A DNA stretch of 33,002 nt. It comes from Anaerolineales bacterium (GTDB lineage: Bacteria > Chloroflexota > Anaerolineae > Anaerolineales > Villigracilaceae). Within the stretch, counting starts at the first letter, position 1; each line of letters begins with the position of its first letter. Both the position numbers and the translations under genes were made by a program. Below, piece after piece: positions 1-33,002 of the stretch. The DNA lies in the NCBI GenBank assembly GCA_013360875.1, contig JABWAU010000030.1, positions 1 to 33,002 on the forward strand, written 5' to 3'. A model generated the notes under the pieces. The model saw only the letters and a list, made by a program, of their open reading frames with translations, made no database searches and was not told the DNA's origin.

Positions 1-1
1 C

Positions 2-1975
2 GCCGCGCAACAGATGTTGATCCGCGCGGAGGAATTGGGAATCGGTACAGCGTTCACCCGCGCCGATAACATGGTTCCGTGCAACATTGGCGGCGCAGGG
101 ATGTGCTGTAAGCAATGCGGCATGGGTCCCTGCCGATTGACGAAGAGCGGCGAAGTGGGCGTGTGCGGCGCGACGCTGGATACGATTCAGGCGCGCAATC
201 TGACGCGCGCCATCGCGGCGGGCGGCGCGGCGCACTCCGATCACGGGCGCGACATGGCGTTCCTGTTGAAGGCTACGGCAAATGGCGAAGCGGAGGGATA
301 TTCCATACGTGACGTTGCCAAACTGCGGATGGTCGCTTCGTACTATGACATCAAAATCGAGGGACGTTCGCCCGAAGAGATCGCCAACGATCTGGCTGAC
401 CTTTACATTTCCCAATTTGGTCAGCAGCGCGGCGAAGTGGTGCCAGCCAAACGCGCACCGAAGAAAAGGCAGCAGATCTGGCGCGAGCAAAACGTCATTC
501 CGCGCGGCGTGGATCGCGAAGTGGTGGAGGCGCTGCACCGCACCCACATCGGCGACGACCAGGACCCCGAACATATTTTGAATCACGCGATCAGAACAGC
601 ACTGGCAGACGGCTGGGCTGGTTCGATGATCGCCACCGACATCTCGGACATTTTGTTCGGCACCCCCGCGCCGATTGTGGGACAGGCAAATCTGGGCGTG
701 ATCAAAGAGGACATGGTGAACGTTGTCGTTCACGGTCACGAACCGAGCCTGAGCGAGATGATCGTTGCCGCTTCGCAGGACCCCGAAATTATCGAATACG
801 CCAAGGCGGCAGGCGCGAACGGCGTGAACCTTTCGGGAATTTGCTGCACTGCCAATGAAATCCTCATGCGGCAGGGCATCCCGGCGGCGGGGAACTTCCT
901 GCATCAGGAACTTGCCATCCTGACGGGCGCGGTGGAGGCGATGGTGGTGGACGTGCAGTGCATCATGCAGGCTTTGGTCGGCTTGGCGCAAAACTTCCAC
1001 ACCAAGATCATCACCACCTCGCCGAAGGTGCGCATCACGGGGGCGACACACATCGAATTCGACGAACACAAGGCATTGACCATCGCCAAGCAGATTTTGA
1101 AGACGGCGATTGACAACTTCAAGAACCGCGACCGCTCGAAGACGCACATTCCGCAAATCAAAGAGGACGTCATCCCCGGTTTCTCACACGAGTACATCAA
1201 CTACATGCTCGGCGGCTCGTACCGCGCTTCGTTCCGTCCGCTCAATGACGCCATTATGGCGGGACGCATCCGCGGGGTGGCGGCGATTGTGGGCTGCAAC
1301 AATCCGCGCTCGTCGCAGGATTATCTGCACAATGTCGTTGTGAAGGAGTTGCTCAAGAACGACGTACTCGTCGTCCAGACGGGGTGTGGCGCGATTGCCG
1401 CGGGGAAGTTGGGGCTGATGTTGGGCGAAGCAGGCTTGAGCGAAGTCGGAAGCGGGCTTCGGGAAGTCTGCGAAACGGTGGGCATCCCGCCCGTTCTCCA
1501 CATGGGTTCGTGCGTGGACAATACCCGCATCCTGACCGTGCTGACGCAAATGGTGGAGGAGGGCGGCTTGGGTGATGACATTGACCAGATTCCCGCCGTC
1601 GGTCTCGCGCCCGAATGGATGAGCGAGAAGGCGTTGGCGATTGCGACGTATTGCGTGGCTTCGGGCGCGTATGTCATCTTTGGCGGCGCTTCGCCCGTGA
1701 GCGGCATGCCGGACCGAGTCAGCGATAGCGACGCGGTGCTTCATTACATCAGCGAAGGTTGGGAGAAGATTTACGGCGGCAAGCTGGAGTTTATCCCCGA
1801 CCCGCAGAAGATGATCGAAGCGACGCTGGCGCACATTGACAAAAAGCGCGCTGCGCTCGGTCTGCCCGCGTGGGAGAAGGATAAGTTTGGGCGCAGCGGC
1901 GATTGGAGAATGCGCGAATTGGAGAAGTTGCCGTTGGAGAAGAAGCGAGAGGCGATTTACGGAGTAGTCGGATAG
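2..1975 (+). CDS. acsA: Anaerobic CO dehydrogenase catalytic subunit (CODH/ACS beta), 5' partial
   Basis: Nickel-iron CO dehydrogenase that interconverts CO2 and CO and feeds CO to acetyl-CoA synthase. The frame is open to the left edge, and the codons before the first ATG (position 14) align with the family N-terminus (an AAQQM..AEELGIGTAF stretch), so the start lies outside the window. Counting from that ATG, the cysteines that bind the D and B clusters are C23, C31, C32, C35, C40 and C50. C-cluster ligand motifs follow in order: VHGH, GICC, VDVQC, GCNN, TGCG and MGSCVDNTR. The length fits the CooS/AcsA family. The last residues (VVG) and the TAG stop lie inside a TAGTC-type repeat that fills the spacer to acsB. 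The AcsA rather than stand-alone CooS role is inferred from the adjacent acsB. No cooC or acsF nickel-insertion gene is in the window. Confidence 0.96.
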   Translation, partial: AAQQMLIRAEELGIGTAFTRADNMVPCNIGGAGMCCKQCGMGPCRLTKSGEVGVCGATLDTIQARNLTRAIAAGGAAHSDHGRDMAFLLKATANGEAEGYSIRDVAKLRMVASYYDIKIEGRSPEEIANDLADLYISQFGQQRGEVVPAKRAPKKRQQIWREQNVIPRGVDREVVEALHRTHIGDDQDPEHILNHAIRTALADGWAGSMIATDISDILFGTPAPIVGQANLGVIKEDMVNVVVHGHEPSLSEMIVAASQDPEIIEYAKAAGANGVNLSGICCTANEILMRQGIPAAGNFLHQELAILTGAVEAMVVDVQCIMQALVGLAQNFHTKIITTSPKVRITGATHIEFDEHKALTIAKQILKTAIDNFKNRDRSKTHIPQIKEDVIPGFSHEYINYMLGGSYRASFRPLNDAIMAGRIRGVAAIVGCNNPRSSQDYLHNVVVKELLKNDVLVVQTGCGAIAAGKLGLMLGEAGLSEVGSGLREVCETVGIPPVLHMGSCVDNTRILTVLTQMVEEGGLGDDIDQIPAVGLAPEWMSEKALAIATYCVASGAYVIFGGASPVSGMPDRVSDSDAVLHYISEGWEKIYGGKLEFIPDPQKMIEATLAHIDKKRAALGLPAWEKDKFGRSGDWRMRELEKLPLEKKREAIYGVVG

Positions 1976-2057
1976 TCAGATAGTCGAATAGTCTCATAGT
2001 TGCCGACTGACGACCATGAGACTAGCGACTATTAGACTAGAAGACCAGGAGACTACA
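1964..2057. repeat. Degenerate 8-bp tandem-unit inverted repeat, acsA-acsB spacer
   Basis: The left arm is four TAGTC units at about 8-bp spacing (GTAGTCGGA, TAGTCAGA, TAGTCGAA, TAGTCTCA). The right arm repeats the complement, GACTA or GACCA, at 7-9 bp spacing. The inner stem pairs TAGTCTCATAGTTG with CGACCATGAGACTA, with one mismatch and one wobble. The outer units also pair with small slips. The element includes the acsA stop codon (1973-1975), and its last units carry the AGGAG (2047-2051) that is the only plausible ribosome binding site for acsB. Confidence 0.85.
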
Positions 2058-2059
2058 CT

Positions 2060-4345
2060 ATGTCGAAATACATTGCTACTCGAGCCATGCGCGGCGCGAA
2101 TGCGCTGGTCACCGAAGCCGAATTGATGTTGAATAAGGCGTTGAAGGAGAAAGGCGCGGAGACGCCCGTCTCGTTCCCGAACACGGCGTATTATCTTCCG
2201 ACGATTCTTGGGATGACTGGCAAGGCGGTGGAAAAACTCGGCGATCTTCAGCCCGTGTTGAAATACGCGCGCGATTTGCTTCACCCCATCCCTGCCTTTT
2301 CGAAATGGACGCCGTATCTCGGCGAGACGCTCGACTCAGGCATGGCAACGCTGCTCGCGGCGGAAGCCATCGAAGCCATCCGCTTCGTTTATGGACTTCA
2401 GCCCGAACCCATGCCTGGATTCAAACTCGCGGGAGGTACATCGTTCACAAGTCCCGATGCGAAAGAGGGAGATAATGGCGATGGGCATCTAAACGGTCCC
2501 ATTGACGACATTCAACTGCGCTCATGGGGCATCCAACTCGTGGACGGTCGTATGCCGGGATTTGCCGCCATCGTCGGTTGCGCAAAATCGAACGAGGTCG
2601 CGGTCAAGATCGTGCGCGAGTTGCAGCGCCGCAACATCCTGTGCTTCCTCAGCGGCAACGTCAACGGGCGCAGCATCATCCATCAACTGATGGAAGAGGG
2701 CGTGGAACTCGGTTACGACACCTACACCGTTCCCTTCGGGACAGACACCATCTCCGCGATTTACGCTTTGGGATTCGCCACCCGCTCCGCCCTGACCTTC
2801 GGCGGACTCAAGCCCGGTCAATCGCGCGAGATCCTGCTCTACAACAAGGAGCGCGTCTTTGCCTTTGTGCTTGCCCTCGGCGAAGTGGACGATTTGAAGT
2901 ACGCCGCGGCGGCAGGCGCGATCAACTTCGGTTTCCCCGTCATTGCGGATACGGTCATCCCTGAAATTTTGCCGACGGGCGTGACCACCTACGAACATGT
3001 CGTCTCCATGCCGTTCAATCAAATCGAAGGCAAGGACGATTTGGAACGCGCCGAGCGGCTGGTTCAGAAGTGTATCGAAGTGCGCGGGGTCAAGGTCAAG
3101 GTCTCGAACGTGGATGTGCCTGTGCCTTATGGTTCTGCTTTCGAGGGCGAAGTTGTTCGCAAAGCGGATTTGCGTGTGGAGTTCGGCGGCAAGCACTCGC
3201 GCGCCTTCGAGTACCTGTACATGGCGAAGTTGGACGAAGTGACCGACGGCAAGATCGAAGTCATCGGACCGGACTTCTCACAAATCCCCGCACAAGGCTC
3301 GATGGATCTGGGTATTGTCATAAAGGTCGCGGGGAGGCAAATGCAGCAGGACTTCGAGCCGGTGCTGGAGCGGCAGGTGCATTACTTCGTCAACGGCGCG
3401 AGCGGAATCCAGCACGTCGGTCAGCGCGACATCGCCTGGATCCGCATCTCGAATGCCGCCGCAGACAAGGGCTTCAACCTCGAACACTTCGGCAAGATAT
3501 TGCACGCGCGCTTCCACGAGGACTTCGGCGCCATCGTGGACAAAGTGGAAGTGACCATCGTCACCGACCCCGCGTTGCACGCCGAGTGGCTGGAAAAGGC
3601 GCGCGCTGCCTACGACTACCGCAACAAACGCCTTGCCGACCTGACCGACGACAAGGTGGATGAGTTCTACTCCTGTACGCTTTGCCAGTCGTTCGCGCCG
3701 AATCACGTCTGCGTGGTCTCGCCCGAACGGCTCGGTCTGTGCGGCGCGTACAACTGGCTGGACTGCAAAGCCTCCTACAACATCAACCCGACGGGACCCA
3801 ACCAGCCCATCAAACTCGGCAAGCAACTCGATGACCGAAAGGGTTACTGGCAGGGGACGAACGATTACGCCAAAATCGGCTCGCATGGCGTGGTACAGGA
3901 AGTCTCGATGTATTCCATCATGGAAAACCCGATGACCGCCTGCGGTTGTTTCGAGTGCATCGTCATGCTCATCCCCGAAGCCAACGGCGTGATGGTCGTC
4001 TCGCGGGAGGATACTTCCATGACTCCCGCAGGCATGACCTTCTCGACCCTGGCGGGTATCGCGGGCGGCGGCTTGCAAACCCCGGGCGTGATGGGCGTGG
4101 GCAAGTACTACCTCATCAGCCCCAAGTTCATCTCCGCCGACGGCGGTTTCAAGCGCGTGGTGTGGATGTCGTCTGTGTTGAAGCAGACCATGAACGATGA
4201 GTTCAAAGCGGTCTGCGAACGCGAAGGCGACCCCGATCTGCTCGACAAGATTGCCGACGAAAGGAATGTCACAACGGTTGATGAACTCCTTGCCTGGCTG
4301 GAGGCGCACAATCATCCCGCCATGGCGATGGAGCCGATGTTCTAA
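2060..4345 (+). CDS. acsB: Acetyl-CoA synthase, CODH/ACS alpha subunit
   Basis: Joins the methyl group from the corrinoid protein, CO from AcsA and CoA into acetyl-CoA at the nickel-iron A cluster. The A-cluster ligands are visible: C539, C542, C551 and C561 (YSCTLC..NHVC..GLC), then the C628-G629-C630 motif that holds the two-metal site. At 761 residues it is close to the bacterial enzyme (about 730). The N-terminal CO-channel domain, the middle domain and the C-terminal A-cluster domain are all present. The ATG at 2060 has AGGAG eight bases upstream, inside the repeat filling the spacer. It lies 84 bases after acsA. A bacterioferritin gene follows rather than the corrinoid protein genes. 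Confidence 0.97.
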   Translation: MSKYIATRAMRGANALVTEAELMLNKALKEKGAETPVSFPNTAYYLPTILGMTGKAVEKLGDLQPVLKYARDLLHPIPAFSKWTPYLGETLDSGMATLLAAEAIEAIRFVYGLQPEPMPGFKLAGGTSFTSPDAKEGDNGDGHLNGPIDDIQLRSWGIQLVDGRMPGFAAIVGCAKSNEVAVKIVRELQRRNILCFLSGNVNGRSIIHQLMEEGVELGYDTYTVPFGTDTISAIYALGFATRSALTFGGLKPGQSREILLYNKERVFAFVLALGEVDDLKYAAAAGAINFGFPVIADTVIPEILPTGVTTYEHVVSMPFNQIEGKDDLERAERLVQKCIEVRGVKVKVSNVDVPVPYGSAFEGEVVRKADLRVEFGGKHSRAFEYLYMAKLDEVTDGKIEVIGPDFSQIPAQGSMDLGIVIKVAGRQMQQDFEPVLERQVHYFVNGASGIQHVGQRDIAWIRISNAAADKGFNLEHFGKILHARFHEDFGAIVDKVEVTIVTDPALHAEWLEKARAAYDYRNKRLADLTDDKVDEFYSCTLCQSFAPNHVCVVSPERLGLCGAYNWLDCKASYNINPTGPNQPIKLGKQLDDRKGYWQGTNDYAKIGSHGVVQEVSMYSIMENPMTACGCFECIVMLIPEANGVMVVSREDTSMTPAGMTFSTLAGIAGGGLQTPGVMGVGKYYLISPKFISADGGFKRVVWMSSVLKQTMNDEFKAVCEREGDPDLLDKIADERNVTTVDELLAWLEAHNHPAMAMEPMF

Positions 4346-4350
4346 TTCTC

Positions 4351-4397
4351 GTTGGCATGTTGGAAAGTCCCAAGTTTGAACGTTTCAACGTGCCAAC
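4351..4397. repeat. Inverted repeat of GTTGG/CCAAC units, acsB-bfr spacer
   Basis: The left arm GTTGGCATGTTGGAAAGT (4351-4368) pairs with ACGTTTCAACGTGCCAAC (4380-4397), with two G-T wobbles and one mismatch. The right side continues to 4412 as TTTCAACG, TGCCAACT, TTTCAACT, TGCAACG, an 8-bp period. It has the same style as the other spacer repeats of this operon. An AGGAG ribosome binding site for bfr follows, outside the repeat. Confidence 0.75.
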
Positions 4398-4439
4398 TTT
4401 TCAACTTGCAACGATGAGCGAAGCGAATAGGAGAAAAAC

Positions 4440-4916
4440 ATGAAAGGCGATGAGAAACTCATCAAAGTCCTGAACGACCTATTGGCGGACGAACTGACCG
4501 CCATCAGCCAGTATATGGTGCATTCCGAGATGTGTGATAACTGGGGCTACGGCAAACTCCACAAGGATATCGAAAAGAAAGCCATTGATGAGATGCACCA
4601 TGCCGAGTGGCTCATCGGGCGCATCCTGTTCCTCGAAGGGATTCCGATTGTTTCCAAACTCAACGAGATGAAGATCGGCAAGAATGTGCAGGAAATGGTC
4701 AGCAACGACCAGGAGGCAGAGCTGGGCGCGATCAAAGCCTATAACGCGGCTATTGCGCTGGCGGGCGAAGTGGACGATCAGTCCACGGGCGACCTGCTTC
4801 TGACCATCCTCAAGATGGAGGAGGGACATCACGACTGGGCGAAGAAACAGCGCACGCAGATCGAGCAGATGGGGTTGGAGAACTACCTGAGCAATCAGGC
4901 GGGTGAAGAGGAGTAA
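4440..4916 (+). CDS. bfr: Bacterioferritin
   Basis: A four-helix ferritin that forms a 24-subunit iron-storage shell, binds haem between subunits and oxidises Fe(II) at a di-iron centre. All ferroxidase ligands are at the same numbers as in E. coli Bfr: E18, E51, H54, E94, E127 and H130. The haem-ligand methionine M52 is also present. The 158-residue length is standard, and AGGAG stands before the ATG. It sits inside a Wood-Ljungdahl operon whose enzymes are rich in iron-sulfur clusters, so a role in iron supply or in removing oxygen and peroxide from these oxygen-sensitive enzymes is plausible (inference). Confidence 0.93.
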   Translation: MKGDEKLIKVLNDLLADELTAISQYMVHSEMCDNWGYGKLHKDIEKKAIDEMHHAEWLIGRILFLEGIPIVSKLNEMKIGKNVQEMVSNDQEAELGAIKAYNAAIALAGEVDDQSTGDLLLTILKMEEGHHDWAKKQRTQIEQMGLENYLSNQAGEEE

Positions 4917-4930
4917 CCCCCATCCCCCGC

Positions 4931-4964
4931 CTTCCCCCAAATCGAAATGCGAATTTGGGGGAAG
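4931..4964. repeat. 12-bp perfect hairpin, bfr-CBS spacer
   Basis: CTTCCCCCAAAT (4931-4942) and ATTTGGGGGAAG (4953-4964) pair perfectly around a 10-base loop. The 3' arm holds the purine-rich stretch GGGGGAAGGGG, the only ribosome-binding-like sequence before the CBS gene, so folding could mask it. It could be a repetitive element, as in the neighbouring spacers. Confidence 0.75.
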
Positions 4965-4978
4965 GGGCTTTCGATGCC

Positions 4979-5479
4979 ATGACCGAACAAAAACTCGTCC
5001 GTGACCTGATGACCGTCGGTGTGCCGACCTGCAAATGGGACTCTCCCATCGTGGACATCGCGCGCTTCCTTTTGGAGAAGAACGTCGAGGCGATGTGCGT
5101 GCTCGATGCGGAGGGACACGGCATCGGCGTGGTGGGAGCGGATGAACTCGTCTGGGCGTACGCGCGGGAAGGGTATGAGAAATTGACCGCCGAAGACATT
5201 ATGAGCGAAGGCGTCCCTGAACTGCCGCCGGATATATCCCTTGCGGTCGCGGCGCAGATGATGAAGGACAGGGGCATCCGGGTCGCGTACATGCTGCACA
5301 ATTCGGCGGGAATTATTTATCCCGCGGCTTATATTTCATATCGTCATATTTTGCGTCACATGGCGGCAAAGGATGAAAGTGAATTGAAGGATCTGGGTCT
5401 CGCGGCGGAACGTAAATCGCCGATCGAGCAGTTCATCGAAAGAAGAGACGAGGCGAGGAGAAAAGCAGGATTAATTTGA
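4979..5479 (+). CDS. Two-CBS-domain protein
   Basis: A 166-residue protein made of a tandem CBS pair. The first unit is about residues 5-58 (VRDLMTVGVPTCKWDSPIVD..), the second about 66-130 (AEDIMSEGVPELPPDISLAV..), followed by a charged tail. CBS pairs usually bind adenine nucleotides or SAM and regulate a partner. No catalytic domain is fused here. The ATG at 4979 is preferred over the in-frame TTG at 4955, which lies inside a hairpin and has no ribosome binding site. Its place between bfr and acsD suggests an energy- or cofactor-sensing role for the operon products, but nothing in the sequence names the partner. Confidence 0.85.
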   Translation: MTEQKLVRDLMTVGVPTCKWDSPIVDIARFLLEKNVEAMCVLDAEGHGIGVVGADELVWAYAREGYEKLTAEDIMSEGVPELPPDISLAVAAQMMKDRGIRVAYMLHNSAGIIYPAAYISYRHILRHMAAKDESELKDLGLAAERKSPIEQFIERRDEARRKAGLI

Positions 5480-5494
5480 TGTCGTTGCAAATGG

Positions 5495-5617
5495 TGGTCG
5501 AGTAGAACCGTGTTTGTCGGCTCGTATCGAGACCACCCGAAGCAATCCTCGCCAACAGGAGATTGCTTCGCTCCGTTGGTCTCGATATGCTCACAACGAA
5601 CGCTCGCTACTCGACCA
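5495..5617. repeat. 123-bp nested palindromic element, CBS-acsD spacer
   Basis: Three nested arm pairs share one centre. TGGTCGAGTAG (5495-5505) pairs with CTACTCGACCA (5607-5617), perfect over 11 bp. ATCGAGACCA (5526-5535) pairs with TGGTCTCGAT (5577-5586), perfect over 10 bp. CGAAGCAATC (5538-5547) pairs with GATTGCTTCG (5561-5570), perfect over 10 bp. The GGTCTCGATA..CTCGCTACTCGACCA half resembles a palindromic intergenic repeat I recall from actinobacterial and other high-GC genomes. This resemblance is from memory. It is probably a dispersed REP-like element. Confidence 0.85.
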
Positions 5618-5656
5618 ACTCTGCTCACAATGACATAGGTGAACCAAGGAGATACC

Positions 5657-6601
5657 ATGCCCATAGAAATTCCAAAAGACAAATGGCCCGGAAGTATTCG
5701 CACCGTCACCATCGGCGCGACGAGCGCGGACGGCGGTACGCGCTCCAAAACCGTAACGCTTGGGGGGTATACAACCCTGCCCTTCATGCACTTCGAAGCG
5801 CCCATGTCGAATCCGCCCGTCATTGCGATCGAGATCAAATCGCGCAAACCTGACGACTGGTCGCCGCTGCTGTTCGAAGCGTGGGGCGATGTAATGAACG
5901 ACCCGGCTCAATGGGCGAAGAAAGCCGAGGAAACGGGAGCAGACCTGCTCGTCCTCGCGCTGACCGTTGAAGATTCAGTCGAGGATGCGGTCAAAGCGGT
6001 CAAATCCGTTTTGAGCGCGAGCGGACTCCCGCTCATCGTCTGGGGTCCGGGGCAGGCGGAGAAGGATAACGAACTGCTTGTCCCAATTGCCGAAGCGACG
6101 AAGGGCGAACGTCTCGTGCTTGGCATTTGCGAAGATAAAAACTACCGCACCATCGTCGCGACCGCGATGGCGAACGGTCATCTCGTGCAGGCGCGCACGC
6201 CGATGGATGTGAACCTCTCCAAGCAGTTGAACATTCTCATCAGCGACATGGGCATGCCCAAAGACCGCATCCTCATGGACCCGACGACGGGCGCGCTCGG
6301 CTATGGAATCGAATACGGTTACTCCGTGATGGAACGTCTGCGACTCGCTGCACTGCAGGGCGACGCGATGACCCAATCGCCGATGATCGTCACGCCTGGC
6401 TTCGAAGCGTGGAAAACGAAAGAGGCGAAGGTTGGCGAAGGTGTTCCCGAAGCGTGGGGCGATTGGAAAGCGCGCGCGATTAATTGGGAAACGCTCACCG
6501 CGATGGCATTGATCGAATCGGGCGCGGATGTGGTTGTGTTGAGGCATCCTGAGTCCGTGAGGCGTGTGCGTGAGGCAATCGGTGAATTGGTGATGGCTTG
6601 A
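5657..6601 (+). CDS. acsD: Corrinoid iron-sulfur protein small subunit (CODH/ACS delta)
   Basis: A TIM-barrel subunit that pairs with AcsC to carry the corrinoid methyl group between the AcsE methyltransferase and AcsB. At 314 residues it has family-typical segments: PPVIAIEIKSRKPDDW near the N-terminus, GADLLVLALTVED, LILGICEDKN-like and LMDPTTGALGYGIEYGYSVMERLRLAAL. The ATG at 5657 is preferred over the in-frame GTG at 5639, because AAGGAG stands six bases before it. The family has no metal ligands in this subunit; the corrin is shared with AcsC. The acsD-acsC spacer carries an unusual two-hairpin and tandem-repeat structure. Confidence 0.95.
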   Translation: MPIEIPKDKWPGSIRTVTIGATSADGGTRSKTVTLGGYTTLPFMHFEAPMSNPPVIAIEIKSRKPDDWSPLLFEAWGDVMNDPAQWAKKAEETGADLLVLALTVEDSVEDAVKAVKSVLSASGLPLIVWGPGQAEKDNELLVPIAEATKGERLVLGICEDKNYRTIVATAMANGHLVQARTPMDVNLSKQLNILISDMGMPKDRILMDPTTGALGYGIEYGYSVMERLRLAALQGDAMTQSPMIVTPGFEAWKTKEAKVGEGVPEAWGDWKARAINWETLTAMALIESGADVVVLRHPESVRRVREAIGELVMA

Positions 6602-6616
6602 TTTGTTGTTGCGTAA

Positions 6617-6660
6617 GCGACGTTCTCTAACGTCGCAGTATGCGTTAGAGAACGCATACT
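6617..6660. repeat. Two adjacent hairpins with complementary loops, acsD-acsC spacer
   Basis: The first hairpin is GCGACGTT-CTCT-AACGTCGC (6617-6636), the second AGTATGCGTT-AGAG-AACGCATACT (6637-6660). Both stems are perfect and they abut directly. The loops CTCT and AGAG are complementary. Alternatively GTTCTCTAACG (6622-6632) can pair with CGTTAGAGAAC (6643-6653) over 11 bp, which excludes both short hairpins. Confidence 0.85.
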
Positions 6661-6715
6661 ACGCAAAGATAGAACGCATACTGCGCAAAGATAGAACGCA
6701 TACTGTGCAAAGATA
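6650..6715. repeat. Three tandem 22-bp repeats upstream of acsC
   Basis: Three direct copies (6650-6671, 6672-6693, 6694-6715) of a unit starting GAACGCATACT and ending GCAAAGATA differ only at two bases in the middle (AC, GC, GT). The first 11 bases of each unit match the 3' arm of the second hairpin at 6637-6660, so the single 5' arm could pair with any of three 3' arms. The array ends nine bases before the acsC start, and AGGAG (6715-6719) overlaps its last base. Confidence 0.9.
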
Positions 6716-6724
6716 GGAGATAAC

Positions 6725-8035
6725 ATGGCTTTGTCAGGAATCCAAATCTACAAACTCCTCCCGCAAACCAACTGCAAAGAATGCGGCTTCCCCACCTGTC
6801 TCGCGTTTGCGATGAAACTTGCCGCCAAGCAAGTGGAACTCGGCGCGTGTCCGTACGTCAGCGAGGAATCGAAAAAGCAACTCGCCGAGTCTGCCGCGCC
6901 GCCGATTCGACTCGTCGCGCTCAAAGCCGATGGAACCGAAGTCAAAGCGGGCAACGAAGTCTGCATGTTCCGTCACGAAAAGACCTTTTACAACAAGCCT
7001 GGTCTTTTCATCCGCGTCAAAGCCTCCGACCCTGATCTTGCAAAGAAAGTTGCGGAAGCCGATGCGTACAAGGTCAATTACGTCGGGATGGATTTTTCGA
7101 TTGACGGCTTCGCGGTTCTTGCGGATGCTGATTTAGGTAATGCGATCAAAACGATTCGGACTGCGACGAAACGTCCGTTGATTTTGATGGGCAACCCCGC
7201 CTCGCTTCAAACTGGACTTTCAGCCTGCGGAGGCGAGACCCCGCTCCTCTACGCCGCCGACGCCTCCAACGCCGACGCGATGACAGACCTCGCGAAGACT
7301 CACAAAACCGCCCTCGTCGTCAAAGCGGACTCGCTCGACGCCCTCGCCGACTTGACTCAAAAGATTCAAGCGAAGGGAGTCGAAGACCTCGTCCTCGACC
7401 CGTCGCCAAAAACGTTGAGCGAGTCATTAATACGCAACACGCAACTTAGAAGACTCGCCCTCAAGAACACACGCGCCCTCGGTTATCCCATCATCGCCTT
7501 CCCCTGTGACGCGAAAGACGAAGGCATTGCCGCCGCACAGGCGATTGCGAAATACGCGGGCTTCGTGGTGTTGAGCGAGTTCAAGCCCGAATTGCTCTAT
7601 CCATTGCTCGTCCTGCGCGAGAACATCTACACCGACCCGCAGAAACCGATTCAAGTCCAGCCTGGCGTGTACGAAATCAACGCGCCCAAACCCGAAAGCC
7701 CCGTGCTGGTCACGACTAACTTCAGCATCACGTACTTCGCCGTTGCCAACGAAGTCGAAGGGTCTGGACTGCCAGCATGGCTCGTGGTAACCGATGCGGA
7801 AGGCATGTCCGTGCTGACGGCGTGGGCGGCGGGCAAATTCGACGCGGAGCGCATCGCCAAAGCCATCAAGGGATTCGATGTCGCAAGTAAGGTTAGCAGG
7901 AAGCGCGTTGTATTGCCCGGTCACGTGGCAGTGCTTTCCGGCGAAGTCGAAGAGGAACTCCCGGATTGGGAAGTCCGCGTCGGTCCGCGCGAGGCGGTGG
8001 ACCTGCCCGCGTTTATGAAACAAGCCTTGAATTAG
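6725..8035 (+). CDS. acsC: Corrinoid iron-sulfur protein large subunit (CODH/ACS gamma)
   Basis: Carries the [4Fe-4S] cluster and most of the cobamide contact of the corrinoid protein that shuttles the methyl group to acetyl-CoA synthase. The N-terminal cluster motif is CKECGFPTC..AC (C-x2-C-x4-C-x16-C) at about residues 18-42. A TIM-barrel domain follows, and then a C-terminal corrin-binding Rossmann-like domain with the family stretch VLVTTNFSITYFAVANEVEGSG. The 436-residue length is normal. AGGAG stands five bases before the ATG. The TAG stop is the first part of the palindrome filling the next spacer. Confidence 0.96.
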   Translation: MALSGIQIYKLLPQTNCKECGFPTCLAFAMKLAAKQVELGACPYVSEESKKQLAESAAPPIRLVALKADGTEVKAGNEVCMFRHEKTFYNKPGLFIRVKASDPDLAKKVAEADAYKVNYVGMDFSIDGFAVLADADLGNAIKTIRTATKRPLILMGNPASLQTGLSACGGETPLLYAADASNADAMTDLAKTHKTALVVKADSLDALADLTQKIQAKGVEDLVLDPSPKTLSESLIRNTQLRRLALKNTRALGYPIIAFPCDAKDEGIAAAQAIAKYAGFVVLSEFKPELLYPLLVLRENIYTDPQKPIQVQPGVYEINAPKPESPVLVTTNFSITYFAVANEVEGSGLPAWLVVTDAEGMSVLTAWAAGKFDAERIAKAIKGFDVASKVSRKRVVLPGHVAVLSGEVEEELPDWEVRVGPREAVDLPAFMKQALN

Positions 8036-8087
8036 TCAAAAGTCGAAGGTCAAAGGTCGCGCGACTTTTGACCTTCGACCCTCGACT
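8034..8087. repeat. 54-bp near-palindrome of heptamer units, acsC-acsV spacer
   Basis: Two 26-bp arms (8034-8059 and 8062-8087) flank a two-base centre. They read as regular heptamers: GTCAAAA, GTCGAAG, GTCAAAG, GTCGCGC, then GACTTTT, GACCTTC, GACCCTC, GACT. Only a few positions mispair, and all are purine-type differences that allow G-T wobble in RNA. The element overlaps the AG of the acsC stop codon and ends two bases before the acsV ATG. It leaves no room for a separate ribosome binding site. Confidence 0.9.
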
Positions 8088-8089
8088 CC

Positions 8090-10078
8090 ATGAACCACAC
8101 CCTCACCTTCACCCACGACGAGAAGCAAGCCAGCGTCACCGTCCCAACCAACACCCTGCTGACAGACGCCGCGCATCTCGCAGGCATTGACATCACGCAG
8201 CCGTGCGGCGGGCAGGGACGTTGCGGTCGTTGCGCGGTGATGGTGACGGAGGGAACTGTCAGGCGAAGAAGCACACTACGCCTTTCCCCTGCTGATATCG
8301 AACAGGGATACGCGCTCGCCTGTCAAACCGTCGTCGAAGGCGATGTTGAAATCTTTATTCCGCCCCAGGAGAAGATCGAAAGAAGACTCACCACCGACCG
8401 CGTCGTCGCGGAGGTCACGGTTCCCGCCGACTACGAATATCCGTTCGCGCAAACCGTCCGCCGCGTGCATTTGACTTTGACTCCGCCAAGCATGGACGAC
8501 CAGACCGACGACTGGTCAAGATTGCAGACAGCGCTGCGCTTACAGCACCGCATCGAAAACCCGACCTGTTCCCTGCCCCTGCTCCGAAAAATCGGCTCCA
8601 CGCTGCGGCAGGACGACTGGCGCGTCACTGCCATCATCGAAACGAGCAGACCATCCGACCACGCCACTACCCGACCATCCGACCACACGACTATTCGACT
8701 AATAGACTTACTCCCCGGTCATGTGGACGAATATTCCCCGCTCTGGGGCTGCGCGATTGACATCGGGACAACAACAGTAACCTTGTGGCTGGTGGATTTG
8801 GTGACGGGACAGGTCAGGGCGCAGGTGGCGGAATACAACGGTCAGATCGCGCGCGGCGAGGACGTGATTTCGAGAATCATCTATGCCAATAAAAACGGCG
8901 GAGGAGATGAATTACGTCAGCGCGTGTCAGGGACAATCAACAGCCTGCTCGAACTGGCTTGTAAACGAATCAAGTTGCCCCAAGGCAAAGTGACTCCCGA
9001 CCAGGTTGTCAAAGCGACCATCGCGGGCAATACCACGATGATGCACCTGCTGCTCGGCATTCCCGCATCGAGCATTCGCCTCTCACCCTTTGTCCCGACG
9101 GTCAATCATCCACCAATGATGACGGGGCGCGATATCGGCTTGAACGTCAACCCCGAAGCGGCAGTGGATTGTCTGCCCGGGGTGGCGAGTTACGTCGGCG
9201 CAGACATCACAGCAGGCGTATTGTCCTCAGGACTCGATAGCGCGGAGAACGTGACTCTCTTTCTGGATGTCGGCACAAACGGCGAGACAGTACTGGGCAA
9301 TCGCGATTGGCTGGTCACGTGCGCGTGTTCGGCAGGACCCGCCTTCGAGGGCGCGGGCGTGGTCAACGGGATGCGGGCAACGCAGGGCGCCATCGAGGAA
9401 ATATGGATCAACGGCGAAACGCTCGAGCCGACGTACCGCGTCATCGGCGGAGGCAAGCCGAAGGGAATCTGTGGAAGCGGGTTGATATCGCTTCTATCGG
9501 AGGCGTTCATCACGGGAGTCATTGACAAGGGTGGAAATGTCAATTTGTCGGCGCGCAGTCCCCGGGTCCGCGAGGGAGCGCATGGCGGGGAGTATGTCGT
9601 GGCTTGGGGCGCGGAGACGGAGTCGGGCGAGGATATCGTCATCACGCGTGTTGACATTGACAACCTGCTGCGCGCCAAAGCCGCCATCTACGCGGGCTTT
9701 ACTGTGCTGGCGGAAAACGTCGGCATCCCGCTTGAAACGGTGGACAAAGTGCTGGTGGGAGGCTCATTTGGAAAATATATCAACGTCGAGAAGGCGGTGC
9801 AAATTGGCTTGCTGCCCGATATGGATTGGTCGCGCTTCGAGTTTTTGGGCAATACGTCGGTGAAGGGCGCGTATTACGCGTTGCTCGATTGGAGGAAGCG
9901 CGAGCGAATTACCGAGATTGCGAAGCGCATGACATACATTGAATTGTCGGCTGACAATAGTTTTTATGAAGCGTTCACATCGGCTCTATTTCTGCCGCAC
10001 ACGGATTTGAGCAAGTTCCCGAGTGTGGTGGAGGCTTTGTCGTCAAAAATCGAAGGTCGCACGTCATTCGACCGATAA
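8090..10078 (+). CDS. acsV: Reductive activator of the corrinoid iron-sulfur protein (RACo)
   Basis: An ATP-driven reductase that returns the corrinoid protein from inactive Co(II) to Co(I). The N-terminal [2Fe-2S] ferredoxin domain has ligands C39, C45, C48 and C78. A linker and middle region run to about residue 215. The ASKHA ATPase domain begins at C221-A-I-D224-I-G-T-T-T, with a second DVGTNGET loop, CGSG and GGSFGKY motifs. The 662-residue length is slightly above the roughly 630 I recall for characterised RACo. Residues 187-207 are encoded by a repeat-like DNA stretch (RPSDH occurs twice), and the last dozen residues are encoded by the arm of another repeat. No Shine-Dalgarno sequence precedes the ATG at 8090. 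Confidence 0.95.
   Translation: MNHTLTFTHDEKQASVTVPTNTLLTDAAHLAGIDITQPCGGQGRCGRCAVMVTEGTVRRRSTLRLSPADIEQGYALACQTVVEGDVEIFIPPQEKIERRLTTDRVVAEVTVPADYEYPFAQTVRRVHLTLTPPSMDDQTDDWSRLQTALRLQHRIENPTCSLPLLRKIGSTLRQDDWRVTAIIETSRPSDHATTRPSDHTTIRLIDLLPGHVDEYSPLWGCAIDIGTTTVTLWLVDLVTGQVRAQVAEYNGQIARGEDVISRIIYANKNGGGDELRQRVSGTINSLLELACKRIKLPQGKVTPDQVVKATIAGNTTMMHLLLGIPASSIRLSPFVPTVNHPPMMTGRDIGLNVNPEAAVDCLPGVASYVGADITAGVLSSGLDSAENVTLFLDVGTNGETVLGNRDWLVTCACSAGPAFEGAGVVNGMRATQGAIEEIWINGETLEPTYRVIGGGKPKGICGSGLISLLSEAFITGVIDKGGNVNLSARSPRVREGAHGGEYVVAWGAETESGEDIVITRVDIDNLLRAKAAIYAGFTVLAENVGIPLETVDKVLVGGSFGKYINVEKAVQIGLLPDMDWSRFEFLGNTSVKGAYYALLDWRKRERITEIAKRMTYIELSADNSFYEAFTSALFLPHTDLSKFPSVVEALSSKIEGRTSFDR
8649..8710. 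repeat. In-frame GACYA octamer repeat inside acsV
   Basis: About eight units of 6-9 bp run in tandem: GACCATCC, GACCACGCC, ACTACCC, GACCATCC, GACCACAC, GACTATTC, GACTAATA, GACTTA. This is the same unit type as the right arm of the acsA-acsB spacer element (GACCATGA, GACTATTA, GACTAGAA). It encodes acsV residues 187-207, between the ferredoxin/linker part and the ATPase domain, and keeps the frame open. No TAGTC-type left arm is present. Confidence 0.8.
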
Positions 10079-10096
10079 GACTTTTGACCTTTGACT
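10042..10096. repeat. Inverted repeat spanning the acsV 3' end
   Basis: GTCAAAAATCGAAGGTC (10042-10058) lies in the acsV coding end and pairs with GACTTTTGACCTTTGAC (10079-10095) in the spacer. Thirteen of 17 positions are exact and the rest are A/G differences. The sequence closely matches the acsC-acsV element at 8034-8087, so the two are members of one family. The stop codon (10076-10078) lies between the arms. AAAGGAGG for acsE starts just after the repeat. Confidence 0.8.
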
Positions 10097-10112
10097 AATA
10101 AAGGAGGCACGC

Positions 10113-11036
10113 ATGTATATCATCGGCGAGAACATCCACATCATCTCTGAGAAGGTGAAAGAGGCATTAGCCAACCGCGACCGCGAGTTCTTCATGGACC
10201 TGGCGGTGCGGCAGGTGGAGGCGGGGGCAAAGGCAATTGACATCAATCTCGGTCCGCGCAAGAAGGATTGGGCGGAGGTCTTCCCGTGGATCGTGGAAAC
10301 CATCGAAACGGTCGTGGACGTGCCGCTTTCGATTGACACCACCAACGTGGACGGCATGGAAGCCGCGCTCAAAAAAATCACCAAGGCGCAGCCGATTCTT
10401 AACTCCACCTCCGCCGAGCCGGAACGGTTGGAGAAGGTGCCGCTGCTGGCAAAGAAGTACAACGCCAAGCTCATCGCGTTGACCATGCGCTCGGAGGGCA
10501 TTCCCGTCGAAGCGGACGCGCGCGTCAACATTGCTATTGAGACTTTGATCCCGCGCATGATGGAGATTGACCTCCCGATGGAAAACCTCATCATTGACCC
10601 GCTCGTACTCACCGTGAGCGGATGCCAGCAATACTGCCCGCATCTCATCGAGGCGGTACGGACCTTGCAATATGCCTGGGACCCCGCGCCGATGATTTCG
10701 GTCGGGTTGAGCAACGTTTCCAACGCGGTGCCGAACGAGAATCGTCCGCTCATCAACCGCGTCTACCTCGCCATGTTGATGGGCGTCGGCTTGCAGATGA
10801 TGATCGCCAACCCGTTCGACGAAAAGCAGAACGATGTCATTAGATGGATAGAGACAAAGGACACTAGCAATCCGCTTGCCGCTGTCTACAATAAGATTGC
10901 AGAACGGATTTGCGCGGGCGAGGAACCGCAAATGGAAGACTTCGACTTGTCCGACCCCGAACAGTCCGCGATTTGGAAGACGACGCAGATCCTGCTGAAC
11001 AAAGTGATCTATGCGGATTCGTATTTGATGAATTGA
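10113..11036 (+). CDS. acsE: Methyl-THF:corrinoid iron-sulfur protein methyltransferase
   Basis: Transfers the methyl group of 5-methyltetrahydrofolate to cob(I)amide on AcsCD. It is a pterin-binding TIM barrel. Family motifs are AIDINLGPRKKDW at about residues 40-52, PLSIDTTN, ILNSTSAE, NLIIDPLVLTVSG and the GLSNVSNAVPNE segment, which contains the asparagine near the pterin N5 in the Moorella enzyme. At 307 residues it is some 45 longer than Moorella AcsE (262). The extra part is the acidic C-terminal tail from about residue 262. TAAAGGAGG gives a strong ribosome binding site at the ATG. Confidence 0.95.
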   Translation: MYIIGENIHIISEKVKEALANRDREFFMDLAVRQVEAGAKAIDINLGPRKKDWAEVFPWIVETIETVVDVPLSIDTTNVDGMEAALKKITKAQPILNSTSAEPERLEKVPLLAKKYNAKLIALTMRSEGIPVEADARVNIAIETLIPRMMEIDLPMENLIIDPLVLTVSGCQQYCPHLIEAVRTLQYAWDPAPMISVGLSNVSNAVPNENRPLINRVYLAMLMGVGLQMMIANPFDEKQNDVIRWIETKDTSNPLAAVYNKIAERICAGEEPQMEDFDLSDPEQSAIWKTTQILLNKVIYADSYLMN

Positions 11037-11037
11037 G

Positions 11038-11104
11038 CAGTTGATGGTTGGTAGTTGACAGTTGGCAGCAAAACCGCCAACCGTCAACCGATAACCGTCA
11101 ACTG
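11038..11104. repeat. Heptamer-unit inverted repeat, acsE-metVF spacer
   Basis: The left arm (11038-11068) reads as exact heptamers GTTGATG, GTTGGTA, GTTGACA, GTTGGCA. The right arm (11075-11104) reads CCAACCG, TCAACCG, ATAACCG, TCAACTG. The arms pair over about 30 bp with a few mismatches around a six-base loop. It strongly resembles the short tandemly repeated repetitive (STRR) heptamer sequences described in heterocystous cyanobacteria. GGAGG for metVF follows immediately. Confidence 0.9.
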
Positions 11105-11119
11105 ATATTGGAGGAACCC

Positions 11120-12607
11120 ATGCCCATCTTCACCCCTGGTCGCCGCTGGCAGCCACCCTACCTGCCCTTCAAGCGTGAACCGCTTAATCGGCGGGCGCTC
11201 GCGGCTCTCGAAAAAGCCATCAAGGGACCGCTATTTGGATGCCGCATGTGCGGCAACTGCCTGCTTCAGGAAACCGCATTCATCTGCCCAATGGAATGCC
11301 CGAAGGGCGAGCGCAACGGGCCATGCGGCGGCTCCACTAAAGAGCATTGCTACGTGGATGAGACCCGTCCGTGCATCTGGTACAAGATTTACGAACGCTC
11401 ATTCGCAATGGGACGCGAGGAAAAATTGCTCGAGGTCCTTCCGCCTCTCGATTGGGACAAGGTCGGCACGGAAACGTGGGGTGATGTGTTCGGCAGGGTA
11501 CGGGAAATCGGCGCCGGCAAAGTCTTTAGCGGCTTGCTTTTCAAACCCGCAGAAGTCCGCTACAAGACGTGGGATGACATCTTCGAACCCATCCGCGAAC
11601 CGGAATGGTGGCAGGGAGATAATAAATACCATGCGCCGAAGTACACCGAACCCGTCTCCGAACTCGAGCGCAGGCTCAAGGCAGGCGAATTCGTCGTGAC
11701 CGCGGAGGTCGCTCCGCCGCTCACCGTCAAGACCGACAAGTTGTTCAAGAACATCCAGATGGTCAAGCCCTACGTCGCTGCGATCAACTTCACGGATAAC
11801 CCCTCCGCCACGCCGCGTATGTCCTCCCAGGCTTGCTCGAAGATGGCGATCGAGCACGGCGCGGAACCTGTCATGCAGATCGCGGCGCGCGACCGAACCC
11901 GTGTCGGCCTTCAATCCGAAGTGATGGGCGCAAGCGCGATGGGCATCCGAAACATCCTCTGCCTCTCAGGCGACTCGATGAAGATGGCGCCCAGCCCGCG
12001 CGGGCGGATGGACGTGATTGACATCGATTCCATCCAGATGTTGTGGGTCCTGCGCCGCATGCGCGACGAGGGCAGGTACATGGACGGGCGCGAGATCAAG
12101 TTCCCGCCTCAATACTTCCTCGGGGCCGCGGCAAGCCCCTTCGCATCCGAACCGAAATTCCAGGCGCTGCGCGAACACAAGAAGGTGAACGCTGGCGCGC
12201 AATTCTTCCAGACCAACCTGGTCTACGACGTGGAGCATCTGGAAATCTGGCTGAACGAACTTGCCAAACGGAATATCCTCGACAAGGTCTTCATTCTGAT
12301 TGGCATCACGCCTCTCAAGACCTTCAAGATGGCAAAGTACATGAACGACGAGGTGCCGGGCGTGTTTATCCCCGAACCCCTGATGAAACGCATGGAAGCC
12401 GCCGAAAAAGCGGGCAACGCACAGGAGGAGGGCGTGCAAATCGCGCTCGAACTGATCGAAAAGATCAAGAAGTTCGAAGGTCAGGGCGTGAACGGTCTGC
12501 ACATCATGGCAGTCGGCTGGGAGGAGATCGTCCCGCGCATCGTCACGGAAGGCGGCGTTTTACCTAAGGGCTTCCACCAACCTGAACTCGAGAAAGTGCC
12601 TGCTTAG
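11120..12607 (+). CDS. metF: Methylene-THF reductase, MetV-MetF fusion
   Basis: Reduces methylene-THF to methyl-THF, the methyl donor for AcsE. The N-terminal 90 residues form a MetV-like (MTHFR_C, PF12225-type) cysteine domain with C41, C44, C47, C56, C60, C69, C77 and C85 and the NGPCGG signature. From about residue 190 (FVVTAEVAPPL) to the end is the FAD-binding MetF barrel, with RDRTR and NILCLSGD motifs. In Moorella these are two subunits, MetV and MetF; here they are one 495-residue chain. The ATG at 11120 is chosen because GGAGG stands six bases upstream. The longer in-frame start at 11048 would read through the repeat. The electron partner is not obvious; an HdrC-like gene lies 660 bases downstream. 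Confidence 0.92.
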   Translation: MPIFTPGRRWQPPYLPFKREPLNRRALAALEKAIKGPLFGCRMCGNCLLQETAFICPMECPKGERNGPCGGSTKEHCYVDETRPCIWYKIYERSFAMGREEKLLEVLPPLDWDKVGTETWGDVFGRVREIGAGKVFSGLLFKPAEVRYKTWDDIFEPIREPEWWQGDNKYHAPKYTEPVSELERRLKAGEFVVTAEVAPPLTVKTDKLFKNIQMVKPYVAAINFTDNPSATPRMSSQACSKMAIEHGAEPVMQIAARDRTRVGLQSEVMGASAMGIRNILCLSGDSMKMAPSPRGRMDVIDIDSIQMLWVLRRMRDEGRYMDGREIKFPPQYFLGAAASPFASEPKFQALREHKKVNAGAQFFQTNLVYDVEHLEIWLNELAKRNILDKVFILIGITPLKTFKMAKYMNDEVPGVFIPEPLMKRMEAAEKAGNAQEEGVQIALELIEKIKKFEGQGVNGLHIMAVGWEEIVPRIVTEGGVLPKGFHQPELEKVPA

Positions 12608-12612
12608 ATTCG

Positions 12613-12645
12613 AGGTGACAGTCGCTTCGGAAGTGACTGTCACCT
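12613..12645 (+). terminator. Strong hairpin after metVF, possible terminator or repeat
   Basis: AGGTGACAGTCGCTT and AAGTGACTGTCACCT pair over 15 bp with a single G-T wobble around a three-base CGG loop. Only TTTAT follows, so the U-tract is weak. It may end or attenuate the Wood-Ljungdahl transcript, or be another of the operon's palindromic spacer elements. Confidence 0.5.
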
Positions 12646-12698
12646 TTATCCTCCCCCAAAAGGGAAGTCTTTCGAGCAAGGCAAGCCAGGAGAAATCA

Positions 12699-13265
12699 AT
12701 GCTTCCTGAACAGATCAAAAACTTCCGCGAAATGGCAACGCTGAAAGACGGCGCCTACATCCTCATCCGTCCGATGGTGGCGGAGGACGAACCGCGCCTG
12801 ATGGAATTCTATGCCTCCGTCAAGGACGACGACATGCGCTACTTCCGTCACTACGTGAAGGACCCAGCCGTGATCCACGATTGGTGCGAGAACCTCGATT
12901 ACGGCAAGGTCCTGCCCATCCTGGCTTTTGCAAAGGATCGCATTGTCGGAAGCGCATCGTTGCATTTTGGCGAAGGACCCAAACGCCACGTCGCCGAAGT
13001 GCGTCTCTTCCTCGCGAAGGATTATCGCAGGCGCGGCTTGGGGATGAAAATGATCCGCGTCCTCGTTGACCTCGCGCGCCGGCAGGGTGTGATCATCCTG
13101 ACCGCCGAAGTCATGGCGGAACAAACGAAGGTCGTCAAAGCCTTCGAACAACTCGGTTTCAAATCGCAGGCGACGCTCGACGATTACTTCATCTTCCCCG
13201 ACGGCGAAACCCGCGACGTCGTCCTGCTGACGATGTGCCTGCACTCGAAGACGGACGAGTTCTAG
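12699..13265 (+). CDS. GNAT acetyltransferase, Pat-like
   Basis: A 188-residue GNAT domain: beta strand ILIRPMVAEDEPRLMEFYAS near residues 21-40, then EVRLFLAKDY and the acetyl-CoA pyrophosphate loop R-R-R-G-L-G at residues 110-115. The IRPxxxEDEPxLxEF opening resembles the catalytic domain of Pat-type protein lysine acetyltransferases, which often modify acetyl-CoA enzymes. No cyclic-nucleotide or acyl-CoA-synthetase domain is fused. The ATG at 12699 has AGGAGA upstream; the in-frame start at 12615 lies inside the hairpin. It follows the acetyl-CoA synthase operon and precedes an HdrC-like gene by one base. The substrate is unknown. Confidence 0.85.
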   Translation: MLPEQIKNFREMATLKDGAYILIRPMVAEDEPRLMEFYASVKDDDMRYFRHYVKDPAVIHDWCENLDYGKVLPILAFAKDRIVGSASLHFGEGPKRHVAEVRLFLAKDYRRRGLGMKMIRVLVDLARRQGVIILTAEVMAEQTKVVKAFEQLGFKSQATLDDYFIFPDGETRDVVLLTMCLHSKTDEF

Positions 13266-13266
13266 G

Positions 13267-13584
13267 ATGTCTCTGCGCCGCGTCGTCAAACTTGCGACGG
13301 GGCAGGACGTCAATCTTTGTCACGCCTGCTTCGATTGCGACCTCCCGCTTTCAGACGAGATGGACATCCCGCTGGGGAGTCTCATCCAACTCGTCCTGCA
13401 AAACGATGAAGAGGCGCTTCACTGCCGGACCCTGTGGTCTGATCCCGTTTTGGAAGCCTCGCGCGGCGCCTGCAAGCGCGGACTCGACCTGCACGCCGTG
13501 CTGCTTGCCCTGCGCGAAGAATCGAGGAGAAGGATCGGTTTATATGAGCAGCGCAAGATGCCATCTTGCGCCGACAAATCTTGA
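13267..13584 (+). CDS. HdrC-like small iron-sulfur protein retaining one cluster site
   Basis: A 105-residue protein aligning with HdrC-type 2[4Fe-4S] proteins: TGQDVNLCHACFDC, a helix GSLIQLVLQNDEEAL, TLW.., then ACKRGLDLHAVLLALREE. C18, C21, C24 and C69 are kept. The fourth position of motif 1 is L28, and the first three of motif 2 are D59, L62 and S65. In the 2[4Fe-4S] fold, the first three cysteines of one motif share a cluster with the last of the other. The kept set is therefore exactly one cluster, and the lost set is the other. It starts one base after the GNAT stop. The C-terminal residues (from about 95) are encoded by a palindrome. A role in electron transfer near MetVF is inferred. 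It is too short to be HdrB or HdrA. Confidence 0.72.
   Translation: MSLRRVVKLATGQDVNLCHACFDCDLPLSDEMDIPLGSLIQLVLQNDEEALHCRTLWSDPVLEASRGACKRGLDLHAVLLALREESRRRIGLYEQRKMPSCADKS
13551..13571. repeat. 21-bp perfect palindrome at the end of the HdrC-like gene
   Basis: GCGCAAGATG (13551-13560) and CATCTTGCGC (13562-13571) pair perfectly around one base. It lies inside the coding sequence of the HdrC-like protein and supplies about residues 95-102. The stop codon follows 11 bases later. It looks like a palindromic element that has become a C-terminus. Confidence 0.8.
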
Positions 13585-13615
13585 AGGATTGAATCGTTCA
13601 AGGATCGCCGCGTAA

Positions 13616-13635
13616 CTGGCGTTCTCTTTCGCCAG
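13616..13635. repeat. CGTTCTC-type hairpin before the malic enzyme gene
   Basis: CTGGCG and CGCCAG pair around the loop TTCTCTTT. A second partner, GCGCCAGAGAG (13640-13650), could compete for pairing. The CGTTCTC core recurs in the hairpins at 6617 and 16091. The rest of the 13585-13711 spacer shows no gene or clear promoter; GAAGGA before the ATG at 13712 is the ribosome binding site. Confidence 0.6.
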
Positions 13636-13711
13636 AGTTGCGCCAGAGAGCAATCTACACAAGGTTTTCGTGAAGCGTTGACAATACAAACCAAAAAGAA
13701 AGAAGGACACC

Positions 13712-15094
13712 ATGAACACTGAAGAACTTCTTGCCAAAGCCAAGAAGCCTTCTGCCGACGCCATGAGATTGCACCCATTCTATCGGGGGAAAATCGAAAC
13801 CACTCTCAAATGCACCGTCCACAGTTTCGATGATTTCGCGATATGGTACACGCCCGGCGTCGCCGCGCCGTGCAAAGCCATTCAAGCCGACCCAGAACTC
13901 GTCTACGAGTACACCAACAAATGGAACACTGTCGCCGTGGTCAGCGACGGGACGCGCGTGCTGGGGCTTGGCGACATCGGACCGAAAGCGGGCTTGCCTG
14001 TCATGGAGGGCAAGGCATTGCTCTACAAATATCTAGGCGGCGTGGACGGCGTGCCCATTATGCTCGACACCAAAGACCCCGACGCCATCATCAACACCGT
14101 GTTGATGCTCCAGCCCGGCATCGGCGGCGTGAATCTCGAAGACATCGCCCAGCCGAAATGCTTCTACATTCTCGATACCCTGCGCGAAAAGGCGGAGATT
14201 CCCATCTGGCACGACGATCAGCAAGGCACAGCCACTGTCACGCTCGCGGGACTCATCAACGCGTTGAAAGTCGTCGGCAAAAAGATGGACGAGGTCAGCA
14301 TTGCCTTCATCGGGAGCGGCGCGTCGAACGTCGCCTGCTCGCGTCTCATCTTCGGCTGGGGCGCGGACCCGGCAAAGTGCTTCATGGTGGACAGCAAGGG
14401 CATCCTCGGCAAACATCGCAAAGATATCGAGATGCGTAAAGCGGAATACAAGGACAAATGGAAACTTTGCAACATCACCAACGCGCAGGGACGCGAAGGC
14501 GACATTCCCGAAGCCATGAAGGACGCGGACGTGGTCATTGCCCTCTCCAAATCGGGACCTGGCGTCATTCTTCCAGAGTGGGTCAAGTCAATGGCGCAGG
14601 ATTCAATCCTCTTCGCCTGCGCCAATCCGGTTCCCGAGATCTGGCCCTGGGAGGCGAAGGAGGCAGGCGCGGCTGTGGTCGCGACCGGGCGTTCCGACTT
14701 CCCGAATCAGGTCAATAACTCGCTGGGCTTCCCCGGTATCTTCCGCGGCACACTGGACGTCCGCGCCCGCACCATCACCGACGAAATGTGCTTTGCCGCG
14801 GCGCAGGCATTGGCGAACCACGTCGGCGACCGTCTCGCCCCGGACTTCATCCTTCCCAACATGGACGATTGGGAGGTCTTCCCGCGCGAAGCCGCATCGG
14901 TCGCCATGAAAGCCATCGAGCAGGGTCTGGCGCGCGTCGAGTGTTCCTACGAGGAGGAATTCCAGCGCGCCTCGAAGATCATCAAACGCTCGCGGGACAT
15001 GACGAAGCGCATGATGGAGGAGGGCTTCATCCCCGAACCCCCGCATGGCGACGGTCCCGAAGTGGATTTGGAAACGGTCAAGTCCGCGTATTAG
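13712..15094 (+). CDS. NAD(P)-dependent malic enzyme (oxaloacetate-decarboxylating)
   Basis: Converts malate to pyruvate and CO2 with NAD(P) reduction, or works in reverse. At 460 residues it is a single-module enzyme without a phosphotransacetylase tail. Motifs are Y46[11 protein letters not shown] (catalytic tyrosine), [19 protein letters not shown] with K92/K101, NLEDI and HDDQQGTA (metal acidic residues), and the nucleotide loop GSGASN at 201-206. Cofactor choice cannot be read from this. The ATG has GAAGGA upstream. Placed after the acetyl-CoA-forming genes, it could link pyruvate made from acetyl-CoA to C4 acids (inference). A TrxR-like flavoprotein follows 18 bases downstream. Confidence 0.93.
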
Positions 15095-15112
15095 AGGCGG
15101 AAGGAGATAACC

Positions 15113-16018
15113 ATGTACGATCTAATCATCATCGGAGGCGGACCCGCAGGCTTGACCGCCGCGGTCTATGCCATCCGCAAACGCTTGAACGTCCTCCTTG
15201 TCTCGAAGGACCTCGGCGGCAAGACCAACTATCGCCTTGCCCTGCCCTGGGTCGAAGACTATCAGATCATCAAGGGACTCGAGGTCGTCAACAAGTTCCG
15301 CAACGAACTGGAATACCTCGATTTTGCGCGGCACATCGAATCCGTCGAAAAGGTCGAAAAGAGGGACGACCGATTCATTGTCACGACACGGAACGGCGCC
15401 GAACTGGAAGCCCGCGCCGTCATCCTTGCCACAGGCACGCGCCAGACGCGCATGAACGTGCCGGGCGAAAAGGAATACACGATGAAGGGCTTGTGCTATT
15501 CTGCACTCTCCTACGCGCCGCTGTTCATTGATAAATCCGTCCTGGTGATCGGCGACGAGGAACTGGCGCTGCGCTCGGCGGGCGAACTTTCCACCGTAGC
15601 CCGCGAGGTGACCATGATCTGCGCCAGCGAAAAGGGATTCGACACCCCGCTCGGACACAAACTCCAAAAGGCGGGCAACGTGAAGATCATGAAAGACTGC
15701 GAGATCGTCGAGGTGAAGGGCGACGAATACGCGCGCAAACTCATCGTGAAGGACAGCTCCGGCCAGTTGAAGGAGATCGAAGCCGACGGCATGTTCGTGG
15801 AAAAGGCGCTCACGCCCAACACCGGCATGGTCAGAGACCTGGTGAAACTGGACGCGCAAGGGCGCGTCATTGTAGACTGCGCCTGCCGCACGAGCGTCCC
15901 CGGTCTCTTCGCCGCGGGCGACGTAACGAACAGTTACGCGGAGCAGGTACTGGTTGCGGTCGGCGAAGGAGCCAAAGCCGCGCTGAGCGTGTACGAGTAC
16001 CTGCTGCCAAAGTTGTAG
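15113..16018 (+). CDS. Thioredoxin-reductase-like flavoprotein lacking the CxxC pair
   Basis: A 301-residue two-domain FAD protein of the low-molecular-weight TrxR fold: FAD loop G8-G-G-P-A-G13, ILATGTR at 104-110 and the C-terminal FAD motif FAAGDVTN at 266-273. Two hallmark features are missing. The redox CxxC is C128-Y-S-A131, so only one cysteine remains. The NADPH loop, usually GGGDSA, reads GDEELA (147-152), and the arginine-rich phosphate motif after it is absent. It is therefore probably not a thioredoxin reductase. Electron donor and acceptor are unknown; a ferredoxin- or NADH-linked oxidoreductase, or a degenerate sensor, is possible. AAGGAG precedes the ATG, and the gene is probably co-transcribed with the malic enzyme. 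Confidence 0.82.
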   Translation: MYDLIIIGGGPAGLTAAVYAIRKRLNVLLVSKDLGGKTNYRLALPWVEDYQIIKGLEVVNKFRNELEYLDFARHIESVEKVEKRDDRFIVTTRNGAELEARAVILATGTRQTRMNVPGEKEYTMKGLCYSALSYAPLFIDKSVLVIGDEELALRSAGELSTVAREVTMICASEKGFDTPLGHKLQKAGNVKIMKDCEIVEVKGDEYARKLIVKDSSGQLKEIEADGMFVEKALTPNTGMVRDLVKLDAQGRVIVDCACRTSVPGLFAAGDVTNSYAEQVLVAVGEGAKAALSVYEYLLPKL

Positions 16019-16090
16019 AAGATCGGACGTGACCCGAAACCGGAGCGCATCCGGCAATGCCTTGAGAGTATCTGAAAACTGGCGTGTAGG

Positions 16091-16135
16091 CGACGTTCTC
16101 CCCTGGCACCGCCCGCCAGGGCAGGTGTAACGTCG
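16091..16135. repeat. Nested CGTTCTC-type hairpin downstream of the flavoprotein
   Basis: CGACGTT (16091-16097) pairs with AACGTCG (16129-16135), and inside it CCCTGGC (16101-16107) pairs with GCCAGGG (16115-16121). The outer arm matches the arm and loop start of the hairpin at 6617 (GCGACGTTCTC), so it belongs to the same family. No T-run follows. Confidence 0.7.
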
Positions 16136-16154
16136 GTCCTGCGCTTTCTTACGG

Positions 16155-16190
16155 ATTTTGCGGGCGCGGAGCGGATCCAGCCCGCAAAAT
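16155..16190. repeat. 11-bp perfect inverted repeat before the lipoprotein gene
   Basis: ATTTTGCGGGC (16155-16165) and GCCCGCAAAAT (16180-16190) pair perfectly around 14 bases, 43 bases before the lipoprotein ATG. As RNA it is a hairpin with an A/U base but no T-tract. As DNA it could be an operator. With the 16091 hairpin it accounts for most of the 214-base spacer. No clear promoter was recognised. Confidence 0.6.
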
Positions 16191-16232
16191 TCAGATTGAA
16201 TATTCCCTGCCCGGCAACAAAGGAGGCGCGCG

Positions 16233-17258
16233 ATGTCGCACACAAATCAACCCGTAACGCCGAAGCCAAGCCGCGCCTGCTTTGCGGTTGCGAGGCTTTT
16301 CGTAAGCAACCCCATCGGTCGCTGGGTCGCCGCGTTAACGGCGCTGGCGGCGTTGGCGCTTGCCTGCAACATCCCCGGACAAGCCACGTCCCAGCCCCCC
16401 GCCTTCGATCCCACCAGGGCTGCGCTCGAATTGCAGGCGACCGAGATGTCGCTCCAATTGACCCGCCAGGCATTGGATAGCGCGTCCCAAATCCAGCCGA
16501 CCGAAGCGCCGCCGCCCACGCAGCCGCCGGCCGCCGAAAGCATTCCGACTCCAACGGAGGTCGTTCCGACCGCCACCCTCGACGTCAACGAACGCATTGC
16601 GTCAGCCAAAATCCTGGTGTACGAGGACACGCCGTATATCGGAATGTGGGTGAAGGACACACTCGACGGGATGGACTTGAAATACACCCACGTCGGCGAT
16701 GCGCTGGGCAACTTCATGGAAAACCTGAACTCCGGCGTTGAATGGGACCTGATCATCGTCGCGGCGGAGGCACACGAGAGGGTCTCGGGCGAATTCTTCG
16801 ACGTGATCACCGAACGGGTCGTGCGGCAGGATGCGGCGTTGATCATCGAGATGTGGTATCTCGACGAGATCAGCGAGGGGCGCATCAAAACGCTCACGAC
16901 GCAATGCGGCATCGAACTCCAGAAGAGTTACAACCTGGCGGATTCGATCTACTGGCTCGATTCGACCCACCCGGTCTTCAACGAACCGAACAACGCCATC
17001 CCGCTGATCCACTACGGGCGTTACTGGCAATGGCAGGCTGGCGATTACCTCCGCCTGCTGCCCGGCAGCGATGCGACCCTGCTGGCTGGGATGTACCAAA
17101 ATCGAAAGAGCGATTACGGTGTGGTCGCCTCGTGCTTCGATGGACGCGTCATCTTTCAAACCTTCTGCAACCACGATTACGACCAGGCGGATATCCGGTT
17201 GCTGTGGGAGAACTACATCTACAACACGCTGAAAAGCCGCTTTGCGGTCGTTCCCTGA
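16233..17258 (+). CDS. Putative lipoprotein with Pro/Thr linker, unknown function
   Basis: I do not recognise a named family. The 341-residue protein has an unusually long basic N-terminus (about 30 residues), then a hydrophobic stretch WVAALTALAALALA ending at C45, which fits a lipoprotein signal although the -3 residue is Ala rather than Leu. A short helical part and a Pro/Thr-rich linker (about 90-120) follow. The globular C-terminal domain (about 125-341) starts KILVYEDTPYIGMWVKD and contains DLIIVAAEAHE, an alternation reminiscent of class I amidotransferase-like (ThuA-type) folds. That fold guess is weak. AAAGGAGG gives a strong start. It is the last plus-strand gene before the strand switch. 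Confidence 0.75.
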   Translation: MSHTNQPVTPKPSRACFAVARLFVSNPIGRWVAALTALAALALACNIPGQATSQPPAFDPTRAALELQATEMSLQLTRQALDSASQIQPTEAPPPTQPPAAESIPTPTEVVPTATLDVNERIASAKILVYEDTPYIGMWVKDTLDGMDLKYTHVGDALGNFMENLNSGVEWDLIIVAAEAHERVSGEFFDVITERVVRQDAALIIEMWYLDEISEGRIKTLTTQCGIELQKSYNLADSIYWLDSTHPVFNEPNNAIPLIHYGRYWQWQAGDYLRLLPGSDATLLAGMYQNRKSDYGVVASCFDGRVIFQTFCNHDYDQADIRLLWENYIYNTLKSRFAVVP

Positions 17259-17272
17259 TCCGATCCATGAAC

Positions 17273-17312
17273 AGAAAAAAAACGAACAGCCCGGGCAACC
17301 GGGCTGTTCGTT
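17273..17312 (-). terminator. Rho-independent terminator at the convergent strand switch
   Basis: AACGAACAGCCCGG (17281-17294) and CCGGGCTGTTCGTT (17299-17312) form a perfect 14-bp stem, with tetraloop GCAA on the plus strand. An A-run at 17275-17282 becomes a T-run after the stem when read on the minus strand. It therefore ends the minus-strand gene starting at 18807. For the plus strand only TT follows, so it may also slow transcripts from the lipoprotein gene. Confidence 0.9.
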
Positions 17313-17346
17313 CACAAGGAGGAGACCACAAAACAAGTTTACGAGG

Positions 17347-18807
17347 TCAGGGCGACGCCGCCGCTTCGAGGCAATCAATTTCCGCCCGATCGGTATATTG
17401 CGCGAAACACGCCGGCCGCGTCGGGTTGGCGTCGGCGAGGTTTCGAGCCCACGGAAAGGGACCGGGGATATTCAATGCGGGATAGGTATCGCGAAGCGTT
17501 TCCTGATACCAGTCGAAATGCAGGAGTTCCTCGGCAACGACGATCGCATCTGGTCGTTCGTCGAGGGCAAAGTGGAAATACCAGGCGGTGAAGACCGCAC
17601 GGTCTCCTTTGACGAAAAGCAGCGCGTCTTTCGGGACCTCGGACATGATCTGCCTCCCAAACTTCTCCGCCCGAAGATCTTTGGACGCATCCACCTGACC
17701 CCCATAACTTGCGGCATGGAACACGAGATAACCGGCGATCAAAACGCCCGCGCCCAGGCGGCTTGCGCCCGATGAAAATCGTTCCAAGGCGTATCCGCTT
17801 CCCAGCCCGATCCAGATGGCGAAGGAGGCGTAGAGGGGAATCAGGTACACGTAGGAATCAGCCGACGAATAGAGGATCGCAAAAAGGCTGTAGACCAATC
17901 CCGTCCATGCAGTGAATAAATACAACCGTGACGGTTTGAACGGGACGATTAATCCCGCGATCCCCAGCGTCGCTCCGAACCAGCCGAATTGCCGTAACAA
18001 CAACGAAGCCCAGGCTTGCAACCGCCCCCAGATTTCGACGAACTCGAATTGCAGATAATAACTTCGATACGACCCGCCGGAGACCAGCCACCAGAAACGC
18101 TCGAGCGTGACCGGGTCCCCCCAATTGACGGGCGGATCGCTCGCCGCGCGCAGCGGAAGGGTCAGGTAGAGGAGCAAGCCCATCGAAAGCCAGAGCAGTT
18201 TCCGGGTCGGGAAGGAAGCGTTCCTCCGAGGTTCGGGAATGAACGTGAGGGGGACAAGAAAGAGCGCGGTCGCGTGATTGCAGAGAGCGAGTCCCATGAC
18301 GAGTCCGCGCAGGCGATCGGCTTCTTTCCCGTTCCCGCTCTGAAATGAATACAGGTAAAGGATCAGGGCGGTCAGGAACGCCTGCAACGCGTTGACCTCC
18401 GTGATGACCGCCTGCGACCAGACGAGCGGAGCCAGCCCGAAGGCAAAGCCGGCGATTAACCCGGCGAGCCGGGCGTGTTTCATGCCTTGTTCGTCGAGCG
18501 CCCGCGTTACGATCCTGCAGATCAGCGCGGCGGTCAGTGACGTTGCAAGAGCCGATAGCAGGTTGGTGCGATACGCCAACGAACCGAGGGGGATGAATTG
18601 AAAGAGACGCGCCAGGAGCAGGTAGAGAGGGTAGCCGGTTGGGTGCGCCACGCCGCCCGTGTACGCGGCGGTGATGAGGTCGCCGCCGTCGCTCCCGTCG
18701 TTCGCCCACGTCAGCCCCGGCGCAAGCGTGGAGAGGTAAACGCCCAGGAGCGACAAGGCAAGGACGATGGCGGGCAGATGACGGTGAAGAAAAATGCGAA
18801 CGGGCAT
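17347..18807 (-). CDS. DUF2723 multi-pass membrane protein, glycosyltransferase-like
   Basis: A 486-residue membrane protein with about ten hydrophobic segments. The N-terminal signature NDGSDGGDLITAAYTGGVAHPTGYPLYLLLARLF and the following RTNLLSAL mark DUF2723, related to protein O-mannosyltransferases of the GT-C fold. An acidic residue early after the first membrane segment, as here, is the usual GT-C catalytic position. The C-terminal 100 residues are soluble and probably extracytoplasmic. The gene starts directly after a terminator, and no Shine-Dalgarno sequence is seen before the ATG. It ends at the strong terminator at 17273-17312. A link to the polysaccharide operon upstream is likely but not shown. 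Confidence 0.85.
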   Translation of the reverse strand: MPVRIFLHRHLPAIVLALSLLGVYLSTLAPGLTWANDGSDGGDLITAAYTGGVAHPTGYPLYLLLARLFQFIPLGSLAYRTNLLSALATSLTAALICRIVTRALDEQGMKHARLAGLIAGFAFGLAPLVWSQAVITEVNALQAFLTALILYLYSFQSGNGKEADRLRGLVMGLALCNHATALFLVPLTFIPEPRRNASFPTRKLLWLSMGLLLYLTLPLRAASDPPVNWGDPVTLERFWWLVSGGSYRSYYLQFEFVEIWGRLQAWASLLLRQFGWFGATLGIAGLIVPFKPSRLYLFTAWTGLVYSLFAILYSSADSYVYLIPLYASFAIWIGLGSGYALERFSSGASRLGAGVLIAGYLVFHAASYGGQVDASKDLRAEKFGRQIMSEVPKDALLFVKGDRAVFTAWYFHFALDERPDAIVVAEELLHFDWYQETLRDTYPALNIPGPFPWARNLADANPTRPACFAQYTDRAEIDCLEAAASP

Positions 18808-18812
18808 TGATG

Positions 18813-18848
18813 AAAAAATAACGGGGAAGAGGCGCGCCTCTTCCCCGT
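18813..18848 (-). terminator. Rho-independent terminator after the secreted protein gene
   Basis: ACGGGGAAGAGGCG (18821-18834) and CGCCTCTTCCCCGT (18835-18848) form a perfect 28-bp palindrome. On the minus strand it is followed by TTATTTTTTC, a good T-tract. It separates the secreted protein gene from the DUF2723 gene. Confidence 0.88.
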
Positions 18849-18874
18849 CGTTGGATCAGGTTTGGGGTGGGGGG

Positions 18875-19486
18875 TTATTTGCCGACCAGCGCATACACCC
18901 CGGATACCTGGGTGAAGGCGCAGGCGGTCTTGTTGTCGGCATCCACGCGGGTTTCAAGCGCCTCCCAGGTCTTTGGCGGGTGGGTCAGTTTTTTGAAGCG
19001 CACGCCGTAGAAATCGTAGAAGTAAAACTGCGCCTGTTTTTCCGGGGGGACGGCGTAGCAGGCTTCGACGCTTCCGTCTTCGATGGGGAGTTCATACGTC
19101 AGGCGTCCCTGATAATAGACCCGCAGGAACAGCATGTGAGCCAGGACCTTGCCGGCCTCGTCCGGGATGCGCTTGAACTGGAACCTCGGGTTCCACAAAA
19201 CCGCCTCGATGCAGTAACCGGGTTTCAAGTTTTTGATCTCGATGGTAACCACCCCTCCAACGGAATAGAGACCGTCCTTGCATGCCTTGAAGTGCCGGGG
19301 CGGCGGTTTGACCGAGCCGGGACCGGGAGGACCGGCGAGGAGCGACGGCTCGCCCTGCTCCAATCCAACCGCTGCGTTCGCGGCGTTATCCTGACCCGCC
19401 CAAACCGATCGTCCCCCTGCCAGCAGGAGGACCCCAAGAAACACAACGAGCGCGAGCGTTATCCGCAAGTACTTATTGGTCGTCAC
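18875..19486 (-). CDS. Small secreted protein, unknown function
   Basis: I do not recognise a family. The 203-residue protein has a classical signal peptide: a basic start (TTNKYLR), a hydrophobic core ITLALVVFLGVLLLAG and a likely cleavage after SVWA at about residue 30. The mature part is about 170 residues with five cysteines, a Gly/Pro-rich opening, and aromatic-rich strands such as QFYFYDFYGVRF. It starts at GTG, supported by AGGAAGG six bases upstream. It has its own TATAAT-type promoter and its own terminator, so it is probably a single-gene unit. It could be a surface or envelope protein. Confidence 0.75.
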   Translation of the reverse strand: MTTNKYLRITLALVVFLGVLLLAGGRSVWAGQDNAANAAVGLEQGEPSLLAGPPGPGSVKPPPRHFKACKDGLYSVGGVVTIEIKNLKPGYCIEAVLWNPRFQFKRIPDEAGKVLAHMLFLRVYYQGRLTYELPIEDGSVEACYAVPPEKQAQFYFYDFYGVRFKKLTHPPKTWEALETRVDADNKTACAFTQVSGVYALVGK

Positions 19487-19507
19487 GATATGCCTTCCTT
19501 TCCTCTC

Positions 19508-19513
19508 ATTATA
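19508..19513 (-). promoter_or_regulatory. Candidate -10 box for the secreted protein gene
   Basis: Read on the minus strand, TATAAT stands 21 bases before the GTG start at 19486. A GC-rich imperfect hairpin (CCCGGGTG..CACCGGG, 19515-19532) lies just upstream of it. No good -35 box is visible, so the hairpin may instead end the preceding DUF4012 transcript. Confidence 0.45.
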
Positions 19514-19559
19514 TCCCGGTGCATCACCCGGGAAGACAGGATGCCCGGTTTACTCCCAT

Positions 19560-21560
19560 TTACGGGACGTGGAAAACCACTTCGAGATACACGTCCGTCC
19601 GCAGGTCTGTCTGGATCAGGACGTTGTTTCCCTGAACGAGCGCCTGCATGTTGACCGACTCCACACCGGCGCGATCTGGCAGATGAACCCGGATGACCAG
19701 TGGATGGGCAAGCGTGCCGGGTTGTTTTTGCGCTTTCAGGCGATAGGTATATTGATTCGGAGCCTCCGCGGGAGAAATGACCGAGGTTGGCAGGCTGAAT
19801 TCAAAGGAAGTGCTGAGCGACTGCCCGCCGGGGACGACGATCAATGCGCCAAACCCCCGCGCCCCATCCAATTGCTCGTCGAGTTCATCCACGCGCGCCG
19901 GCACGCTCCTTTCGAGCAACATCCATTCGGCGGGTATTTCGTGCAGGGCGGCATCCGTCAATTCGACGCCCGCCTGCTTGTAAGCGCGCAGGTACGCCCA
20001 ATAACAGCGATCCATCGGATAGGCGTAATCTTCCGGCGCGGGTCTCGTGTCGAAGTGAACACACGGCGCGTCGGCGCTCGCATTGTTTGTGTGGGTCACG
20101 ACCAAGGCGGCGGTCGGCGCGGAGAGGTCGGTCAGGTCAACGTCGTAGGAGAGACTGACTTCCACCAGGGCGTTGGTTTTGTTAAAGCCGATGTTGGTAT
20201 CGGTGGTCATCAGGAAATCGCCTCCGATGGGACGCACGGCGTTGTCCCAGCCGCGTTCGGCGAGCAGGGATGTGACCGCCGGGTCGTCGAATTGCAGCAG
20301 CAGGTGACGTTCCTCCAGCGCGCGCGTGAGTGTGACCGCCAACGCGCGCCAGTTGTTGTTCCTCCCGTTCATAAGTTTATCGAGGAGCGCGTCGGCGATG
20401 TCCCCGATGAATTCCTTGCGGTACCAGCCGGAGGGGACGGGTTGATCCGCGGGAGGTTCCTTGGCGGAACGCATGTATTCGATGACATTTGCGCCGGTGA
20501 TCGGATACGGCGCGCCTTCCACCTCGAGCGGACCGAGGGCGCTCAACAGCATGACGAGGAATTGCTGGTCGAACGCAATGACCCCGTCCATCGGTTCGGG
20601 ATGATCGTAGCCGTATAAATATTCAGCCCACATCGCGCTGGTCGGGAAATCCGCGAACCAGTTCGAATCGCGCAGGATCAGCACATCGGCGTTCATGTAT
20701 TCCTGCAATTGCCAGGGGGCGGCCGGGTAGGGCTTCGTCCAATCCTCGCGGTTGTCCACGCTTTCGAATTCCAGGCTGACGATCTCTCCCTCGTGGAGGA
20801 CCAGCCTGCCGACGGTGGTGATGAATCCCCCGGTGGGGCGCAGTTCGTCCTCGTTTTGCGCCAGGAGCAAGTAGGTCTTTGGACCGTTCCCGTCGGCGCC
20901 CAGGATGAGGGGTAGGGTCGTGGATAATGACAGCCCGTCATCCATCAGCGCAAGAAGCGGATCGAGTTCCTCTGTAAGAAGTCCTTGCAAGCGGGGGGAC
21001 AAGCCTCCAGCCTCGATTCGGTTTCGGACCTCGAGAGCCTGATCGAACTCCCGCCGCGCTTCCAACAACCGAGGCTGGGCATCCACCAATAACGCTGTGA
21101 CGCCGGCCGGGTCGAGGGCGGAGCCGGGGGAGTTGATTTCAGCCAGCAGAGGTTCCGCCGCCTCGAGCGCAACGATGGAGGCGCCGATCAATTGATCCGC
21201 CAATTCAATGAGGTTTGGAGCATTCGCCAGGTCCCCGCCGTAGGTTGGAACCCATCCCAATTTGGGCGCCAGCCATAACAAGGGTCGCGCCTCCTTTGCG
21301 AATTCGTCGAGGTCGCCTTGTAATTCCGTCATTGCGGATGTCGTCTCCTTGAAATCCATGCCTTCGAGGGAACTTCGAAGCGATCCCCGCAGGGCGGTCG
21401 CGTCTTCGTACACGATCAAGCCTTTTTGATAGATCCGCCAGCCTTTGATGCCCGCCAGCCCCAGCGCGGCGACCAGCAAAAAGACCGCCAGCCAGCGGAG
21501 GGATCGCCGCAAGCCCGGCGCGGTTTTCCTGTTTTTCAACTCAACGAATTCCCTTTCCAT
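19560..21560 (-). CDS. DUF4012 membrane-anchored exported protein
   Basis: A 666-residue protein with one N-terminal membrane segment (about residues 22-42, LRWLAVFLLVAALGLAGIKGW) after a basic cytoplasmic tail, so the rest is outside. The central stretch YLLLAQNEDELRPTGGFITTVGRLVLHEGEI is the DUF4012 signature. The N-terminal third is helical. DUF4012 proteins lie in polysaccharide or envelope clusters of Chloroflexota and Actinobacteria; no reaction is established to my knowledge. The ATG follows the phosphatase stop by one base (TGAAATG), so translation is probably coupled. It is the last gene of the wzc-like unit. Confidence 0.85.
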   Translation of the reverse strand: MEREFVELKNRKTAPGLRRSLRWLAVFLLVAALGLAGIKGWRIYQKGLIVYEDATALRGSLRSSLEGMDFKETTSAMTELQGDLDEFAKEARPLLWLAPKLGWVPTYGGDLANAPNLIELADQLIGASIVALEAAEPLLAEINSPGSALDPAGVTALLVDAQPRLLEARREFDQALEVRNRIEAGGLSPRLQGLLTEELDPLLALMDDGLSLSTTLPLILGADGNGPKTYLLLAQNEDELRPTGGFITTVGRLVLHEGEIVSLEFESVDNREDWTKPYPAAPWQLQEYMNADVLILRDSNWFADFPTSAMWAEYLYGYDHPEPMDGVIAFDQQFLVMLLSALGPLEVEGAPYPITGANVIEYMRSAKEPPADQPVPSGWYRKEFIGDIADALLDKLMNGRNNNWRALAVTLTRALEERHLLLQFDDPAVTSLLAERGWDNAVRPIGGDFLMTTDTNIGFNKTNALVEVSLSYDVDLTDLSAPTAALVVTHTNNASADAPCVHFDTRPAPEDYAYPMDRCYWAYLRAYKQAGVELTDAALHEIPAEWMLLERSVPARVDELDEQLDGARGFGALIVVPGGQSLSTSFEFSLPTSVISPAEAPNQYTYRLKAQKQPGTLAHPLVIRVHLPDRAGVESVNMQALVQGNNVLIQTDLRTDVYLEVVFHVP

Positions 21561-21561
21561 T

Positions 21562-22071
21562 TCATCCCGCCCGGTCAGGGTTGGAGGAGCCTCCCCGCGC
21601 CTCCCGCAATCGGATCGCCAGGGCGCATATATTCTCGAAGCCGCTGCGGATGAGGTCGTGAAGATTCCCGCCGACCTCCATCATGGATTCGGCGGAATGG
21701 ATCAGATCCGGGACGCTGTACACGCGTCCCTCCGTAACCTGCGAGAGAAGATAAATGCGGCCGCTGTGGGATGGAAATTCGTTCTGCAGCGCCTCCAGGT
21801 GACCCGTTTCCATGACGAGGATCAGGTCGAAGTTGGAAAGCAGCGCTTCGGTCACCGGCTTGGAGCGGTGGCGGGCGAGGTCGAGACCGTATTTGCGGGC
21901 GATCAGCGAGACTTCGGGCAGGACCGGCAGGCCGGGGATCGTCCAGGCGCCGGCGCTGTCAACCTCCCAGGTTTCGTCGGCGCGTAGAGACCGCAGCGCA
22001 TCTCGAAAAAAGGCGGACGCCAATGGGGAACGAAAACGATTGGCTGTGCAAACGAACAACACGGAGGGCAT
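21562..22071 (-). CDS. Low-molecular-weight protein tyrosine phosphatase (Wzb-like)
   Basis: Dephosphorylates tyrosine-phosphorylated proteins; next to a BY-kinase, the expected substrate is that kinase. The P-loop is C8-T-A-N-R-F-R14-S15 (C-x5-R-S), with phenylalanine where many relatives have a second cysteine. The acid motif is P121-D122. At 169 residues it is slightly longer than usual (140-160). The ATG follows the kinase stop by two bases and has no strong ribosome binding site, which fits translational coupling. Confidence 0.92.
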   Translation of the reverse strand: MPSVLFVCTANRFRSPLASAFFRDALRSLRADETWEVDSAGAWTIPGLPVLPEVSLIARKYGLDLARHRSKPVTEALLSNFDLILVMETGHLEALQNEFPSHSGRIYLLSQVTEGRVYSVPDLIHSAESMMEVGGNLHDLIRSGFENICALAIRLREARGGSSNPDRAG

Positions 22072-22073
22072 GA

Positions 22074-23906
22074 TCAGTCGCTGGATGAGTCAGCGGACGG
22101 GATCTCCTCCAATTCCGCGTTGATGCCGGAAAAATATCCCTTGCTCTCGCTGTAGGGGGAGTAATATTTGTAACCGCCGTAATAGTAACTGCGGTTGCGC
22201 GGAATGCGGTTGAGGACCACGCCGACCACCCTCACGCCCGCGCGCCGGTAGAGTTCCATGGAACTGAGGGCGGAAGCCGCGCTCGTCTTGCCCGGCTTGA
22301 TCACGAGCAATACGGCGTCCACTTTTGCCGCCAGCACCTGCGCGTCGGCGACCAGGGAGGGCGGGGTGTCAATGATGACCATTTCCGCAATGGAGCGCAG
22401 TTCCTCCAGGATCCAGCCCATGCGGTCGGAGCCAAGCAATTCCGCGGGGTTGGGCGGCAGGTTCCCGGTGGTGATGATGGACAGTTTGGGCAGGTCCACT
22501 TTGTTGCGGGCGATCTTCAGCACGTCCGTCTGGTCGCGGAACAGGTTGGTCAATCCGTCCTGGTTGGTCAGTCCCATGTAACGATGCACGTTGGGATGCC
22601 GCATGTCGGCGTCCAGCAATGCGACCTTCCGTTTCGCCTGGCTGTAGATCGCCGCCAGGTTGACGGCTATCGTCGTTTTGCCCTCGGAGGGTTCGGGGCT
22701 GGTCACGATCAGGGTGTGGATGGGCTTCTGGACGGAGGCATATTCGAGGTTGGTGCGAAGCGAGCGGAAGGCTTCCGAAACGGGGGAGCGCGGCTGGCGC
22801 GTGACGTACACCTCGAATCCCTTGCCCCTGTATTGCATGTCCGCAATGAAACCCAGCACGGGAACGCCCAGGACGCGCTCGACCTCATCCGGAGTCTTGA
22901 GGGTGTCGTCCAGGTGTTCGACGAGGAACACGATGCCGGCCGCAAGCATCAATCCCACCACGGCGGCGAGCGCAGTGTTCATCGCGGTGCGCGGACGGAT
23001 GGGCATCTCCGGCGTGGAGGCGGGTTCGATCTGGACGATGTTGGGCGTGTTTTGCAGGCGCGCCAGGCGGATCGTTTCGAGGCTGTTCAACAGGTTGATG
23101 TAGATCTGCTGGTATAGACTCAGCGTGGACTGGAGTTGCGATAACTGCGGGTCGTTGTCGTTCCCGCTCTGGATGGGCTGCCCGAAGACGAGCAGGTTCG
23201 AATAGATCTCCTGGTAGACGTTCAGCAGGGGTTTGATCTGGTTGATGCGCGCCTGTTTCTCGGCGATGAGCACCTTGTTCTGCGTGATATGGGTGGGCAG
23301 GGCGGCGATCTCCTGCTCCAATTGGAGGACCTCCTCCTGCAGGGGCGTGATCTGCTTCTCCAACTGCTCGATCTGTTCCTTCAGGTTCTGATTCGAGATC
23401 TGGCTGATGATGGTCTGCAAGCCCGAGATCTGGGTCTCCACCTGCTGGATCTGTTCGCGCAGGCTCGCCTCGGCGGAATTGAAACGTCCAGCCTGGAAGG
23501 CGTCGTTCTGCTCGATCAATTTATCCACCAGCACGTTGGCGATGGCGGCGGCGTGTTCGGGGTTCTCGTCCTCCACGGTCAACTGGATGACCTGCGTGTC
23601 GCGGATCTGCTGGACGCTGATCTGCTCCCGTTCGACCTCGAAGCCCAATTCCGCCGAAGCCGCGTCCAGGACGGGCTGCGTGGTGACCAGTTGAACGTAG
23701 GTCTGGGTCAATTGTTGCGCGCTCAGGTAAGTGTAATCGGAGGCGCTTTCCTGCGGCGGGCGCATGACCATGATGCGCGTGGATGCCTGATAGATTGGCG
23801 TCTGGTATTTGCTGAAAAAATACCCTCCTGCCCCTCCCAGGAGCAGACCCAAAATCAGAAGCCATGCCCAGTGTTTGACGATGCGAAAATATTCCTTCAA
23901 TTCCAT
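22074..23906 (-). CDS. Wzz/BY-kinase exopolysaccharide chain-length regulator (Wzc-like)
   Basis: A polysaccharide co-polymerase fused to a bacterial tyrosine kinase, which controls export and chain length of surface polysaccharide in the inner membrane. Layout: TM1 at about 14-31, Wzz domain, long coiled coil at about 140-225, TM2 at about 310-330, then the kinase with Walker A SPEPSEGKTT (403-412), Walker A' VALLDADMRHP (428-438) and Walker B VIIDTPP (510-516). The C-terminal tyrosine cluster that is autophosphorylated has eight tyrosines between 574 and 591. All kinase motifs are intact. AGGAG precedes the ATG, and a separate promoter lies about 64 bases upstream. It is followed by its phosphatase. 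Confidence 0.94.
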   Translation of the reverse strand: MELKEYFRIVKHWAWLLILGLLLGGAGGYFFSKYQTPIYQASTRIMVMRPPQESASDYTYLSAQQLTQTYVQLVTTQPVLDAASAELGFEVEREQISVQQIRDTQVIQLTVEDENPEHAAAIANVLVDKLIEQNDAFQAGRFNSAEASLREQIQQVETQISGLQTIISQISNQNLKEQIEQLEKQITPLQEEVLQLEQEIAALPTHITQNKVLIAEKQARINQIKPLLNVYQEIYSNLLVFGQPIQSGNDNDPQLSQLQSTLSLYQQIYINLLNSLETIRLARLQNTPNIVQIEPASTPEMPIRPRTAMNTALAAVVGLMLAAGIVFLVEHLDDTLKTPDEVERVLGVPVLGFIADMQYRGKGFEVYVTRQPRSPVSEAFRSLRTNLEYASVQKPIHTLIVTSPEPSEGKTTIAVNLAAIYSQAKRKVALLDADMRHPNVHRYMGLTNQDGLTNLFRDQTDVLKIARNKVDLPKLSIITTGNLPPNPAELLGSDRMGWILEELRSIAEMVIIDTPPSLVADAQVLAAKVDAVLLVIKPGKTSAASALSSMELYRRAGVRVVGVVLNRIPRNRSYYYGGYKYYSPYSESKGYFSGINAELEEIPSADSSSD

Positions 23907-23969
23907 CCAAAACTCCTAAAGTGCGGGGACAGGCTTATCCTGCCGCTGGTGCACGCCACACTTGAAATA

Positions 23970-23999
23970 ATTGTACACGTTCTTCTCTGTCACAAACAA
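23970..23999 (-). promoter_or_regulatory. Candidate sigma-70 promoter for the wzc-like gene
   Basis: On the minus strand TTGTTT (23994-23999) and TACAAT (23970-23975) are 18 bases apart, within an AT-rich island in otherwise GC-rich DNA. The start codon is 64 bases further on. The spacer from the DegT gene (23907-24068) holds no gene. Confidence 0.5.
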
Positions 24000-24068
24000 G
24001 ATAACAAAATAATTGTTTTCAATGCGCGCTGTAGGCGGACATTACACCTGCTCCGGCACGCAAGGCTT

Positions 24069-25229
24069 TCATGCCAAAGCCCGCGCCACGCCCGCCAGCG
24101 ACGTTTGCACCGCTTTCGCCACAAAGCGGATGTCGTCCTCGGAGAGGGCAGGGTAGAGCGGCAGGGTCACTTCGCGCGTCGCCGCCGATTCGGTCTGCGG
24201 CAGGTTCGCTGCACCGGGCGGGTTCAAGTCTCGATAGGCGCTGAAGCGGTGAATCGGCGGATAGTGGATGCTGGTCTGAATGCCCTGCGCCTTCATATTC
24301 TCCATGAACGACTCGCGCGGCGTTCCATCGGGGAGCAGGATCGGGAGCAAATGGCACGCTGAAACGCCGGGATGCTCTTCGAACGGGACGACGATCTCGG
24401 GGGAGAGTTCAGCGAGCAATTGACGATAGAGCGCAGTCTTCTCCCGCCGCAGTCGGTTGTTGCGCGGGAGTTTCTTCAATTGCTCGCGCCCCAACGAAGA
24501 ACGGATCTCGTCAATGCGGTAGTTGTACCCCAAATCCACCACGTCATAACTCCAGGCGTGACCTTTGTGCCGGTCCCAGGTGAGGCTGGTCATGCCGTGC
24601 GAGCGCAAAAGGCGCAGCCGTTCAGCCAGTTCGTCGTCGTCCGTGACCAGCATCCCGCCCTCGCCGGTGGTCATGTTCTTGTTTGAAAAGAAACTATAAC
24701 AGCCGATCTGTCCCCAGGTTCCCAACATGCGGCCCTCGAGTTCAGAACCGATGGCGTGCGCGGCGTCCTCGATGACGACCAGCCCGTGTTCTTCCGCAAG
24801 CGAGAGAATGGCCGGCATGTCGCAGGCATAGCCGCCGTAATGCACCACCAGGATGGCGCGCGTGCGCGGGGTGATGCAGGCTTCGATGGAGCGCGGAGAG
24901 ATGTTCAGGTCGTTTTCGCCTGCGATATCGGCGAAGACGGGAATGGCTCCGGCGTAGCGGACGGCATTGGCGGTCGCGACAAACGTCAGGGAGGGAAGAA
25001 TCGCCTCGTCTCCCGCGCCCAATCCGCCCGCCACACAAGCGAGATGTAACGCGGCAGTGGCATTCGTCACCGCGATGGCGTGACGCGCGCCGACGTACGC
25101 CGCGAACTCCTCTTCGAACTCCCGCGTCACGGCGCCCATCGTCAGCCAGCGGCTCTTCACCACTTGCTGAACGGCTTCCTCCTCCTCGGCTCCAAAATCA
25201 ATGTCGGAAAGCGGAACACGCCAATTCAC
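24069..25229 (-). CDS. DegT/DnrJ/EryC1 sugar aminotransferase
   Basis: A PLP enzyme that transfers an amino group, usually from glutamate, to a nucleotide-linked 4-keto or 3-keto sugar. In 386 residues: ATNATAALHLA cofactor-binding segment at about 54-64, VIEDAAHAIGS with D155, and the PLP lysine K184 in FFSNKNMTTGEGG. The start is GTG at 25229, because GAGGAG stands just upstream, overlapping the preceding stop codon. The longer frame to 25319 would overlap the nucleotidyltransferase by 88 bases. With the 4,6-dehydratase upstream, a 4-amino-4,6-dideoxy sugar is the likely product (inference). It is the last gene of its operon. Confidence 0.92.
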   Translation of the reverse strand: MNWRVPLSDIDFGAEEEEAVQQVVKSRWLTMGAVTREFEEEFAAYVGARHAIAVTNATAALHLACVAGGLGAGDEAILPSLTFVATANAVRYAGAIPVFADIAGENDLNISPRSIEACITPRTRAILVVHYGGYACDMPAILSLAEEHGLVVIEDAAHAIGSELEGRMLGTWGQIGCYSFFSNKNMTTGEGGMLVTDDDELAERLRLLRSHGMTSLTWDRHKGHAWSYDVVDLGYNYRIDEIRSSLGREQLKKLPRNNRLRREKTALYRQLLAELSPEIVVPFEEHPGVSACHLLPILLPDGTPRESFMENMKAQGIQTSIHYPPIHRFSAYRDLNPPGAANLPQTESAATREVTLPLYPALSEDDIRFVAKAVQTSLAGVARALA

Positions 25230-25231
25230 AA

Positions 25232-25942
25232 CTACTCCTCGGGCAAAAACTGTTCCCGCATGCTGGCGAAATCTTCGGCGGCTTGGGCGTAATCGTCGGG
25301 GCGACCCAAATCCATCCAATAGCCGTCAAAGGGATAACCGACGACCTTTTCGCCGGCGGCAATCAATTTCAAGACGAGTTCGGGGAAGTCAAGATACACA
25401 TTATGAGGGATGAATTTCAACACCTGCGGCTCGAAAACGTAGATGCCCATGCTGACCGTGTAATCGTAGGTGGGCTTTTCGATGTAACCGCTGATGCGGT
25501 GACCGCCATCCGATTGCACCACCCCCAGGTCAATTTTGACCTGCCGCTGGTGAACGGCAATAGTGGCAATGCCGCCCTGTGCCTTGTGAAACGCCGCCAG
25601 TTCTCGAAAATCCAGCGTGGTCAACACGTCGCCATTGGTGACGAGGAAAGTCGAGTCCAGCCCCTCAATCAGTGAAAGCGGACCCGCCGTACCAAGCGGC
25701 TTCTCCTCGTAACTGTACGAGATGTTCATCCCCCACTGCTGCCCGTCCATGAAGAACGTGCGCAGCAGGTTGGCAAGGTGTCCTACGGTGAGCGTCACAT
25801 CGGTAATGCCAGCCCGTTTCATCTGCTTGAGCATCACTTCCAGAATGGGCATATCGCCGATGGGCATGAGCGGCTTGGGCAGAATTTTCGTGTACGGCGA
25901 AAGGCGCGTGCCCCTGCCCCCCGCCAAAATGACCGCCTTCAT
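25232..25942 (-). CDS. Sugar-1-phosphate nucleotidyltransferase
   Basis: Activates a sugar 1-phosphate with an NTP to give a nucleotide sugar. In 236 residues: signature LAGGRGTRLSPYTKILPKPLMPIGD at about 6-30, metal-binding D in TNGDV at about 104, and GYIEKPTYDYTVSMGIYVF in the sugar-binding part. No C-terminal hexapeptide domain is present, so it is not GlmU. AGGAGGG overlaps the end of the dehydratase gene. In legionaminic-type pathways an equivalent enzyme (PtmE) is grouped with LegB and LegC, which fits the order here, but base and sugar cannot be read. Confidence 0.9.
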   Translation of the reverse strand: MKAVILAGGRGTRLSPYTKILPKPLMPIGDMPILEVMLKQMKRAGITDVTLTVGHLANLLRTFFMDGQQWGMNISYSYEEKPLGTAGPLSLIEGLDSTFLVTNGDVLTTLDFRELAAFHKAQGGIATIAVHQRQVKIDLGVVQSDGGHRISGYIEKPTYDYTVSMGIYVFEPQVLKFIPHNVYLDFPELVLKLIAAGEKVVGYPFDGYWMDLGRPDDYAQAAEDFASMREQFLPEE

Positions 25943-25951
25943 GCGTCCCTC

Positions 25952-26947
25952 CTAGAACTCATACGTACCCACTGTATAACGATGCAGGTTGTCGCGAATC
26001 CACTCGATGGTAAGCCTCAGCCCCTCGTCCAGCGCGACCGAGGGTTTCCATCCCAGCCGCTGGACGGCGAGGGAATTATCGGACACCAGCCGCAAGACCT
26101 CAGACGCTTCCGGTCTTAACCGACGCCTGTCTTCTGTTATTCTGACAGTTCTGCCAATCTGACGGAGAATCCGCTCCGCCAGATCGCCAATGGAAATCTC
26201 CTCGCCGGTTCCCAGGTTGAAGACGCCGCCCTCCACGCCCGGCGTTTCTGCCGCACGCAGAAAACCATTCACCGTGTCGGTGACAAACGTGAAGTCTCGC
26301 GTGGTGGTCAGGCTGCCGAGACGAATCTCCTCCTGTGCCAGCGCCTGCGTGATGATGGTGGGAATCACCGCCCGCGCCGACTGTCTCGGTCCAAACGTGT
26401 TGAACGGGCGCACCGTCACGGCGGGCAGGCTGTAGGCGGCGATGAAACTTTCCACCAGTTTGTCCGCGCCGATTTTGCTGGCGGAATAGGGCGATTGTCC
26501 CTGCAAAACGTGACTTTCGCTGATGGGCGTCTGCCGCGCTGTGCCATACACCTCACTCGTGGAGGTATGCACCAGCCGCCCCACCCCATGCTCGTGGCAC
26601 GCCATCAGCACGTTGAGCGTCCCCATGAAGTTGACCGACGCCACTTCTGCCGGATGGACGTAAGAGTACGGAATGGAAATCAGCGCCCCCAGGTGAAAGA
26701 CCAGGTCGCAGCCTTTCACTGCCTGCCCAACCGCGTGTTCATCGCGCAAGTCGCCGGCGACGATTTCAACCTGCGCAAGGTCATCGGGGGGAAGCAGTTT
26801 GAGCAAACCGGCGTCGCCGCGCGAGTTGTAGCGCACGAAAGCGCGCACCTTCGCCCCTTTGTGCAGGAGCGCCTCCACCAGATGACTGCCGATGAACCCC
26901 CCTGCCCCGGTCACCAGCGCCTGCCGCCCGCGCCAAAATTCGCTCAT
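25952..26947 (-). CDS. NAD-dependent sugar 4,6-dehydratase/epimerase (LegB-like)
   Basis: An extended short-chain dehydrogenase acting on a nucleotide sugar. In 331 residues: NAD loop TGAGGFIG at 13-20, STSEVYG at 129-135 and catalytic Y154-SAS-K158. The run ALISIPYSYVHP, the LQGQSPYSASKIGADKLVES segment and FGPRQSARAVIPTIITQ closely match what I recall of LegB-family 4,6-dehydratases (legionaminic acid/bacillosamine-type pathways). Its start overlaps the preceding stop (ATGA), so it is coupled to the sugar transferase gene. It would supply the 4-keto sugar for the DegT aminotransferase. Confidence 0.9.
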   Translation of the reverse strand: MSEFWRGRQALVTGAGGFIGSHLVEALLHKGAKVRAFVRYNSRGDAGLLKLLPPDDLAQVEIVAGDLRDEHAVGQAVKGCDLVFHLGALISIPYSYVHPAEVASVNFMGTLNVLMACHEHGVGRLVHTSTSEVYGTARQTPISESHVLQGQSPYSASKIGADKLVESFIAAYSLPAVTVRPFNTFGPRQSARAVIPTIITQALAQEEIRLGSLTTTRDFTFVTDTVNGFLRAAETPGVEGGVFNLGTGEEISIGDLAERILRQIGRTVRITEDRRRLRPEASEVLRLVSDNSLAVQRLGWKPSVALDEGLRLTIEWIRDNLHRYTVGTYEF

Positions 26948-28494
26948 AGGGCAACCTGCTCTGCCGTTTCCTGCACAGCGAAAGCCTCGGCAGGCGCGGG
27001 CTTCGTCAATTGACGACGCAGCAGGTTGAGCACATCCGAAAGCATCACCACGCGCAAGCCGGTCTTACAGCAAATGGTCAGGATGCGCCTGCGGTCATCC
27101 CTATCCAGGCGGGTGATGGCGTGGAAGATGACGCCCACATCATGCTTTTTCACCAGGTCGGGAATATCGGCTGTGGAGCCGAGCACCTTCAGCCCCTCGT
27201 AGCGCATCCCGTGCTTTGAGGGGTCATCGTCCACAATGCCGACAATTTTATAAATCCGCTTGAACTCGCGCCGCTCTAACAGCCACGCCGCAAATTCACT
27301 CCCTTCCCCCGCCCCCACCACCAGCACGCGCTCCGGCGCGCCAAAGGTGCTGTTGCGGAGAGTGATCCAGCGGCTGGCAAGCCCGGTGACCAGGCGCAGA
27401 CGGTAGCGCACGGCAATGAAGCCCAACAGCACCACCAATCCTGCCGCCGACATAAAACGCACCGGCGGAAAGATGTGCGGGTGATACGCCAATTCGATGC
27501 CAATCACCGTCACGGTGACCAGAGCGCAGGACGCAAACAGACGCAGAACATCCTCCGCCGCCGGATACGCCCAGGAGACCCCCTTCAACCCCAGCAGTGT
27601 GTTGAACAGACTGAAGAGAAACGCCAGCACAACCGCCAGCGAGACGGCGCGGTCGAGACCGATATCCAGCGGTCCGCTCAACCGCCAGAGGAACCCCGTC
27701 AAACCAACGCCGAGGAGGGCAATCACAAAATCGGTGACAAACCAGTTCAGGTAGCGGCGCGAGAGGCGGGTGATGGGTCCGCCAAAGAGCCAGGCTTCGG
27801 AAATGGGTTTGCGGCTGAGGCGCGGGATCAGCACAACAAACGTCCAGAACAGCGTGTCGAGGTCAGTGAGGAGGTTATGATGGCGAACGTAGAGTTGGTC
27901 GAGGCGGAGTTTGTCGGGCAGAATGTTTTCGAGGTAGTCGTCAATCACACGGTCGGGGTTGAGGCGCTTTTCTTCGTCGCGGTAGAGAATACTCGCAGGA
28001 CTGGTGATGCCCGGACGAACCGAAAGGATTTCGTCCCGTATCACAGGAGACCATGTACGGACGATCTCCGGCGCTTCGGGGCGCGGACCGACGAGACTCA
28101 TCTCGCCAATCAGCACGTTCCACAACTGAGGCAGTTCGTTCAACTTGGTGTCGCGCAGCCAATGTCCCAGCGGGGTGATGCGTGGATCGTCCCGCCCGGT
28201 GAGCGGAGGTCCGCTATAACTGGCTGGCTCTTCGCGCATGGTGCGGAATTTGAGGATGCGGAACTCCCTCCCATGCCTGCCCACCCGCCTCCCCCAGTAG
28301 AAGACGGGACCGGGTGAATCGCGTTTGATGAGGATTCCCAGCGCCAGGAACAAAGGGGAGAGCAGGATCAGTCCCAGCGCGGCGGCAATGACATCCAGCA
28401 GGCGCTTGGTGAGGTCGGAAAGCCGTTTGCCAAAGCGGGCAACCAGCCCGGGCAAAGAGAGCAGTGAGGGCAAAGTAATAGAAATGTTTTGCAT
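26944..28494 (-). CDS. Sugar-phosphate transferase with reversed domain order (PglC-type domain first)
   Basis: Likely starts polysaccharide assembly by moving a phosphosugar from a nucleotide sugar to undecaprenyl phosphate. Residues about 25-235 are the monotopic phosphoglycosyl transferase domain: re-entrant helix LLDVIAAALGLILLSPLFLALGILIK, KFRTM, LRDTKLNELPQLWNVL and MSLVGPRPE. Residues about 250-370 hold four membrane segments. A Rossmann (CoA_binding_3-like) domain, VLVVGAGEGSEFAAWLL, follows to residue 500. In WbaP-type enzymes the membrane and Rossmann parts come first. The usual Asp-Glu catalytic pair reads N119-E120 here. AAGGA lies ten bases before the ATG. The gene ends overlapping the dehydratase. 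Confidence 0.88.
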   Translation of the reverse strand: MQNISITLPSLLSLPGLVARFGKRLSDLTKRLLDVIAAALGLILLSPLFLALGILIKRDSPGPVFYWGRRVGRHGREFRILKFRTMREEPASYSGPPLTGRDDPRITPLGHWLRDTKLNELPQLWNVLIGEMSLVGPRPEAPEIVRTWSPVIRDEILSVRPGITSPASILYRDEEKRLNPDRVIDDYLENILPDKLRLDQLYVRHHNLLTDLDTLFWTFVVLIPRLSRKPISEAWLFGGPITRLSRRYLNWFVTDFVIALLGVGLTGFLWRLSGPLDIGLDRAVSLAVVLAFLFSLFNTLLGLKGVSWAYPAAEDVLRLFASCALVTVTVIGIELAYHPHIFPPVRFMSAAGLVVLLGFIAVRYRLRLVTGLASRWITLRNSTFGAPERVLVVGAGEGSEFAAWLLERREFKRIYKIVGIVDDDPSKHGMRYEGLKVLGSTADIPDLVKKHDVGVIFHAITRLDRDDRRRILTICCKTGLRVVMLSDVLNLLRRQLTKPAPAEAFAVQETAEQVAL

Positions 28495-28518
28495 AATGAA
28501 AGAATCCTTGCGTGAAAC

Positions 28519-29442
28519 TTATCTGGACTGCAAAGGTGGAGGCAGGGGTTGCTTTTCGAGCGGCAGCCGCCCCTGCAAATAAAACCGCAGCATACCTTCG
28601 GCTTTGGAGAGGGTGGTGTCTCCGCGTCTCAGCCGCAGCCCCGCCTTGAGGAGCGCATGGCTGACGCGGTTCATGAACGGACGCAGCCAGGGATGAAAGA
28701 CTACCATCTGCCGCACAGGCTTGGCAGTATACCCCATGCGGAATTTGAATTCGTCCACGCTGGGGGGCGCATCGAGGGAATGAAGACCGTAGAGGATTTT
28801 TGTCCTATTTCCCAGACGGGAAATCACACTGGCAGTGACAGCATATGTCAGGGCGTTGTTGACGCCCAAAGGGAGATATTTGGTAAGACTTTGGTGGTAC
28901 AAAATGCAATAATAGTCGTCGCACAAAAAGGCAAGCAAGGATGCGGCTAATTTCCCTTGAACCAGAGCCCCCCATGCTTCGAAGCCACTCAGCCCCTCTG
29001 CGCTGGCACATAGTCTTTGCCAGTCCTGCTCCGTTTCGGCACGCGGACGTGCCTGGCGCGCCAAAGTATCCCGTCTTAATTCCCAGCCTTCGGTGGCAAG
29101 GCGGCGAATGGGGATTTGCTCGATGGATGACACCGATAATCCTTTTTTCACATCGTGCCGCGCTTTTTTAGGCAGGTCATTTGAAGAGTACCGATCTCTA
29201 TCTAAGACCACATGATAGCTGAGGGCGCCGATGAGGGAGGTCGGCGGCGTCGAATACCGAAGCGCCGCGGCTCGTTGGTCAGAGATTAATTTTTCGATTT
29301 CCTCTTCATCGGGAGAAATCACCCAATGATAAGGAAACGCCTGCAAAACACGCGGACCAAAGTCTGCCCAGTAACTGCTTTGCGTTTTGATGACCGTATG
29401 TCCCTGGCGGCGCAGCCATTCGGCAAAAATTTCAGCGTTCAT
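28519..29442 (-). CDS. GNAT/FemAB-like acyltransferase
   Basis: A 307-residue protein resembling FemAB-type tandem-GNAT enzymes that acylate sugars or peptides. The visible parts are DLPKKARHDVKKGL, a segment common before the second GNAT lobe, then GALVQGKLAASLLAFLCDDYYCILYHQSL and a helix LPLGVNNALTYAVTASVI. The C-terminal 60 residues are basic and Pro-rich. The substrate is unknown; in this operon an amino sugar is reasonable. The ATG overlaps the previous stop (ATGA), so it is translated together with the other GNAT gene. Confidence 0.72.
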   Translation of the reverse strand: MNAEIFAEWLRRQGHTVIKTQSSYWADFGPRVLQAFPYHWVISPDEEEIEKLISDQRAAALRYSTPPTSLIGALSYHVVLDRDRYSSNDLPKKARHDVKKGLSVSSIEQIPIRRLATEGWELRRDTLARQARPRAETEQDWQRLCASAEGLSGFEAWGALVQGKLAASLLAFLCDDYYCILYHQSLTKYLPLGVNNALTYAVTASVISRLGNRTKILYGLHSLDAPPSVDEFKFRMGYTAKPVRQMVVFHPWLRPFMNRVSHALLKAGLRLRRGDTTLSKAEGMLRFYLQGRLPLEKQPLPPPLQSR

Positions 29443-30170
29443 GACTTACTTTGGTGCATCAACAGGTCTGCGGGGATTCTTGCAGCAAGAGCCTGCTTGC
29501 GGTGAATGCCCAGCATCATGACAGTCCGCTCGAGGCGGCGGATGACATACCCCGCCCGCTGATCGCCCGAAAGCGAAGGCTTATTCCAAACCGCCACATG
29601 CGTCACGAGCGTTCGAATATGCGGGTGATGTAAACGCACATATTTCATGATGGTTTGTTGAATAGCGGGCAGAATCCGTTTGCCGCGAAAGGATTCGAAC
29701 GTCCAGCCGTCGTAGGTGTAGGCTTCATGTGGCTGAAGGGGATAGCCCGCTACGTTCCCCGGCGGGAATTCCAGCCAGACGAAGCCCGCCAGTCCGCCTT
29801 CTGCATACGCCGCAAAACACAGGTCGCCGCGCCTGAGGCGGGATTGAAACTGCTCCAGCCCAAATTCGCCTCGCAGCGCAAGGATTTCCTCCCTCCCCTG
29901 CCAGATGGTCAGGTCGCTTTTGGCGTTCAGCGTTTCAATCGTCAGCGGGATGGCAGGCAAGACCGGCTTATCGGGAACGGCAAGGTCCTTTTCCAGGCGG
30001 CAAACGGTTTCGGCAAGCAGCACATTCCGCCATGCCGCCCGCAGCGCCTCCCTGAACCCCTGCGCACGATACAAAGAGATGAACTTGCGCCTTCCCAGCG
30101 CGGCGTTTCGAGCCAGTTTTTGGAGGATGCCTTTCGCTTCACCTTGCATTCTATATCTCGACCTCAGCAT
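29439..30170 (-). CDS. GNAT family acetyltransferase
   Basis: A 243-residue protein with a basic helical N-terminal third (RNAALGRRKFISLYRAQGFREALRAAWR) and a GNAT-like core: GDLCFAAYAEGGLAGFVWLEF, then YTYDGWTFESFRGKRILPAIQQTIM, where the R-G-K-R-I-L segment is the acetyl-CoA loop. A similar layout is seen in GNAT proteins of exopolysaccharide clusters. The start at 30170 overlaps the upstream glycosyltransferase by seven bases; M8 (30149) is an alternative with GAGG upstream. It is a candidate for N-acylation of the aminated sugar. Confidence 0.72.
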   Translation of the reverse strand: MLRSRYRMQGEAKGILQKLARNAALGRRKFISLYRAQGFREALRAAWRNVLLAETVCRLEKDLAVPDKPVLPAIPLTIETLNAKSDLTIWQGREEILALRGEFGLEQFQSRLRRGDLCFAAYAEGGLAGFVWLEFPPGNVAGYPLQPHEAYTYDGWTFESFRGKRILPAIQQTIMKYVRLHHPHIRTLVTHVAVWNKPSLSGDQRAGYVIRRLERTVMMLGIHRKQALAARIPADLLMHQSKS

Positions 30171-31399
30171 TCAGAAAAATTGGAAAGAGCGCGGAAGATG
30201 GCATCATACGCATCGAGGCAGACTTCGCGCGAATACCGCGCTTCGAGCGCCGCCCTGCCTCGAACGCCCCATTCCTCCAACTGTGCCGCATGGTTTCGCA
30301 GCGCTTTGACCGTATCAGCCAGCAGCGCGGGCTGGGCAGGAGGGACAACCACGCCGCACCTCTCGCTTTGCACCAGGCTTGCCGCGACGCTCGCAATCTC
30401 TGCCACTGCCAGAACAGGACGGGCGCCTGCCATAATATTGAAAATCTTGCTTGGCAGCGAGGTGCGACTCGAAGCCGCGTTCAAGGTGACCAGCCCCACA
30501 TCGGCGGCGGCAAGCGCTTCGGCATAGACTTCTCGATGCTGATACGGCAAAAAGCGGACGTTCTCCAGCCCATAGCGAAGAGCAAGCGCTTTCAGCGCAT
30601 CCCTCCTGACCCCATCGCCGATGAGAACGAAGACGATTTCTTTTTCGTCCTTCAGCAGGCGGGCGGCTTCGATGACCTCCTCCAGTGCAGAAGTATGCCC
30701 CATGTTGCCAGCATAGAGCAGCACGAACTTGCCTGCCAGACCATGCGCGCGGCGAAAACCGTTTTCCTTCGGCCGCGGGCGAATGAACGCCGCGTCTGCC
30801 CAGACGGGCAAAACTGAAAGTTTGCCAGCCGAAATTCCCTTTGCCAGCAGGTTTTGCCGAAAATCTTCCGAGATGAGAGAAATATGCGCCGCCTTGCGGT
30901 AAATGAATTTCTCCATCCATTCGAAAAAGCGGATTGCAAAACGGTTCTGCAGCACACCGGCATTGACAGCAGTTTCAGGATACAAGTCTTCGACCCGCAG
31001 CAGCCAGGGAACGCGGCGGAGGCGGCTGACCAGCCAGGCTGAAAGTCCCAGCGGCAGCGGCGGCGAAGCGCTCATCATCACATCCACCCTGCCGGCGGCA
31101 AGACCGCCGATCAGCGCCATCAGGCTGAACGTGCCGTAATTCAACACCCGCGCCCAAAACGACCTTGAAGGAGAAATATAACTCCACACGCGGATGACCC
31201 GCACACCGTTCAAGACCTCCCGCCCAAGGAAGACATTGCGATACCCCTCGAAAACCCTGTCCTGCGGATAACTGGGCGCGGCGGTTACAAACGTGACCTG
31301 ATGCCCGCGCGCAAGCAACCCCTCGGCTAGTTCTCTCGCCAGCACTGCCCCGCTGACTTCCTCCGGCGCATAGTGCTGCCCCATGATGAGAATGTGCAT
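30164..31399 (-). CDS. Glycosyltransferase family 4 (WcaI-like)
   Basis: A GT-B retaining glycosyltransferase of 411 residues. The N-terminal domain opens MHILIMGQHYAPEEVSG, the usual WcaI-type acceptor-side start, and contains YPETAVNAG. The C-terminal domain has FVLLYAGNMGHTSALEEVIEAA and the donor-binding SLPSKIFNIMAGARPVLA. The start at 31399 is preferred: it follows the upstream stop by one base and matches the family N-terminus, whereas the longer frame to 31447 would overlap the acyltransferase. Sugar donor is unknown. Confidence 0.92.
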   Translation of the reverse strand: MHILIMGQHYAPEEVSGAVLARELAEGLLARGHQVTFVTAAPSYPQDRVFEGYRNVFLGREVLNGVRVIRVWSYISPSRSFWARVLNYGTFSLMALIGGLAAGRVDVMMSASPPLPLGLSAWLVSRLRRVPWLLRVEDLYPETAVNAGVLQNRFAIRFFEWMEKFIYRKAAHISLISEDFRQNLLAKGISAGKLSVLPVWADAAFIRPRPKENGFRRAHGLAGKFVLLYAGNMGHTSALEEVIEAARLLKDEKEIVFVLIGDGVRRDALKALALRYGLENVRFLPYQHREVYAEALAAADVGLVTLNAASSRTSLPSKIFNIMAGARPVLAVAEIASVAASLVQSERCGVVVPPAQPALLADTVKALRNHAAQLEEWGVRGRAALEARYSREVCLDAYDAIFRALSNFSEC

Positions 31400-31400
31400 A

Positions 31401-32006
31401 TCAGGCAGAGTTCTCCCGCAGGACGTGCGCCGGGTTTCCCGCCGCAATCACGCCGGGCGGCACATCGCTCGTCACCACGCTGCCCGCGCCGATGACGCTG
31501 CCGCGCCCGATGGTCACGCCTTTCAAAATCAGGCAGTGCATCCCGATAAACACGTCGTCTTCAATGAGAATGGGCGAAGTAGAACCTCCTTGGGGTTGAT
31601 CCAGCCGGAGGTCCGGATGAAGCGGATGGAAGTCGGAATCCACGATGACAGAGTTGGCGCCCACGGTCACGCGGTTTCCGATGACAATCTGTCTGGATGC
31701 GCAAATCGAACCGCCCGTCATGGAAAAATCATCCCCAGCCTGAATCAGACTGCCCGCCTGCCAGGTGCACAGGATGACGGGGTGATTTGCCCCGAGCGGG
31801 TTGGAACGGACAGTGGAACGCAGCGCCAGCCGGTCGCCAAAGCGCATTTGACTGTGACGATGTTTCTGAATGACCGGCAGCCCGTGCAAACGCCAGCCTC
31901 TGCCCCAGGCAATGCCGTGCATCCGAAACAGAAGGCGGTTCAACGGATATGCCGCCCACAGCAGGATAGTATTCCAGATTTTCCAGGGGGTGTCGAAAGC
32001 ATTCAT
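31401..32006 (-). CDS. Hexapeptide-repeat (left-handed beta-helix) acyltransferase
   Basis: A 201-residue O- or N-acyltransferase that would acetylate a sugar. From about residue 55 there are imperfect hexapeptide turns, ending with IEDDVFIGMHCLILKGVTIGRGSVIGAGSVVTSDVPPGVIAAGNPA, typical of the WcaF/NodL/maltose O-acetyltransferase group. Histidines in SDFHPLH (127, 130) are at the expected catalytic place. The N-terminal 50 residues carry a hydrophobic, probably membrane-associated helix. The start at 32006 is preferred over 32138, because the longer frame overlaps the upstream glycosyltransferase and lacks family similarity. Confidence 0.9.
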   Translation of the reverse strand: MNAFDTPWKIWNTILLWAAYPLNRLLFRMHGIAWGRGWRLHGLPVIQKHRHSQMRFGDRLALRSTVRSNPLGANHPVILCTWQAGSLIQAGDDFSMTGGSICASRQIVIGNRVTVGANSVIVDSDFHPLHPDLRLDQPQGGSTSPILIEDDVFIGMHCLILKGVTIGRGSVIGAGSVVTSDVPPGVIAAGNPAHVLRENSA

Positions 32007-32023
32007 AGGTGTTGCGCCGGAGA

Positions 32024-33002
32024 TTAATCTCGCATTACGTTTATATCCATGTTCCTGGCAAGCACTGCCTGGTAAAGACGTTCGAGGCGGTTCACCGCAG
32101 CAGTGACGGAGAAAACCTCCTGTGCCAATGCGGCGCATCCTGTCCGATACTTTTCACGCAAGCCCGCATCCGACAGGACCCGCTTCATCGCCTCTGCAAA
32201 CAATTGCGCATCGAAAGAGACAACCTCAGCCGCGCGTCCCTTCACGAGATGAGCAATTTCCACGCCCTCCGTGACCACCATGGGAACGGTCATCAGGCAG
32301 GCTTCCATCATCGTGGTTGGGAAGGTGTCGGTGCGGCAGGGCAAAACGAAGAGGTCGGCGTCGCGATAGGCATGTAGCACATCATCGCCGGTCAACAGTC
32401 CCGTCAGGATGACGCGGTTGTCGAGAGCGTGGCGGGCGATGAGCGTTTTCACCTCAGCCAGTTGACCATCATCGGGTCCTGCAATCACAAGGACGGCGTC
32501 CAAATCCTTCATGCGGGCAAACGCCTCGATGAGCATGTCCACGCCCTTTTTGCGGTTGATGCGTCCGAGAAACAAAATCAATTTTTTCTCTTTGGGAATG
32601 CGATGGCGGCGGCGAAAAGCGCCGGGGGAAACGTTCAGATTGAAATTGGCGGGGTTGAGCCCGTTGGGGATAACCGCAATTCGTTTGGCGGGAACGCCGT
32701 GCGCCATGATTTGCTCTCGTTCGCTTTCCTGCAGGGCAATGAACGCCTGCGCGCGCGCCAGTTCGCGTTTCCCCAGTAAAAGGTCATACATTCGCTTGAC
32801 GAAGAATGAATTGACGATGACCGGCATCGCGCCGTGCGGTTGAACCACCAGCGGAGGCTGGGAGCCATTGAGCGCGTTGACGACTTGCAGGTTCATCAGG
32901 CTGCGATAACCGTTCAGGTGAATGACATCGAAGGAAGGCAGTTCGCGCCGGAGTTGGGCGGGAAGATCGGGGCACCAGATGGGACCCAGCGTGCCAGGCC
33001 AG
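32024..33002 (-). CDS. Glycosyltransferase family 4, 5' partial
   Basis: A GT-B glycosyltransferase cut by the window edge. The frame remains open from the first internal ATG (32896) to position 33001, and the added residues (LPSFDVIHLNGYRS) are a typical GT4 segment, so the start is outside the window. Visible parts are VVQPHGAMP, VIPNGLNPANF, KLILFLGRINRKKGVDMLIEAF, the donor-binding FPTTMMEACLMTVPMVVTEG and a C-terminal helix. The donor sugar is unknown. It is the first visible gene of the minus-strand polysaccharide operon. Confidence 0.92.
   Translation of the reverse strand, partial: WPGTLGPIWCPDLPAQLRRELPSFDVIHLNGYRSLMNLQVVNALNGSQPPLVVQPHGAMPVIVNSFFVKRMYDLLLGKRELARAQAFIALQESEREQIMAHGVPAKRIAVIPNGLNPANFNLNVSPGAFRRRHRIPKEKKLILFLGRINRKKGVDMLIEAFARMKDLDAVLVIAGPDDGQLAEVKTLIARHALDNRVILTGLLTGDDVLHAYRDADLFVLPCRTDTFPTTMMEACLMTVPMVVTEGVEIAHLVKGRAAEVVSFDAQLFAEAMKRVLSDAGLREKYRTGCAALAQEVFSVTAAVNRLERLYQAVLARNMDINVMRD

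Follow-up and report, generated by a model that had tools for sequence, protein, structure and literature searches.

Hairpins of degenerate heptamers and octamers in the spacers of a Wood-Ljungdahl operon and elsewhere in an Anaerolineales genome

The window analyzed here, a 33,002-nt stretch of an Anaerolineales genome, opens with a carbon-fixing operon whose nine spacers carry the elements collected in Table 1. The acs names of its genes are those we presume from the Pfam domains and from general knowledge of the pathway. Rfam gave no match at the gathering score in the window. The first octamer hairpin was originally placed in the acsA-acsB spacer; the array is indeed there, with its start already inside the last acsA codons and its end over the ribosome-binding region of acsB. 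The same word recurs in the array inside acsV, which exceeds its counterparts in array-bearing relatives by 8 aa. The palindrome type at 5480 is also found in relatives, there in other acs spacers, and the pattern at 12613 is the sole copy in the 734 kb of the genome searched.

Table 1. The operon and the repeat elements in its spacers and genes
Feature	Coordinates	Strand	Details
Carbon-fixing host operon (Wood-Ljungdahl)	14..12607	+	Pfam domains
Gene order: Prismane/CODH (acsA), CdhC/ACS (acsB), ferritin-like, CBS, CdhD (acsD), FeS+CdhD (acsC), RACo (acsV), pterin-binding (acsE), MTHFR	within 14..12607	+	
Octamer hairpin TRGTCNNN	1960..2058	.	Arms 1965-2000 (left), ~2016-2055 (right)
Octamer hairpin, GTTGNAAN type, acsB / ferritin-like gene spacer	4352..4413	.	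Array score and folding
C-run/G-run palindrome, CTTCCCCC..GGGGGAAG type	4917..4977	.	Another dispersed palindrome, no 7/8-mer array
Long MITE-like palindrome, core GAAGCAATC..GATTGCTTCG	5480..5640	.	No 7/8-mer array
Double palindrome GTTCTCTAACG / CGTTAGAGAAC	6611..6716	.	Then 22-bp tandem repeat, 3.1 copies, 6649-6716
Heptamer hairpin GTCRAAR, fills acsC-acsV spacer	8034..8087	.	Arms 8035-8058 (left), ~8063-8087 (right)
Single-arm octamer array, TRGTCNNN on minus strand, inside acsV	8642..8708	-	RACo linker region
Weak heptamer hairpin GTCRAAR	10042..10097	.	Left arm in last acsV codons, right arm in acsV-acsE spacer
Heptamer hairpin GTTGRYR / RYCAACC, acsE / metF-like gene spacer	11038..11107	.	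Array score and folding
Single palindrome GGTGACAGTC..GACTGTCACC, no array	12613..12645	.	Folding and pattern search

For each of the nine spacers, the RNA fold was compared with the folds of 200 dinucleotide-preserving shuffles. The heptamer spacers 8036-8089 and 11037-11119 gave z scores of -6.54 and -6.15, and the octamer-array spacers 1976-2059 and 4346-4439 gave -4.58 and -3.09, the latter with 2/200 shuffles as good. The spacers with other palindromes scored -3.65 (4917-4977), -7.33 (5490-5638), -4.51 (6602-6724), and -3.69 (12608-12698). Thus, eight of the nine clearly outfold their shuffles (z <= -3.09). The original observation of a hairpin in every spacer is weak at one place, 10040-10112, where z is -1.97 and 11/200 shuffles fold as well. 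With stretches made slightly longer and 60 Markov shuffles, a coarser test gave z < -3 in five of the nine. Four spacers, with array positions taken from TRF, passed a period-7/8 array score: 1965 and 4374 with period 8, 8035 and 11039 with period 7. This score replaced a lax detector, discarded after it flagged periods 5 and 6 too. In the spacer at 10042 the GTCRAAR word is present with too few clean units for the score, so that the four or five regular arrays first described are four and an arguable fifth. The elements at 4917, 5490, 6602, and 12608 are longer palindromes of other types, none of which passed the array score.

Other parts of the genome also carry arrays of this kind, whether in convergent or divergent spacers or within genes of unrelated function; the octamer array inside acsV already indicates that spacers are not the sole sites. 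The sample for the chance test was 353,706 b of the source genome, namely the window and 20 stretches chosen blind to arrays, although six of these are on contigs with GTCRAAR matches already known. It contains 10 period-7 and 7 period-8 arrays, against 0-1 each for periods 4-6 and 9-11 and 2 for period 12, and its Markov shuffles contain none at any period. In 1.36 Mb of 80 loci, 85 period-7 and 45 period-8 arrays were found against 0-7 for periods 4-6 and 9-13; the 29 arrays at period 14 are probably twice 7. A further count gave 40 and 32 arrays at periods 7 and 8 against 0-2, with 27 at period 14. Several words coexist within one genome. GTCRAAR x2 has 63 matches in the source genome and none for its reversed control, and TRGTC x3 has 85 against 3, which bears out the proposed likeness to STRR as a dispersed heptamer-type family. 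In four genomes, 164/202 runs of at least three units lie outside ORFs of at least 150 aa.

The hairpins obey a rule of order. In close hairpins of the four commonest families, the word (W) precedes its complement (Wrc) in 93/93 cases (TRGTCNNN 27, GTANACAN 38, GTCRAAR 15, RGTRAWT 13), 63 of them in four sampled genomes with each site taken once per genome. By context, 57 are co-directional, 7 convergent, and 10 divergent, 6 are unassigned, and 13 lie in called ORFs, some of which may be spurious. Opposite neighbours 61-400 nt apart, taken over all loci, were by contrast mixed in order (7 to 5; Fisher p 5e-5). No close hairpin appeared when these 3.3 Mb were Markov-shuffled twice. For the counts of hairpin order, arms, unit runs, loops, and shuffles, L001-L030, L131-L143, and L161 were omitted as duplicates or extensions. 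Minor families break the rule: among de novo pairs sharing a word, 505 agree and 36 disagree, the disagreements being mostly ACG/CGT and AAAGTGG-type words, with small counts also in a second survey; where de novo hairpins from a single locus had ends no more than 30 nt apart, they were treated as one (124 reduced to 115). Stop codons in W were considered as the cause of the rule and rejected. In ORFs, W does lie mostly on the template strand (TRGTC 8/9, RGTRAWT 6/6), as stops in W would predict; yet no stop can arise in the W of GTCRAAR, where T always precedes C, and 15/15 of the hairpins of this family obey. A GT-first rule for all words was dropped because GTANACAN has both GT and AC, making simple counting meaningless. 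Runs with a single arm are commoner than hairpins and occur in both orientations (137 '+', 121 '-').

In relatives, the same operon spacers contain other words, a different palindrome, or no such element; in many relatives the palindrome is kept and the word has changed, and unrelated palindromes sit in the same spacers as word arrays. Most of these operon spacers differ even in two species pairs with acsB 92-94% alike. Between L072 and L111 the acsD-acsC spacer changed its length by one unit, and 4/7 of the listed spacers without palindromes are conserved. Bursts are seen as well, with 113 matches in one genome versus 3 in that of a relative whose acsB is 92% identical. In L053, L060, L074, L128, and L130 the acsA-acsB spacer is 9-10 nt long and has no hairpin. 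The acsV genes with in-gene arrays are mostly equal in length to array-free homologues, contrary to simple insertion, and we recovered no clean empty site showing its junctions.

For decades cyanobacteria have been known to carry heptamer repeats, and STRR heptamers belong to heterocystous cyanobacteria such as Calothrix PCC 7601 and Nostoc PCC 7120. The arrays described here share with STRR (PMC2408588, PMC4692102, as far as available) 7-nt tandem units beyond chance, dispersal over the genome mostly between genes, and several words per genome. Unlike STRR, their host is no heterocystous cyanobacterium, its nearest named relatives by AcsB being Anaerolineales/Chloroflexi MAGs; octamers are about as common as heptamers, and degenerate letters stand at fixed places. 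The order rule and the swapping of words at a constant site are not described for STRR in the available parts of PMC2408588 and PMC4692102. Repeat words from the literature (Nostoc, Beggiatoaceae, Xanthomonas/Nostoc) are nearly absent from the 3.3 Mb: TTGTCAG x3, a Nostoc word, and TAACTGA x2 occur once each, and five of the seven words, including the other tested Nostoc words, have no match (reversed controls 0). Plasmids of Fremyella diplosiphon (339 kb) contain just 10 period-7/8 arrays at a score of at least 14, few for the order rule. The TAACTGA repeats of Beggiatoaceae, Cyanobacteria, and Bacteroidetes are likewise heptamer direct repeats near gene starts, and our ACTGRTN family (24 runs of at least two units) has the same word type; the available part of PMC4679880 describes one dominant word and one indirect repeat, against many words and frequent hairpins here. 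The GGGAATC / GGGGAYT heptamers of Xanthomonas and Nostoc also lie between the same genes in related strains, vary greatly in length and sequence, and are sometimes inverted; theirs is a G-rich quadruplex-type word, GGGGATT x2 is absent here, and word replacement at a site is not reported for them in the accessible part of PMC4692102. Borg tandem repeats, compared by description in part of PMC9879509, also evolve rapidly with independent origins, and are described as direct repeats. The near-identical units of phase-variable simple repeats are absent here except in the long arms of G019, which are homogenised; elsewhere unit variants are mixed at fixed positions. Among the literature matches listed, mostly from its open part, none reports such arrays in Anaerolineae or Chloroflexi. 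Heptamer arrays were already known in other phyla, and the octamers, the word swapping, and the order rule appear new.

The best explanation, to which we assign a probability of roughly 0.45 in its full form including addition at DNA ends, is that the word hairpins of the operon are local members of a genome-wide STRR-like class of degenerate heptamers and octamers. Their identity as part of a dispersed class that is not operon-specific is very probable. About half of the operon hairpins consist of short variable words; the spread of these words through this genome and those of relatives, their quick turnover between species, and their constant orientation in the four commonest families point to a word-writing process over a job in the operon. 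For the mechanism we tentatively propose that the arrays are scars left where words were added, in a strand-specific way, to the two 3' ends of a break or gap. W would be written 5' to 3' onto free 3' ends; if both ends received (W)n and were then joined, the product would be flank-(W)n-junction-(Wrc)m-flank, and extension of one end only would leave a single arm. Slippage could then grow and homogenise the arrays, selection would remove insertions from essential codons so that those in spacers and protein loops remain, and a hairpin may be put to secondary use. The fixed polarity of W in the four families is what telomerase- or DRT10-like synthesis would leave. On a further version, a telomerase-like activity writes degenerate 7-8-nt words on both 3' ends before joining. 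The words would then be scars of repair in the genome, and the cyanobacterial heptamer repeats would come from the same activity; we regard this version as unlikely. The DRT10 reverse transcriptase would also yield tandem short repeats on one strand, with a 9-nt unit, and according to the available part of PMC12632851 its cDNA is protein-primed and entry into the genome is not described. The many words per genome would need many templates, which counts against end addition. A reverse transcriptase is not found in every array-rich genome: RVT_1 has no match in G009 and G014, though these have 57 and 63 GTCRAAR matches. Across 37 family members its correlation with counts of GTCRAAR, the one word used, is weak and positive (Spearman 0.30, p 0.07). 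Ku occurs in 2/61 relatives, both outside the family, and is so rare that joining by classical NHEJ is unlikely.

A rather doubtful alternative is that ready-made hairpins were copied from site to site by REP/MITE-like transposition with Y1/RAYT or similar enzymes; the fixed order would be inherited from a founder, and slippage and mutation would have scrambled units and loops. The lineage bursts and the unrelated palindromes in the same spacers agree with it, as do short, many-copied intergenic palindromes accompanied by Y1 transposases, which recall REP / REPIN with RAYT (PMC3116915, PMC3733652, in their available parts). Unlike REP / REPIN, these arrays have no conserved 20-40-nt unit or end tag and no evident copies. 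Within a hairpin, the arms are independent in composition: arm-to-arm identities match those of arms re-dealt among hairpins (0.766/0.770, 0.846/0.858, 0.905/0.889, 0.916/0.909), and only the six G019 hairpins, at 0.808, fall just under the re-dealt range (0.812-0.866). Foldback copying and RNA covariation were therefore rejected, since the arms of one hairpin resemble each other no more than they resemble those of other hairpins. Unit runs shared between sites are near within-array shuffles (in G019, 20/11/7 runs of 3/4/5 units versus 18.1/8.5/3.6), and copying between sites is not supported. Units are nevertheless more alike within than across arrays in G019 (0.31 vs 0.12) and, for TRGTC, in G066 (0.37/0.22) and G061 (0.26/0.15), with G000 at 0.04/0.04, so arm independence could partly stem from later slippage. 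Loops share slightly longer words (means 5.18 and 5.35) than shuffled loops (4.63 and 4.27), as copying would predict, but this excess is at least partly degraded units; hairpin flanks carry 0.41-0.49 bit per column against a noise of 0.05, adjoining degraded units. The predominance of single-arm runs also speaks against copying, although chance would by itself give about 11-22 two-unit TRGTC runs. Y1 transposases, present in 57/61 relatives and in three copies in the source genome, are not discriminating. Their correlation with the same single-word counts in the 37 family members is weak and positive (Spearman 0.33, p 0.048), but their numbers fail to single out array-rich genomes (G016 has six and no GTCRAAR match). 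None of reverse transcriptase, Ku, and Y1 convincingly tracks the arrays. For the suggested self-spreading family that targets spacers, these data support bursts within lineages and give no support to site-to-site copying.

Selection for intercistronic RNA hairpins, acting on mRNA stability or cistron insulation with the words incidental, could also build and keep arrays, and would account for the well-folding operon spacers and for palindromes kept while words change. The operon is denser in arrays (4/9 spacers versus 12/129 other sampled spacers; Fisher p 0.011) and in co-directional spacers with z < -3 (5/9 versus 6/59; Fisher p 0.004), a comparison to be read with the caveat that the operon was chosen since it stood out. 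It had been argued beforehand that repeat-free spacers in relatives, with equal density throughout the genome, would speak against an operon-specific role; five relatives do lack the repeats, and the density is unequal. We consider selection of this kind improbable given that variable positions show no covariation between arms, that the order rule extends to convergent and divergent spacers and called ORFs, and that single arms and in-gene arrays lack a partner arm; the hairpin-free acsA-acsB spacers also count against it.

Tandem inward-facing sites for a DNA- or RNA-binding protein, whose binding keeps the core and leaves variable letters neutral, would fit the fixed core letters, the free letters at fixed places, and the constant inward orientation. 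The many unrelated words per genome, the word swaps at one site, the single-arm runs in both orientations, and the arrays in genes of unrelated function make such sites very improbable. Local origin of arrays by ordinary polymerase slippage at 7-8 nt, which the available parts of PMC4679880 and PMC4692102 cite as Mrazek's proposal, agrees with the one-unit length change, the homogenised G019 arms, and the 7/8-nt periods. As the whole cause slippage is hardly probable: it explains neither why one word recurs within a genome at many unrelated sites nor the second complementary arm and the order rule, and in G066 adjacent GTANACAN units resemble each other (0.12) no more than units across sites do (0.11; lag two 0.25). 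The literature compared, in its available parts, offers no accepted origin for heptamer repeats. Operon-specific regulation, suggested originally as control of RNA stability or relative translation, is rejected as the main cause because arrays are genome-wide, occur in every gene context, and are missing from the same spacers of some relatives.

For annotation, these data mean that arrays extend into gene ends and protein loops. The order rule, arm independence, and word replacement are quantitative constraints on any origin, open to testing wherever a genome is rich in arrays. If end addition is false, these rules still speak against either plain slippage or simple copying as the only cause; if it is true that words join free DNA ends, bacteria would own a repeat-writing repair pathway.

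The Wood-Ljungdahl operon lies on a contig (C11) that the window covers entirely, within a draft genome of 3.99 Mb, and its last gene, MTHFR, is followed by a GNAT gene. Compared with 200 dinucleotide shuffles per spacer, eight of the nine operon spacers fold clearly beyond their shuffles (z -3.09 to -7.33). The spacer at 10042 folds weakly (z -1.97, 11 of 200 shuffles being as good), and the original prediction of a hairpin in all nine spacers thus holds clearly for eight. It had also counted four or five spacers as arrays of heptamers or octamers. Four pass the array score, the spacer at 10042 carries the word GTCRAAR in few units, and the remainder hold longer palindromes of other types.

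Features of the operon region in the window
Feature	Position	Remarks
Wood-Ljungdahl operon	14-12607	CODH, ACS, ferritin-like, CBS, CdhD, FeS/CdhD, RACo-like activator, pterin-binding methyltransferase, MTHFR
Period-7 or period-8 arrays in operon spacers	1965, 4374, 8035, 11039	4 of 9 spacers
Further array of the 1965 word	8642-8708	inside acsV gene
TGTCATTGCGAG..GAAGCAATC-type palindrome	5480-5640	
22-bp unit, x3.1	6649-6716	95% matches; acsD-acsC spacer, after GTTCTCTAACG palindrome

In 734 kb of genome sequence, the exact consensus of the 22-bp repeat has a single copy, the one at this place. The TGTCATTGCGAG..GAAGCAATC-type palindrome is also found in acs spacers of five other loci (L052, L060, L067, L070, and L072), and like the word arrays it sits in differing acs spacers from species to species.

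Word arrays are neither a product of chance nor tied to the operon. In 353,706 b of the same genome (the window plus 20 stretches chosen without regard to arrays, six of them on contigs with known GTCRAAR matches), we observed ten arrays of period 7 and seven of period 8; periods 4-6 and 9-11 give 0-1 and period 12 gives two, and Markov shuffles of the sample give none. Eight of these 17 arrays overlap called ORFs, some of which are perhaps spurious. In the whole genome, GTCRAAR repeated twice in tandem (x2) has 63 matches and TRGTC repeated three times (x3) has 85, compared with 0 and 3 for the reversed-word controls. Outside the operon, 129 spacers of 40-300 nt were sampled, and 12 contain arrays (co-directional, 5/66; convergent, 4/34; divergent, 3/29). 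The original prediction had named an equal density in all spacers, together with repeat-free versions of the spacers in relatives, as speaking against an operon-specific role. The operon is denser (4/9 vs. 12/129; Fisher p 0.011) and is enriched in arrays, though it was picked for standing out.

The hairpins of the main word families follow a strict order rule. In TRGTCNNN, GTANACAN, GTCRAAR, and RGTRAWT, the four most frequent families, the word strand W precedes its complement Wrc in 93 of 93 close hairpins, and the reverse order is never seen. A family's orientation label is set by its own hairpins, so one hairpin per family is uninformative; 63 of the 93 come from four sampled genomes, each site being counted once per genome, with a few orthologous between genomes. 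By context, 57 lie between co-directional genes, 7 between convergent and 10 between divergent ones, 13 in called ORFs, and 6 are unassigned. As a distance control, opposite neighbours 61-400 nt apart are ordered 7 to 5; Markov-shuffled copies of the same sequence contain no pair, either close or at 61-400 nt. Minor families are less strict: among 115 de novo hairpins, 505 word-sharing pairs agree and 36 disagree, the latter mainly with ACG/CGT and AAAGTGG-type words.

The two arms of a hairpin are independent. In all four families, they are as similar to each other as arms re-dealt at random among hairpins, and in G019, a relative with six hairpins, their identity is slightly under the random range. 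Unit variants are drawn from a limited palette, and unit runs common to different sites show no clear excess over shuffles; copying between sites is not evident. In two genomes, adjacent units of the TRGTC arrays are somewhat similar, and in the long G019 arrays they are clearly so, which is slippage. In one G019 hairpin (L229, C8 12964-13179), one arm consists of 19 near-identical units and the other of seven different units; the arms seem to undergo slippage independently of each other.

The W..Wrc order and the independence of the arms most likely fit end addition to two facing 3' ends. W would be written 5' to 3' on both ends, each receiving its own run, and the ends would then be joined into a product that must read W..Wrc. 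Extension of one 3' end alone would leave a single arm, and unit number may later be altered by slippage. Single-arm runs of two or more units number 137 in "+" and 121 in "-" orientation, the chance expectation for two-unit TRGTC runs being 11-22. No clean empty site was found among the compared loci. The step from this pattern to an enzyme is one that we infer. RVT_1 was not found in two array-rich genomes, no Ku was found within the family, Y1 transposases are present in nearly all genomes, and correlations of enzyme markers with counts of one array word are weak. The window's own genome has two RVT_1 matches in open frames (C201 26419-27120, 402 aa; C30 5422-6135, 367 aa).

Comparison of 80 loci from an AcsB scan demonstrates that one site can hold different words. 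The acsA-acsB spacer contains TRGTC octamers, GGTAATT, GAAAGAR, CGATATT or ACGNAAC-type heptamers, or other palindromes, and the acsC-acsV spacer is equally variable. In five loci (L053, L060, L074, L128, and L130), the acsA-acsB spacer is just 9-10 nt long. In the pair L054/L055, all three compared spacers differ in sequence. In L072/L111, a pair 94% alike, replacement has affected four of the five palindromic operon spacers, and the fifth differs by one octamer unit. Among its seven non-palindromic spacers with sequence compared, #6, #11, #12, and #15 are almost identical, #8 is partly kept, and #9 and #14 differ; five further spacers (2-23 nt) were compared by length alone. In another stretch of ~14 kb, both members of this pair retain a MITE-like spacer as well as four terminator-like ones, one array-like spacer is mostly altered, and one divergent non-palindromic spacer is entirely different. 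Therefore, rapid replacement belongs to some spacers, not to every palindrome. Where acsV adjoins the replaced acsC-acsV spacer, its initial ~60 nt are far more diverged than the remaining gene, as though the exchange had extended into the coding sequence.

Arrays also occur inside genes. Those in acsV mostly have the same length as array-free homologues, which suggests, from sequence comparison, that array history in coding DNA can be gradual. A heme operon (ALAD, HemD, porphobilinogen deaminase, GlutR, URO-D, and an amino-oxidase-type gene) has in-gene arrays at matching places in several species, with different words as judged by eye. In one such operon (L150, G061:C44 9008-16114), ~7 kb contain twelve scored arrays or arms, which represent at least four words and several of which lie within ORFs; this stretch is denser than the others sampled from that genome.

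Heptamer repeats have been reported from cyanobacteria, Beggiatoaceae, Bacteroidetes, and Xanthomonas, with polymerase slippage, transposition, and translational roles proposed (PMC4679880; PMC2408588; PMC4692102). The present arrays behave like these repeats, among them the cyanobacterial ones to which the original prediction likened them, and fall into one broad class with them, in a bacterium of another phylum. In the Nostoc hyp operon, six intergenic regions likewise contain dispersed repeats (PMC2408588). Judged against the papers listed by our literature searches, the roughly equal share of octamers, the fixed degenerate letters, the order rule, the independent arms, and the word swapping are apparently new; among these papers, we found no account of such arrays in Anaerolineae or Chloroflexi. 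Bacterial synthesis of 9-nt telomere-like repeats by DRT10 (PMC12632851) makes telomerase-like writing of words thinkable by analogy, and lends it no direct support.

Among relatives, GTCRAAR x2 is present in 26 of 61 genomes: 15/18 in the genus, 10/19 elsewhere in the family, and 1/24 outside the family. Two of the 26 are unclean, namely G054, the single positive outside the family (1 match vs. 14 control matches), and G032 (3 vs. 3). Of 301 genomes of the phylum, 12 contain GTANACAN x3, and each of these is one of the 18 family members tested (control, 0); the maximum is 1085 overlapping matches in G019. TRGTC x3 counts in six genomes are 113, 3, 1, 1, 188, and 200 (controls 2, 0, 0, 0, 1, and 30), the first two being a pair with 92% acsB identity. 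From these uneven counts, including 113 vs. 3 in that pair, words therefore spread in lineage bursts.
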